From: Chitinophaga pinensis
GTDB taxonomy: Bacteria; Bacteroidota; Bacteroidia; NS11-12g; UBA955
DNA length: 64,000 nt
NCBI GenBank assembly: GCA_945890895.1
Contig: CAMDDG010000007.1
Span: 1-64,000 of the forward strand
Direction of reading: 5' to 3'
In this document: positions 1 to 64,000 of the stretch, in pieces
Layout of the letters: the number at the start of each line of letters is the position of its first letter
Numbering within the stretch: position 1 is the first letter of the stretch
The notes under the pieces: model-generated
What the model saw: only the letters and a program-made list of their open reading frames with translations
What the model was told of the DNA's origin: nothing
The model's database searches: none
Position numbers and translations under genes: made by a program

Positions 1-293
1 AAAATTTTGATGTGACCAGCACCTCGCTCCTGAAGCAAATCGTACATATATTTAAAGTACTCAATATGCCCTCCTTGATAACTGGTCATGGCAATTGCAT
101 TTGCATCTTCCTGAATCGCCGTATCAACCACTTCATTAACACTGCGATCATGACCCAAATGAATGACTTCACAACCGGTTGACTGAATAATTCTGCGCAT
201 TACATTAATTGCCGCATCGTGACCATCAAATAAACTTGCTGCTGTAACAATTCTTACTTTGTTTTTTGGCACGTAAACTTCAGTTTCCATCAT
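1..293 (-). CDS. icmF: Fused isobutyryl-CoA mutase, N-terminal B12-binding domain (partial, runs off window start)
   Basis: Minus-strand translation [99 protein letters not shown]12-binding motif FDGHD...; resembles the IcmF N-terminus. Open at window edge. Confidence 0.8.
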
Positions 294-517
294 GCCGCAA
301 ATTTAACCAAAATATTCAGATTTATGCTTTTTACAGCCACCAACAATCTACAGCAAATTCCCATTTATCTTATTATATATCTATACTTTAAATAATTCAA
401 TTTGCTATTTTCGCAAATATTCAAGCATTTTTTTCTTTACTCTTTGGGGGATAATTCATCGTTCCTTGTTTCAAACCACACTAAATTCTCCAAAACTCTA
501 ACTCTTTATTAACTTAT

Positions 518-1300
518 ATGATGATTCCAATTTTAACAAAACTTCAACCGCAAATCAAAGACAAATTTAACCTGTTTGTATGCTTGACATTGTCATTGGT
601 TGTCGGGGGATGTTCAAAAAAAGAAAACCCTTTTGTTTTATATAATTCGCAATCAAACGGCATAATTCATTGGATTGATTCAAAAGCGGATTCATTGGAA
701 TTTATTCATACCATTGATAGCACATATTACAATCAAGGAGCAGATGATTTAATCAACGAAAATGAACTATCTGCAATTCACGTATATCAAATAAACCTAG
801 GACTTTCACCGGAATACCTTCCAGAACATTGGGGAATAACCGAAAATGATTTCTATTTAAAAACCGGTTTAAAGGCTACCGATGTTTTTGTTGGATTTGA
901 TTCAATAAATAATCATTCAATTTCATCGAAAATTAGTAGGGTTTCAACGGCTGAGTCTTACCTCAACAAAATATCACAACCGTTAAAAGAATACAATAAA
1001 AAGCAAGAACTCATACTATATAAAACAATTGAAATACAATCCATTACAAATGATTCCTTGCGTAATTACATTAAAAATATCACCAACCAACGAAAGAACA
1101 AATGGATAAGCAAAATGGCTTATGACGCATTCCTTACAAATGCTCATGAAACATTTTCTGAATATTTCCGTCTTAAATGTACAGAAGCAAAACTTGATAT
1201 AGAATCATCCATTAATTTAAAATTATTGCTTGAACAATTAAGTTCCGATTTGTCTGAAAAACATTGGGAATTGGTAGTTTCCCAATTGCGAAAAAAGTAA
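518..1300 (+). CDS. Hypothetical lipoprotein
   Basis: ORF with hydrophobic N-terminus and lipobox-like LVVGGCS; followed by a strong terminator. Confidence 0.6.
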   Translation: MMIPILTKLQPQIKDKFNLFVCLTLSLVVGGCSKKENPFVLYNSQSNGIIHWIDSKADSLEFIHTIDSTYYNQGADDLINENELSAIHVYQINLGLSPEYLPEHWGITENDFYLKTGLKATDVFVGFDSINNHSISSKISRVSTAESYLNKISQPLKEYNKKQELILYKTIEIQSITNDSLRNYIKNITNQRKNKWISKMAYDAFLTNAHETFSEYFRLKCTEAKLDIESSINLKLLLEQLSSDLSEKHWELVVSQLRKK

Positions 1301-1329
1301 CGAGTTAGTTATTTTTGGTTTAGTTTGGT

Positions 1330-1362
1330 TTACAAAAGCCCGGTTTCACCGGGCTTTTGTAA
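1330..1362 (+). terminator. Rho-independent terminator
   Basis: Perfect 15-bp arms TTACAAAAGCCCGGT / ACCGGGCTTTTGTAA with loop TTC, 30 bp after the stop at 1300. Confidence 0.85.
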
Positions 1363-1531
1363 TTATAATATCTTCATTACCTGTTCATTTTTTCAACCAA
1401 CCCATCCATCGAATTCCATAAAAAATCAACAGCGTAGCTATCCCCAAAACATTCACCGTGTTTTTTTAGGTATCATCGAGTCATTCATTTAACGAGCAAA
1501 TTTATTGCAAAACCACCGATGACGAATCATC

Positions 1532-1539
1532 TATATTTG
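1532..1539 (+). promoter_or_regulatory. Candidate Bacteroidota -7 element (TAnnTTTG)
   Basis: TATATTTG 29 bp upstream of the ATG at 1568; no convincing -33 element seen. Confidence 0.35.
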
Positions 1540-1567
1540 CAATAAATTTACACTCCATTACCCCATC

Positions 1568-2314
1568 ATGGCCCAATATTTCTTTCTCGGATCTTGCTTT
1601 TCAGTCGAAATTTCTCAGCGATTAACTGAATACGCAAAAAATAATTCATTGGAAATATCGGTATTGGCCAACCCTTTTGGAACATTGTTTGCACCCAGCG
1701 CAATTGCCGATACATTATCTATTGTGGCTTATAAACAAGAACCCCAATTAGTTGAGGTGGGAAATCATTTTCATTGTCTCACGTTTGCTTCCAAATTCCA
1801 ATCCCTCCAAGAAAGTGAGTTAAAAGAAACCATTCAATCCTTGCAAGCTGCTTCTTTCAACTTCTTAAAGCAAACTAAAAAAGCCATAATCACATTAGGA
1901 ACAGCGTGGGTTTACGAATACCTTCCGAACAATTTGTTAGTGGGAAACTGCCACAGAATCCCCAACCATCAATTCAAAAAGCGATTACTTTCAACTTCAG
2001 AAGTAATTCAATCCCTAAATAAAATCATAACTTCCCTAAAATCCATCCATCCAGAAATTCAAATTGATTTCACCATAAGTCCAGTTCGACATTTACGCGA
2101 TGGACTCCTGGAAAACACCATTAGCAAATCCATTCTACGGGTTGCCGTTTATGAAATCATGAACCAACATACTGAAATTGGATATTTTCCCGCATTTGAA
2201 ATTTTCAACGAAGAATTAAGAGATAAATCCTATTTCCGGGAAGATTTTGCTCATCCGAATGATGTTGCAATCGACATTATTTTCGAAAAATGGCTCAAAA
2301 ACGAGCATATCTAA
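1568..2314 (+). CDS. GSCFA domain-containing protein
   Basis: N-terminus FFLGSCFSVEISQRL matches the GSCFA family signature. Confidence 0.8.
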   Translation: MAQYFFLGSCFSVEISQRLTEYAKNNSLEISVLANPFGTLFAPSAIADTLSIVAYKQEPQLVEVGNHFHCLTFASKFQSLQESELKETIQSLQAASFNFLKQTKKAIITLGTAWVYEYLPNNLLVGNCHRIPNHQFKKRLLSTSEVIQSLNKIITSLKSIHPEIQIDFTISPVRHLRDGLLENTISKSILRVAVYEIMNQHTEIGYFPAFEIFNEELRDKSYFREDFAHPNDVAIDIIFEKWLKNEHI

Positions 2315-2347
2315 AACTAAGTTAAGCCTATCAGAAAACCCTAATCG

Positions 2348-2947
2348 CTATTTGGATTCGGGAATCAATTCATTCAGCAAACTTTCAACATTATCTCCCA
2401 ACCGCAAATAAGTAGGCTCCACCGCGCTTAAACGAGAAACCACATCGGTAGTTTCTTCTGCACATTCGGCTAACTCCTTTTGAATCTCTGCATATTCAGC
2501 ACGAAATTCATCCACTTTTTCATCGTATTTACCCTTCTTCACTTGGCTATCCAATCCTTTCAATGCATAAAATACATTTTCCGCATTCAAAACGCAATTC
2601 TTGTACTGTTGTCCCACACCTTTATAAATTCTTGCAACGCTTTCGTACTGAATGAACCACAGTTTTTGTTCTTCCGTTAGTTGATTTTCCTTCAAGAAAT
2701 TTGCGCGTATTAGTTGCTGCTGCATTTCCTCCTTGCGCTCCTCAATTTCGTCCATTTCATAGGTAAACTGTTGACGAACTGCATTCAATTGACCCCACAA
2801 ACTATCTACTTTTGAAATCATGGCCGTTCTTTTTTCTTCGGGGGATGTGGATTCGGTACAACTCGAAATTATTAATCCAAACATCAACAATACAGTCATA
2901 AATAATGGGTATTTTTGACTTGTTTTAACCCAGGAATGAAACATCAT
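2348..2947 (-). CDS. Hypothetical lipoprotein, coiled-coil rich
   Basis: Signal peptide with lipobox LIISSCTES; Glu/Gln-rich helical body. Confidence 0.6.
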   Translation of the reverse strand: MMFHSWVKTSQKYPLFMTVLLMFGLIISSCTESTSPEEKRTAMISKVDSLWGQLNAVRQQFTYEMDEIEERKEEMQQQLIRANFLKENQLTEEQKLWFIQYESVARIYKGVGQQYKNCVLNAENVFYALKGLDSQVKKGKYDEKVDEFRAEYAEIQKELAECAEETTDVVSRLSAVEPTYLRLGDNVESLLNELIPESK

Positions 2948-4306
2948 ACTACAAACTTACAAAATCAAAATCACATTCGCTTTTTAAAATCGGCATTTTG
3001 GTTGGGTTTGTCGGCATTTGGTGGTCCCCAGTTGCATTTACCGTATTTTAAGAAAGAGTTAGTAGACAAGCATCAATTCATTACTCATAAAGAACTTATA
3101 GAAATCAATGCATTTTGTAATGCGCTTCCGGGTCCCAGCACCACCCAAACCATCAGTACAATTGGATTAAAAATAGGCGGAAAACGTTTATCGGCTTTAA
3201 CCTTATTTGCTTGGGCACTTCCGGGTGCCATTTTCATGACCATTTTAGCGTTTCTTCCTTCATTAATTCCTTCAACCTATTTGCGATTCCTGCCTCCGGT
3301 TGTGGTGGCCTTTATGGTATTTGGAGTTTACACCATGTTCAAATGGCTGGTTCCCAATGCCATAAATATTGGCATTTTCATACTCATTGGAATAGCAGGA
3401 TTTGTATTTCATTCTCCTTGGATCTTCCCTTTAGGAATCTTGATCTCGGCGGTGATTAGTGCATATTTTCAACCCGAATTACCATCCCCAGAAATTAAAA
3501 CAGAAAAATCGCAAGAAAACACAACGATATCTGATCATTCACGAATTTCCACTGATCATTCACGCATTTCCACGAAATCAGACTACAAACAACCCAAACT
3601 ACACAAAATCAAATCGCATCTCACCCCCAAAACGCGAAAAAAAATGCGCAAGCTTTCATATAACTTGGGGTGGTTCTTTTTCATTGGTTTTTTGGGATAT
3701 TTTCTGGCTCAAATTCCCGGCAGTAAGGTAAATTCATTCCTTGTGCAACTTTTTGAAAACACCTATCGGATGAGCGCTCTTTCTTTTGGCGGGGGAAACA
3801 TTCTCGCCGCTATGATGTTGGAAGAATTCGTGCAGATCACCCATCGCGTTAGCATGACTCAATTCAACTTTGGCATGGCAATGATTCAAGCCGCACCTGG
3901 CCCCAATTTTAATTTGGCTGTGTATATGAACACCCTAGCCATGAACAACTTTAATGGAGCTTGGCACCTTCAAATTTTAGCGAGTATTATTGGGCTTATT
4001 TCCGTTTTCCTTCCGGGATTGCTGTTGGTATTTTTCGCCTATCCCGTTTGGTCGAAATTGCAATATACCCGCATCATTCAGAAAACTACCCCTGGATTAT
4101 TTGCCGCATCCATTGGATTCATTTTATCCGCTACACTCGCCATTTCTCAAGATTGGATTTCTCAATTTCAAATGCTCACATCCGTACAAATCACCCTTCA
4201 AATTGTCGTATTTTTATCGGCTTTAATTATGCAATCTTCCGGAAAGGTGCAAACGCCGTTGGTCGTTTTATTCGGCTTGATTGTAGGATGGCTCATGCCT
4301 CTATAG
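2936..4306 (+). CDS. chrA: Chromate transporter family protein (ChrA-like)
   Basis: LSAFGGPQLHLPYFKKELVDKHQFITHKELIEINAFCNALPGPSTTQ and second-half LSFGGGNILAAMMLEEFVQ...QAAPGPNFNLAVYMN; duplicated CHR domains. Start at the second Met (2936) preferred over 2915. Confidence 0.85.
   Translation: MKHHTTNLQNQNHIRFLKSAFWLGLSAFGGPQLHLPYFKKELVDKHQFITHKELIEINAFCNALPGPSTTQTISTIGLKIGGKRLSALTLFAWALPGAIFMTILAFLPSLIPSTYLRFLPPVVVAFMVFGVYTMFKWLVPNAINIGIFILIGIAGFVFHSPWIFPLGILISAVISAYFQPELPSPEIKTEKSQENTTISDHSRISTDHSRISTKSDYKQPKLHKIKSHLTPKTRKKMRKLSYNLGWFFFIGFLGYFLAQIPGSKVNSFLVQLFENTYRMSALSFGGGNILAAMMLEEFVQITHRVSMTQFNFGMAMIQAAPGPNFNLAVYMNTLAMNNFNGAWHLQILASIIGLISVFLPGLLLVFFAYPVWSKLQYTRIIQKTTPGLFAASIGFILSATLAISQDWISQFQMLTSVQITLQIVVFLSALIMQSSGKVQTPLVVLFGLIVGWLMPL
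3532..3573 (+). repeat. 21-bp tandem repeat inside the inter-domain linker of the chromate transporter
   Basis: TGATCATTCACGAATTTCCAC / TGATCATTCACGCATTTCCAC (1 mismatch), encoding DHSRIST-DHSRIST. Confidence 0.9.
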
Positions 4307-4332
4307 AATTATTTCGGTATATTCGTATCTTT

Positions 4333-5031
4333 ATGAGAATCGCGGATAAACTGCACATAAAACCTCTTGCTCTACTTGTGTTTATGGTAACCATATTCTT
4401 CCATAAAACAAGCACTGCTCAGTCCGTTAAAAAAGGACAAAATCACTTCATACTTTTTACGGGTTTAGTTTTAACTACCGATAGTTTAAAACCGATTCCA
4501 TTTGTTAATATTCGCAGCCACCGCAGAGGCCTTATTGGATTTTCGGATATCAATGGATATTTCGATGTCGTAGTAAAAAAAGGGGATACCATTTATTTTG
4601 AACAAATTGAAAAGAAAGGATCCTGGCACGTTGTACCCGACACCCTTACGGGTAATCGATACAATGTAGTTAAACTGCTTACTCAGGATACAGGGTATAT
4701 TTCTGATATTTTTATTCGTGCACTTCCGCTAAAAACACTGTTTGCCCATGAATTTGTTCATCGCGACATTCCTGATGATGCGTTAGAACGCGCACGTAAA
4801 AACCTCGAGAACGAAGCGGTTAAAGAGGAACTTAGATTGCGACCTGCTGATGCACATCAAGCACAGTCCTTGTTAGCAACTCAACGCGCTCAGCAATTGT
4901 ATTACTACAATCAAGTCCCACCACAAAATTATTTGAGTCCAGTAGCTTGGATGCAATTCTTCAACGCTTGGAAACGCGGTGATTTCAAAAAGAAGAAAAA
5001 GCCCACCAGCACCTACGTTTCGCCGTATTGA
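4333..5031 (+). CDS. Hypothetical exported protein with carboxypeptidase-like regulatory (CarboxypepD_reg-like) domain
   Basis: In-frame ATG at 4333 gives a signal peptide (LALLVFMVTIFFHKTSTAQ) then GLVLTTDSLKPIPFVNIRSHRRGLIGFSDINGYFDVVVKKGDTIYF; the upstream part of the listed ORF (3961) overlaps the transporter. Confidence 0.65.
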   Translation: MRIADKLHIKPLALLVFMVTIFFHKTSTAQSVKKGQNHFILFTGLVLTTDSLKPIPFVNIRSHRRGLIGFSDINGYFDVVVKKGDTIYFEQIEKKGSWHVVPDTLTGNRYNVVKLLTQDTGYISDIFIRALPLKTLFAHEFVHRDIPDDALERARKNLENEAVKEELRLRPADAHQAQSLLATQRAQQLYYYNQVPPQNYLSPVAWMQFFNAWKRGDFKKKKKPTSTYVSPY

Positions 5032-5144
5032 TTAACGGATGCATTTGATTTAAATTCGTTTACTACTCCTCAATACAAATTGTATATCAAAAGTCCAACT
5101 AGAATAATGCATCAGAATTCTAATTAGTCTTCAATATTCAACCA

Positions 5145-6389
5145 TTATTCCCCCGAATAAATAGAATTTCTGCGTGTACTCATTAACAATTCGGTTGAAA
5201 TCGGCATAGAGATTCCCAATAATTCCACCAAGCGAATCGACCAATAACTTAACTGAAATTTCCAACCCGATAACTCAAACTTAGGCGGATGTACTCCCAA
5301 TACTTGCGCCAATTCTTGCATTAAATATCGAAAAGTCAAATTATGACTAACCATCAAATGACGTTTACCGTAATTGGATTCTTGAGTAAGCATCGTTAAA
5401 GCCGAATAAGCTAGATCATCCACAAAAACAAAACCATTGGAACCAGCTGGATAAGCAGGGATTCCTTTTCGTACGGTATTCGCAACTTGTTCTGAACTGG
5501 TGTGCGCTTCACCAAATCCTAAAATCACACCGGGATTCAAAATCAACACCTGCAACCCTTCTTCCTTACCACGCCACACTTCCATTTCGGCTAAGTACTT
5601 ACTGTTCGCGTAGGCTGTATTATACTTTGAATCCACCCATTCAGAATCAATTCGAATCGGCTGATCATTTTCAGGTCGCCCCAAAGCAGCAATGGAGCTA
5701 ATGTGCACGAATTTTTTAACCCCTTTTTTCAAACACGCATTAATTAAATTACGCGTTCCATCGGTATTTTCTTGAATCATTCTGTCTTCCGACTTTTTAT
5801 CAAACGAAACTATTGCTGCACAATGCATTACAACGTCGTACGAATCATCGAGAATATCAAGAATATCATCGGTGTCCTGCAAATCCATTTCTACCCATTG
5901 GGGTTGAAAATCTTGAATTTTGGAAACAGCGGTTTGAGAATAATTATCAGCTTTATTTCTGTTGTCAGTCGTATTAATGTTGGGAACGGCTTGCTGGTCA
6001 TTTGCAGGAGAACTTTGTTCAGCAACTTGATTTAACGCTTGCGATAAATTAAACGTTAACACATTTTTCAGTTGTGGCAAACCTACACGTGACTTCAACT
6101 GCGCCACTTGTTCCACGCTCAGAAAATCAGATTTCGTATCAGATTGTACGTTCAAATTCAATACTTCGGAACTCGAACCTTGTGCTGCATTATACTCTTT
6201 CGATGAACCACTGTTCGTTAACGGATTACTGTTGTTCGGACCATTCGAATACCACTTCCTAACTGATTCAAACAAGTGCATTTTGCTATTTGCGCGCTTG
6301 TTCAAAACCACTTCGTGACCCATTAAATGGGCTTGATAGGCCATGTGACTTCCCACAAAACCCGTTGCACCCGTAATTAAGATTTTCAT
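5145..6389 (-). CDS. NAD-dependent epimerase/dehydratase (extended SDR) with long internal insertion
   Basis: MKILITGATGFVGSHMAYQ, DVVMHCAAIVSFD, VHISSIAALGRP, YANSKYLAE motifs. Confidence 0.85.
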   Translation of the reverse strand: MKILITGATGFVGSHMAYQAHLMGHEVVLNKRANSKMHLFESVRKWYSNGPNNSNPLTNSGSSKEYNAAQGSSSEVLNLNVQSDTKSDFLSVEQVAQLKSRVGLPQLKNVLTFNLSQALNQVAEQSSPANDQQAVPNINTTDNRNKADNYSQTAVSKIQDFQPQWVEMDLQDTDDILDILDDSYDVVMHCAAIVSFDKKSEDRMIQENTDGTRNLINACLKKGVKKFVHISSIAALGRPENDQPIRIDSEWVDSKYNTAYANSKYLAEMEVWRGKEEGLQVLILNPGVILGFGEAHTSSEQVANTVRKGIPAYPAGSNGFVFVDDLAYSALTMLTQESNYGKRHLMVSHNLTFRYLMQELAQVLGVHPPKFELSGWKFQLSYWSIRLVELLGISMPISTELLMSTRRNSIYSGE

Positions 6390-6925
6390 GGGTTTGCTGG
6401 TTTAATAGCAGCAGAATCATTCATTTTTTGGATATATTCCAATTGTTGTTCGGGCGTTACCATGCCTTTTTCAATAAAAAACACCATGGTTTTAGCTTGC
6501 TTTCCAATGTCGGTATCTGCGTAATGCTCAACAAGGTATTTGTAGTATTCCAAGGCTTTGTCATAAATGCCATTTTGCTCGTAATAATGCGATGCCACCA
6601 CTGCACTCTCTAATTTGCGTTCCTTGCTACCGTTAAAGTTTTGCAAATAATATTCCGCCCATTGGGCTGCTTTTACTCCGTGATTCTTGCGCTCTTGAAT
6701 CAAAACCGCATAGTAGCAGAAATTTTCACTTTTGGGATGTTTGGGATTGGCTTGAGCAAACGCAAACAACATGGAATCCGCATTTTTAGGCAATGAATCA
6801 ACATTCATTTTAGGGGTTAATTTCGCCTCGAACGGCTCAATGCTCTGCAAATCTTTGTCCACTTTAGAAACACATCCCCAGACAACAAAAAACAACACCC
6901 CGATTACACGACTCATTTTTGACAT
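6386..6925 (-). CDS. Hypothetical lipoprotein with TPR-like repeats
   Basis: Lipobox FFVVWGCVS; helical TPR-like body (AVVASHYYEQNGIYDKALEYYKYLVEHYAD). Overlaps the next gene start by 4 bp. Confidence 0.6.
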   Translation of the reverse strand: MSKMSRVIGVLFFVVWGCVSKVDKDLQSIEPFEAKLTPKMNVDSLPKNADSMLFAFAQANPKHPKSENFCYYAVLIQERKNHGVKAAQWAEYYLQNFNGSKERKLESAVVASHYYEQNGIYDKALEYYKYLVEHYADTDIGKQAKTMVFFIEKGMVTPEQQLEYIQKMNDSAAIKPANP

Positions 6926-7003
6926 AGGGCAAATTTACAACGATTTAGACAATGTTAAAAACTTGGTTTCAGAGTCTGTGATTATTTGGGTAAAATTGCA
7001 TTA

Positions 7004-8911
7004 ATGAGTGAAAATCAATTAGCCCAACCCCAATATACGGAAAACGAAATCCGAAGTCTGGATTGGAAAGAACACATTCGCCTGCGACCCGGTATGTACA
7101 TCGGTAAATTGGGCGATGGTAATTCCCCCGACGATGGAATTTACGTACTCATCAAAGAAATCATCGATAACTCCATCGATGAACACGTTATGGGGAACGG
7201 TAAAAAAATCGATATCACCATTGACGATAAAAGAGTAGCCATTAGAGATTACGGTCGCGGTATTCCTTTGGGAAAGGTGATTGATTGCGTTTCCAAAATC
7301 AATACAGGAGGTAAATACGACAGTCGCGCATTCCAAAAATCGGTCGGTTTGAACGGTGTGGGTACCAAAGCGGTAAACGCTCTAAGTAGCTACTTTTCTG
7401 TTCAATCGTTTCGCGATGGCAAAACCAAAAAAGCGGAATTCAATCAAGGAAACTTGACCAATGATGCAGCTGAAGAACCCACCACCGAAACCAATGGAAC
7501 GCGTATCATTTTTGAACCCGATGGAACCATCTTCAAAAACTACCGTTTCATCCACGATTTTATTCGTGAACAGGTAAAAAACTATACCTACCTCAACTCG
7601 CAACTTACCATTCGATACAACGGCGAATCCTTTGCATCGAGAAGAGGTTTGATGGATTTGCTGGAAAGCAAAGTAACTCCCGAAGCGGCACTTTACCCCG
7701 TTATACATATCCAAGCCGAAGACTTTGAAATTGCCTTCACCCATACCGAAGCATACGGAGAAGAATATTACTCATTTGTAAACGGACAGTACACCACTCA
7801 AGGCGGTACGCATTTGGTGGCTTTCCGCGAAGCATTTGTAAAAACCATCCGCGAATTCTATAAAAAAGATTACGATGCCAGCGATATCCGCAGTTCGATC
7901 ACCGCGGCGGTCAGCGTTCGTGTGGTTGAACCTGTGTTTGAAAGTCAAACCAAAACCAAATTAGGTAGTACCGAAATCGCACCCGACGGCCCAAGTATGA
8001 AGTCCGCTATGATGGATTTCATCAAAAAGCACGTCGACGATTACCTGCATAAAAATCCAGCAACGGCAGATGCCCTGATTAAGAAAATCCTTCAGAATGA
8101 GCGCGAACGCAAGGACATGGCTGGAGTTCAAAAACTGGCTAAAGAACGGGCAAAACGCGCCAATCTTCACAACAAGAAACTTCGCGATTGCCGTATTCAC
8201 TTGCCTGACGCTAAAAAAGACGAGCGTTACGAGTCCACACTCTTCATCACGGAGGGAGATTCAGCGTCTGGAAGTATTACCAAAAGCCGAAATCCCGATC
8301 TTCAAGCCGTATTCAGTTTACGTGGTAAACCCTTGAACTGCTATGGATTAAAGAAGAAAGTGGTGTATGAAAACGAAGAATTCAACTTGCTTCAACATGC
8401 CCTTGACATCGAAGAATCATTAGAAAATCTGCGCTACAACAAAATTGTCATAGCAACGGATGCCGACGTGGACGGCATGCACATTCGTTTGTTGATGATG
8501 ACGTTCTTCTTGCAGTTTTTCCCGGACTTGGTGAGAAACGGACATTTATACATCCTCCAAACCCCGTTGTTCCGCGTAAGAAACAAGAAAGAAACCATTT
8601 ACTGTTTCAGCGATAAAGAACGCGTAGATGCGATTGCGAAATTGGGCAACAAACCTGAAATCACACGATTCAAAGGATTGGGTGAAATTTCACCCGACGA
8701 ATTCGGTGGGTTTATTGGTCCCGACATCCGATTGGAACCCGTAATTTTAAAAGAAGACACCAGCGTGGAGCGTCTTTTAAAGTACTACATGGGCAAAAAT
8801 ACACCGGAGCGACAAGAGTTCATTATCGATAACCTCGTTGTTGAAACCAACGATTTGGAAATCGTGAAAGCACCCAATACCGAAGAAGCCAATGAATTGG
8901 CTGAAGCTTAA
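7004..8911 (+). CDS. parE: DNA topoisomerase IV subunit B-type protein (type IIA topoisomerase ATPase subunit)
   Basis: GHKL motifs [52 protein letters not shown] and [12 protein letters not shown]. Confidence 0.9.
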
Positions 8912-10433
8912 ATCGGTTGCTGAAAATTATCCAGTATTTCGCTGGGTTTTCCTCGCCATTGCCATCGCATTTTCCATCATGGCTTGGGAGCGAATTCTCT
9001 ATGCAGACGCGGCTTTCACGGCCTTTAACGTACTGAATTTATTACCTGCTGTTGAACATCATCGCTACACGCAATGGTTGGTGCTTGCACCTGCGTATTT
9101 GGGCGTTAAACTGGGGTTACCCATACAATTTATCATTGTATTATTATCGTTAACACCGGTTTGTTTGGCTTGGCTGATTGCTGAATTCCTCCGCAAATCC
9201 CGAAACGATATTTCCGGGTTGCAACTGCTGTATTTTCCGGCTATTTTCTTGATTTCTGGGCCGGATTTTCAATTTTTAGGCACTGCCGAAATGATTAGTG
9301 CGTTGATTTTTGCAGGAGCTTTCGCGCTGGATCGAACTCCTATACCAAGTACCATTTGGCTTACCCTGTCCTACCTCGCGCATCCCGGCATCCTTCCCGC
9401 TCTGTTCTTCTTATTGATAATCAAAGAATTCTGTTGGAAAAATTACGTCGTAGTTATCTTGGTTGTAATTTTAAAACAGCTGCTCATTCCGCCCAATCCC
9501 TACGAAGTCGGCATTCTACAAAAACTCAACATTCAAGATGGACTCGCATTTTTCAATAGCTGGGGATTCAATTATTTTATTTCTTCTCTTTTCGGGGGAT
9601 GGGCAACGCCGTACCTCCTCATTTTTCTGCTGATTTTAATATACTCGGATCTCAAAAATCGTTTGTTTTTGGGTATTGGCGTGCTCATTTCCTTGTTTCT
9701 GGCGTTCATTTATCGAGAAGGCGAAAGCGACATGATGATGCAAAAGAGTTTTGCACCCATATTGCCTATTTTGTGGTTTTTAGCTACCAAGAATTCAGCT
9801 CGAAACCAGCTCAAACCCAACCCGAATTCCGCTGTAAACACTATACTTCAGCCACTATACAAACTAAAAACAGCATCCAAAATCCATTATCATTCGATCC
9901 GTAATACCGTTCTGATATTTTGTTGTCTCTGGGGAAGCTTTTACGTCTTGCGCTCCTATCAATTCCACCACTCGCGATTGAAACTGCTCGATTTAAAATT
10001 AACTACGCTCTCCCATCCCGCGAAAAAAGCCGTGGGCCCCGAATACTTCCACCCCGACCAATTTAAAATCAACTGGGCCATTCCCTATGAATCGCTCATG
10101 CGATCCGCTTACTTATCCTCCTGCTATTTGAACTCCTACACTTTGAACTCCTCCATTTTCGACTCGACCTCATTCGACTCCTCCTCCTTGGCCCCCTCCT
10201 CTTCTGCCAACAGCCCGAGCCCGACAAAAAATACGTTGAACAGCGTTAAAAAAACGATAAAAATTAACACCTTCTGCATCGTAAACGATTCCAATGAGGC
10301 CATAAAAAAGCCCCTAGGAATTGATCAATTCTTAGGGGCTCCATTTGCTTATCCCATTCAAGTGAAGGATTTAAACCCTACCTACTTCAACGGATTATCC
10401 AAGGATAAGTACCTTTGGATGGGATCAAATTAG
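8892..10433 (+). CDS. Hypothetical polytopic membrane protein
   Basis: Multiple hydrophobic segments; overlaps the parE 3' end by 20 bp; Ser-rich stretch near the C-terminus. Confidence 0.65.
10303..10340 (-). terminator. Rho-independent terminator for ahcY (minus strand), lying inside the convergent CDS
   Basis: Minus strand reads AGCCCCTAAGAATTGA/TCAATTCCTAGGGGCT then TTTTTT; 15 of 16 arm positions pair; about 90 bp beyond the ahcY stop. Confidence 0.75.
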
Positions 10434-11743
10434 TAGCGGTATTCGTCGCGCTTGAACGGTCCAGTAAGCGATACACCGATGTAATCTGCTTGCTCTTGAG
10501 TCAATTCAGTTAACTCAACGCCGATTTGCGCCAGGTGCAAACGAGCTACTTTCTCATCCAAATGCTTAGGAAGTACATACACTTGGTTTTCGTAGTTGCT
10601 GTGGTTATTCCACAACTCCATTTGAGCCAACGTTTGGTTGGTGAAACTGTTACTCATAACGAAGCTCGGGTGACCCATTGCGCAACCCAAGTTCACCAAA
10701 CGACCTTCTGCCAAAACGATGATTTCTTTAGAATCTACATTGAAAACATCCACTTGAGGTTTGATGGTATATTTGGTGTTACCGTAATTCTTGTTCAACC
10801 AAGCCATATCGATTTCGTTGTCGAAGTGACCGATGTTACAAACGATGGTTTTATCGTTCATCAAACGGAAATGCTTTTCAGAAACGATGTTGCAGTTACC
10901 GGTAGCGGTTACCACGATGTTTGCTTGAGGAATAGCTGTTTCTAAGCGCAACACTTGGAAACCATCCATAGCCGCTTGCAAAGCACAAATTGGATCGATC
11001 TCGGTAACGATAACACGAGCACCAGCACCTCTTAAACTTTCAGCAGAACCTTTTCCTACGTCGCCATATCCACAAACAACAGCTACTTTACCAGCCATCA
11101 TGATGTCGGTAGCACGACGGATCGCATCCACCAAACTTTCTTTACATCCGTATTTGTTGTCGAATTTGCTCTTGGTTACAGAGTCATTGATATTGATTGC
11201 TGGAATAGGCAAAGTACCATTCACAACGCGCTCGTACAAACGGTGAACACCGGTAGTAGTTTCTTCAGAAATACCTTTGATTGCAGCAACTAATTCAGGG
11301 TAACGATCTAAAACCATATTGGTTAAATCCCCACCATCGTCCAAAATCATGTTCAATGGTTGTCGATCTTCGCCGAAGAATAAAGTTTGCTCGATACACC
11401 AATCGAATTCCTCTTCGTTCATACCTTTCCAAGCATAAACAGGAATACCTGCAGCAGCAATAGCGGCAGCAGCGTGATCTTGAGTTGAGAAGATGTTACA
11501 AGAACTCCAAGTAACCTCAGCACCCAATTCTACCAATGTTTCAATTAACACGGCAGTTTGGATGGTCATGTGAAGACAACCTGCAATACGAGCACCGCTT
11601 AAAGGCTTAGACTGGCCATATTCAGCTCTCAATGCCATCAAACCGGGCATTTCCGCTTCCGCCATTTTAATTTCTTTGCGACCCCACTCTGCAAGTGTGA
11701 TGTCTTTTACTTTGTAAGGAATGTATGTTGAATTAGTTGACAT
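10430..11743 (-). CDS. ahcY: Adenosylhomocysteinase
   Basis: [71 protein letters not shown]; canonical SAHH C-terminus KRDEYRY. Confidence 0.97.
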
Positions 11744-11775
11744 GTTTTAAAATAAAATGCAAATTTACGAAAATT

Positions 11776-11904
11776 TTAGAACCCGCAGTTGCATCCACCC
11801 TTTTTCTGTGTGCGAGATTTGTAGTTTTTACTTCCACAAGATGACACCGAAGCGCTCAATACGCCCACGCACAACAACAAGGCAATCCATTTATAACGTT
11901 TCAT
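11776..11904 (-). CDS. Small lipoprotein (42 aa) with Cys-rich C-terminus; not in the ORF track
   Basis: Hand translation MKRYKWIALLLCVGVLSASVSSCGSKNYKSRTQKKGGCNCGF*: signal peptide, lipobox-like SVSSC, terminal CNCGF. Confidence 0.6.
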   Translation of the reverse strand: MKRYKWIALLLCVGVLSASVSSCGSKNYKSRTQKKGGCNCGF

Positions 11905-12004
11905 AGTACTTTGTTTAAACAAAAATAACACCATTTTGGTCTATCAAAAGTACTCGTTTCCCATTAATTCGAGAAAAAAACGCACCTTTGCACCGAATTT
12001 GACT

Positions 12005-12652
12005 ATGACATTACTTTCCATTTTAGATTTAGCACAAGATTGGCTATTGCATTTAGACGACAAATTGCAGGAAATCGTAGGAACCTACAAAACCCTCACC
12101 TACTTCATTTTGTTTGCCATCATCTTTGTGGAAACTGGACTGGTGTTGATGCCCTTCCTACCCGGTGATTCCCTATTATTCGCAGCAGGCAGTATTGCCG
12201 CCCTCGATGATACGCTCAACGTATATTACCTCATTCCCTTGCTGATTTTCGCTGCTTTATTGGGGGATAATACCAATTACTTTATCGGTTCCAAAATAGG
12301 CACGCGCATTTTCGACCTCAAATGGAAATTCCTCAAACGAGAATATTTGACCAAAACCGAAGAATTCTACGAAAAACACGGGGGGTACACCTTGATCATG
12401 GCGCGTTTCGTTCCCATTGTTAGAACATTCGCTCCTTTTGCCGCAGGCATGGGTTCCATGACCTACCGCAAATTCATTGGTTATTGCATTTCCGGTGCGG
12501 TATTGTGGGTTACATCCATTACCCTGTTGGGATATGCTGTTGGCGATTTACCTTGGGTAAAGAACAACTTTGAAACCGTAGTATTTGCCATCATTGGATT
12601 CTCCGTTGCACCCATGATTTACAAATACCTTCAATCCAAATGGAAAAAATAA
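12005..12652 (+). CDS. DedA family membrane protein
   Basis: FVETGLVLMPFLPGDSLLFAAGSIAA, MARFVPIVRTFAPFAAGMGSM. ATG at 12005 preferred over 11936. Confidence 0.88.
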   Translation: MTLLSILDLAQDWLLHLDDKLQEIVGTYKTLTYFILFAIIFVETGLVLMPFLPGDSLLFAAGSIAALDDTLNVYYLIPLLIFAALLGDNTNYFIGSKIGTRIFDLKWKFLKREYLTKTEEFYEKHGGYTLIMARFVPIVRTFAPFAAGMGSMTYRKFIGYCISGAVLWVTSITLLGYAVGDLPWVKNNFETVVFAIIGFSVAPMIYKYLQSKWKK

Positions 12653-13605
12653 TCCGACTCGGATTAATTGGAAAACCCATTTTCCACTCCAAAAGTCCAG
12701 AAATTTTCGCTGGTTTCTTTTCGGGGGAAGGCATCTCGGATGCGCAATATCAACTGTTTGAACTCAATCACATTGATGAACTCCCCGACTTAATTGCTAA
12801 AAATCCATTGCTGGGCGGATTCAACGTTACCATCCCCTATAAAACGGAAATCTTCAAGTATTTATCGCGGATTGACCCAAAAGCCGAAGCCATTGGAGCT
12901 GTAAATACGGTGAAAATCATCAGAAATCCGTTGAATGAATACAACAGCCATCCCCCGAAGAATGATGCCCGTAACATTGAATATGGAATTGAATCAACCA
13001 ATGAACCAGGGTCAATCCTTGGATCGAAAATCGAATCCAACGTTCAATTAATCGGGTACAACACGGATTTCGACGGTTTTGAATTCGCATTAAAATCCCT
13101 TCCTCATCAGAATTTTGAGCAAGCATACATTCTGGGAACGGGTGGTTCTTCCAAAGCCGTTGCAGCCGTTTTGACAAACTGCCAAATACCCTTTAAAAAG
13201 GTAAGTCGAAATTTGAAGGAGGGCAATAATTCTATTAATCAGAGCGTTAGAGCAAGCTCCGAACAGAATTGCAATTCAAAAGAAATAAAGGGAATTTTGG
13301 ACGAGTTTTCAAAATCAGAATTCAATATCAGTACTATCCGCTATGAGGAGTTTCTGAATTCAGAATTTCCTGAAAACACCTTGATCATCAATACCACACC
13401 TTTAGGTATGTGGCCGGAAGTGGAAAGTTGTCCCCCGATACCGTGGAATAAACTACCTAAAAGCACACAATTCATCGATTTGGTTTACAAGCCCCAAGAA
13501 ACCCAACTACTCAAAGAAGTCAAATTGCGTGGACTTTTAGGAATCAACGGACTTTCCATGCTTCAGAATCAGGCAGAAAAAGCTTGGGAGATATTCAAAA
13601 AATAA
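12640..13605 (+). CDS. aroE: Shikimate dehydrogenase with two low-complexity insertions
   Basis: GLIGKPIFHSKSPEIF, GGFNVTIPYKTEIF, IGAVNTV, ILGTGGSSKAV, INTTPLGMWP, GLSMLQNQAEKAWEIF. Confidence 0.92.
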   Translation: MEKIIRLGLIGKPIFHSKSPEIFAGFFSGEGISDAQYQLFELNHIDELPDLIAKNPLLGGFNVTIPYKTEIFKYLSRIDPKAEAIGAVNTVKIIRNPLNEYNSHPPKNDARNIEYGIESTNEPGSILGSKIESNVQLIGYNTDFDGFEFALKSLPHQNFEQAYILGTGGSSKAVAAVLTNCQIPFKKVSRNLKEGNNSINQSVRASSEQNCNSKEIKGILDEFSKSEFNISTIRYEEFLNSEFPENTLIINTTPLGMWPEVESCPPIPWNKLPKSTQFIDLVYKPQETQLLKEVKLRGLLGINGLSMLQNQAEKAWEIFKK

Positions 13606-13625
13606 ACGACCTTTCATTTTTTAGC

Positions 13626-13658
13626 AAAAAAATAGTCGCTGCATTAAACAGCGACTAT
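13626..13658 (-). terminator. Rho-independent terminator for the minus-strand gene at 13692-14321
   Basis: ATAGTCGCTG / CAGCGACTAT with 7-nt loop, followed by a T-run on the minus strand. Confidence 0.7.
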
Positions 13659-13691
13659 CAACAACTAATTCTACTTTGAATTAATCAACAA

Positions 13692-14321
13692 TTACCATTT
13701 GTAGAAAGCTCCTAATTTGAAGTTTTGACCTAATGAATATTGGTAAGTATTTTCAGCGGTAAGGTTATAATTATACCCTACTGTAACCCCCAAATTTTTA
13801 TAAACCAATTGATTCACACTTACAGCCACTGGGAAATAAATCTGATGGTCTACAAAATACACTTGATTGGTTTCAGGTTGAAAAACAACTTCATTACTTT
13901 GAGGATTCAAATAAGGTTTCCAACCCATTTGAATATCACGAGTTGTTAAGGTAGCCATACCAGCACCTGCGGCAACATTGAGACTTCCTGATTTCCAATT
14001 TAAAACTTTGGAAGAAGCCATCAGATTCAGGTGGGTCATATCCATAAATCCACCGTAATTTTTATTCAAATTCACTTTGTTTTCTTGGTAAGAAACGGTG
14101 GAATAACCTACTTCTGCACGCAAATCGATTTTTTTAGTCAATTTAAGTTCATAACCTAATTGAACGGAGTAATTTGCTGAAGATTCTGAAAATACCTTTT
14201 CAGAAAAATTCAACAAGCCATAGCTAACATCAATTCTTTGAGGAATTGACTGAGATTTCACTGCAGCCACTGCCAACAGCAGAGCGAGTGTAGAAATTGA
14301 AGTGCGAATCATTTTTTTCAT
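13692..14321 (-). CDS. Hypothetical outer-membrane beta-barrel protein
   Basis: Signal peptide MKKMIRTSISTLALLLAVAAVKSQ; alternating aromatic/hydrophobic strands; C-terminal aromatic. Confidence 0.6.
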   Translation of the reverse strand: MKKMIRTSISTLALLLAVAAVKSQSIPQRIDVSYGLLNFSEKVFSESSANYSVQLGYELKLTKKIDLRAEVGYSTVSYQENKVNLNKNYGGFMDMTHLNLMASSKVLNWKSGSLNVAAGAGMATLTTRDIQMGWKPYLNPQSNEVVFQPETNQVYFVDHQIYFPVAVSVNQLVYKNLGVTVGYNYNLTAENTYQYSLGQNFKLGAFYKW

Positions 14322-14642
14322 AACAACATAAATGGTGTTTTATCAAATTTACAATATGGTTTTGTCAATAGCATTACTAAAATTGGTGAAAATTTTTACG
14401 ATAAAATCCCAAACTCAATTGTGTGTAACACTAAAACTAAACAATGCAAACTTATAAACTTTCACAAAATCGGAATTAGTGAATTTTAACTAAAAATTTG
14501 TGTGAAATTTGGCAATATTATTCCAAAATCATACCAAAAAGAAAATCACCCAAATACAGTCAGTTGTGTGATATTTTAATATCATGATTGACAATTAAGC
14601 TTCGACTAATTTTGTGCATCATTAACTATAAATATTAAAAAT

Positions 14643-15260
14643 ATGGCATTAACACCTGAACAAAAAAGGGCAATAGCTTGGGTAGACTATGCAGCTGGTT
14701 TAGCATCAGTTGAAACAGGTCCTTTAAGTTTTGCTATTGGTGCAGCAGCATCTATGGCTTACTACTATGACAAGAAAGCAAGTGAAGGATGGGGAATAGT
14801 ATTCTACCCTCCTCAACCAATTCCAAGCACTAGCAATGACCTAGGTATACTTCACAATTTAACATGTGAGCAATTGGTTGCCAATGGATTCACTCAATCT
14901 AATTATGACAATATTATACAATCCGCAAGTGAAGTTAGGCCAGATTTATCCACAGAATTAAATGCAATTACTATATCATATTTCAATGAAAAAGTGAATT
15001 CGGTACAATTAATTGATTTAATAACGCCGGAAAGTGAACTAGAGTTCACATTAAATATAATTCCATTAAACGTTTATGATCAAAATATTTTCTTGCAAAC
15101 ATTAAATATTTTGCAAAACGCAAATGAAACTGAATGGGTCAATAATTTAAATGATTTGATTTTACAAATTTCTAGTTTCACCTTATCTGAAACAGAGAAA
15201 ACAGGATTAATAAATTCACTTCAGATTTTAAAACACAGTTTTGTGCTTTGGGGAAGTTAA
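14643..15260 (+). CDS. Hypothetical protein with Gly/Ala-rich hydrophobic N-terminal segment
   Basis: ORF in AT-rich region; LASVETGPLSFAIGAAASMAYYY; followed by a hairpin. Confidence 0.5.
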   Translation: MALTPEQKRAIAWVDYAAGLASVETGPLSFAIGAAASMAYYYDKKASEGWGIVFYPPQPIPSTSNDLGILHNLTCEQLVANGFTQSNYDNIIQSASEVRPDLSTELNAITISYFNEKVNSVQLIDLITPESELEFTLNIIPLNVYDQNIFLQTLNILQNANETEWVNNLNDLILQISSFTLSETEKTGLINSLQILKHSFVLWGS

Positions 15261-15276
15261 AAAAAACTATTTGGTT

Positions 15277-15307
15277 AATGGCTTTAATGGGCTTCATTAA
15301 TGCCATT
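15277..15307 (+). terminator. Probable terminator/hairpin after the 14643 CDS
   Basis: AATGGCTTTAATG / CATTAATGCCATT (12 of 13 pairs), 5-nt loop, followed by a T-rich run. Confidence 0.5.
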
Positions 15308-15714
15308 TTCATTTACGTGAGTCTTAAAATAGACAAGGAATTTAATTTAACTTTCCTACAAATATTTTTTAATGTTGTAGTATTAAAATCTATAATCTTG
15401 AATCTGAGGAACTGATTTTACTTATAGTAGCATTCTATAAAATCTATTGGGGTCTAGAAAAAGATGAATATGCACTAATCGATTATACACATACGTTGTG
15501 ACTTGTAAGTGGTTGCTTTTTTCGACTGATTGCAAATATAGTTTTAAGTATTTGAATTTTGAAATGTTCAATTCAAACAGAATTGAGCTCTGTTGCGGAG
15601 CAACTTACAAGGGATAAATTGTTCCGACGAAAACAATAGGGAGACACATCCCATTGCGTCTCACTTTTTATTTATTTTTCGAGTGTTATGTCTAGATACC
15701 CCCAATCATGCTAC

Positions 15715-16657
15715 CTATTCATTTGGTGTAAGAAAATTCAGTGTTTGATATGGACGCTCATTGTTATAATCGATTATCCAGGGCTCAGTCATCTGGTTTG
15801 CATGTTCTAGTGAAAAGAAAAGATTTGCATCTAATATCTTAACGGCAAGTTCTATTAAAACGTTCAATGATGGGCATTTTGTTGTGGTTTCACCTTTTGG
15901 ATATTTACCGATTCTATTCCCTTATTACTGAGCCAATATTAGAATCTTGCAAATGTAAACTCAGAGCCGTTGTCTATTCTAATTCTTCTGACATTATCAA
16001 GAGAATCAGACATAAAATCCATAGCCCATTCCATATTGGGAGCTAAGGGAACTTCAATGGGATTTGATGGGTTAACCGTTTTTAGGCTTTTCATCCGTTA
16101 GTACAAGCTAAATCCAACTTGTTCATATACCCTCCTGATTTTTGATACACCCAATTCCGGATGCTTTCTTTGCACCTTTACAATTACTTTTCTTTTACCC
16201 AATTTACTTGTTCCCACAACTTCTTCAATAGCATTAATTACAACTTCATCTTTCTTGGGCATTTGCTTTTGATAATACTTTGATGTTCGTGAGCAATTTA
16301 AAATTCTACACGCCTTAGCATGGCTTAATCCCCTAAATACTGACTTTACATAGGTTAAGCATTGCTATTTCTCATAAGACGTTACCACTTATTTGAATTG
16401 ACCTCCTTGAGAACATCAATCTATAATTATTGGTCTGCAACAATCCTTTTTAACCTTAAATTCTCCGATTCTAATTCCTTCACTTTGTGGAGTTCAGAGT
16501 ATGTCATACTAGCATACTTGCTCTTCCAATTGTAAAATGTTGGTTCCGAAATGCCATTCTCTCGGCAAATCTCATTTACCTTCTTGCCAGTTTCTTGTGA
16601 TTTCAAAATCTTCAAAATCTGAGCTTCTGTAAATCTTGTTTTTTTATTTTTTTGCAC
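15715..16657 (-). mobile_element. Degenerate IS3-family element (orfA plus frameshifted orfB)
   Basis: orfA helix-turn-helix RFTEAQILKILKSQETGKKVNEICRENGISEPTFYNWKSKY; fragments of DDE orfB in broken frames (RIRIDNGSEF, WIIDYNNERPYQTLNFLTPNE*). Confidence 0.85.
16427..16657 (-). pseudogene. IS3-family transposase orfA, probably truncated by in-frame stops
   Basis: After ...RIVADQ the same frame continues * L * IDVLKEVNSNKW*, which resembles a normal orfA end interrupted by TAA and TAG. Confidence 0.7.
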
Positions 16658-16897
16658 TTGTAAAAGCTAATACTCTAATTCTTAACTTGACACAAAAAAT
16701 CATCCCTTTACCAAATTAGTACATTGCATTGAAATACCCCTAAAAACACTAACTTCCTACATTGAATATTTGGTTAAGCGGTGACCAATTGTAGTGTGCA
16801 CTAGCCCCAAAAATAATATTTTTAACTTTTTACTGACATAATTCTATTATGTATATTTAAAAAATTCTAAACTACTTGCGACAAAATTCAATCTTTC

Positions 16898-17200
16898 ATG
16901 AACAATAAACATCTAATCACTCTTTCGGAAGCACAGGAAATGACACATGCATTTCAAAATTCTAGCCAATTTCAAAACCTAACTAAAGCTTGTATGATTG
17001 ACAAAAATGCGTATCAACAAGTCATCGATCAACCTGGCTGTGTTGGATTAAGGACTTATTTCGCATTGAATTCATCACAGATGCTAACAATTGTCGTAGT
17101 CGGTGTGGACGAAAACGGAAACGACTTGACTAGTGGAATTATATTGAACAAATCTGATGATTGTCCAACATTCTGTGCTAACAATTCTCTGTTAATGTAA
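16898..17200 (+). CDS. Hypothetical small protein with C-terminal CPTFC motif
   Basis: 100-aa ORF; CVGLRTYFALNSSQMLTIVVVGVDENGNDLT...DDCPTFCANN. Confidence 0.5.
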   Translation: MNNKHLITLSEAQEMTHAFQNSSQFQNLTKACMIDKNAYQQVIDQPGCVGLRTYFALNSSQMLTIVVVGVDENGNDLTSGIILNKSDDCPTFCANNSLLM

Positions 17201-17206
17201 ATAATC

Positions 17207-17797
17207 TTGTTGGCTTTCTACTTAAACATAGAGCTTTTTTTAATTTTGGTGTTATTCATCCAAACTAGCCTAAATCTCTGGTTATCTCCAAATTCGATTA
17301 GAAATTCAACTGAATTAAAGATCTATGTTTATATTTTATTTTTAAATAAAATGGCGTATCTGATTTTCAAAAAATCGGATGCGCTGTATTATTTTTTTCA
17401 CTCAGCTGCCCCTCTAGGCATTATTTTAAGTCTATGGTGGAGAGGAAAAAACCAATTTGATAGAATCATTTTTTCACTGCTTTTGGGGACGCTTTTTGTT
17501 TGGTACCTTTCTAATGATTTATTGTATTTCATTTTATACACTGTAGCAATTATGACATTAATAAACAAGGCTATTAACCTTGCTAGTGGTCCGAGCTCAA
17601 CAATGAAAAAATCCTTTTTACCTATAATACTATCGATAGATTTGTTTTTTGCATACATTTCTGTAATACTAAATATAGAGGAAATCGATTGGAGTAGATC
17701 ATTTTATATTTATTATTTGAAATACTTAATCATGCCATTTTCATTAATAACATTAATACTAATTTATGACAATAACAGGCGACATTCTACTTATTAG
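17207..17797 (+). CDS. Hypothetical polytopic membrane protein
   Basis: Several hydrophobic segments; overlaps the downstream histidine kinase start by 32 bp. Confidence 0.55.
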   Translation: MLAFYLNIELFLILVLFIQTSLNLWLSPNSIRNSTELKIYVYILFLNKMAYLIFKKSDALYYFFHSAAPLGIILSLWWRGKNQFDRIIFSLLLGTLFVWYLSNDLLYFILYTVAIMTLINKAINLASGPSSTMKKSFLPIILSIDLFFAYISVILNIEEIDWSRSFYIYYLKYLIMPFSLITLILIYDNNRRHSTY

Positions 17798-18536
17798 TTT
17801 ATTTGCAATTATTTTACCCTCTTTATTAATATTATTTGGCACAGCAATTTACAGTATAACAATTATCAACAGATACAAAAAAATAGTTTCAAGGTTATAT
17901 AGGGCTAGTTTTAAAGGAATTGATAGTGAAAGAAAAAGAATCGCAAGTGAATTACACAATCAACTTGCTGTACACTTTATTAATATTAATACTGATTTCG
18001 ATGAAATCCGGAAGACCATTGACAAAAAACAAGAAGATCAATTCAAGAAATTAGAATTAAACCTGGATCTATTAAAAGATGATCTCCATACCACCATTGA
18101 AAATTTATACCCCAAGGAATTGGTAGCATTCGATTGGGAAAAAAGTTTACTTAAATTATCACAACAAATGACTAATTCTGTTACGAGTGTATCATTTGAA
18201 TCATTTGCAAATAATTATCCACCCCAAGAAAAACTCCCACATGTATTTTGGGTTGTGCAAGAGATTATCACAAATGCAATAAAGCATGCCAAAGCAAAGA
18301 GGGTAATTGTATCAATCATGGATGAGAATAAAAACTTCATTATTTCAATTCATTACAAATCAATAATAAGTTCTACATCATGGATACATGGTACACCCAA
18401 TAAACGCGACGATGGAATGGGACTTTGTATTATTAAAGATAGACTTAAAATTGTGGGAGCCACAGAAAAAATTGATATACAAAATAGTATAGTAACACAT
18501 ACAATTTCAATTCGAAATGAAAATACTGCTAATTGA
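17766..18536 (+). CDS. Small membrane-anchored sensor histidine kinase (HisKA_3/NarL-type)
   Basis: One N-terminal TM, ERKRIASELHNQLAVHF phospho-His motif, VVQEIITNAIKHAKAKRV N-box, DDGMGLCIIKDRL G-box. Confidence 0.8.
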   Translation: MTITGDILLISLFAIILPSLLILFGTAIYSITIINRYKKIVSRLYRASFKGIDSERKRIASELHNQLAVHFININTDFDEIRKTIDKKQEDQFKKLELNLDLLKDDLHTTIENLYPKELVAFDWEKSLLKLSQQMTNSVTSVSFESFANNYPPQEKLPHVFWVVQEIITNAIKHAKAKRVIVSIMDENKNFIISIHYKSIISSTSWIHGTPNKRDDGMGLCIIKDRLKIVGATEKIDIQNSIVTHTISIRNENTAN

Positions 18537-19134
18537 CGATCATTACGCAATTCTGTCAATTTTAGAACAGAGTATCCTAAAAATTGTGCCGAGTGCTGAA
18601 ATTATTAGTTGTCTGTCACTAATTGAAGCAACGCCATTATTAACTAGAGAAAACCAAATAAACTATGTTATTACTGATTTAGAACTATTTGAAGGATGTA
18701 ATTTAGAAATATTAGAAGTCAGTAAAATGCTCCGAATTCCCAGTTTAATTTACAGTTCACATGTGAATCAAATTTTATTATCTGAAGCAAATAAACTCAA
18801 CGTAAAATGTTACATTTCCAAAAAATCAAATTTAATTCATTTGGAGTTGGGCTTAAAAGCACTGCTTAAAGGAAGTATTTATTTTTGTCCTGAAGTTTTA
18901 AAAGTTCAGGACTCGAACAATCAATATAAAGAAACGCAAAAATTAGAAATAACTAAGGGTCAAAAAAAAATTATTGATTTGCTATCTAAAGGATATAGCA
19001 GGTTTGAAATTCGTGACGTACTAAATATTTCACTAAATACTGTAAACAATCAAATAGCTCGAGCCCGTGAATTAAATGATTGTTCAAACACTGAAGAACT
19101 CCTGCGCCGTTTTAATTTTTGGGATAACACTTAA
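18517..19134 (+). CDS. Response regulator, REC + LuxR-type HTH
   Basis: MKILLIDDHYAIL, VITDLELFEG, LIYSS...ISKKS, C-terminal LSKGYSRFEIRDVLNISLNTVNNQIARA. Overlaps the kinase by 20 bp. Confidence 0.75.
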   Translation: MKILLIDDHYAILSILEQSILKIVPSAEIISCLSLIEATPLLTRENQINYVITDLELFEGCNLEILEVSKMLRIPSLIYSSHVNQILLSEANKLNVKCYISKKSNLIHLELGLKALLKGSIYFCPEVLKVQDSNNQYKETQKLEITKGQKKIIDLLSKGYSRFEIRDVLNISLNTVNNQIARARELNDCSNTEELLRRFNFWDNT

Positions 19135-19278
19135 ACTTTGGAAATATTTATTTGTCGGCAATGTAAGTTCAAACAACTTTAACACTGTTTTTAATTTCCA
19201 AAAATCAAATGATCAACAGATCACAAACCAATTCGACTCAATCAATAATAATACGAATTTTCAACATACTCTCATCCC

Positions 19279-19902
19279 ATGCACAAAATTCTGGTACTTG
19301 AGGATCATCCCGCAATTCATGATTACATATTGAAAGCAGTTAATGAATTAAATCTTGACATCCGAATGGAGTTTACAACCAATTCAGAAGACGCACTGCT
19401 AAAGTTGAAATCCAATTTGCCGCCTGACTATTTCATAAGTGATATTCAATTAAACGACAGAAAAGTAACCATAGCTATTGAAACTGCATCAATTCGAAAA
19501 ATTCCATTCATGGTTTATTCGTCTTTTGCACACAAAACATTAACTAACTTATTTGACCAACTAGGAGGAATTTCCTATGTGAGCAAATCTTCACCCTTTC
19601 ATGAATTGGTTTCAGGCATCCGTCATTTAATCAGCAAAAAACCATTCAAATGTCTTAAAACACTTGAAAATTTAAATTCAAATAAGAATTCCCAAATAGA
19701 AATTCAAAAACCTGAATTCTCACACTCAGAGCAACAAATAATTTTGTGTGCCATTGAAGGTCTCAGCATTAAAGAAACTGCTCAAAAATTACATAAATCC
19801 ACCAGCACTATAAGCAATCAACGAATTAGTCTTATGCTTAAAAACGAGTGTAATATGCAGGAACTTATTAGAAGTTATCTTTACTGGTATTCTGAAGGAT
19901 AA
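19279..19902 (+). CDS. Second response regulator, REC + LuxR-type HTH
   Basis: MHKILVLEDHPAIHDYI, FISDIQLND, MVYSS...VSKSS, AIEGLSIKETAQKLHKSTSTISNQ. Confidence 0.75.
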   Translation: MHKILVLEDHPAIHDYILKAVNELNLDIRMEFTTNSEDALLKLKSNLPPDYFISDIQLNDRKVTIAIETASIRKIPFMVYSSFAHKTLTNLFDQLGGISYVSKSSPFHELVSGIRHLISKKPFKCLKTLENLNSNKNSQIEIQKPEFSHSEQQIILCAIEGLSIKETAQKLHKSTSTISNQRISLMLKNECNMQELIRSYLYWYSEG

Positions 19903-19918
19903 CTACCGAACTGAACAT

Positions 19919-20024
19919 AACCAAACTACTCAAAGAAGCCAAATCGCGTGAGCTATTAGGAATCAACGGACTTTCCATGCTTCAGAAGCAGGCAGAAAAA
20001 GCTTGGGAGATATTTAAAGGGTGA
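19919..20024 (+). pseudogene. Duplicated, diverged 3' end of aroE
   Basis: Encodes TKLLKEAKSRELLGINGLSMLQKQAEKAWEIFKG* versus aroE C-terminus TQLLKEVKLRGLLGINGLSMLQNQAEKAWEIFKK*; about 10-11 mismatches over ~103 nt by eye. Confidence 0.9.
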
Positions 20025-20062
20025 TTTTTAAAGTTGACATAATTAATGCCATTCCCTCAAAT

Positions 20063-20605
20063 CACTATCTTCTAATCAAATATTCTTGGTTTACTAATGT
20101 GTAACTGCCATTTTTAAATGCTTTGAACTTAGAATCATAAATAGTTAAATCCAATCTCTTTTTTGTGTTTTTCTCTACAGCAAAAGAAACTCCCACATTT
20201 TCAGAAACAAATTGATAAGTGCTATCGCAGACAAAACCCTTATAATCACTTAGATTATTATTGTCAATTCTAATTGTGCCTTCTGGAATTTCACCATCTA
20301 AAGTTATAAATTCTGGCTTGAATCGTGATTTCTTTATGTTTAATACGTTTTAAAGTTACTATTTTTTCCATTTTTAAAACGTACTCTTTTCGGGGGAGCT
20401 TACAACAACAACATCTTTGTATTACTTCTTGTCGAATTTCTTTTTTTACTTCTACTAGTTCAGCATTTTCTTCTTTGATTTCTTGACTATCTTTATTGAT
20501 AAATTCCTGATGCTCAAATACTTGTTACTGTGACTCACTTTCTTGTTTGTCTATTGAACTGCAAGAAAATAGTAATGTTAATAATACTAGGTTTGTTATT
20601 TTCAT
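20063..20605 (-). pseudogene. Decayed lipoprotein gene
   Basis: MKITNLVLLTLLFSCSSIDKQESESQ*QVFEHQEFINKDSQEIKEENAELVEVKKEI..., in-frame TAA plus frameshift into KKSRFKPEFITLDGEIPEGTIRIDNNNLSDYKGFVCDSTYQF.... Confidence 0.6.
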
Positions 20606-21135
20606 AAAATTCTTGTTTGAAGTTCTTTTATAAATTTATTCCAATCGTAGGGGGATTTTTGATGGTTTAAAGCATAGCCAAACTTATTTATTGAGATAAA
20701 AACTAAGTCATATTCTCCATTAGAGAAGCCATCGAGTACAGGCAAATTATAACTATGATAAGATTTAGGACCTTTTGCTATTTTCCAAAATAAACTAGGA
20801 TTCTTTTCTTCTAAAAATTGAGCTACCAATAGACCAAAATCTACTACAACAGCCAACCCTTGATTATTCAGCTTCATTCCTCCATCAAATTCACGAATGG
20901 TATGAAAGTGCTCATTCTGTATAAGATAGAAAACTTTTCTGTTAACTTCAGTTATCAACTTTAAATTATTTTCGAAATTCGTGTAATTATTGATGTATTG
21001 AAGTAGAAATTTAACCCTTTCATATCTTACAGAAAGAAACCAGTCAAAATAGGCTTGAGCTTCTTTTTTATTCCAATTTTGAGCTCCTTTTTCAGCAAGC
21101 TCGTTTGGTGGCATAAATAATGGATATTCACTCAT
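20602..21135 (-). CDS. Hypothetical protein, possible immunity-type protein
   Basis: 177-aa soluble ORF starting 10 bp after the end of a short frame resembling a polymorphic-toxin tail. Confidence 0.5.
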   Translation of the reverse strand: MSEYPLFMPPNELAEKGAQNWNKKEAQAYFDWFLSVRYERVKFLLQYINNYTNFENNLKLITEVNRKVFYLIQNEHFHTIREFDGGMKLNNQGLAVVVDFGLLVAQFLEEKNPSLFWKIAKGPKSYHSYNLPVLDGFSNGEYDLVFISINKFGYALNHQKSPYDWNKFIKELQTRIL

Positions 21136-21144
21136 TGTATCAAT

Positions 21145-21280
21145 TTAAAATGTTTGACCTGTATCTGTTAATTTAATTTCACTTTTGCCTGCTTCTCGCA
21201 ATTTTTTATTAAGCCCATCAACATAGTTTTTAAATCCATCTGTATAACCTCCTTTTCCTGTTTTTTCATGCTTATTCCCT
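21145..21280 (-). pseudogene. Possible remnant of a polymorphic-toxin C-terminus
   Basis: Open frame ...RIGNKHEKTGKGGYTDGFKNYVDGLNKKLREAGKSEIKLTDTGQTF* with no start codon in context, immediately upstream of the 21135 CDS. An alternative ATG frame is also open. Confidence 0.3.
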
Positions 21281-21282
21281 AT

Positions 21283-21728
21283 TCGTTTTTATAAACACTA
21301 ACTATTGATAGTCCGTATTTTTTATAGTTCAATGAGTAGTCTTTTATTTCATCTGCATTTTTTAAGCCAACTATATCTACAATAACACTTTGAAGTTTAT
21401 TTTGGGGTTCACTTATTAAACTCTCTGGGGCATAAACTGTTTTTGTCTGCTTTTTATCGGTTTTATAATAAACTTCATTTGTATAAACAATATAATCACT
21501 TGCTTAATTAGAAACTTTTGCATTTGACAAAGACAAAACTATTCCTTCTTTATTACCTGTAATTCCCCAATTTTTGGCTTTAATATAAACAGGTCTAACT
21601 ACCTGTTCTAAATTAACAGTAATCATATTTTCTTTTGCTGGTAAAAATTCCTCTTTCCTCCATGGACGATAATACAAGTAACCTCCTGCAATTAAAGCTA
21701 CTAAAACCAATAATAATAATCTTTTCAT
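21283..21728 (-). pseudogene. Small membrane-anchored protein gene interrupted by one in-frame TAA
   Basis: MKRLLLLVLVALIAGGYLYYRPW...SLSNAKVSN*ASDYIVYTNEVYYKTDKKQTKTVYAPESLISEPQNKLQSVIVDIVGLKNADEIKDYSLNYKKYGLSIVSVYKNE*; both halves in the same frame. Confidence 0.65.
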
Positions 21729-21742
21729 TTTACTAATAGCGT

Positions 21743-22276
21743 TTATTTCATCTTTTCAAAATAATATAAATCTCCAAACATTTTTCCGTTCTCTTCTTCA
21801 CAGTGAATGAAGATCTCTTGGGGTATGCTATCTCTAAAACTTATTCGTGTTGTTTGATTGCAGCTGTTGGATTTTTGTTGAATTATTAATGTGTCATTTA
21901 CTACTCTAGGTAAAATTTCAAAACTACCACCAACATAATATGACCCCAAAACACTATTATTCTCATTATATAAATAGATTGAAGAATTTGCTCGTTTAGA
22001 ATCTTCGTAAAGACCGCTTAATATTGTGTAAGCAACAAATTTCAACATTCCATCGCTTTCTGAATAAGCATCTCCTATGTAAGTTACTTTGTACTCAAGA
22101 ACCTCTTTAGGTTTCATTAATTTAAAAAAATACTCCTGGCCTTTCTCATTCTGATTTAAAACAAGTTGTTTAATTTCTGTTGCAAAATCCTGTTTTACAA
22201 TTTCTTTGGTTTTATTTCTTTGACAAGAACAAAAAAGAATAATCAGTAAAAACTTAAATGTCTCTCTAGTAATCAT
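21743..22276 (-). CDS. Hypothetical lipoprotein
   Basis: MITRETFKFLLIILFCSCQRN signal/lipobox. Confidence 0.5.
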   Translation of the reverse strand: MITRETFKFLLIILFCSCQRNKTKEIVKQDFATEIKQLVLNQNEKGQEYFFKLMKPKEVLEYKVTYIGDAYSESDGMLKFVAYTILSGLYEDSKRANSSIYLYNENNSVLGSYYVGGSFEILPRVVNDTLIIQQKSNSCNQTTRISFRDSIPQEIFIHCEEENGKMFGDLYYFEKMK

Positions 22277-22429
22277 TGATGGTTGGTTTTTTAGAGTTGT
22301 TAAACAATTGCATTAATTAATCTGCTTTTTTCAGGTCCAGTTTTTTCGACCACATCAATACATCTTGATGATTTCTTTAACTTTATCATTTTTTTTAATT
22401 TTTTGAAAACATCACTTTTTGAACCGTTT

Positions 22430-23101
22430 CTAATTAAATTGCAATTTCCAATATTGTTCAACTGTTTTTGTAGGATTGTCATAAAATTGAATTTCTAATG
22501 ATTCACCTTTTACATACAGAAATTCATCTCTCCAAAAACATTCAACAGGACTAAATTGCATCTGACTTAGTTCAATAATTTTATCGATTTTAATATTTGT
22601 GCGGCTATTATCATCTAGATTATTTTGAATTTTCCAAATTTGAAAACCTATTTCTTCTCCTTCAATTCCGTAAGGTTTTATGCAAGCAAAGTATTTATTA
22701 TCTTCTGAAAATATAGGGATATTCCATATCTCAATTATTTTAATTTTCGCGTCTATTAAACTAAACTTCAATCCCTCGGAATAAACAGTTTGGACTAAAT
22801 GTCGATTTATTATTTCATAATAACCTAAATATTCATAATTTATATGAAATTCTTCAGACATTGAATCATCCTTCAAACTCAAAGTCGAATCAATTCCAAC
22901 AATTTTGATTTTTCCATTTATTTTTTTTATTTTATTAGTATCTAGAAGATTTCTTTCTTTATTCTTATGAAAAGTATTGTATTCCTCAACGGAAATCGGA
23001 ATTATTGAAAATTGATTTATTTCTTTTGTATTAGAATTATAATGAATGCAACAACCGCATACTAATAAAAGAAAAATAATAAATTTATAAGTTTTCATCA
23101 A
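22430..23101 (-). CDS. Hypothetical lipoprotein
   Basis: MMKTYKFIIFLLLVCGCCIHYN signal/lipobox. Confidence 0.5.
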   Translation of the reverse strand: MMKTYKFIIFLLLVCGCCIHYNSNTKEINQFSIIPISVEEYNTFHKNKERNLLDTNKIKKINGKIKIVGIDSTLSLKDDSMSEEFHINYEYLGYYEIINRHLVQTVYSEGLKFSLIDAKIKIIEIWNIPIFSEDNKYFACIKPYGIEGEEIGFQIWKIQNNLDDNSRTNIKIDKIIELSQMQFSPVECFWRDEFLYVKGESLEIQFYDNPTKTVEQYWKLQFN

Positions 23102-23213
23102 AAATCACCTCTATATTGTAAGTAGACCTAAAACTCGAACTGGACGAATTTCGGCAAAAAACAAAAATTCCTATTCAAATCAAATATCAGATAAATCTCA
23201 ATCAAAATTTTAA

Positions 23214-23870
23214 TCATTGCACCATCCAAAAGGGTGTAACTTTGAATTTTTCAAACTCAAAGTTACATTTCTCATTAATCAATTTATATTTTTTACTCTC
23301 TAATAAATCGGCAAAACGAAGTAAATCATCATACTTAAAATTTTCGATGGCAGGAATAGGTGTCTCTAATAAAATTTTTTGATAGCTTAAATATGGATTA
23401 TTAACTTCATAAAAATACTTTTCTATTATATCATTTTTGAGCTTAGGATAATGCTCTATAGAATATTGCGGCATTAATTTACTATCAAGAATAAAAATTT
23501 TATAAATTGTTTTAGAATTAAAGTCGGGATAATTTCTTAATCTAAAAAAACAAAATCTGACTTTCTCCTTTTTATCTACCAATATATAGGTATACGAATT
23601 ATTCATTAGAATTGAATATTTTTCATCGTCATATTTGACATATAGATCAACCTTTTTATTTTTAGCAACGTCACTATAAATAGAATTATTACATATATTT
23701 TTCAATTTTTCAAGTTCATTTAAATCAGCGGGATAATTAAATTGCCGATTGATAGTTTTACAACCACCTTTGCCATCTGTTTTCTTGTTATGATTTTCAG
23801 GACTAGTTTCGTTGCAACTAATTGCTATAAATCCGAAAACAAAAAAGAATATTAATTTTGAATTAGCCAT
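23214..23870 (-). CDS. Hypothetical lipoprotein
   Basis: MANSKLIFFFVFGFIAISCNET signal/lipobox. Confidence 0.5.
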   Translation of the reverse strand: MANSKLIFFFVFGFIAISCNETSPENHNKKTDGKGGCKTINRQFNYPADLNELEKLKNICNNSIYSDVAKNKKVDLYVKYDDEKYSILMNNSYTYILVDKKEKVRFCFFRLRNYPDFNSKTIYKIFILDSKLMPQYSIEHYPKLKNDIIEKYFYEVNNPYLSYQKILLETPIPAIENFKYDDLLRFADLLESKKYKLINEKCNFEFEKFKVTPFWMVQ

Positions 23871-24166
23871 TTGTACTTTTTAGGTTTTATTCTTAAAGTT
23901 AATACACGAAAATCAATTCTCTCCGTTACACAACACCAATCAACTCAAACCATCTACAAAATAGTACTTTTCTCTCATTTTTCCAGGTATTACAGTCAAA
24001 AACACGACAAAAACCTCATTTTTATGTTTTTCAAATTTTCTGCAACGAATCAAACATTAATTTCAATTGGTCTCAAAATGGAATAAGTCGCTTCTAACGG
24101 TAGAAAATGAAAAAATGCAATTTTAATTTTCTCCAAAAAAAAACGACCTTTACACTTCTTTAATCT

Positions 24167-27100
24167 ATGCGTAATTTCGTTTTTTATCCAAGTGTAAATA
24201 AGCCCCTTTTATCGCTTTGCACCCTACTCTGCTTTTCAAGTTTCATTCATTGGGGATGTAAATCTCCGAAATCAAAATTGGATAGTGCCGTTGCCGATGA
24301 AATTCGAAAAATACAGGAATCATCCAATTCCGATGAAACCAACATGGGTTACATCTATAAATCCAATATCTATCAGCAAAATCTTACCGCTCCCTATCAA
24401 AAAACACCCGATAAAATCTGGACACTGAAACATACCGACCTCGATTTATCCCTAAATTGGAATAATCGTACCGTCCACGGACAAGCCGCTCTAATACTAC
24501 AAAATCAGTTTCATTCCCAGTTAAATAGTGTAGAACTGAATGCGCAAGGAATGGATATTACGTCAATAAAAATAGATACTTCACTGAATCAACTGAATCC
24601 CAATTTTAAAGAATTCAATCTGCAAATTCCCGCTCAAAGTGTAAATGCAAATTGGAGCTACAACGATTCGGCCATACTGAAAATCCAACTGCCCTACTCC
24701 ATTAAGCGAAATCAAAGCATACGATTGTTCATTTCCTATATGGCGAATCCCGAACGAAAAGTGTACAACAAACCTACTACCGCTGGGGCAGCTATTTCGG
24801 CTGATAAAGGAGCGTATTTCATCAATCACGACCTCACACACCCGGTGTACCCCCGACAATTTTGGACACAAGGTGAAACCCATGCATCTTCGCGTTGGTT
24901 TCCTACCATCGATCATCCCAGTCAAAAACATACACAAACCCTGAGAATTACGTATCCCGACACCATGATTTCCATCAGCAACGGGAAACTTTCGAGCAGC
25001 AAAACCATCCCCCAAAACAAAGAAAAAACGGATTGGTGGACCATGGATCAACCCCATTCGGTGTATTTGACCATGTTGGGTGTGGGAAATTGGAAGAAAA
25101 CAGAATCGGAAAGCGCAGCGAATAAATCGGGCAAAGTGCCGGTGAGCAGTTACGTGGAGCCCGTTTTCGAAAAAGCAGCCAACGATCATTTTAAAAACAC
25201 CTCCGAAATGATTGAATTCTTCGGAAAATATACCGGCGTTAGTTATCCTTGGGGGAAATTTGATCAAGTTTGCGTTCGTGAATTTGTGAGTGGAGCCATG
25301 GAAAACACCTCCTGCGTAGTGCACAACGAACGCTTGATGGATGCTGAAAACGACATGGAAGATTATGTGTCGCACGAGTTATTCCACCACTGGTTTGGGG
25401 ATTTAGCCACCTGCGAAAACTGGTCCGACTTAACTTTAAATGAAAGTTTTGCCACCTACGGGGAATACCTTTGGAGGGAGCATAAATACGGTGTGGCGAA
25501 TGCTCAAAACTGGATGAAATCCAACTCACAAATTTCTGAATCTGCGCATTTCAAAGCATTGGTAAATCACTATTACAACAATCCCGACGAGCAATTCGAT
25601 GATGTTCGATACAACAAAGGAGCGGCCATTTTGCACATGCTTCGCAATTACATTGGCGATGAGAATTTTCAAAGCAGCTTGAAATTATACCTCAGCCGAT
25701 TTGCGTATAAATCGACCAACGTTCACGATTGGAAAAAGGTGGTTGAAGAAGTTTCAGGCAGAAATATGGACGATTTTTTCAATTCTTGGTACTTCGCCGG
25801 TGGCAAGTTGAGCATTGACTATTACATCGGTCGCGACACCACCAACACCCAGCAAAAAGGCTATCGGTTGTATATACATTCTTATGCGAATATGTCGTCG
25901 TATTCTTCGGATGCTGAAACCGCAAATTCCCCGAAATTGACTCCGTATTACGGCAGCAACAAGGCGGTGGCATTGCCCATTCGTTGGGGAACTATTAACG
26001 CCAACACGAGCACCGGCACTCAATATTTCACTAAAGACACCACCATTTACACCCAAGCCGATCAAATCAATTATTCGATTTATTTGGGAGAAACCTTGCC
26101 GGATTTCGTGTTGCTCGACCCCAACACCACGCTGTTATCGGATGATATTCAGCCCAATTATCCAATGACTTTTGAACACCGACTGGAAGAGCGTAAATCG
26201 CTGACTAATAAACATTCCGACATCTGGAATCCGGAATTATTATTTCAATTGGGTTACAATGCCATGCATATCGCTCCAGAATCGTATTTGGTCAAGAATT
26301 TACCTATTTTTTTCGGGGGATATTTGTACGTTGCTTCCCGCTTTTGGCCTGCAAATAACACCGATTCAGTCGCCTTTCAATTTGGACAGAAAATGGGATT
26401 GGGAACGGACATCAGTCAAGGGGTTCAAACAAAATTGATACAAAAATTAATTGAATACAATCATTCACCGAATTATAAATACTTGCGCGAATGGTCGATA
26501 CAACAATGGATTGCGTTTGCGTTTAATTTGGAAATTTTCTCTGAAATTGAGTTAGCTGAAGAAGCTGAAAAATTGAGAAAAACTGCCATTGCAGATATCG
26601 AATCCACGATCAATGATAAATCTGCGGAAAAGTCGATTTATCTTTCAAGTTTGATTTCAGGAGTATTGATTTCTCCAAGTTTAGAAGAGAATCCCACTAC
26701 ATCTGCCGAAAGTAAAACACCTTCAAATGGCGGATTAAACAAGGGTGTTACAGACCCTAAACCTTCTTTCATGGAAATCGATTGGAAAAAAGACTATTCG
26801 TTGATTCAGTTAGACAGTCTTCGTCGTTCATGGAAAGACCAGTCCATTGACATGTATTTGCATTTTTACAGCAATCGCAACAACTGCAAACAAACCGGAA
26901 CGGTTGAAACCCGCAATTCTGATTCCTTGTTGATGGATTTTGCAAAGAAACAACTAACTCCATTTATCCGCAGCAATGAAGTGGATGTTTTACTTCCCAT
27001 TCAGGATCGTCACTTGCTTTCTCGCAACGTGAAATTCTTGTTTGAAATCTACAATCGCACCTACCACAAATTGAAGGTTACCAACAAGCTGACTCAAGAA

Positions 27101-27496
27101 TACATCGATTTTGAAAAAGAACTGTGGGAAAAGTTCTTTTTGATGCCATTGATTGGCGACCATCGCAATGAAATATTATCGCAATTATTCGAGAGTTTGT
27201 CGGAATCTGTGGAAGATGAACTATTTTCTGCATTGGAATTTCAGGAGCGCTTGCAAAAATCAGATGCTTTTGCCATTACGGGTGGAGCGCTCTATAATTT
27301 GAACTTGAATGAATGTTACGAAAAACTAGAGCTACTCAAAACCTTATCTAACAACGAATTAACAATCAACAACAACCCATCGCCCAAGAAATTCATGGAT
27401 TACCATTTGGGAAAATTAAAAATGGTATCTAAAAATACGGAAGCAAAATCATCCAATCGCTTGGCATTGATGAAATTGAACGAATTTTTAAAATGA
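24167..27496 (+). CDS. M1 family zinc aminopeptidase, large lipoprotein-like form
   Basis: GAMEN motif (VSGAMENTSCVVHNE) and HELFHHWFGDLATCENWSDLTLNES; N-terminal FSSFIHWGCKS. Confidence 0.93.
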   Translation: MRNFVFYPSVNKPLLSLCTLLCFSSFIHWGCKSPKSKLDSAVADEIRKIQESSNSDETNMGYIYKSNIYQQNLTAPYQKTPDKIWTLKHTDLDLSLNWNNRTVHGQAALILQNQFHSQLNSVELNAQGMDITSIKIDTSLNQLNPNFKEFNLQIPAQSVNANWSYNDSAILKIQLPYSIKRNQSIRLFISYMANPERKVYNKPTTAGAAISADKGAYFINHDLTHPVYPRQFWTQGETHASSRWFPTIDHPSQKHTQTLRITYPDTMISISNGKLSSSKTIPQNKEKTDWWTMDQPHSVYLTMLGVGNWKKTESESAANKSGKVPVSSYVEPVFEKAANDHFKNTSEMIEFFGKYTGVSYPWGKFDQVCVREFVSGAMENTSCVVHNERLMDAENDMEDYVSHELFHHWFGDLATCENWSDLTLNESFATYGEYLWREHKYGVANAQNWMKSNSQISESAHFKALVNHYYNNPDEQFDDVRYNKGAAILHMLRNYIGDENFQSSLKLYLSRFAYKSTNVHDWKKVVEEVSGRNMDDFFNSWYFAGGKLSIDYYIGRDTTNTQQKGYRLYIHSYANMSSYSSDAETANSPKLTPYYGSNKAVALPIRWGTINANTSTGTQYFTKDTTIYTQADQINYSIYLGETLPDFVLLDPNTTLLSDDIQPNYPMTFEHRLEERKSLTNKHSDIWNPELLFQLGYNAMHIAPESYLVKNLPIFFGGYLYVASRFWPANNTDSVAFQFGQKMGLGTDISQGVQTKLIQKLIEYNHSPNYKYLREWSIQQWIAFAFNLEIFSEIELAEEAEKLRKTAIADIESTINDKSAEKSIYLSSLISGVLISPSLEENPTTSAESKTPSNGGLNKGVTDPKPSFMEIDWKKDYSLIQLDSLRRSWKDQSIDMYLHFYSNRNNCKQTGTVETRNSDSLLMDFAKKQLTPFIRSNEVDVLLPIQDRHLLSRNVKFLFEIYNRTYHKLKVTNKLTQEYIDFEKELWEKFFLMPLIGDHRNEILSQLFESLSESVEDELFSALEFQERLQKSDAFAITGGALYNLNLNECYEKLELLKTLSNNELTINNNPSPKKFMDYHLGKLKMVSKNTEAKSSNRLALMKLNEFLK

Positions 27497-27674
27497 TGTT
27501 ATTTGTTGTTTATTATTTAAAATCATTCTAATTTCGCAGATATTGCAAAAGAAGGTAGTTTCCAGGGGTATAATTCGAGCTTGTTGCATTCGGTGAGTTT
27601 CTAAATTGCATCGATTTTTACATCTCGAAAATTCATCCCCCGAAAAAACCTCACCTGTATTTACTCAAAGAACT

Positions 27675-27917
27675 ATGACCGCTAAAGACATCGAATTCAA
27701 CGAAGTGTACGAGATAGCCCGTTTGGAAGAAAGCGATCTGACTCAAAAATTAGCGGAAATGGGCTGTGTTCCCGGTACCGAAATTGTGAAATTATACACC
27801 GCACCGGGTGGAGATCCCATTGCATTTAGAATTGATGCTTATATACTCGGCCTGCGAAGAATTGAAGCAGATCAAATTGTTATACGTAAACCCATTGCGA
27901 AAATCGAAACCGTATGA
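27675..27917 (+). CDS. feoA: FeoA family protein
   Basis: LTQKLAEMGCVPGTEIVKLYTAPGGDPIAFRIDAYILGLRRIEADQI; directly upstream of feoB with 4-bp overlap. ATG at 27675 preferred. Confidence 0.88.
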   Translation: MTAKDIEFNEVYEIARLEESDLTQKLAEMGCVPGTEIVKLYTAPGGDPIAFRIDAYILGLRRIEADQIVIRKPIAKIETV

Positions 27918-29875
27918 CAAAACGCATCGCGCTGATTGGAAATCCCAATTGCGGCAAAACAACCTTATTCAATCGTTTAACTGGACTGGATCAAAAAACC
28001 AGTAATCTACCTGGAACCACAGTAGATTCCTATCAAGGAAAGATCAAACTTAACGGCGAAGTAGTCGAACTGATTGACCTTCCCGGAATTTACTCCTTAT
28101 TCACGAATTCCGAATATGAACACGTGGTAATTCGTCAGCTTCTGGCGGAAGGCGATCAAAAAATCGACGGGATTATTTATATTTTAGATGCTTCTAATCT
28201 CCGTAGAAACTTGTTGCTGCTATCACAAGTATCCGAATTGGAAATTCCAGCAACCTGCGTTCTAACCATGAACGACACGGCTGCTCGACGTCAAATCAGC
28301 GTTGATTACAGCAAACTTTCGGAAGAAATTGGATTAAACATAACACCTTTCAATCCCCGAACCGATAAAAACCTATCTCCTATTCACAATGCCATTTCGG
28401 ATTTAAAAGTAGGATTAAAATTGAGCTTCAATGCAGGATTCAGGGAACGTTTAAGCGATTTCGCCGACGGTAAAATTGACCGAGGAATCAGCAAAGAAAC
28501 CTTATTGCGATATGGATCCATCGATGGCGTTATTCAGCGAGCGGTATCCACCAAAGACAAGAAGAAAGCTTCCAATACCTTAAAGATTGACCGAATTGTC
28601 ACTCATCCGATTTATGGATTTTTCATATTTATTTTTGTAATGCTTGCCTTATTTCAAGGCGTGTTCACGTTGGCCGAAAAGCCCATGGAATGGATTGAAA
28701 ATGGATTTGCATTCCTTCGCGACCAAATCAGCACTATCTTACCCGGTGGAACCATGGGGAATTTTGTTCAAAATGGTTTGCTAAGCGGCTTGGAAGGCGT
28801 GGTGTTGTTTGTCCCCCAAATTTTCATTCTCTTCTTCTTGATTGGCATATTAGAAGATAGTGGTTACATGGTTCGTGCTTCGTTCATTTCCGATCGCATC
28901 ATGCGTAAATTGGGGCTGAATGGTCGTTCTATTATTCCTTTGGTCGGGGGATTTGCTTGCGCCATTCCGAGCATCATGGCTACCCGAACCATACGCAATA
29001 AATCCGAGCGTTTGATCACCATGCTCATTGTTCCGTTGATGAGCTGCAGCGCTCGATTGCCTGTTTACATTTTATTGATTTCCTTAATCGTTCCTGGAAA
29101 TGAATTCTGGGGACCATTACCTGCCCAGACTTTATTAATGACCTTGGCCTATTTCGCGGGGATATTCATGGCGGTAATCGTGGCATTTGGGTTGAAAATA
29201 TTCGGCAAAAAGGGTGAAAATTCGGAATTCGTTTTAGAGCTACCGACCTATCATCCCCCAAGAATACAAACGGTGATCAGTCAAGCGTGGATCAAGTGCA
29301 AGGCATTTTTAAATGAAGCGGGTAAAATCATCGTGATTATTTCCATGGTATTGTGGGCGTTATCCAGTTTCGGACCGGAAAAAGCGATGCAAGAAGCCCA
29401 TTTGAAAGCCACTGAATTGTCCCAACAAAACAATCCCGACTCCACACAGATTGCTCAAAGTTTATTATTGGAAGCGAGTTACGCGGGACACTTAGGCAAG
29501 TGGATTGAACCGGCTATTGCGCCTTTGGGTTATGATTGGAAAACAGGTATTGCTCTGATTTCATCGTTTGCTGCGCGGGAGGTTTTCGTAGGGACCATGA
29601 GCACGTTGTTTCAATCCAATTCGGATGACGAGGATGTGATGGGAATTCGCGACAAGATGCAGAGTCAAATCAATCCTGCTACGGGCAAACCGCTATATGG
29701 TATTCCGTATGCAGTGAGTTTGATGTTGTTTTACGCATTTGCGCTTCAATGCGTGAGCACCATGGCGGTGTTGAAAAAGGAAACCCATTCTTGGAAATGG
29801 CCTATTTTGCTTTTCGTGGGATATGGATTCATTGCGTATGTGAGTGCGTGGATTGCGTATAATGTGTTGTCTTGA
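27914..29875 (+). CDS. feoB: Ferrous iron transport protein B
   Basis: G1 GNPNCGKTTLFNRLTG, LPGTTVDSYQG, DLPGIYSL; Gate domains. Confidence 0.96.
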   Translation: MTKRIALIGNPNCGKTTLFNRLTGLDQKTSNLPGTTVDSYQGKIKLNGEVVELIDLPGIYSLFTNSEYEHVVIRQLLAEGDQKIDGIIYILDASNLRRNLLLLSQVSELEIPATCVLTMNDTAARRQISVDYSKLSEEIGLNITPFNPRTDKNLSPIHNAISDLKVGLKLSFNAGFRERLSDFADGKIDRGISKETLLRYGSIDGVIQRAVSTKDKKKASNTLKIDRIVTHPIYGFFIFIFVMLALFQGVFTLAEKPMEWIENGFAFLRDQISTILPGGTMGNFVQNGLLSGLEGVVLFVPQIFILFFLIGILEDSGYMVRASFISDRIMRKLGLNGRSIIPLVGGFACAIPSIMATRTIRNKSERLITMLIVPLMSCSARLPVYILLISLIVPGNEFWGPLPAQTLLMTLAYFAGIFMAVIVAFGLKIFGKKGENSEFVLELPTYHPPRIQTVISQAWIKCKAFLNEAGKIIVIISMVLWALSSFGPEKAMQEAHLKATELSQQNNPDSTQIAQSLLLEASYAGHLGKWIEPAIAPLGYDWKTGIALISSFAAREVFVGTMSTLFQSNSDDEDVMGIRDKMQSQINPATGKPLYGIPYAVSLMLFYAFALQCVSTMAVLKKETHSWKWPILLFVGYGFIAYVSAWIAYNVLS

Positions 29876-29903
29876 TTCATTGACTGGATTTAGCAGGGTT
29901 CAT

Positions 29904-29936
29904 TATTCGAGCAGTTTACTTCTATTCGAGCAGTTT
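29904..29936 (+). repeat. Short direct repeat TATTCGAGCAGTTT (2 copies)
   Basis: Copies at 29904-29917 and 29923-29936 in the long intergenic region upstream of the sigma factor. Confidence 0.7.
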
Positions 29937-30355
29937 TCTAAAGTAGTCGCCATAAAACAAATTCAATACTTGCAAGCAGGTTATTTACTCAGGGATTGGC
30001 ACTTGAAAGCTAATAATCAAATTGGGCATAGTTTTTGCGGCAATTCTTCCGCAAGTTTATAATTTCAAATTGCCTATACTTTGGGAAGAATATTCCAGTT
30101 GGTTTAAATATTTCAACCATTCACTACAAACAAATTGGCTATTTTTTTGTAATTTTGCATGGCAAAGTACATTCGTCGGAAAAAGTGAATCACTGCTCTA
30201 AATAACAGAACGAATCAATTGGATTATTCGTCAAAACAGAGTCAATACGACTTACAGACAGAAACTCATCAAACGAAAAATGGATTTGCGCACGTTTATA
30301 ACAAACAGAAAATAACTTAATTCATTTTTAACCTAATTAACTACGATTACCATAA

Positions 30356-31219
30356 ATGAGGCAATTAAAAATTTCAAAACAGTTTACCAATCGCGAAAAC
30401 AAATCACTGGACAAGTATTTAAATGAAATCTCCAAAGTGCCCATGATTGACGCACAAGAAGAGGTGGAATTAGCAAGAAGAATTCGTGAAGGCGACCAAG
30501 CCGCGTTGGAAAAACTAGTAAATGCCAACTTACGTTTCGTGGTTTCCGTTTCTAAACAGTACCAAAACCAAGGTTTAACTTTGGGGGATTTAATCAACGA
30601 AGGCAACATGGGATTGATCAAAGCAGCGAAGCGTTTTGATGAAACTCGTGGTTTTAAATTTATCTCTTATGCAGTTTGGTGGATTCGTCAATCCATTTTG
30701 CAAGCATTGGCAGATCAAAGCCGTATCGTGCGTCTTCCATTAAACAAAGTAGGTAGTTTAGGTAGAATTACTCAAGCCGCTGCGCGTCTTGAGCAAGAAT
30801 TAGAACGCGAACCCACTCCCCAAGAAATTGCAGATTCATTAGAAATTCCATTAACTGAGGTTGAAAACGCATTGCGTTCTTCTGGCCGTCACTTGTCTAT
30901 CGATGCACCTCTTGCAGAAGGTGAAGACAATACCCTTTTAGGTGTATTAGATAATAACGATGAGCCGAATCCAGACATGCCCTTGTTGAATGAATCATTG
31001 CAAAATGAAATCAACCGTGTTATTTCAACACTGAGCGACAAAGAACGCGATGTATTGAAGTATTACTTCGGATTAGATGGCAATGCAGCACACACCTTAG
31101 AAGATATTTCTGACAAGGTAGGATTGACTCGTGAGCGTGTACGTCAGATTAAAGAAAAAGCATTACGCAGATTGAGAAAATCAAGCAAAAGTAAAATTCT
31201 TAAATCCTATTTAGGATAA
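30356..31219 (+). CDS. rpoD: Primary RNA polymerase sigma factor (Bacteroidota RpoD/SigA type)
   Basis: [76 protein letters not shown]-terminal [27 protein letters not shown]. Confidence 0.95.
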
Positions 31220-31234
31220 TTTTTAATATCCAAT

Positions 31235-31279
31235 CCCATAAAAAAGCCCTCCTTGAAACAAGGAGGGCTTTTTTATGGG
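31235..31279. terminator. Bidirectional Rho-independent terminator
   Basis: Perfect 21-bp arms CCCATAAAAAAGCCCTCCTTG / CAAGGAGGGCTTTTTTATGGG with AAA loop between convergent genes. Confidence 0.95.
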
Positions 31280-31293
31280 ATTCTCTTTTATTT

Positions 31294-34200
31294 TTAATAC
31301 AGAACCATTACAGTCCCTTTGTAAACATATAATTTATTGTCAACATAACGGAATACAATTTCATAACCGTACATGCCTTCTATCACTTGAACGCCATCTT
31401 TATCGATTCCTTTCCACTTTTCTTCAGGATTCTCTGTTTGCCATAAAATATTTCCCCAACGATCAAATACCTTCATGCTGTACTTATTTAATCCAAAGGT
31501 CATGTTCGGGCCAAACGACTCATTCAAACCATCCACATTCGGACTAAATGCATTGGGTATCCACATCAACAATTCCGGCTTTAAGAATATGAGCGCACTG
31601 GTACTGTCTTTACAACCATTTGCTGTAGAAGCAATCAATCTCACTTTAAAATTGCCTGTTCTATCGAATGTTTTATAAATGGGACCAGCAACATAATCCA
31701 CTTGACCATCTTCGAAATACCACTCATAATTTTGTGCTCCTTTACCGGTAAAGTCAAATCTCCAATCCGTTTCCATGCCTTTCGACAATAAATATTCCGA
31801 AGTAAAACTTGCTTTGGGTTTTTCAAACGCTTGTACAGGATAATCGTTTGCATCTCCTTTACAACCAAAGTTTGATGTAACACTCAATTTCACGGTAAAA
31901 TTACCTTGTGCCATATAGGTATGTTTTGGATTCGCCACTACAGATAAGCTACCATCTCCAAAAGCCCAATTGTAAGCAGGAATACCCTTATTCAGTATCA
32001 GTGCGGAATTAAACTGTATTTCCTCTCCCACACATGCATCTTTACCTAAAATACTCACCTTGGGCGTTTCAGCTACATAAATGGATTGTTCAGAGGCGTT
32101 CATACATCCTTCCTTCGATGAAGCCAACAATCCAACGCGGTAAGTACCGGTATCCGCCATTACTTGATTGGGAATGTTGGTTCCGGTATGTGTAACAACC
32201 GTTTTACCTAGAATACCCCAATTGTACGTAACAGCATTTGCGCCATTCTCGTTGGATGTATTGGAGAAAATAAATAAGTTGTTCTGCAAACACTGTGTTG
32301 TATTGTTAATTGTGAATGACGATTGTGGGACTGCAAAGACTTCGATTTCTTTAACCAATGAATCTTTGCAACCCTTATCAGTGGTTGCAAGCATTTTGAC
32401 CAACTTACGACCAACTGTTGAATACGATTTGCCGGTGGCATTTTTGTTGTTATCAAACGTACCATCATTGAAATCCCAACGTACCGTGTAAACTCCGGTA
32501 AATGTTGTTTTATCCATAAAATTAAAACCCTGAGAATAGAAACAAGCGGTATCCTTATTGGTTGTAAAATCAGCTTTGGGGCTAGCTACTACGGTTGCCG
32601 TTGTAGTCATTGAATCAAAGCAATTCTGCGAAGTTCTGACAGTATGTTTAATTAAGAAAGTGCCATTGGTTGTGTATGATTTGTCGAATGAATCCAGAGT
32701 AGAATTGGTTCCATCCCCAAAATCCCAAGTATGAGTTGCGGGAACACCAGAAACCTTCCATGGATTCTTGGAAACAAAATGAAACTTATTTCCATTGAAA
32801 CACAACTGGGCTTTGTCTGGGATGATACTTGCATCTGGATTTTTATATACAACCACATTTCGTTGAACTGAATCCATGCAACCAAAGTTGGTTTTAGCAA
32901 TTAAACGCACCCAGAAACTACCGTCTTGGGGGAATGTTTTATTGGGAACCACTTTTGCATACGCCGTTGTATTATCACTAAATACCCAATCACTTCTGTC
33001 GGTTAATTTACTGCCATCGGGAACCGTACTCACACATTCTAACGTATAATAATGTCCCTTAAAACAAAGCGAAGAATCAATCACTTTCATGATGGCTTTG
33101 GGTTCAGGAGCTACATACACTTTCGCGTCAACGGTATCCTTACACCCTTGGTCAGTTACCGTCATAAGAATTATCTTCTGGAAGCCCGTATCTTTAAATT
33201 TAATGGGTTTAACGGTACCTTGATTGTCGTAGGTTTTGCCCTCAATTAACCATTTATCTTTAAAAGTTCCATAAGGTATAGTAGAATTATCGTAGAACTC
33301 AAATTCATTTTGTTTTAAACATTGTTGAACTATTTTCGATCCAATTTCCGTTTTTGTTGTGGGATGAACCACGTATAAAGAATCAATTGTATCTCGACAA
33401 GCATAGGGGGTTTCTGTGATCATCCGAATGTAGAATGTATCATACAATCCGTAGTAATGTTCTGCTTTACGCACATTGATCAATGTATCTTTTTTACCAT
33501 CCCCAAAACTCCAAAACGTGGTTTTTACACCCAACGGAGAAGAGCTGCTATCGAACAAGGTTGCTTTGGCATTTTGACAAAAATAGGGATCTGGAATGCT
33601 CAATTTTGCAATGGGGTAAGGATAAACAACCAGAGCTGTGTCCAAAGTATCTTTACATCCTTTTTGGGATTCTACGATATACCTCAATTTATTTCTACTC
33701 AAGGAATCAAAATGATAAACGAAACGTTTTTCGGTGGATGTTACTGTTTTCAGATTCAAAATATCGTTCAAAATCCAAGTGCTATTTTTCCATGCATCTT
33801 TGGTAAAGGCCGACTTATCCGTCAACGAAAAGTAATTCTCTTTATAACATTGAATGGCTGTATCCCAAGATATGCTAGCTGTAACCGTATCTGCACGACG
33901 AACATACGAGGAATCCACTGCAATACAAAAGGTGGAAGTATCCGTAACTTTTAACCAAACTTTAGAATCCTTGGTAATGGTTTTGGTTCTGATTCGAGTT
34001 GAATCATTCCAAACATATAAAAACTTACTGCTTGAAGGCGCAACTAAATCAACTTTAAGAGAATTAGCACATTGAGTAATGGTATCGGGAAAATTCAAAA
34101 TTGGCCCCGGTTTTACAGAAATAATTTTACTTCGAGTAATGGTATCGTCTTTTCCACAATCGGTTTTAACCACCAATTTCATTACGGAATAATAAGTTCC

Positions 34201-35823
34201 AATTTTTTCAAATTTGTGAGTTACCGAATCTCCCCATTCACTGGGTGTTCCATCTCCAAATTCCCACTTCACCGCTTTTACATTTTTATCCTTGTACTGG
34301 GCAACCATTTTTACGGGATCACTCGGACACAAACCTTTACGAACTATTTTGGCATCGTATTCTACACTTTCAAATAACGCTCCTGCTGAATAAGTGTAAC
34401 TCTCATACGGACCTGTTCCGTATGCCACCACAACGACACCACTATCGCAAGAAATGGTGTTTGACGAAGGATTGCCCACCGTCATTTGCGCATACGAGTA
34501 CTGACCAAATCCCGTGGTTACATCGGTAAAATTACTGGTAGCCAAGGTAACGCCATTTAATTTAACAATGGATTTAGCAGCCCTGGGCACCAATATATTC
34601 ACCCAGTGATTCTTCATATTACTCGTAGTTGCTGTACCCACCGTAGTTTTCAACAGTCGTTGATTTACATCGGGAGACAAAAAGATGGCTGGATCGCCAT
34701 CGTTACTACCCGACCAGCCGTTGCACGCTCCATTTTTCATGTATTGAGCAACATAAGCGGGCTTACTGGTGCGAATATTCACCGCAACTGCAGTATTTCT
34801 ATCACCGTAAATCCACTCGCCCTTCTTCAAGATCGTTGACGATAGAATTCCGTTTATGTAAACCAATGTTGTATCGTATGCAGCAATTACTTTGAATGCA
34901 TATCCTCCATTTTGACGAGCAAAAGGCATCAAAACATAATTTTTACCCAGTGCTTTTGTTGGCAACACTTGAGTATACAAATGATCTCGACCATTAACTC
35001 CAGTACCACAATTTCCTTTACTCACAAATGAAGAGCGAGCTCCAGAAAAAACGTTGATTTTACCGCATCCATCGATTACGCGAACTCGAGTACCGGACAA
35101 ATCCCCTTTCTTTGCTCCATTTGTGCTCCAAGAAGTAACTGCAGGGTCAGTATTATTTGTACCATCGGTCGGATCAGATTGAACTTGATATATTTGACCT
35201 TTTTGAGATAAGGTAACCGTATATGGAACACCCGCTGTTTTACCACCTTTAGTTCTGAAGGCAGGTGTAATTTCAACCTTTACGTTATTGTCCATAGCCA
35301 CCACAACAAATTCACTTTCTGCATATTTACTGGGGGTTGGGAATCCCGATGTTCCTGCATTTGGTGGAAAACTTGCAACAAAATATTCAGGTGCAGAAGG
35401 AATACTTTCATAAGGCAAAACGAACGTCCCATCTGAACGGTTTAATTCCAAATTCATGCAATAAACATTTATCGGATCTTGTGCAACCAATCGTAATCCT
35501 TTTTTGGAATTCACATCCGACTGTCCAAACTCCGAACCCACAGGATAATAAAAGTTTACATCTACAGCAATTCGATTCACAATTCCCTTTTTGATATTGT
35601 AAACAACGGAAGAACCCGTTAATCTGGGATTGTCTAAGGTAACCTTAGTGTCGAATTCTGAAGTAACGAAAATCAACAAGGTGTCGGGATATCCACCATT
35701 TCGTGTTTCCATTTCCATGAAGCTCATGTAAAATGTTTTACCCGTAGAACTAATTTGAGCATTAGATTCTTTGGTAATCAACAATATAAACAAAAAGGTG
35801 AGTATAAGTACGATTCGTTTCAT
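31294..35823 (-). CDS. Giant secreted PKD-repeat protein with IgGFc-binding-like N-terminus and T9SS type B sorting domain
   Basis: Many PKD-like repeats (WDFGDGTNSTLDSFDKSY, YNWAFGDGSLSVVANPKHTY); C-terminus WIPNAFSPNVDGLNESFGP...KVFDRWGNILWQTENPEEKWKGID. Signal peptide starts at internal Met MKRIVLILTFLFILL. Confidence 0.88.
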   Translation of the reverse strand: MKRIVLILTFLFILLITKESNAQISSTGKTFYMSFMEMETRNGGYPDTLLIFVTSEFDTKVTLDNPRLTGSSVVYNIKKGIVNRIAVDVNFYYPVGSEFGQSDVNSKKGLRLVAQDPINVYCMNLELNRSDGTFVLPYESIPSAPEYFVASFPPNAGTSGFPTPSKYAESEFVVVAMDNNVKVEITPAFRTKGGKTAGVPYTVTLSQKGQIYQVQSDPTDGTNNTDPAVTSWSTNGAKKGDLSGTRVRVIDGCGKINVFSGARSSFVSKGNCGTGVNGRDHLYTQVLPTKALGKNYVLMPFARQNGGYAFKVIAAYDTTLVYINGILSSTILKKGEWIYGDRNTAVAVNIRTSKPAYVAQYMKNGACNGWSGSNDGDPAIFLSPDVNQRLLKTTVGTATTSNMKNHWVNILVPRAAKSIVKLNGVTLATSNFTDVTTGFGQYSYAQMTVGNPSSNTISCDSGVVVVAYGTGPYESYTYSAGALFESVEYDAKIVRKGLCPSDPVKMVAQYKDKNVKAVKWEFGDGTPSEWGDSVTHKFEKIGTYYSVMKLVVKTDCGKDDTITRSKIISVKPGPILNFPDTITQCANSLKVDLVAPSSSKFLYVWNDSTRIRTKTITKDSKVWLKVTDTSTFCIAVDSSYVRRADTVTASISWDTAIQCYKENYFSLTDKSAFTKDAWKNSTWILNDILNLKTVTSTEKRFVYHFDSLSRNKLRYIVESQKGCKDTLDTALVVYPYPIAKLSIPDPYFCQNAKATLFDSSSSPLGVKTTFWSFGDGKKDTLINVRKAEHYYGLYDTFYIRMITETPYACRDTIDSLYVVHPTTKTEIGSKIVQQCLKQNEFEFYDNSTIPYGTFKDKWLIEGKTYDNQGTVKPIKFKDTGFQKIILMTVTDQGCKDTVDAKVYVAPEPKAIMKVIDSSLCFKGHYYTLECVSTVPDGSKLTDRSDWVFSDNTTAYAKVVPNKTFPQDGSFWVRLIAKTNFGCMDSVQRNVVVYKNPDASIIPDKAQLCFNGNKFHFVSKNPWKVSGVPATHTWDFGDGTNSTLDSFDKSYTTNGTFLIKHTVRTSQNCFDSMTTTATVVASPKADFTTNKDTACFYSQGFNFMDKTTFTGVYTVRWDFNDGTFDNNKNATGKSYSTVGRKLVKMLATTDKGCKDSLVKEIEVFAVPQSSFTINNTTQCLQNNLFIFSNTSNENGANAVTYNWGILGKTVVTHTGTNIPNQVMADTGTYRVGLLASSKEGCMNASEQSIYVAETPKVSILGKDACVGEEIQFNSALILNKGIPAYNWAFGDGSLSVVANPKHTYMAQGNFTVKLSVTSNFGCKGDANDYPVQAFEKPKASFTSEYLLSKGMETDWRFDFTGKGAQNYEWYFEDGQVDYVAGPIYKTFDRTGNFKVRLIASTANGCKDSTSALIFLKPELLMWIPNAFSPNVDGLNESFGPNMTFGLNKYSMKVFDRWGNILWQTENPEEKWKGIDKDGVQVIEGMYGYEIVFRYVDNKLYVYKGTVMVLY

Positions 35824-35911
35824 AAAGATTTTTTTCAATTTCATTGATTTTCTAAGCATTGGCCATAACATAAAATCGACCCTTAACCGCAGCCAGAGTC
35901 AATAATTTGCA

Positions 35912-35941
35912 TTGTCCTATTAAAATAGGACAATAGGACAA
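35912..35941. promoter_or_regulatory. Inverted repeat plus extra half-site, candidate operator
   Basis: TTGTCCTATT-AA-AATAGGACAA-TAGGACAA about 90 bp upstream of the PKD gene's likely start. Confidence 0.5.
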
Positions 35942-36042
35942 CGATTTTCGTTGCTTATTATTTTCTACGAACGGGATTTTTTTTACGACAAAACCACTAT
36001 CTCAGGCACAATATTCCAATATTCACCCTCCAGATGTACTTT

Positions 36043-37320
36043 TTACTCGGCTATTGCCCCACTGAAAATCAATTCGTTTTCATTAAAAACAGCAACAAAT
36101 TGACCGGGCGTGACACTTTTGTGAGGCGAGCTGAAATATACTATAACATTCCCATCTAAATCCTCGATTAATTCGCAAGAGAAAGCCGCTTGACGATACC
36201 GAATTTGACAGGTTAATTTTTTACTTTTCAATGACGAATCCTTCAGTCTGGGATTGACCCAATGTGCTTCTTCCTTTTTAACCAACAAACCACGATAAAA
36301 TAAGGCAGGGTGGTCTTCACCTTGACCTACAAAAATCCGATTGTTCTCTACATCCGTATTGATAATAAACAACGGCAAAGGCTTGCCACCTATTTGCAGA
36401 CCTTTTCTTTGTCCACGGGTATAAAAATGAGCCCCGCGATGCTCCCCAGTAGGTATCCATTTACAATCGTTCAATTCCAATCTCAATTTGGCTAAGTCCA
36501 TCTTCGATTTCACTAGTTCTAAAGATTCCGATTCAGAATTTTCCTTGGATTGATTAATATCTTCCAATTCAGCAAAAACCTGGTCTTTGTGCTCCAATAT
36601 CTTGGGATCATCGGCAGAAATTTCAAACACCTCACCTTTCTTGATTTCTAATTTCTGTTGCAAAAATTCGGGCAAACTCACTTTACCGATAAAACACAAG
36701 CCTTGTGAATCCTTCTTTTTTGCCGTAACAAGACCTATCTTTTCAGCAATCTGACGCACTTCCGATTTTTGCAATTCACCAATTGGAAACAGCGCTTTAC
36801 TTAATTGAAATTGGTTTAATTGGCACAAAAAATAACTTTGATCTTTATTCGAATCCAGTCCTCTCAACAATTGATACTCTTCCGCTCCCAGTTCATTTAA
36901 AACAACTCCCTTTCTCACATAATGACCCGTACCCACAAAGTCGGCACCTAACTTTAATGCTTCTTCTAGAAACAAATCGAACTTAATTTCCCGATTACAC
37001 AAAACATCTGGATTGGGAGTTCTCCCAATTTGATATTCGTGAAACATATAATCTACAATTCGTTCCTTATACACCTCACTCATGTCAATTACTTGAAAAG
37101 GTATTCCCAGCTGATCGGCCACCAACATGGCATCACGACTATCATCTATCCACGGACATTCATCTTCAAGAGTAACCGAAGCATCGTTCCAATTACGCAT
37201 GAATAATCCAACCACATCATATCCCTGCTCTTTCAACAAATATGCGGCGACCGAGCTGTCAACACCGCCACTCATTCCAACAATTACTCTTGATTTACTT
37301 TTCATTTCATTGAATTGCAT
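36043..37320 (-). CDS. mnmA: tRNA-specific 2-thiouridylase with internal insertion
   Basis: VIVGMSGGVDSSVAAYLLKEQGYDVVGLFMRNW, NPDVLCNREIKFDLF, SQGLCFIG, TRGQRKGLQIGG. Confidence 0.93.
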   Translation of the reverse strand: MQFNEMKSKSRVIVGMSGGVDSSVAAYLLKEQGYDVVGLFMRNWNDASVTLEDECPWIDDSRDAMLVADQLGIPFQVIDMSEVYKERIVDYMFHEYQIGRTPNPDVLCNREIKFDLFLEEALKLGADFVGTGHYVRKGVVLNELGAEEYQLLRGLDSNKDQSYFLCQLNQFQLSKALFPIGELQKSEVRQIAEKIGLVTAKKKDSQGLCFIGKVSLPEFLQQKLEIKKGEVFEISADDPKILEHKDQVFAELEDINQSKENSESESLELVKSKMDLAKLRLELNDCKWIPTGEHRGAHFYTRGQRKGLQIGGKPLPLFIINTDVENNRIFVGQGEDHPALFYRGLLVKKEEAHWVNPRLKDSSLKSKKLTCQIRYRQAAFSCELIEDLDGNVIVYFSSPHKSVTPGQFVAVFNENELIFSGAIAE

Positions 37321-37447
37321 AAAACACTAAAACCTGTTAGCATTTTCTGAGCTACAAAGTTCGTCAATCTATTTCAAAATCAACTACCACAAAGCCCCTT
37401 TAGATATATGAATCTCTAAAAATCAATTAATGCAACGAAATCACCCG

Positions 37448-39694
37448 TTACACCTGACCTATTCGTTTCCTTAAAACCCATTCAACCGTAAAAATGAGTG
37501 CTATAATTGCGAGATATCCCAAAAATTCCTTCAATCTAAAACTTCGATGTTCATCAACCAACTTTATTTGATTCAGTTTATTCTGTGTTATCCACTTCTC
37601 CACTTTCAACATCAAATCGGCAGTTGTTTTTTGTTTTTCTTCGGGGGATGATAAATTCGATGTGAATCCATTTAAAAAATCACCGTTGTGATTTTTTGCC
37701 ATTTTTCTCAGTAAACCAAAATCAGAACAATTGCTTTTTTCTTCCAAAGAATAGGCATTTACTTGAATTAGCTTTTCTGCCTTCACTTTAGAATTGCTTT
37801 TCAATTGGACTTTAATTTTAATTAACCCTTCCGATGTTGGAATGTAATTGCCCACATATTCTTGATCATTTTTTAGGACATTTAACTCTTTAACCTGTCC
37901 CGAAGAATTGACCATTTGTACCTGAATATCTTCAGAATTTGTTTTATTTCCAGCCGCATCCAAACGAATTACTTTAAATCGTGAAAGTTTACCCAATTGA
38001 ATTTCATCTCCAGAAGTAACAATCCTCAAGCCGTTGTTTTCTGAAGGATTTCTACCCAGCCATTGAATATTGCTGTTTATCCAAGCATCAAAATGATCTG
38101 TAGAATTGCTTTTTCTAAATTCATTCATTCTGCATTTCCAAATTCCTTCTCCCCAAAACCACACACTTGAAACAGTGCCTTTCACATTCAAATTGCACAA
38201 TGGAAAATCAGTTACTGTAGAATTCCAAACTTGCTTCATTTGAGTCATGGATGTCCCTCCTGAGTTCAATTTAACTAAAACAGCAGACACTCCGCCCCAA
38301 AGATTTTGTAGTTTGGCCATGGGAAAACCATCAGCACCATTGTTATTTCTGTTCACGTTTTCCATCCCCCATTCAAAGAGAGAAAATTCCGAATTGGGAG
38401 CAATACCAACGGTTTGATACGTGGAAATTCTTGATATATTCGAAACCGTTACACCGGAATTTTTATTTGCATAAACCAATGAAGCGGGTGTATTGGTAAA
38501 AACCCAAATTGGAGAATTGCTTTTTTCTACTGACTCAAAATAACGCGCATTTTCAATTCCATGGAGAATATAAAGATCTGCTGCGGGAAGGGGATCATTT
38601 TCAGAATTTATAATTACTTCATTTTGAACCGTTGTGCTCAAAGATTCCACCATCGCTTTCACATCTGGGTGCGGTTTACCATAAATAATGGCAATTTTTT
38701 TCTTACGATCAATAACGCGAATACTTTTACCTAAAATATTATTTTTGGGATTTTGATCCTTTGCGGAGCTGCAACGTACCTGCAAAAAATGAGCACCAAC
38801 AACCTTTCCATCATAATCAAATCGATAATCGCGTCGCACTACTGAACCGGCTCGATTCGAGCTTTTCTTGTCGAAGTTAATTGCTGTTGTGTTTTGAATG
38901 ATTTTGGATTGAATTACTCGACCATCTTCCAAAAGTTCCAACTTTATTTCAGGATCAACGGTATTTTGAAGTTCAATTTCGCCTTCTATGGTCGTTTTAT
39001 TTCCCAAAAATAATTCATCATTACAAATCAAGGATTGAATGCTTAAGTCTGAGATTCTGCTTGAATCCCCGGTTCCAATAATTAACAAAGGCTTATTGAT
39101 TTTCGAGGAATTTCCCAGTGGACTTGGCCCAGAATTGAGTATTCCATCGGTTATTAGAATGGCAGCAGCAACATTATTCCGCTTTTTAAGTTCCAATAAA
39201 CTCTGTGTAACTTCAAAATATCGAGTTTCTGAACCAATAGTGTTCGACAACCGCAACCAAGGAAAATCAGTAGATTCTGATTCCTTAATATTCTTAGTAT
39301 TAAATGTTTGCTTATCCGAATCGGAAATGGACAATGAATCCCACGATTCACCCATTAATTCACTACCAAAGGCAATAAGTTGTAGATCAATTTCATTATT
39401 GAATCGATCATTAACCAAAGAACGAATCTGCAAAGATTGATTTCGGGAATCCAGATTGGCTGATTTACTGGCATCGCGATATACTAAAATCTGAGGCTTT
39501 ACTTCAAGCGAAGTCGTCCAGTGCAGGGTGGGTTCAAACAACAATAAGAGCAATAAAGTCCAACCCAAGGATCTAAGTCCTAAAAGCCATTTGGAATACG
39601 ACTTATTGAGTTGATTTCGATAAACGAGCCAAGCAAGAAATATTCCAATTAACAATGAAACTGGAATGGCGAACCACTGGATTTCAAGCCTCAT
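37448..39694 (-). CDS. Hypothetical membrane protein with VWA/glutamine-amidotransferase-like architecture
   Basis: Two N-terminal TM segments, periplasmic body, C-terminal TM (FLGYLAIIALIFTVEWVLRKR); AAAILITDGILNSG. Confidence 0.65.
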   Translation of the reverse strand: MRLEIQWFAIPVSLLIGIFLAWLVYRNQLNKSYSKWLLGLRSLGWTLLLLLLFEPTLHWTTSLEVKPQILVYRDASKSANLDSRNQSLQIRSLVNDRFNNEIDLQLIAFGSELMGESWDSLSISDSDKQTFNTKNIKESESTDFPWLRLSNTIGSETRYFEVTQSLLELKKRNNVAAAILITDGILNSGPSPLGNSSKINKPLLIIGTGDSSRISDLSIQSLICNDELFLGNKTTIEGEIELQNTVDPEIKLELLEDGRVIQSKIIQNTTAINFDKKSSNRAGSVVRRDYRFDYDGKVVGAHFLQVRCSSAKDQNPKNNILGKSIRVIDRKKKIAIIYGKPHPDVKAMVESLSTTVQNEVIINSENDPLPAADLYILHGIENARYFESVEKSNSPIWVFTNTPASLVYANKNSGVTVSNISRISTYQTVGIAPNSEFSLFEWGMENVNRNNNGADGFPMAKLQNLWGGVSAVLVKLNSGGTSMTQMKQVWNSTVTDFPLCNLNVKGTVSSVWFWGEGIWKCRMNEFRKSNSTDHFDAWINSNIQWLGRNPSENNGLRIVTSGDEIQLGKLSRFKVIRLDAAGNKTNSEDIQVQMVNSSGQVKELNVLKNDQEYVGNYIPTSEGLIKIKVQLKSNSKVKAEKLIQVNAYSLEEKSNCSDFGLLRKMAKNHNGDFLNGFTSNLSSPEEKQKTTADLMLKVEKWITQNKLNQIKLVDEHRSFRLKEFLGYLAIIALIFTVEWVLRKRIGQV

Positions 39695-39701
39695 AGAATC
39701 C

Positions 39702-40373
39702 TTATCTCAACACCGAGAAAGGCATGGAATTGATGGCTTTACCCGATTTCCATTGAATCCAATACATTCCGTTGGAAAGAGCTGATGTATTTACCACACC
39801 GTTTTGCAAAATAGCTGGGGATTTTTTACCCGTTACATCGATAATCCAAGCCGCATCAATGGAAGTGGTAGGACTTGCAAGGGTCAGTTCATTCTGACAA
39901 GGATTTGGATACAATTTAGTAGAATTTGGGTTGTTGTTATCAGCTACATCTGCACCCCAACGAACGAAAACGTTAAATGTCCAAGTATCGATGTAGTTTG
40001 GATTTGCGCGATCCCAAATTGCGTACTGAATAAACGCGGTATCCGCTTTCCCATTGGGATAAACGGTAATTTTAATGCTATTCTTTTCATCGTTAGCCTG
40101 GATAGGTGAAAATGTATCTTGATCAACAAATCCCTCGAAACAATTGCGATTATCACAAAAAGCAGCATTCCAAGTTGAAGGGAAATCAGCCACTATTTTC
40201 TTGTATTCCAATGAAATAGTAGAATTGGTTTTATTCTCGATATGAATTACACAATCCAAATATGCGGAAACTGGAGGATAAAAATCAACGTTATCTCCTT
40301 CTTTTGGTGCAAACGTTTGAGCAAACGCATTTAATGAAAACGCACTTGCTATAACCAATAATAGTTTTTTCAT
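39702..40373 (-). CDS. Secreted protein with T9SS type A sorting domain
   Basis: Signal peptide; C-terminal KLYPNPCQNELTLAS...NGVVNTSALSNGMYWIQWKSGK. Confidence 0.8.
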   Translation of the reverse strand: MKKLLLVIASAFSLNAFAQTFAPKEGDNVDFYPPVSAYLDCVIHIENKTNSTISLEYKKIVADFPSTWNAAFCDNRNCFEGFVDQDTFSPIQANDEKNSIKITVYPNGKADTAFIQYAIWDRANPNYIDTWTFNVFVRWGADVADNNNPNSTKLYPNPCQNELTLASPTTSIDAAWIIDVTGKKSPAILQNGVVNTSALSNGMYWIQWKSGKAINSMPFSVLR

Positions 40374-40405
40374 AATTACAAAAATAACGAAAAAACATCG
40401 AGAAA

Positions 40406-41176
40406 TTAATTCCTATCGACGAGCTTCTCTGCCCAATCGAGCAGATTCTCAATACATCCCCCGTAAAAAAACGACTGTTCAGCTTCCCATTCCGTAGTTC
40501 TACATGGGCACAATTCCAAAGGGTCTTGATCATATCGATAGTGATAGGTCAATATGCCTGAGTGGATTCCGCCCAAAACATCGGTATTAAAATTATCACC
40601 GATATACAAACAATTGTTTTTCTGCACGTTAACACGACTCAGAGCCAATTCAAAAAACGATGCATTGGGTTTTGCATCATTCACAGATTCAGAAGTTTGA
40701 ACAAAATCAATAAATGCCATTATCCCCGATTCTTTTAATTTAATGGCTTGGGTTTCTTCGAAACCATTGGTTAAAATTCCCAACTTAAATTTTTGACTAA
40801 GTTTTGACAGGGCTTCGATAGCATACGGCGTTAAAAGTGGCATCAGCGGACAGATTTCCAAATATTCATGCCACACATTTTCGGGCCACAAACCGGGAGC
40901 CAAACCCATTAAAGCAAAGGTATCCGTGAATCGTGCGGTTCGAAGAATTTCTTTACTTACTTCCCCTTTTTCATAGCGTTTCCAATATGCTTTATTAACA
41001 TCCTCATACAAGGATATGAACTGATCTACTTGATAACCGGTGTGCAACTGAAGATGATGTCTTTCAAAAAGGACTTTAAGTGCTTCTTTCGCGTTGGCGT
41101 CAAAGTCCCATAGAGTGTTATCTAGATCCAAAAACACCCAATCGATTCTATCCTTTGGAAGTAAAAACTGGGACAC
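40406..41176 (-). CDS. HAD-superfamily hydrolase, YjjG-like noncanonical pyrimidine nucleotidase
   Basis: VFLDLDNTLWDFDANAKEAL, LGILTNGFEETQAIKLKES, YIGDNFNTDVLGGIHSG. Confidence 0.82.
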   Translation of the reverse strand: MSQFLLPKDRIDWVFLDLDNTLWDFDANAKEALKVLFERHHLQLHTGYQVDQFISLYEDVNKAYWKRYEKGEVSKEILRTARFTDTFALMGLAPGLWPENVWHEYLEICPLMPLLTPYAIEALSKLSQKFKLGILTNGFEETQAIKLKESGIMAFIDFVQTSESVNDAKPNASFFELALSRVNVQKNNCLYIGDNFNTDVLGGIHSGILTYHYRYDQDPLELCPCRTTEWEAEQSFFYGGCIENLLDWAEKLVDRN

Positions 41177-41251
41177 TTATTGAAACGTAGGTTGTGGTGA
41201 GAAATTTATTAACGATGGAGGGAATTCGATTTCTGAATGAAGTTCATTCGA

Positions 41252-41827
41252 TCAGTTCAAAGCATCAATTTTTTCGCAAAGTTGCGAGAAAATCTCATCG
41301 ATTTCACCGATTCCATGTACACCAACGTACTTTGATTTTTGGTCGTAATATCCTTGAATGGGTAGAGTTTTATTTTGATACTCTTGAAAACGGGTACGGA
41401 TGGTTTCTTCGCTTTGATCGTCGGCTCTGCCGCTGGTTTGTCCACGCAACAACAATCGTTTAACCAATTCATCTTCTTGAACTTCCAAGCCCAACACCAC
41501 GTCAATTTGAGCATTAAACTCGGTTAACATAGCGTCTAACGCTTCGGCTTGAGGAATGGTTCTGGGGAATCCGTCGAAGATAAAACCATGAGCGTCGGTA
41601 TTGGACAGCATAAAATTACGAACCATACCGATAACAACAGCGTCTGGCACTAATTCTCCTTTGGAGATATATTCATTGGCTTGGATTCCAAGCTCGGTAC
41701 CTTCTTGACGTTCTGCTCTAAGCAAATCGCCGGTAGAAATATGTTTCAAATGATATTGGGAAATCAATTTTTCGCTTTGAGTTCCTTTTCCTGCGCCTGG
41801 AGGGCCAAATAAAATCAAGTTTAACAT
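41252..41827 (-). CDS. adk: Adenylate kinase
   Basis: MLNLILFGPPGAGKGTQSEKLI, ISTGDLLRAE, GFIFDGFPRTIPQAEAL. Confidence 0.95.
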   Translation of the reverse strand: MLNLILFGPPGAGKGTQSEKLISQYHLKHISTGDLLRAERQEGTELGIQANEYISKGELVPDAVVIGMVRNFMLSNTDAHGFIFDGFPRTIPQAEALDAMLTEFNAQIDVVLGLEVQEDELVKRLLLRGQTSGRADDQSEETIRTRFQEYQNKTLPIQGYYDQKSKYVGVHGIGEIDEIFSQLCEKIDALN

Positions 41828-41997
41828 GCTATAAATTCCCTGCAAATAAAGTCAAGCTATTTTAAATAGGCAAACTTAATATGCGGATGGATACAAATCA
41901 TTTAAAAGACGCCTTCATAATCAACTACAGCTTTCGTTATTCGTTAGTATATTTGTTGTGCATATTTTTGCACTTTTCCATAATTTATATTTCCAGA

Positions 41998-43146
41998 ATG
42001 AGCAATTTAACTTCGGGTATCGTTCAAATTATCAGAGAGAACTTCGCTACCAACGACTTTATTCCACTTCATCCTCCAGTGTTCTCTGGTAATGAGGAAA
42101 AATATGTTTTGGAAACCATCAAATCCACCTTTGTTTCTTCTGTTGGAGCTTTTGTAGATCAATCTGAACAGTTAACTTCCCAAATTACAGGAATCCAAAA
42201 ATCCATTGCCGTGGTTAACGGAACTGCCGCACTTCATATAGGTTTGAGAGAAGTTGGCGTTACCTTCAATACGGAAGTAATTACGCAATCATTATCATTT
42301 GTGGCCACTTCAAATGCCATCTCCTATTTGGGAGCATCACCCGTTTTTGTGGATGTAGATTTGGATACTTTAGGATTGTCGCCCGTGAAACTGAGTATGT
42401 TCATTGAAGAATTTGTGGAAATAAGGGAGGATGGATATCCTTATAACAAAAAAACATCACGAAGAATTTCAGCTTGCGTGCCCATGCACACTTTTGGCTT
42501 CCCTTGCAAAATCGATGAAATTTCAAAAATTTGTCAGAAATACAATATTCCATTAGTTGAAGATTGTGCAGAATCATTGGGCAGCTCGTTTAAAGGCACT
42601 CATACAGGAAACTGGGGAAAATTGTCCGCCTTTTCTTTCAATGGAAACAAAATTGCAACTGCCGGTGGTGGAGGTATGATTTGTTCCAATGATGTAGAAA
42701 TGGGAAAACACCTTAAGCACATTACTACTACGGCAAAAGTACCACATCCTTTTGAATACGTTCATGATGAAATAGGCTTCAATTATCGAATGCCTAACTT
42801 AAATGCAGCACTACTTTGCGCTCAACTCGAGAATATCTACGAACGAATTCGTTTGAAGCGAATCTTAGCAAAGCAGTACGCCCAACAATTTAAAGACAAA
42901 AACATTAAGTTTATCCAAGAACCTGAACATTCAACATCGAACTATTGGTTAATGGCAATTCAATTCGAAAATCAACAGCAACGTGATGAATTTCTAATAA
43001 ACAGCAACGCTCAATCCGTTCAAACTCGGCCGATTTGGAAACTTATGACCGAATTAACGATGTTTGCTGATTGTCAAGCTGATGATCAAACAAATTCAAC
43101 TTTACTAGCTAGCACAGTCGTAAATATACCCTCAAATCCATTTTAG
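41998..43146 (+). CDS. legC: LegC-type aminotransferase (DegT/DnrJ/EryC1/StrS family)
   Basis: IPLHPPVFSGNEEKYVLETIKSTFVSSVGAFVDQSEQ, SVVNGTAALHIGL-type motif, EDCAESLGSSFKGTHTGNWGKLSAFSFNGNKIATAGGGGMI. ATG at 41998 preferred. Confidence 0.85.
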   Translation: MSNLTSGIVQIIRENFATNDFIPLHPPVFSGNEEKYVLETIKSTFVSSVGAFVDQSEQLTSQITGIQKSIAVVNGTAALHIGLREVGVTFNTEVITQSLSFVATSNAISYLGASPVFVDVDLDTLGLSPVKLSMFIEEFVEIREDGYPYNKKTSRRISACVPMHTFGFPCKIDEISKICQKYNIPLVEDCAESLGSSFKGTHTGNWGKLSAFSFNGNKIATAGGGGMICSNDVEMGKHLKHITTTAKVPHPFEYVHDEIGFNYRMPNLNAALLCAQLENIYERIRLKRILAKQYAQQFKDKNIKFIQEPEHSTSNYWLMAIQFENQQQRDEFLINSNAQSVQTRPIWKLMTELTMFADCQADDQTNSTLLASTVVNIPSNPF

Positions 43147-43181
43147 TGCCATTCAAATTGAATTGACTATTAAATATTAAA

Positions 43182-43874
43182 ATGAATAAAAAGATCGCCA
43201 TACTTGGAAATTCAGGACATGCCTTCGTTGTACTTGAATCATTGAGCACAATGAACATGGAAGCTTACGGCTATTTCGACAAACATTCAGTTGCAAATAA
43301 TCCATTTCAGTTAAACTACCTTGGGTTTGAAGGCGATGAAACGAACGATTTAATATCTTTTCAATTCATTTTAGGAATCGGTGATAACAATATTCGAAAA
43401 CGAGCATTTAATCTTATTTTAAACCGATTAAACATCACTAATTCGCTCGAAGAAACCATTGAAAAAACTGCATTTAGCCAAGAAGAATCTTTAATTTCAG
43501 AACGGATAAACTCAATATTTTTGAATGTTATCGACGCTTCATCTAATATATCTAGGAATTCATATTTAGGTTCAGGCAATTATATTGGCAAACAAGTTTG
43601 CATTAATAGTTTTGCCAAGATTGGTTCTAATTGCATTATAAACACAGGTAGTGTTGTTGAGCATGAGTGCCAGATTGGAAATCACAGTCATATAGCTCCC
43701 GGTAGCATCGTTTTAGGAAATGCAAAAATTGGCTCCAACACGCTAATTGGAGCAAATTCCACGGTATTACCAGGTATAAATATTGGAGATGGAGTTATCG
43801 TTGGAGCGGGATCGATTGTAACAAAAAATATACCTAATGGAAGCAAATGGATCGGTAATCGATTGATTAGTTGA
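43182..43874 (+). CDS. NeuD/LegH-type sugar O/N-acyltransferase (left-handed beta-helix)
   Basis: KIAILGNSGHAFVVLES N-terminus and hexapeptide repeats (IGSNTLIGANSTVLPGINIGDGVIVGAGSIV). Confidence 0.82.
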   Translation: MNKKIAILGNSGHAFVVLESLSTMNMEAYGYFDKHSVANNPFQLNYLGFEGDETNDLISFQFILGIGDNNIRKRAFNLILNRLNITNSLEETIEKTAFSQEESLISERINSIFLNVIDASSNISRNSYLGSGNYIGKQVCINSFAKIGSNCIINTGSVVEHECQIGNHSHIAPGSIVLGNAKIGSNTLIGANSTVLPGINIGDGVIVGAGSIVTKNIPNGSKWIGNRLIS

Positions 43875-44062
43875 ATAAATTTGTCAAAACTTAATAAATC
43901 AATTATTATTTGACAACGATATAATTATCAGCAGTTAACAAATTACAAACCTAAAAAAGACCAAATAATTAGTCTTTTTTAAAAACACAAATAATAGAAA
44001 AATTCACGAATCTTGTCCTAAACAGATAATTTTCCAGGAAGCAAAGTCAATTAAAAAATCAC

Positions 44063-45094
44063 GTGAAACCAAATTCAACCTATAAAACTCTAATCATAGC
44101 AGAAGCTGGTGTAAACCACAATGGAGACATAGAGAATGCAAAAAAACTGATTGAAGTTGCTGCAAGAGCAGGAGCAGATTATGTAAAATTTCAAACATTC
44201 AAAACTGAAAATTTGGTTACAAAAAACGCGAGTAAAGCTGATTATCAGAAAGTAAACGACCCCAATAGTTCAGATCAATTCTCTATGCTAAAGCAACTAG
44301 AATTAAGTTATGATCAACATTTGGAGTTAATTGAACATTCGAAAAAAAACGGAATACGATTTCTATCAACGGGTTTTGATTTAGAAAGTTTGGATTTCTT
44401 AAATACATTGAATCTCGATCTCTTCAAAATACCTTCTGGAGAAATAACCAATCTTCCCTATTTAAAAAAGATTGCTTCATTTAAAAAACCCGTAATAATA
44501 TCTACGGGCATGGCGAATATGGAAGAAATTCGAGACGCATTGGATGTTTTATTGTCATCGGGTATACCTCAAAATCAAATCACCATATTACACTGCAATA
44601 CAGATTATCCCACACAACCTAATGATGTAAATCTATTTGCGATGCTGGATATACAGCAGGAATTTGGTATTCAAATTGGCTATTCGGATCACACCGAAGG
44701 AATTGAAGTTTCATTTGCTGCCGTGGCATTGGGTGCTCGTGTAATTGAAAAACATTTTACACTGGATAAAAATATGCCAGGTCCAGACCATAAAGCATCA
44801 TTGAATCCGGAAGAGCTTCAATTAATGTGCTCTGGAATTAGAAAAATTGAGAAATCCATTTCTGGAACGGGCAAGAAAACTCCAACAGAATCCGAACTAA
44901 AGAATAAAAATATTGCACGAAAAGGACTTTATTTCAGTAAAAACTTAGATGCTGGGCATGTTATTGAGGAAAATGACCTCGTTGTACTCAGACCATTTAC
45001 GGGTATATCACCCATGCAACTTCCGTTGATTATTGGTAAATCTTTAAAACAATCGGTTGAAATGGGCTCACCTTTAACTCTAAACGATTTTTAA
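44063..45094 (+). CDS. neuB: N-acetylneuraminate/legionaminate synthase family (NeuB/LegI)
   Basis: IIAEAGVNHNGDIENAKKLIEVAARAGADYVKFQTF; SAF domain C-terminus ARKGLYFSKNLDAGHVIEENDLVVLRP. GTG start. Confidence 0.92.
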   Translation: MKPNSTYKTLIIAEAGVNHNGDIENAKKLIEVAARAGADYVKFQTFKTENLVTKNASKADYQKVNDPNSSDQFSMLKQLELSYDQHLELIEHSKKNGIRFLSTGFDLESLDFLNTLNLDLFKIPSGEITNLPYLKKIASFKKPVIISTGMANMEEIRDALDVLLSSGIPQNQITILHCNTDYPTQPNDVNLFAMLDIQQEFGIQIGYSDHTEGIEVSFAAVALGARVIEKHFTLDKNMPGPDHKASLNPEELQLMCSGIRKIEKSISGTGKKTPTESELKNKNIARKGLYFSKNLDAGHVIEENDLVVLRPFTGISPMQLPLIIGKSLKQSVEMGSPLTLNDF

Positions 45095-45096
45095 AT

Positions 45097-46245
45097 ATGT
45101 ACATTCTTGGTGTTACTACTACGAGAGCGGACTTTGGAATACTTAGACCAACTTTTGAAAGATTGGCTGCAGATGGTGAAATTAATTTTGAACTCGTAGT
45201 AACTGGAACTCATTTAGAAGAAGAATTCGGTTTCACTAAACTCGAAATTGAGAAAACGAACTTAAAAATAGACCATGAAATCCCTCTGGATATTTCTAAA
45301 AATCTTAATGATGGTATCGGTAGTATTTACTCAGTAGCAGTTTATAAGTTCTCAAAATTATTTAAGACTTGTAAACCGGATTTAATTCTCATTTTAGGAG
45401 ATCGATACGAAACTCACGCAATTGCCACTGCTGCAACACTTGAGAACATCGCTATTGCTCATGCACATGGAGGAGAAATTACAGAAGGGGCTATGGATGA
45501 TGCACTCAGACATTCGATTACAAAATTGGCTCATCTTCATTTTGCTTCTAATGAGATTCATCGTAATAGAATTATTCAAATGGGTGAATCACCAAAAAAC
45601 ACAATTTTAACGGGTGCATTGGCGATTGAAAGCATTTTTAAAATTCCTCTATTTTCAAAAGCAGAATTGGAGAAAGAAATCCATTTCCCTTTTGAAAACA
45701 AAGATATTTTTCTTGTGACTTACCATCCCGAAACGCGTTCAGATTTGCCCGAAAAAGAACAAGTTAGAAAGTTATTTGACGCTCTTTTCAGAATTGAGAA
45801 TGCCAAATTCATTGTCACTAAAGCGAATGCCGATGAACAAGGCAGAGAAATCAACCAAGAAATTGAAAATTTAATATCTGGAAGATCTGATTTTCTATTT
45901 ATTTCTAATCTAGGTCAGAAAAAATACTATTCTGCCATTAAAATTGCAGCAGCAGTAATTGGAAATTCATCCAGCGGTATTATTGAAGCTCCAAGTTTTA
46001 ATACTGGGACCGTCAATATTGGCAATCGACAAAAAGGAAGATTAGCATCTGACTCAGTGATTCATTGTGGTTTCGATTCTAATGAAATACTACAGGCCAT
46101 TCATAAAGCTAAATCAATTAAAGGAATGCAATTTAACAACCCCTATCATTTCGGAAATGCTTCTGAAATGATAGTTGATTCCATTAAAAGTCTTTATCAA
46201 AAATCAATTCTATTTAAAAAATTCCATAATATAGATGTTCGATAA
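45097..46245 (+). CDS. neuC: UDP-N-acetylglucosamine 2-epimerase, hydrolysing (NeuC/LegG)
   Basis: ILGVTTTRADFGILRPTFERL, LVVTGTHLEEEFG, LGDRYETHAIATAA, HAHGGEITEGAMDDALRHSITKLAHLHF, IGNSSSGIIEAPSF. Confidence 0.92.
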   Translation: MYILGVTTTRADFGILRPTFERLAADGEINFELVVTGTHLEEEFGFTKLEIEKTNLKIDHEIPLDISKNLNDGIGSIYSVAVYKFSKLFKTCKPDLILILGDRYETHAIATAATLENIAIAHAHGGEITEGAMDDALRHSITKLAHLHFASNEIHRNRIIQMGESPKNTILTGALAIESIFKIPLFSKAELEKEIHFPFENKDIFLVTYHPETRSDLPEKEQVRKLFDALFRIENAKFIVTKANADEQGREINQEIENLISGRSDFLFISNLGQKKYYSAIKIAAAVIGNSSSGIIEAPSFNTGTVNIGNRQKGRLASDSVIHCGFDSNEILQAIHKAKSIKGMQFNNPYHFGNASEMIVDSIKSLYQKSILFKKFHNIDVR

Positions 46246-47302
46246 TATGATCAACACCTCAAATCACACCATTTCTCAAAACGCATCTTTATCCGATGCC
46301 ATAAAAAAAATGGGCGAACCCGGTCACGCTCGAGTTCTTTTTGTTTTAAATGATTCGGAGAAAATCATGGGTACCATTTCCGATGGTGATATCCGTAGAG
46401 GATTATTGGAAGGATTAACCGTACACGATAGCTGTGAAAAATTCGCATTCAAATCCTTCAAGTTCATCTTAAAAAATCGTATTGATCTGAATCAAATTCG
46501 CGAATGGAGAAATCGCAATGTCGAAATTATACCGGTGCTCTCTGACGATGGAACTTTAATCGAAATTCTCAATTTCAAAAAACTCAAAAGCTACTTACCC
46601 TTAAGCGCGGTAATTATGGCCGGTGGTTTGGGGATGCGTTTACGTCCTCTTACAATTAACACTCCTAAACCCATGCTTAAAGTAGGCGATCTTCCGATTT
46701 TGGAAATCAATGTTAAACGCTTACTTCAGTTTGGAATCCGTGAGATTTTCTTATGCGTTGGATATTTAAAAGAACAAATCATGAAGCATTTTGGTGATGG
46801 CAGTCAATGGAATTGTCGCATCATATACATCGAAGAAAACCAACCTATGGGTACAATCGGTGCTTTGTCTATGTTACCCGAACTTTCAAACGATCACATC
46901 CTTTTGTTTAATGCAGATTTGTTGAGCAATGTTGACCTGGAGGAAATGTATCTCAAATATGAACAAACCAATTCAAACATTTGCATTGCTACCATCCCCC
47001 ATAAAGTAACACTGCCCTACGCTGTATTGGAAGAAAAAAACGACCAAATAACTTCACTCGTTGAAAAACCCACGTATACATTTCAAGCCAACGCTGGATT
47101 TTATTTATTCAATTCCCAACTTTTAAATTCTATTCCCAAGAATACCTTTTATAATGCGACAGATTTTGTTGAGTCGGCCATAACATCTCAACTTAATGTT
47201 CAATCTTTTCCCATTTTGGGATATTGGAACGATATTGGATCGATTCAAGATTACGAAAAATCGCAAGAAGACATTAAATCGTTGCATTTATTTGATTTTT
47301 AA
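46235..47302 (+). CDS. CBS-domain sugar nucleotidyltransferase (PtmE-like)
   Basis: N-terminal CBS pair then VIMAGGLGMRLRPLTINTPKPMLKVGDLPILE. Confidence 0.85.
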   Translation: MFDNMINTSNHTISQNASLSDAIKKMGEPGHARVLFVLNDSEKIMGTISDGDIRRGLLEGLTVHDSCEKFAFKSFKFILKNRIDLNQIREWRNRNVEIIPVLSDDGTLIEILNFKKLKSYLPLSAVIMAGGLGMRLRPLTINTPKPMLKVGDLPILEINVKRLLQFGIREIFLCVGYLKEQIMKHFGDGSQWNCRIIYIEENQPMGTIGALSMLPELSNDHILLFNADLLSNVDLEEMYLKYEQTNSNICIATIPHKVTLPYAVLEEKNDQITSLVEKPTYTFQANAGFYLFNSQLLNSIPKNTFYNATDFVESAITSQLNVQSFPILGYWNDIGSIQDYEKSQEDIKSLHLFDF

Positions 47303-47307
47303 AAGCC

Positions 47308-48033
47308 ATGAGAACACTTTGCATCATTCCTGCTCGTGGTGGCTCTAAAGGAATCCCCGGAAAAAATCACAAACCCTTGTTGGGAAAACCCCTAATACAA
47401 TACTCCATTGAAACTGCATTAGGCATCTTCCCTAAAGAACAAATCTGCGTTAGCACAGATTCACCGGAAATAATTGAAATTGCAACCCGACTGGGTGTTG
47501 CACCCCCGTTTGTTCGTCCTGCCCATTTAGCAACCGACACCAGCGGTAGCCGCGAAGTATTATTGCACGCACTCGACTATTACAACAATGAATGCAAAAT
47601 CAAAAATCAACCGTTATTTGATTCTATAGTACTCTTACAAGCAACTTCTCCCCTTCGTAAACCGCAGGATGTTATAAATTGTATGGAGTTATATCAATCA
47701 ACCGATTGCGATATGGTAGTGAGTGTTTGCGAAAGTCCATTTAATCCGTATTACAACATCTTCATAGAAAATCAAAGTGGCTTTATACGTCGGAGTATCG
47801 AAAGTAATTACACGCGCAGACAAGATTGCCCACAAGCATATATAATAAACGGCAGTATTTATGTTATCAATGCTGAAGTTTTGCAAAAACAAGCGATGCA
47901 TGAAATGCAGCGCATTGCAAAAATGGTTCAACCTTGGGAAATGATGATCGACCTTGATACGCCGGAAGATTGGAAAGAATTGGAATTTAAAATGCAGTCG
48001 GGATTTTACAACAATTTAATTAATGCTCAATAA
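47308..48033 (+). CDS. CMP-nonulosonate cytidylyltransferase (NeuA/LegF-like)
   Basis: LCIIPARGGSKGIPGKNHKPLLGKPLIQYSIETA, VSTDSPEI, LLQATSPLRKPQDV. Confidence 0.92.
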   Translation: MRTLCIIPARGGSKGIPGKNHKPLLGKPLIQYSIETALGIFPKEQICVSTDSPEIIEIATRLGVAPPFVRPAHLATDTSGSREVLLHALDYYNNECKIKNQPLFDSIVLLQATSPLRKPQDVINCMELYQSTDCDMVVSVCESPFNPYYNIFIENQSGFIRRSIESNYTRRQDCPQAYIINGSIYVINAEVLQKQAMHEMQRIAKMVQPWEMMIDLDTPEDWKELEFKMQSGFYNNLINAQ

Positions 48034-48910
48034 ATTTATTCAAACCCTATTATCGTTGGGAAAAATCATGATTCAAAGTCGTTTTTTCAATAAAACTACG
48101 AATCCAAAAGATTTACCCTTAATCATTTTGGGGAATGGACCATCTGCTTCAACTACGTTGGAAAATCCTCACTTTAAGAGGGAAAATTACCAGTTAATGA
48201 CCGTAAATCTGTTCGCATCTCAACCTATTTTCAATCAAGTAAAACCCGAATTTTACGTATTTTTGGATAAAGCGTTCTTTGATTTTGATTTAGAAGCATT
48301 GGAAAATCCAACACTTGCACCGGCCGTAAAGTCCAATTCTAAATTCTTGGGAACACAAAAGTTAATTAATCAAACTTGGAATAATCTTTTGTCGTCTGAT
48401 TGGGGAATAACCTTGTTTGTTCCGCAATTATTCAGGAATTCAACTATTGTACAGAAACTGAAAGAAAAGAACTTCCGCATTCAATTTTTCAATTATACCG
48501 TTGTTAAAGGTTTTGAATCGTATGAAAACTGGATCTATCGAACTGGATTGGGCAGTCCACAAAGCCAAAACGTAATTAATACCTGTATTTTTCAGGCCAT
48601 TAACTATCAATTTCAAGAAATCTATTTGCTGGGTGTGGAAAGTAATTTCCATTCCAACTTGGTGGTGAATGGTGAAAATCAGCTTATGATGAGAGATGAT
48701 CATTTCTATGAAGTAGAAACCAAGTGGATACCGCTTATTCATCCTGAAAATCGATCTGTAAGGATGCATGAATTCTACACCAACTTAACTAAGGCGTTCT
48801 ATTCACATTTTCGACTTTCACAATACGCAAATTACCGAAATCAAAAAATTTATAATGCTACCGAAAATAGCTTCATTGATGCGTATCAAAGAAAAAAATT
48901 ACCTTTGTAA
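48023..48910 (+). CDS. Putative nonulosonate transferase or DUF115-like protein
   Basis: LIILGNGPSASTTLENPHF and SQNVINTCIFQAINYQFQEIYLLGVESNFH resemble the GNGPS and YKEIYLSGIDF motifs of GT42/DUF115-type proteins; located inside the nonulosonate cluster. Confidence 0.5.
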   Translation: MLNKFIQTLLSLGKIMIQSRFFNKTTNPKDLPLIILGNGPSASTTLENPHFKRENYQLMTVNLFASQPIFNQVKPEFYVFLDKAFFDFDLEALENPTLAPAVKSNSKFLGTQKLINQTWNNLLSSDWGITLFVPQLFRNSTIVQKLKEKNFRIQFFNYTVVKGFESYENWIYRTGLGSPQSQNVINTCIFQAINYQFQEIYLLGVESNFHSNLVVNGENQLMMRDDHFYEVETKWIPLIHPENRSVRMHEFYTNLTKAFYSHFRLSQYANYRNQKIYNATENSFIDAYQRKKLPL

Positions 48911-48913
48911 CAA

Positions 48914-49912
48914 ATGAATATTGCTGGGAAAAAAGTTCTTGTAACCGGAGCAGATGGTTTTATCGGAAGTCATTTGGTTGAACATTTAATTGACTGCGGT
49001 GCACAAGTCAAAGCTTTTGTTTATTATAATTCTTTTAATTCTTGGGGATGGTTGGACACTTTTCCAAAGGAAACTTTAGCCAAAATCGAGGTGTTTTCTG
49101 GTGATGTTCGTGACCCCAATGGTGTTTTCACTGCAATGGAAGGATGCGATATCGTGTTCCACTTGGCTGCATTAATTGCTATCCCTTACAGTTATCATTC
49201 CCCGGATAGCTATGTAGATACCAATATCAGAGGAACTTTGAATATTATTCAAGCCGCTAAACGATTAAATATCGAACGGGTATTGGTTACCTCTACATCA
49301 GAAGTTTACGGTACAGCTCAATTTGTTCCCATCACAGAATCACATCCCAAACAAGGTCAGTCACCTTACTCGGCTTCAAAAATAGGTGCAGATGTTATGG
49401 CTGATAGTTTTTACAGAAGTTTTGGATTGCCGGTTACACTGGTTCGCCCTTTCAATACTTACGGTCCACGTCAATCTGCACGAGCCGTAATTCCAACCAT
49501 AATCACACAGTTGTTGAATAAGGAACCCATTATTCGGTTGGGCGATATTACTCCAACTCGTGATTTAGTATATGTAAAAGATACGGCTAAAGGATTTGTT
49601 AAAATTGCTGAAAATGACAGCTTAATTGGTCATGAAGTAAATATTGCCACTCAGCAAGAAATCAGCGTTGGGGATTTGGCTCAATTGTTAATTGATTTAA
49701 TCCATCCTACATCTAAAATAGAAACTGATAATGACCGAATACGTCCGAAAAACAGTGAAGTATTCCGTTTATTGGGTTCTGCTGAGAAACTTTTTGAACA
49801 CACTCAATGGAAACCCAATATTGCATTAAAAGATGGTTTAACTGAAACCATTGAATGGTTTTCTAAAGCAGAGAATTTGGCTCGATATAAACACGACATC
49901 TACAACATTTAA
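48914..49912 (+). CDS. legB: NAD-dependent 4,6-dehydratase (LegB-like SDR)
   Basis: VLVTGADGFIGSHLVEHLI, STSEVYGTAQFVPITESHPKQGQSPYSASKIGADVMA, RPFNTYGPRQSARAVIPTII. Confidence 0.88.
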   Translation: MNIAGKKVLVTGADGFIGSHLVEHLIDCGAQVKAFVYYNSFNSWGWLDTFPKETLAKIEVFSGDVRDPNGVFTAMEGCDIVFHLAALIAIPYSYHSPDSYVDTNIRGTLNIIQAAKRLNIERVLVTSTSEVYGTAQFVPITESHPKQGQSPYSASKIGADVMADSFYRSFGLPVTLVRPFNTYGPRQSARAVIPTIITQLLNKEPIIRLGDITPTRDLVYVKDTAKGFVKIAENDSLIGHEVNIATQQEISVGDLAQLLIDLIHPTSKIETDNDRIRPKNSEVFRLLGSAEKLFEHTQWKPNIALKDGLTETIEWFSKAENLARYKHDIYNI

Positions 49913-49915
49913 AGG

Positions 49916-51439
49916 TTAACGATTACCCATCTTTCGTTTAGAAATTTTATTTAGTCCCTTTTCCACCATACTCCGGATATCATCGGATAATCGGAAGCGA
50001 TAAATAACGAAAATACTTCCCCCGAAAAAGAGGAACGATTTCAATCCGAACAAAATTATTCCCAAGGGATGTTGGGGATTGATTTTCCAAATTTCGGCTA
50101 ATATAAATACGCCGAAAAACAAGCCAATTGACTTGAACAATCCTACTGAAAAGGGGGTTAATTTAAAAATATTCCAAATCAAAATAACTACAACGGTGCT
50201 GCTCGCAGCCCAAGTACCTGCTGTGGCTATAGCTGCACCTTCAATACCCCAAATTGGAATGGCCCAATTATTCAAAAAAATCCCCACTGCAACAGCGGTA
50301 ACATTTACAAGCAAGGACAAATAGTACCGATGAGAAAAAGTGAGCATTGCACTTGAATTTCCTTGCATCAATATTATCAGCTTTCCCATCCCCAAAAACA
50401 ACAAGGCCCATTTACCGGCAATATACTTTTCTCCGTTGGGCATCAAAGTATAAAAAAAGTCAATATTAATCCAAAGCAAAAGCAACACCAAAGCTCCCAA
50501 TACGAATTGATTTAAGCTTGTTTTTTCATAAAGTCGCTTCATTTCAGACGTATTTCCTGCATGCATTGCTTCTGATAATTTGGGATTGGAAATTTGCAAA
50601 ATGCTTCTGGTTGGAATTTCAATCAGTACGGCCATACTTACGGCAATTCGATAGATTCCGGTATCTGAAAATCCCTTCATGGAGCTAATCATTACAAAAT
50701 CCAATCTCTGAACGATCATATTGGCTGTGTATGTGAAGAATAAATACAGCGTATATTTTGCAAATTCTGATTTTAGTCCTGGAGACTGATGTATGAATGT
50801 TAAATTGGGTTTGAATCCCAATTGCGTATTTCGTAAAATGTAAACTAAATTCAGAATGGCAACTATGGCATAAACCGCTGGCACCAAATGTACGGAATGT
50901 TGAAACGGCAAAAATTGAATAAAATACAACCAACCAATAATACCTAGAAAAATTCGGACCACATTTTCTCTAAGAAATGACGCCCAAATTATGCTCCCAA
51001 TGGAAGCCGAAAAAACTTCAAACACATTGTTGTACACGAAAAAGAAAATAAAAGGTAGCAACCACAAATAATACGGCTCGAAATCATTAGAACTTCGTCC
51101 AATATAATGCATTATTGGGTCGTGAAAGAATAACAGAACCAGTGCAACTAAAATAAAACCGAGCAGAGGAATGAGCAACAACCAAAATCCGACACCATTG
51201 TGACCGGAATCGTTTTTGAATCGCGGAAAAAATTTCCAAATGGAATATCCTGTACCCAGTTGAGCTACACCGGCTAAGAGCGCTCCCATTTCGATAAACA
51301 GGCCGATTACACCATTTTCAGATTCTGTATAAACCAAGGGAAATAGATAAAAAGTAGTGAATAATCCGATCAAACTTCCGGAATAATTCACCACCGATGC
51401 CCAGAAGCTTTGTTGAGCAATTTTACCTGACATTGTCAC
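49916..51439 (-). CDS. Oligosaccharide flippase / polysaccharide biosynthesis membrane protein (Wzx-like)
   Basis: Many TM segments, MOP-superfamily-like organisation; adjacent to nonulosonate genes. Confidence 0.75.
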   Translation of the reverse strand: MTMSGKIAQQSFWASVVNYSGSLIGLFTTFYLFPLVYTESENGVIGLFIEMGALLAGVAQLGTGYSIWKFFPRFKNDSGHNGVGFWLLLIPLLGFILVALVLLFFHDPIMHYIGRSSNDFEPYYLWLLPFIFFFVYNNVFEVFSASIGSIIWASFLRENVVRIFLGIIGWLYFIQFLPFQHSVHLVPAVYAIVAILNLVYILRNTQLGFKPNLTFIHQSPGLKSEFAKYTLYLFFTYTANMIVQRLDFVMISSMKGFSDTGIYRIAVSMAVLIEIPTRSILQISNPKLSEAMHAGNTSEMKRLYEKTSLNQFVLGALVLLLLWINIDFFYTLMPNGEKYIAGKWALLFLGMGKLIILMQGNSSAMLTFSHRYYLSLLVNVTAVAVGIFLNNWAIPIWGIEGAAIATAGTWAASSTVVVILIWNIFKLTPFSVGLFKSIGLFFGVFILAEIWKINPQHPLGIILFGLKSFLFFGGSIFVIYRFRLSDDIRSMVEKGLNKISKRKMGNR

Positions 51440-51517
51440 AAAGGTATACCTAAACCCGCTTTTTTTTTGAAATGCCGTGAAAATGTCCGTAATTCGCCAA
51501 ATAACAATTCTACGACA

Positions 51518-52495
51518 ATGAAAAAATTATTAATTCTCGCTTTGATTTCAGCTGGTGCAGTAAGTGTAATGCAGAGCTGTAAAAAGGATCCAGACGGATC
51601 TAACACGGGTAACACTGCTTTGACAGTTGCTGAAAAACAACGCTCATTATTGGTTTACAGCACGGCTACTTGGTGTGGACCTTGTGGTTTAACTGGTGGA
51701 CCATTATTCAAATCTGCAATTGCTGCTAGATCTACAGACGAATTAATCGCTTTAGATTTACACCCAGCCTTGGGAGGATTGTCTCTATTGAATTCTATTG
51801 CATTTAAACCAGGAAACGACACAATGTTTTTTGCTCCTTATGCAAATGAATTGTATGCTTACCTTAAACCAAATGGTTTTATTCCACATTTTTATTGTGA
51901 TAACTCTGTTTTAGGTAACAGTGCTGTTACTTTGCAACAAATAACTGATTTTGCTGATCAATACAACAAGATCAAACCTGAAATTGGTGTTGCGGCTAGT
52001 GCAACTGCATCAGGTAATGATATCAGCATCAAGTACAAAATGAAAGCTTTTGCTCCTGAAGCGGGTTCTGATTACTATACAAGCATTTTATTAGTAGAAA
52101 AAGCAATCACAGCTTACCAATTAATTGGAAGTACACACTCTACAGTTGAACATAAAAACATAGTACGTGGATCTGCAAAAACTACTGGATCTGGCTTAAA
52201 CTCATTGGGCCAAACTGTTTGGGCTGGTGCGCCTGTTGCTTTTGGTGACAACGCTGATTGGTCAAATCCAACAACTGCAACCGAAGTTGAAAAAACAGCT
52301 TCTTTCAAATTCGAAGCTCCTTCTCAGTCAACCAAAGACGCCTTTGATGCACAATTAAAAGCTTCCGTTATGCAACAAGGTTTTGGATGGTGGAACTTCA
52401 ACAAAAGCAATACTGCTGTTGTTGTTGTTGTTTGGAAGAAAATCTCTGCTACAGAAATGTATTTCGTAAACGCAGTTTGGGCTGACGTTAAATAA
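51518..52495 (+). CDS. Omp28-related lipoprotein with thioredoxin-like fold
   Basis: MKKLLILALISAGAVSVMQSCKKDPDGS lipobox; STATWCGPCGLTGGPLFK. Confidence 0.75.
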   Translation: MKKLLILALISAGAVSVMQSCKKDPDGSNTGNTALTVAEKQRSLLVYSTATWCGPCGLTGGPLFKSAIAARSTDELIALDLHPALGGLSLLNSIAFKPGNDTMFFAPYANELYAYLKPNGFIPHFYCDNSVLGNSAVTLQQITDFADQYNKIKPEIGVAASATASGNDISIKYKMKAFAPEAGSDYYTSILLVEKAITAYQLIGSTHSTVEHKNIVRGSAKTTGSGLNSLGQTVWAGAPVAFGDNADWSNPTTATEVEKTASFKFEAPSQSTKDAFDAQLKASVMQQGFGWWNFNKSNTAVVVVVWKKISATEMYFVNAVWADVK

Positions 52496-52526
52496 TTTCG
52501 AAATCTCAAAAGGTGCTTTGCACCCC

Positions 52527-52568
52527 ATAAAAAAAGGCTGTCAGAAATTTCTGACAGCCTTTTTTTAT
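52527..52568. terminator. Bidirectional Rho-independent terminator
   Basis: Perfect palindrome ATAAAAAAAGGCTGTCAGAAATTTCTGACAGCCTTTTTTTAT. Confidence 0.92.
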
Positions 52569-52671
52569 CCATTAATTTTTTGCACTTGTTTGATTTTGAT
52601 TAATTCATTCGAATACGTGTTCCCAATTAATCAATTAGTATTTTCGAATGTAATGCAATGGTCAATTCAAT

Positions 52672-53451
52672 TTATTTGTTTTTGAATTCGGGTTTGCGCT
52701 TTTCAACAAATGCATTCATTCCTTCTTTCTGATCTTCAGTTGCAAACAACATGTAAAAATTCTTCCGCTCAAAGAACAATCCTTCCTGCAGTCCTGTATC
52801 AAACGCTTTCAAAACACTTTCTTTAGCTAATTGGATGGCAATTGGAGATTTTTCAGCTGTTTTTAAAGCCAATTTTATGGCTTCATCCAAATATAGTTCC
52901 ACCGGAACCACTTTATTAATCAAACCCGCTTCTCTTGCTTCTTCGGCACTTATAAAATTACCCGTTAATACCATTTCCATGGCACGTGCTTTTCCTACAG
53001 CTCTAGTTAGGCGCTGTGTTCCACCGGCTCCAGGCATCACCCCGATGTTGATCTCCGGCTGACCAAACTGTGCCGTTTCGCTTGCAACAATCATATCACA
53101 CAACATAGCTAATTCGCATCCACCACCCAGTGCAAAACCACTTACTGCTGCAATGATGGGCTTTTTGGTTTTACGAATGGAATCCCACGTGGAGAATTGA
53201 TCAATTTTCAACATATCCACAGCGGTTCTTCCCGCCATTTGCTTAATATCCGCTCCCGCCGCGAACGCTCTTTCATTACCGTGTATTACAATGGCTCGAA
53301 TGGAATCGTCGTTATCAAAAATTTCCAAACAATGACGAATCTCACCCATCAATTGTAAATTCAACGCATTCAATTCTTTCGGTCTATTCAATTGAATACT
53401 AGCTACATACGGCCCCACTTGGGCATTTGCAATTATAAATTCGTAATTCAT
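52672..53451 (-). CDS. Enoyl-CoA hydratase/isomerase family protein
   Basis: IQLNRPKELNALNLQLM, GNERAFAAGADIKQM, GGGCELAMLCDMIVASETAQFGQPEINIGVMPGAGGTQRLTRAVG. Confidence 0.93.
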   Translation of the reverse strand: MNYEFIIANAQVGPYVASIQLNRPKELNALNLQLMGEIRHCLEIFDNDDSIRAIVIHGNERAFAAGADIKQMAGRTAVDMLKIDQFSTWDSIRKTKKPIIAAVSGFALGGGCELAMLCDMIVASETAQFGQPEINIGVMPGAGGTQRLTRAVGKARAMEMVLTGNFISAEEAREAGLINKVVPVELYLDEAIKLALKTAEKSPIAIQLAKESVLKAFDTGLQEGLFFERKNFYMLFATEDQKEGMNAFVEKRKPEFKNK

Positions 53452-53542
53452 ACAATATATTTTCGATTTTTTAAAAGTTGAACATCATTCTTCTATTAGC
53501 TCCAAATACTCCTTTACCTCTTACTCTAAATTTCATTTTACC

Positions 53543-53710
53543 AATTCCTATAAACACCTATTTCTCTATCAATCCATTTAAGCCCATTTTTTTATACCCA
53601 TTCCATTATAATCTTACTTCTCTATCATCCATTTACTCGAATTTCGATTATACCTACACCACAATACTTTTACTTCTCTATCATCCATTTACTCGAATTT
53701 CGATTATACC
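53543..53710 (-). repeat. Decaying 56-bp tandem repeat, at least 3 units
   Basis: Minus-strand units at 53655-53710, 53599-53654, 53543-53598: 41-bp core identical in the first two and diverged in the third (GGTATAAAAAAATGGGCTTAAATGGATTGATAGAGAAATAG), each followed by 15 bp. Confidence 0.85.
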
Positions 53711-54299
53711 AATTCCATAGAATTCTACCTAACAGCAAACCAAGTATTGCACCGCCCACAACATCTCCAACAAAATGCCGTCCCAAATAAACCCTAGAGT
53801 ATGCTACAAAACAAGCAACTACAAACATAATCCAATAGCCCAACTTTTGTTTTTTATTCCATTTTTTAATTCCATTTATTGGATTTTTGGGGGAAGTTTT
53901 ACGGGCGAATACAAACAACATCAACAACGGATAAACAGCAAACGCATTGGCCGAATGTGAACTAACAAAACCATATTTACCACCCGGCAAACCATCCGGA
54001 AGCCGAACTTGATCCGATAATTCTTGATTAAAACAAGGTCTTAATCTATGGGTGTTGTCTTTTAAAACTCGGGTACTGATACTATCTGCCAACCCAAACG
54101 CGAGCAGTAATAAAGATATCGGAATCCAACTTTTGGATTTCCACTTCTTTATCAGCATATAAATTCCCCAAATATACAACGGCACAAAAAGCCAAGTAGA
54201 ACTCAACCAAATCATGGGTTCATCCAGCCAACTGAATGCATATTTCTGATTAACCCAAATGAAAAGGTTTTGATCCCACTGATTTAATTTTTCTAGCAT
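53670..54299 (-). CDS. PAP2-superfamily phosphatase
   Basis: KDNTHRLRPC, SSHSANAFAVYPLL, SRVYLGRHFVGDVVGGAILG. Confidence 0.9.
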   Translation of the reverse strand: MLEKLNQWDQNLFIWVNQKYAFSWLDEPMIWLSSTWLFVPLYIWGIYMLIKKWKSKSWIPISLLLLAFGLADSISTRVLKDNTHRLRPCFNQELSDQVRLPDGLPGGKYGFVSSHSANAFAVYPLLMLFVFARKTSPKNPINGIKKWNKKQKLGYWIMFVVACFVAYSRVYLGRHFVGDVVGGAILGLLLGRILWNWYNRNSSKWMIEK

Positions 54300-54417
54300 T
54301 TAGTAATCTTTAAACGTTTCATACATTCTCAATCTGCTTGTGCTTGACTGTAGCTTACACCCATTGGATATTACTTGCTAAAATCTCTAAATTGATTTAT
54401 CTGACATGCACACTTTG

Positions 54418-55167
54418 CTATTTCTTCGAAATTAATATAATTCGAGGAGACTTTAGGGCATCGTAATTACCCAATTGATAATCACCAAACACATGCAACA
54501 CTTCAAAACCTGCAGCTCGGTGCATTTCAATCAACTCATCTAAAGAATAAACCTGTACCCGCTCTTGAAATTCATAAAGGTTTGATGAATCTACTACGTG
54601 AATTTCTTTAACTATAGTTTTTGACTCTAAGCGTTTTATCCAATTAAAATGAATTTCTCTATTTTCAAATAATTCAATTACTTCTCCTTTCTGAGGAAGC
54701 AATTCTAAAATGGGCTCTGCATTTAAGTAATCTTGTACAAAAAAACCACCCGTTCGAAGTGCGTTGTAAGCATTCGTTAATGCTAAAACATCTTCACTTT
54801 CATTCCCAAAGTAGCCAAAACTTGTAAACAAATTAAAACCGGCATCAAATCGATCATCCCCAAAAGCCAAACGCATGTCGTGAACTTGAAATTGAAGTTC
54901 TTCATTAGCAAATTGCTGAGCGTGAGTTATACTCGCTGTAGACAAATCCAAACCCAAAACGGATAATCCATGCGAATGAAGCTCAATAGAATGTCTACCT
55001 TTGCCACAAGCAAGATCAAACACGGTAGAGCCTGATTTTAAATTCAAGTACTTTACCAAAGTAGCTATAAATTGTTCCGCTTCTTTATGATTTCTGTGTT
55101 TATACAATACATGATAATATTCTGTATCAAACCAAGATTCAAACCACTTTTGCTCTTTATTTTCCAT
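54418..55167 (-). CDS. Class I SAM-dependent methyltransferase
   Basis: VFDLACGKGRHSIELHSHGLSVLGLDLS. Confidence 0.88.
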   Translation of the reverse strand: MENKEQKWFESWFDTEYYHVLYKHRNHKEAEQFIATLVKYLNLKSGSTVFDLACGKGRHSIELHSHGLSVLGLDLSTASITHAQQFANEELQFQVHDMRLAFGDDRFDAGFNLFTSFGYFGNESEDVLALTNAYNALRTGGFFVQDYLNAEPILELLPQKGEVIELFENREIHFNWIKRLESKTIVKEIHVVDSSNLYEFQERVQVYSLDELIEMHRAAGFEVLHVFGDYQLGNYDALKSPRIILISKK

Positions 55168-55222
55168 TTTTTTTCAAAGATATTGTAACTTATCGAAGGT
55201 CGAATCGTTTTAACAAAACAGA

Positions 55223-55711
55223 ATGAGCGAAAAAGAGTTTAACCAAATTGTGGAACTACACAGTGATGCTCTGTATCGCTTTGCTCTGAAAAACATAAAA
55301 GTGGTAGAAGAAGCTCAAGAAATAGTTCAAACGGCTTTCGAAAAACTTTGGTTAAACAGAAATAATGTAAATCTGGAAAAAAGTAAATCGTACCTATTCC
55401 GTGTAGCTTATAACTATTTGATCGATATGATTCGAAAACAGCGTAAAGAAGCCGATTGGACAGAAGAACTCGAGCAAGTACCTAACACAGAGGTGGTTGA
55501 ATTCAAGGATTTGAAGCGAGTTATTGATCAAGCCTTGAATTCACTATCTGAAGCGCACAGAAATGCAATCATGCTCAGAGATTATGAAGGGTATTCGTAT
55601 GCTGAAATTGGTGAAATTATGAATATTACCGAAGCACAAGTTAAAGTAAACATATTCAGAGGCAGAAAACAAATGCAACAACTTTTAGGTAAAATGGAAT
55701 ATTATATTTAA
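55223..55711 (+). CDS. ECF-type RNA polymerase sigma factor
   Basis: Sigma-70 region 2 (AQEIVQTAFEKLWLNRNNV) and region 4 (LSEAHRNAIMLRDYEGYSYAEIGEIMNITEAQVKVNIFRGRKQM). Confidence 0.9.
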   Translation: MSEKEFNQIVELHSDALYRFALKNIKVVEEAQEIVQTAFEKLWLNRNNVNLEKSKSYLFRVAYNYLIDMIRKQRKEADWTEELEQVPNTEVVEFKDLKRVIDQALNSLSEAHRNAIMLRDYEGYSYAEIGEIMNITEAQVKVNIFRGRKQMQQLLGKMEYYI

Positions 55712-55716
55712 TCCGT

Positions 55717-56838
55717 ATGAACAATCACTTGAATCAAATATCTGAAGAACGCGAATGGCAGATTTTCGAATTGCTTGAAGGCAATTTGAATGACCAGGAA
55801 GCACATTCTTTGCTGAACGAAATTAAACTAAATCCAGCAGAATGGAAATTCTATCAGGAAATGAAACTTACTTACTTAAATTCAGAATGGACGTTCGAAA
55901 AGCACAATTCGTTAGAAACAACATCTGAAATCCCAACATTTATAAAATCTACAAAAAACCAAAATAACGAATTTGCCTATCCGAACAAACAAAGTCTTCG
56001 TAATATTTCACAAAAACATTCAAATTCAAGTCTGAGTATAGGATTTATAAACAAACGAAACTTACAGCAATGGAGCATCGCTGCTTCGATTATATTGATT
56101 TTGGGAATTGCATTTGTTTTCAAATCCAAATCTTCATTTATCAATAATAATCCAGCCTTAAATACGGCTTCAGTAAATACAAATCAGCAGAAATCCTCAG
56201 TTGCCAATTCAAATAAAGAACATATTGACTCGGTGGTAAACCATGCTCATACTGACATCAGCAACAATTCCTTTCCAAATAACTCCACTGCTAATTCTTC
56301 CATTGCTAATCATGCATCTAACTCAGTACCTTTTAAAAACCGGAATATATATAAAATCCCTGTAACCAATATCGCGAATCCCAACAATCATTTAAAATCC
56401 AATTCACCCAATAGAACCGCAATTGCATCCCCCGAAAAAAACAAGAATAGCACTTCTCTAATACGCCCAATTCAAATAGCAACCGGGAGTCACAATTCAA
56501 CTAAAAATGAAATAATTAATCCGAATTCAAAGTTGAAAAACGACTGGAACAATCCAATAAATCCGAGTTCTGATATCAATTTGGAAAACAATACAAACAA
56601 GGATGATCGCGAGGTTAAAATTGTTTATGCCAGTTTAGAAACAGACGAAGCGTACAAAAAGGAAATCAAATCGATAAAAAAACAATGGCTTAAAGAAGCT
56701 GCTCAAGAATTGCGCTACGGTAGACTTCCTGAAATTCGTTTATCTACGCGCAAACAAAAGGACACCTGGGTACCTGAAGTAGGAATCAATATTGCATCCA
56801 AATCCGTAATCATGCACACCACACTTGTGCAGCGTTAA
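55717..56838 (+). CDS. Putative anti-sigma factor, single TM, Asn/Ser-rich periplasmic part
   Basis: Immediately downstream of the ECF sigma; cytoplasmic N-terminus, one TM (WSIAASIILILGIAFVF), low-complexity region. Confidence 0.6.
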   Translation: MNNHLNQISEEREWQIFELLEGNLNDQEAHSLLNEIKLNPAEWKFYQEMKLTYLNSEWTFEKHNSLETTSEIPTFIKSTKNQNNEFAYPNKQSLRNISQKHSNSSLSIGFINKRNLQQWSIAASIILILGIAFVFKSKSSFINNNPALNTASVNTNQQKSSVANSNKEHIDSVVNHAHTDISNNSFPNNSTANSSIANHASNSVPFKNRNIYKIPVTNIANPNNHLKSNSPNRTAIASPEKNKNSTSLIRPIQIATGSHNSTKNEIINPNSKLKNDWNNPINPSSDINLENNTNKDDREVKIVYASLETDEAYKKEIKSIKKQWLKEAAQELRYGRLPEIRLSTRKQKDTWVPEVGINIASKSVIMHTTLVQR

Positions 56839-56947
56839 TAAAACCAACTCCAACTTAGTTAATATAAAAACAACAGAATTTTTTAAAGGTCTGAATACAA
56901 CACCCTACACCCATAAATTTAAATTAATTATAAATCAATACGTTATC

Positions 56948-58189
56948 ATGAAAAAACATATTTCATCCACCCTCATTCTTATTGCAGGATTATTTCAATT
57001 CGCACAACCATTAATGGCTCAAAAAAAACGAGAACTCATTATCATTGCGGATAGTTCCGTAAAAATCGATCGAGAATATTGGAAAGATTTCTCATCAAAA
57101 ATTGAAAAACTAAACGACTCTCTCAATGCAGATTTAATTGGCTCTTCCGATGAATCTGAATTTGGTATGACTCGAAAAGTATTTGTTGACTCACAATCGT
57201 TGTTGGTAAATGTTAAAATATTCCAAAATAAAACCACTTTACGCATTCGCAAATCGGAAAAACCAGCCAATGAAACATTAATGATTCGAAAAATCGAATT
57301 CAAAACAGATAAACCTATTTTTGAAGACGACTCAAAAGTGGATATTTACTTAGAGGATACTACCATTAAAGCACCCAGGAATCCCGTTATTTCTGAAAAT
57401 GCAGATGTAGACTTTCAAGATGAGATGGAAGAATTAAAGGTTGAAATGGAAAATCTCAGCAAAGAAATGGAAAAGGTTGCTGAAGAAAAACAACACAATT
57501 CCGATGAATACGATGAAATATTCGATTATCCGAATTCCAAAAAACGCAAAAAAGTACGCTTTATCACCACGGATACGCGTTTTAGTGTTGGATTTTTGCA
57601 AATGCAACCCACTGAACCAAGTACCACACAAATTCATTACAATACCATACCTGAGTTAAACAACGGTAAAAGTCTGAATTGGGGATTTCAACACAATTGG
57701 GGAATCAATTTAATTCGCGGAAAACTTCGGTTGTGGAATGGAATTTCATATGATATTCAAAACTACCGTTTTGCTAATAATCAGGTTCGTTTAACTCCCA
57801 ACAATAGCGAATTCAAGTACTTTTTAGAAGATCCAGCTAGCAGTGGAACTGTGGCCTCCACCAAATCAAAATTAATCAGCCATTACATCGGAATGCCAAT
57901 TGCTTTGGGATTCCAAAACAAATCGCGCAATCCCAGTTTTCAACTACGTGTTGGAGTGCAAGGCGGATACCTAGTGCACAGTTATTCCAAAGTTGAATTT
58001 GAGAACGACAATAAAATCAAACATTACGATGATTTCAACTTGAACCATTTTTCACTTCAACCCTTTGCCCTCATCCAATATGAAAATATTGCTATCTATG
58101 CAAGATATTCTATGATGGATGTTTTCAAAAAGAATGAAGGATTATCCAATGCGCGAACCATGAGTTTCGGAATCAGCATCGGTGGTTAA
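56948..58189 (+). CDS. Outer-membrane beta-barrel protein with coiled-coil segment
   Basis: In-frame ATG at 56948 gives signal peptide MKKHISSTLILIAGLFQFAQPLMAQ; barrel-like C-terminal strands. Confidence 0.65.
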   Translation: MKKHISSTLILIAGLFQFAQPLMAQKKRELIIIADSSVKIDREYWKDFSSKIEKLNDSLNADLIGSSDESEFGMTRKVFVDSQSLLVNVKIFQNKTTLRIRKSEKPANETLMIRKIEFKTDKPIFEDDSKVDIYLEDTTIKAPRNPVISENADVDFQDEMEELKVEMENLSKEMEKVAEEKQHNSDEYDEIFDYPNSKKRKKVRFITTDTRFSVGFLQMQPTEPSTTQIHYNTIPELNNGKSLNWGFQHNWGINLIRGKLRLWNGISYDIQNYRFANNQVRLTPNNSEFKYFLEDPASSGTVASTKSKLISHYIGMPIALGFQNKSRNPSFQLRVGVQGGYLVHSYSKVEFENDNKIKHYDDFNLNHFSLQPFALIQYENIAIYARYSMMDVFKKNEGLSNARTMSFGISIGG

Positions 58190-58241
58190 AAATTGCTTTG
58201 TCCCATAAATTTCTTGTGCAAATTGGATAACTTTGTATCCA

Positions 58242-59063
58242 ATGAGCACAAGAAATTGGGAAACCATAAAGGAGTATTCTGATATACTCTTTCAATTCTA
58301 CAACGGAATTGCTAAAATCACTATAAATCGCCCTGAAGTATATAACGCATTCCGCCCTCAAACAGTCATGGACATGTTAGATGCGATGGATGTTTGTCGC
58401 GAAAGTCAAAACATAAGCACCATCATTCTAACGGGTATTGGCGACAAAGCTTTCTGTTCTGGAGGCGATCAAAACGTAAAAGGAATTGGTGGTTATGTGG
58501 ATGACTCGGGAGTTCCTCGATTGAATGTCTTAGATTTACACAAAAAAATTCGATCCATTCCTAAACCCGTAATCGCTATGGTTAATGGATATGCAATCGG
58601 CGGTGGACACGTTCTACATGTTGTTTGCGATTTAACCATTGCTGCTGATCACGCAAAATTCGGTCAAACGGGCCCTAAAGTGGGTAGTTTTGACGGGGGA
58701 TTTGGCAGCAGCTATTTGGCACGTCACGTAGGTCAAAAGAAAGCACGTGAAATTTGGTATTTGTGCCGTCAATACACCGCAGACGAATGCGAACGCATGG
58801 GCTTAGTTAACAAAGTTGTTCCATTGGAGCAATTAGAAGACGAAACGGTTTCTTGGTGTGAAACCATCATGGAACGTAGTCCAATGGCCATCCGTATGTT
58901 AAAACGCGCCTTCAATGCTGAATTGGATGGACAACATGGGTTAATGGAATTAGCTGGTGATGCAACGTTGCTTTATTATTTGACTGAAGAAGCTCAAGAA
59001 GGCAAAAAAGCATTTTTGGAAAAACGCAAACCCGATTTCCAAAAATTCCCCAAATTCCCATAG
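58242..59063 (+). CDS. menB: 1,4-dihydroxy-2-naphthoyl-CoA synthase
   Basis: [67 protein letters not shown]. Confidence 0.95.
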
Positions 59064-59149
59064 TGTTTGTGCTACGGGAATTATTAGTATGTGTGAATCT
59101 AAATCACAGAATGGCTCAAATTGGCTTAGATTCCAGCTTGGGTAAAATC

Positions 59150-60052
59150 CTAAAAGAAATACCCTAAATTGAATCCCGCATTAAATAATCTTCCAATGGC
59201 TACTGGTCGTAACATCATGTAGTCAACTACTTCTTTATCAGAGTCCACATACTCGTCGTAAATCGTCATGTTGGTTGAATTGTGAAAAATTACGGTTCCA
59301 ATTCCCATATAAACATTTAGCGAAATATCATCCGTAATCATTTGTCTACTTCCAAATATCACTGAAGGAATAAACGCTAAAACACTACGCGGAGATTTAT
59401 CTACGGAATAATCAATGAATCCATTAGGCCATTCATAATATTGGTATCGCAATCGATCGTCTTTAGTGCTTAATTGTGAACCGCTCAATTCCAATCCCCA
59501 ATACGTACCAAAAGGAGCTAAAGCTCCTTTAGTGGTATTATATCGTTTGAATTGAACATATAACTCATTGTTGGTAAAAGACAAATAATCCATACTTTTT
59601 CCACTGGGCAAAACTGCTTCTCTAGGTCTTAGATATTCATCGATGGATTCAATGTAAAATTCAGGGTCGTAGCCATCTGCATAACGTTTTTGAGTACTCG
59701 TTCTAAAACCAAACAAAACTCCAAAATTTTTGGTGCGAGCCATTTCATACGACAAACCATAAGAAGCAACTACCGTAGAATTAAAACTCATCAACCTACC
59801 CCATTCCGTGAGAACATTTACTTCAACCAATTGAGTTTTGCCTAAAAAGCCAGGATTGGATTGGCTATTTACTTTTCCAAAAGAAAAAGTCGTTAAAAAT
59901 AAAGAACAAATTACTCTATTAATTTTATACTGTTTTAATTTACTATTTAATAAAATTGAAAAACAAAATTGCGATTGATTCCCATGCGAAAAGTTTATTC
60001 CGCGCATCTTGAACCGCATGTTTTTATAATTTCTGTAATATTTCATATTCAT
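59150..60052 (-). CDS. Hypothetical outer-membrane protein
   Basis: Signal-peptide-like segment ending FSFGKVNSQ; barrel-like pattern. True start uncertain. Confidence 0.5.
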   Translation of the reverse strand: MNMKYYRNYKNMRFKMRGINFSHGNQSQFCFSILLNSKLKQYKINRVICSLFLTTFSFGKVNSQSNPGFLGKTQLVEVNVLTEWGRLMSFNSTVVASYGLSYEMARTKNFGVLFGFRTSTQKRYADGYDPEFYIESIDEYLRPREAVLPSGKSMDYLSFTNNELYVQFKRYNTTKGALAPFGTYWGLELSGSQLSTKDDRLRYQYYEWPNGFIDYSVDKSPRSVLAFIPSVIFGSRQMITDDISLNVYMGIGTVIFHNSTNMTIYDEYVDSDKEVVDYMMLRPVAIGRLFNAGFNLGYFF

Positions 60053-60170
60053 TATACTTATTTCGTTTATTTTGGATAATTGAGTTTTCTACGTTGTTGT
60101 ATAGTTGTTGATTATTATAAATACACTAAAAAACAGTTAATTAACATTGCTTAATTCCTATATTATTGAA

Positions 60171-62588
60171 TCAACGAGTATGTTTCAATTCGTAAAGGGT
60201 TTCATAAATCTGGGCCTTCAACATGGCATCAGTCATCTTAGTTTCCAAGTATTTATTTCTTTGATACTTCACTTTTGATGTCTTTGTATCGTAAACGATG
60301 GTGTATTCCTTCAGATAAGAATCTACCTGCAGTTGCCAGTACAAATAATACACGAAAACAGGGGGATATAAAATGGTGTAAATTATATAATCGAGTTGTA
60401 TCTCCCGAGGAAGTACCTTATAATCAATTTTCGTCCAGCAAAGTAAGTCAGTTTGATAATCTTTCATGGGTTCATTGACATATTGGGAATAGAAAAGCAG
60501 CATTTCATTGGTGTCATTATTCAAACGTTCCATCATCCAATCATTGAGTTGAGCATAATCATTCAGCGATTCAGTGGTCATTTCAGAACCCGCTGAATTC
60601 GTTAACACTTTGATATTCAAACCAGAAATTTTACCTACATACAACCATTGTTTTGTTAATTTTTCTCTATATTTTTCTTCGCTGAACAACTTCTTTTTAC
60701 TCGATCTACTTAAGCCATTCGTAAATGAAATTTGTGGTTGAAATACTACGACACCATTAATCTCTGGATTGGGATGCTTGTATTTTTCTTTCTTATCTTT
60801 TTCAAATTTAGCCCTCCTTTCTGAAGGGGTTAATTTCGAAGAGTTTTTGGATACCAGATCAAAATCTATTTTTACACTTTCGAGGTACTTCTTTAATTCG
60901 TCCTGATTGGGAAAGTCAATAAAAGCACCATAAAAGTAAGGCAATTGTTCATTCGGTTTTATAACGGAACTTACAGGAATTTCCGCACTTACAGATTGTG
61001 ATCTACTGCGTGGATTTTTTAATAAATTCGAACCATTTTCTTCTTTTGGGGACACTGGAATTTCAGGCTTAACGGGTTGAGAATTAACCGGAGAAATATT
61101 TACTGCAGAATTGGAATTATTATTAATTACTCTCTTGCTATACGGAACGAATGCTAGAAAATCCATTAAAAAGATTCGCCCCTTATTTTGCAATGTTTGA
61201 AAAGCCCGATCTCTAACATCCATCAAAAAAACATCATTGGGATACTTTAGATTTTCCTGCCAAATAACACGCACCGCAAATGCTCCCAATTCTTTATCTG
61301 CCAACGAATTGATTTCAGCAAAGAAATTACGCCATTCTCCCTTATTATCTGAAACACTGCATCCAAAATCCTTTAAATTTTTACCTCTAAAACGATGTTC
61401 AGCTAAGGCATATATGCTCATGGCTTTAACTTTCGAAAGAAATAAGCTCTTGCCATACAACAATTCCATCACCCGAGAAAGATAAAAGGATTGTCCATAA
61501 TCAGAACGACGCAAATACAATAACAGCAATTCATGTCGTGCAATCTTCTGCATATAATGAAATGCACTTTCATCAAGTACAAATCGTTTCTTGCCAGACA
61601 TATCCAACCGCGCAATTCGATCTTTGAGAATTAAAATGCGTTGATTCAAACTGGGATGTGTTCCTTCCAAATCGGCTTCTTCTAATACTTTGTTTTTGGA
61701 TTCTGCTTCCAAAACAGACTTCATTGAAGCAGCGGCCAAATCACGAACCGTTTGTGGGAATATATAATTTTCACTTGCTAATGAATCCAATGAATAAGGG
61801 GTCTCCAAAAAAGGATAATCGGTATACTTCAACATTTCGAACACATATATGCCTTCATTCAAATCATACTGTGTATTTTTGAGCATTTCATATCCCAAGT
61901 CGTCGGCTTCAAATTCTTGATCCTTAGAGAACCTATAGATGGATTTAAGTTTGTCTTCAAAACTGGAATTTCGGGTACTTGAAGCCATTAGCTTACGATT
62001 CTCTTTATACTGCAAAAGTGAGTGTTTCTTTACATAATGCTGAATTTCATGTGCCAAAATAACCGCTAGTTGGGATTCATTTTCCAAACGCACAAGCAGT
62101 CCTACACTCACAAAAATCAAACCGTTGGAAGTAGTGTAAGCATTAGGTACATGGGAACGCAACACGTAAAACTGAATTTCATCCAATAAATCTTTTCTTT
62201 CTTTTATCAGATTTAGTCCAACTTTTTCAACATAATCCGAAAGTGGATTCCCAAAAAGCACTTGACCGCTGCTGAGGATTTGATCTTCAAAAAAGCTTAC
62301 CTCCACAGCGTGAGATTCTTCAGTTCTTCGCTCTTTACCTGTTTTTCCGGTATTCTGTATCTGATTCATGGCCTCTAAAGCCTTTTTACTACTAAGACTT
62401 TTCAGATTTGCAGGCAAATCACCCTCACAATAAATGGGTTTATAGTTATTAAAATCTATTTTGCTGTTTTGAGAAAATCCCAAATTCATTATTCCCAGTA
62501 CAGAAAACAATGCAAAAATTCGATCATATTTTTTCCATTTATTAAATAAACTATTCATACAGTTAGAATTTATAACAAAAATGCGCAT
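60171..62588 (-). CDS. M48-family metalloprotease (long form with low-complexity linker)
   Basis: HEIQH zinc motif (LAVILAHEIQHYVKKHSL), EFEADDLGYEML, THPSLNQRI. Confidence 0.88.
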   Translation of the reverse strand: MRIFVINSNCMNSLFNKWKKYDRIFALFSVLGIMNLGFSQNSKIDFNNYKPIYCEGDLPANLKSLSSKKALEAMNQIQNTGKTGKERRTEESHAVEVSFFEDQILSSGQVLFGNPLSDYVEKVGLNLIKERKDLLDEIQFYVLRSHVPNAYTTSNGLIFVSVGLLVRLENESQLAVILAHEIQHYVKKHSLLQYKENRKLMASSTRNSSFEDKLKSIYRFSKDQEFEADDLGYEMLKNTQYDLNEGIYVFEMLKYTDYPFLETPYSLDSLASENYIFPQTVRDLAAASMKSVLEAESKNKVLEEADLEGTHPSLNQRILILKDRIARLDMSGKKRFVLDESAFHYMQKIARHELLLLYLRRSDYGQSFYLSRVMELLYGKSLFLSKVKAMSIYALAEHRFRGKNLKDFGCSVSDNKGEWRNFFAEINSLADKELGAFAVRVIWQENLKYPNDVFLMDVRDRAFQTLQNKGRIFLMDFLAFVPYSKRVINNNSNSAVNISPVNSQPVKPEIPVSPKEENGSNLLKNPRSRSQSVSAEIPVSSVIKPNEQLPYFYGAFIDFPNQDELKKYLESVKIDFDLVSKNSSKLTPSERRAKFEKDKKEKYKHPNPEINGVVVFQPQISFTNGLSRSSKKKLFSEEKYREKLTKQWLYVGKISGLNIKVLTNSAGSEMTTESLNDYAQLNDWMMERLNNDTNEMLLFYSQYVNEPMKDYQTDLLCWTKIDYKVLPREIQLDYIIYTILYPPVFVYYLYWQLQVDSYLKEYTIVYDTKTSKVKYQRNKYLETKMTDAMLKAQIYETLYELKHTR

Positions 62589-62640
62589 AAATCTTCACTT
62601 TTATTTATATTTATCGCAATAACAAACCAATTGATTCCTG

Positions 62641-64000
62641 ATGAATGGACTAAAATTTCCCCGAAATTTCGGTTTTTTCCGAAATTCCATCTCACTTTTT
62701 ATTTTAACTACATTATGTAATTTCAATGTATTAACGGCGCAAAAAGACTCAAAATCGCCTTTAGACTTCAATGACTACAAACCTATTGGTTCAGATGGAG
62801 AACTTCCTGAAAAACTCAAGACGAGTAGCAGTATAAAGGCGCAAGAAGCTTTGAAAAGAATAAAAGTTTCTGGCAAAAAAAGAAAAGAAAGAAAAGCAGA
62901 AGAGGCACATGCAGTCCAAGTAAGTTTTTTTGAGGATCAGATTCTAAGTTCCGGACAAATTTTATTTGGCAATCCAATAGCAGATTATGTACAAAAGGTG
63001 GGTCAATATTTAATTAAAGATCAAGATGATTTACTAAATGAATTGCAGTTTTATGTGTTAAAGTCTCATGTACCCAATGCTTATACAACATCTAATGGCA
63101 TGGTTGTAGTCAGTATAGGATTATTGGTTCGTTTAGAAAATGAATCCCAGTTGGCTGTAATTTTAGCACATGAAATTCAGCACTATATAAAGAAACACTC
63201 CTTGGTTCAATTTAAAGAAACTCAAAAGGCAATTTCTGAAACAAGGGGCAACTCTTCCTTAGATGATAAGTTAAAATCCATGTACCGATTTTCTAAAGAC
63301 CACGAATATGAGGCAGATAATTTGGGCTATGAGATGTTAAAGAAAACAGAGTACGATCTCAATGAAGGCATATATGTATTTGAAATGCTAAAATACACAG
63401 ATTACCCATTTCTTGAAACCCCATTCACGATAGATTCTCTTTCAAATCAAAGCTATGTATTTCCTAAAACTACACTTGATTTAACACAGTCGTTGCTGCA
63501 ATCTGCAATAGAAAAAGAGCAAAACCTAGAAAATTCAGACGAAGACGAATTGGAATCTACTCATCCCAGTTTAAGTCAAAGGATTTTAGTTCTCAGAGAT
63601 CGGATTGCTAAATTGGACATGAAAGGTAAAAAGAAATTTATTATGGATGAACACTCATTCCATTTAATGCAAAAAATAGCTCGACATGAACAATTGCTTT
63701 TACACATAAGAAGAGCGGATTATGGCCAAGCATTTTATCTTTCCAAAGTAATGGAATTGCTTTATGGAAAAAGTTTATTTTTATCCAAAATAAAAGCGAT
63801 GAGTATTTACGCTCTTGCTGAACACCGTTTTAAGGGTCATGATTTAAAGGATTATGGCTGTAGTGTATTAGAAAACAAAGGCGAATGGAGGAATTTATTT
63901 GCGGGGATAAATGCTTTAACTGAAAATGAACTAAGTGTTTTGGCAGCTAAGGTCGTTTGGGAAGAATGGAGCAAATATCCCCAAGACGAGTTTTTATTGA
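62641..64000 (+). CDS. Second M48-family metalloprotease, paralogue (partial, runs off window end); not in the ORF track
   Basis: Hand translation from ATG 62641: ...HAVQVSFFEDQILSSGQILFGNPIADYVQKVG...LAVILAHEIQHYIKKHSLVQFKE...EYEADNLGYEMLKKTEYDLNEGIYVFEMLKYTDYPFLETPF...; open to the window end. Confidence 0.9.
   Translation, partial: MNGLKFPRNFGFFRNSISLFILTTLCNFNVLTAQKDSKSPLDFNDYKPIGSDGELPEKLKTSSSIKAQEALKRIKVSGKKRKERKAEEAHAVQVSFFEDQILSSGQILFGNPIADYVQKVGQYLIKDQDDLLNELQFYVLKSHVPNAYTTSNGMVVVSIGLLVRLENESQLAVILAHEIQHYIKKHSLVQFKETQKAISETRGNSSLDDKLKSMYRFSKDHEYEADNLGYEMLKKTEYDLNEGIYVFEMLKYTDYPFLETPFTIDSLSNQSYVFPKTTLDLTQSLLQSAIEKEQNLENSDEDELESTHPSLSQRILVLRDRIAKLDMKGKKKFIMDEHSFHLMQKIARHEQLLLHIRRADYGQAFYLSKVMELLYGKSLFLSKIKAMSIYALAEHRFKGHDLKDYGCSVLENKGEWRNLFAGINALTENELSVLAAKVVWEEWSKYPQDEFLL

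Follow-up and report, generated by a model that had tools for sequence, protein, structure and literature searches.

The joint between aroE and the gene for an M1 family peptidase carries, in this genome, an insertion that is real, layered and clearly bounded, and ordinary in kind. The window, that is, the whole 64-kb stretch of DNA analysed here, comes from the 67.7-kb contig 7 of a draft assembly that totals 2.87 Mb in 163 contigs. With moderate confidence, we propose that accessory DNA entered the aroE/M1 peptidase joint on at least two occasions, via ordinary recombination.

Ten congeners and one genome from a neighbouring genus have the gene order dedA–aroE–M1 peptidase, with ahcY (S-adenosylhomocysteinase) located upstream of dedA in all ten congeners. 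The aroE stop reaches the start of the M1 peptidase gene in these genomes or is no more than a few bases away from it, and the empty site that the initial annotation had proposed to seek in relatives is therefore present in the ten congeners. In the window, the two genes are separated by 10.5 kb (13606–24166). Compared with the adjoining genes of the congeners, this distance defines an insert of 10.5 kb, and not of 6.4 kb. Among congeners with a readable locus, only this genome had an occupied aroE/M1 joint. A close relative was not found in the collections searched, the nearest genomes compared sharing only about 40% AroE identity, and neither donor DNA nor a half-filled intermediate was detected in the relatives compared.

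The insert is divided into two segments, X and Y, by a second, diverged copy of the aroE 3′ end (tail 2), the first copy (tail 1) being part of aroE itself (Table 1). Both segments are lower in GC content than the flanks (0.403 on the left and 0.374 on the right), and third-position GC falls from approximately 0.42–0.50 in the adjacent genes to 0.17–0.33 within the insert. Together with the ten empty sites, these values bear out the original description of AT-rich DNA inserted at the aroE 3′ end.

Table 1. Features of the aroE–M1 peptidase locus (positions in the window)
Feature	Position	Strand	Remarks
aroE	12640..13605	+	Full length; Pfam Shikimate_dh_N; orthologues in congeners
Tail 1, first repeat copy	13500..13599	+	100 bp of aroE before the final codons; by alignment
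Left edge repeat, 20 bp	13595..13614	+	aroE end plus 9 bp; TCAAAAAATAAACGACCTTT
Segment X, 6.3 kb, GC 0.318	13606..19918		Absent at the aroE/M1 joint in ten congeners
Degraded IS3-type element, ends approximate	15609..16708	-	HTH_Tnp_1 in orfA (16427-16657); short inverted ends
Two-component operon	16898..19902	+	100-aa protein, membrane protein, histidine kinase, two response regulators
Tail 2, diverged second copy of aroE 3′ end	19919..20018	+	By alignment; own stop ends at 20024
Segment Y, 4.1 kb, GC 0.279	20019..24138		Small minus-strand genes without family matches
Right edge repeat, 20 bp	24132..24151	+	Probable remnant of the original aroE end; TCCAAAAAAAAACGACCTTT
M1 family peptidase	24167..27496	+	Pfam Peptidase_M1; direct aroE neighbour in congeners

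Alignment of the two tails confirmed the repeat of the aroE 3′ end, with its own stop, that had been noted about 6.4 kb downstream of the gene. The copies are identical at 92 of 100 positions, without gaps and at an offset of 6419, and differ at 12 positions once the comparison is extended to the ends of the stop codons (13605 and 20024). The local score of the repeat was 160, whereas no value above 38 arose when the insert was shuffled 100 times, and self-BLAST of the window gave E = 6e-35 for the tail pair; chance is thus excluded. A search of the 2.87-Mb genome detected only two copies of the aroE tail, both at this locus. The similarity starts and ends sharply, and no further piece of aroE was detectable in the 10.5-kb insert. 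Tail 2, cut short at its 5′ side, retains an open reading frame with its own TGA stop; its terminal sequence is TTTAAAGGGTGA, without the aroE end seen in the 20-bp edge repeat. A fusion of tail 2 to the preceding response regulator was considered and rejected, since the frames differ and the regulator stop precedes tail 2.

We then compared the substitutions between the tails with the variation among congeners. Of the eight substitutions per 100 bp, two are silent and six alter five codons; no stop or frameshift has arisen. All five altered codons are variable among congeners, but 20 of the 33 tail columns are variable, and this agreement is weak when taken alone (p ~0.07, our own arithmetic). 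The residue most common in congeners is carried by tail 1 at 13531 and by tail 2 at 13567, and both copies thus appear to have changed. These two sites hint that a pair of diverged alleles fits better than one-sided decay. As the collections searched yielded no close relative, the derivation of tail 2 from a related strain, suggested at the outset, stays a supposition. The arrangement of residues at the same two codons would also fit a single crossover between them. More changed residues are found near the protein end in tail 2, for example a G-to-E change at a position that is largely conserved.

Next, the outer boundaries of the insert were examined. A 20-bp sequence at the end of aroE recurs at the far side of segment Y, the two copies matching at 18 of 20 positions and the right copy ending 15 bp before the M1 peptidase start. 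Across both strands of the 64-kb window, nothing other than the right copy matches the left edge 20-mer at 16 or more of its 20 positions. This repeat is short, A-rich and imperfect, and its local score was reached by 3 of 1000 shuffles of the right-edge region. The outer edges share CAAAAAA(T)AAACGACCTTT, whereas tail 2 ends TTTAAAGGGTGATTTTT, indicating that the junction cores differ. Judged from the sequence, the right edge repeat probably marks the true right edge of the insert, and it would represent the original aroE end left beside its old neighbour. Read in this way, it sets the outer edges at 13605 and ~24138. The island boundary proposed in the initial annotation thus holds on the left, at the aroE end, while the right boundary shifts from tail 2 (20024) to ~24138, as AT-rich, lineage-specific DNA goes on for 4.1 kb past tail 2 and up to the edge repeat.

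Segment X contains an outer-membrane-like gene, a 205-aa orphan, an IS3 remnant and a two-component operon, the last two of which had already been recognized between the tails and are both real. Among 72 family genomes, the outer-membrane-like gene and the 205-aa orphan were each found in none of the other genomes, and the 205-aa protein gave no match against phage genomes. In the IS3-type element, orfA is readable and orfB is broken; a second DNA copy of it was not found in this genome. Relatives of the two-component operon are frequent in this bacterial family, and this genome by itself yielded eight response-regulator matches. The operon plan (100-aa protein, membrane protein, histidine kinase, one or two response regulators) is recurrent. 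Across the operon copies, the 100-aa protein shows 50–60% identity, and 28 of its positions, three of them cysteines, are invariant, while the kinases and regulators mostly show 26–45% identity. No family, PDB-sequence or significant fold match was obtained for the 100-aa protein (model mean pLDDT 71), and the kinase gave only 22% identical, uninformative Rhizobium matches among plasmids. Since paralogues of this operon are common in the bacterial family, its presence does not call for a distant mobile element. Paralogous genes are probably also represented elsewhere in the window by an inverted related pair at 61290-62458 and 62762-63930, 69% identical over 1.2 kb.

Segment Y consists of small genes, several with lipoprotein-like starts, for which no convincing family match was found. 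The one gene tested was present in one other family genome, at an unrelated location. A weak PADLOC match to a restriction-enzyme model was obtained at 20602-21135 (E = 0.0024), and the PHROGs search gave no meaningful family. By reading only, a minus-strand lipoprotein-type gene at 20030-20605 appears to be broken. Two intergenic sequences, at 23115-23160 (46 bp) and 20352-20408 (57 bp), recur at 84–89% identity on contigs C144 and C48 of this genome, and no mobile-element signature was found for either.

In the layered acquisition that we favour, segment Y would have entered at the last aroE codon, the displaced aroE end staying beside the M1 peptidase gene. Segment X would then have been added by recombination inside the aroE tail with an incoming molecule in which X was joined to a diverged aroE tail, and tail 2 would be the scar of that event. 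Either a single crossover (insertion-duplication) or a homologous exchange at one end combined with an illegitimate joint at the other end would give the same product, namely full aroE, X, truncated aroE tail and Y. The present aroE may accordingly combine resident and incoming sequence. That Y came before X is not proven. A full gene followed by foreign DNA and a shortened direct repeat of its end is the layout of a single-crossover or one-sided recombination product. In an assay of one-sided recombination in Escherichia coli, most of the events examined were partial duplications of the target gene, of 109–950 bp, ascribed to single crossovers (PMC3240628). The gene for DprA, a transformation protein, is present in the genome, which permits the uptake of free DNA but does not prove it.

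Serial site-specific integration at the aroE 3′ end, by elements that brought a replacement tail and whose integrase was later lost or lies elsewhere, would make tail 2 an older attachment site. The succession of aroE, X, tail, Y and aroE end fits such tandem integration, and islands often rebuild the gene that they enter (PMC12884075). However, neither a tyrosine integrase nor a resolvase was found on the contig by Phage_integrase and Resolvase searches, the three junctions lack one common core, and the IS remnant is the only mobility-type gene in the insert. A search for an integrase elsewhere had been proposed at the outset; integrase genes are present on other contigs of this genome, and none was found on this one. 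We therefore regard serial integration as unlikely. Less probable still is a related arrangement, in which the aroE 3′ end serves as an attachment site for recombinase-less cargo units that bring a replacement aroE tail with them and depend for movement on a recombinase acting in trans from another part of the genome. A conserved 29-mer of aroE was absent from the viral contigs searched, a contig scan for aroE relatives gave distant ones only, and the literature searched yielded no report of aroE as a hotspot for island insertion.

The draft state of the genome also raises a chimeric assembly, with aroE–X of one strain joined at 19918/19919 to the aroE tail, Y and peptidase gene of a co-occurring strain; an assembly in 163 contigs is fragmented, and strain graphs can break at a gene end diverged by 8%. 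This explanation is less likely, and we consider it improbable, as the window contains no N, the bin holds no second complete aroE, the contamination estimate is 0.43% and the parts do not overlap at the junction in a way that would prompt joining. Slightly more doubtful is a tandem duplication of aroE, followed by deletion of most of the second copy and later entry of accessory genes between the copies. The greater alteration of tail 2 at the protein end would agree with decay of a spare copy, but tail 1 is also derived at one site, and only the last 100 bp of aroE is present, with no other remnant in 10.5 kb. Such a history requires a clean large deletion plus independent insertions, and a full tandem aroE in relatives, which had been named as one finding that would speak for simple decay, was seen in none of the congeners.

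Layered acquisition places this locus near several known systems. As in single-crossover insertion-duplication and homology-facilitated illegitimate recombination (PMC3240628), foreign DNA lies beside a stretch homologous to the resident gene, and the truncated direct copy of the gene end is of the kind left by the single-crossover form (109–950 bp). Unlike in that system, the outcome alone is seen here, the repeat is 8% diverged and a second insert lies beyond it. The locus resembles gene-rebuilding integrative islands (PMC12884075) in that the 3′ end of a housekeeping gene was entered, the gene is intact and a short repeat of the gene end lies at the far side; it differs from them in having no recombinase found, no core common to all junctions and no mobility genes. 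It shares with integration hotspots, that is, variable sites between conserved neighbours, the conserved flanks, sporadic AT-rich accessory genes and an IS remnant, but among readable congener loci only this genome is occupied.

These observations indicate that the locus preserves, in readable form, the stepwise acquisition of genes at a single chromosomal joint where no mobile element is visible. They also illustrate that, without a comparison of relatives, the scar of a gene end may pass for the boundary of an island. The finding would gain in importance if the aroE 3′ end were truly a reusable entry site.
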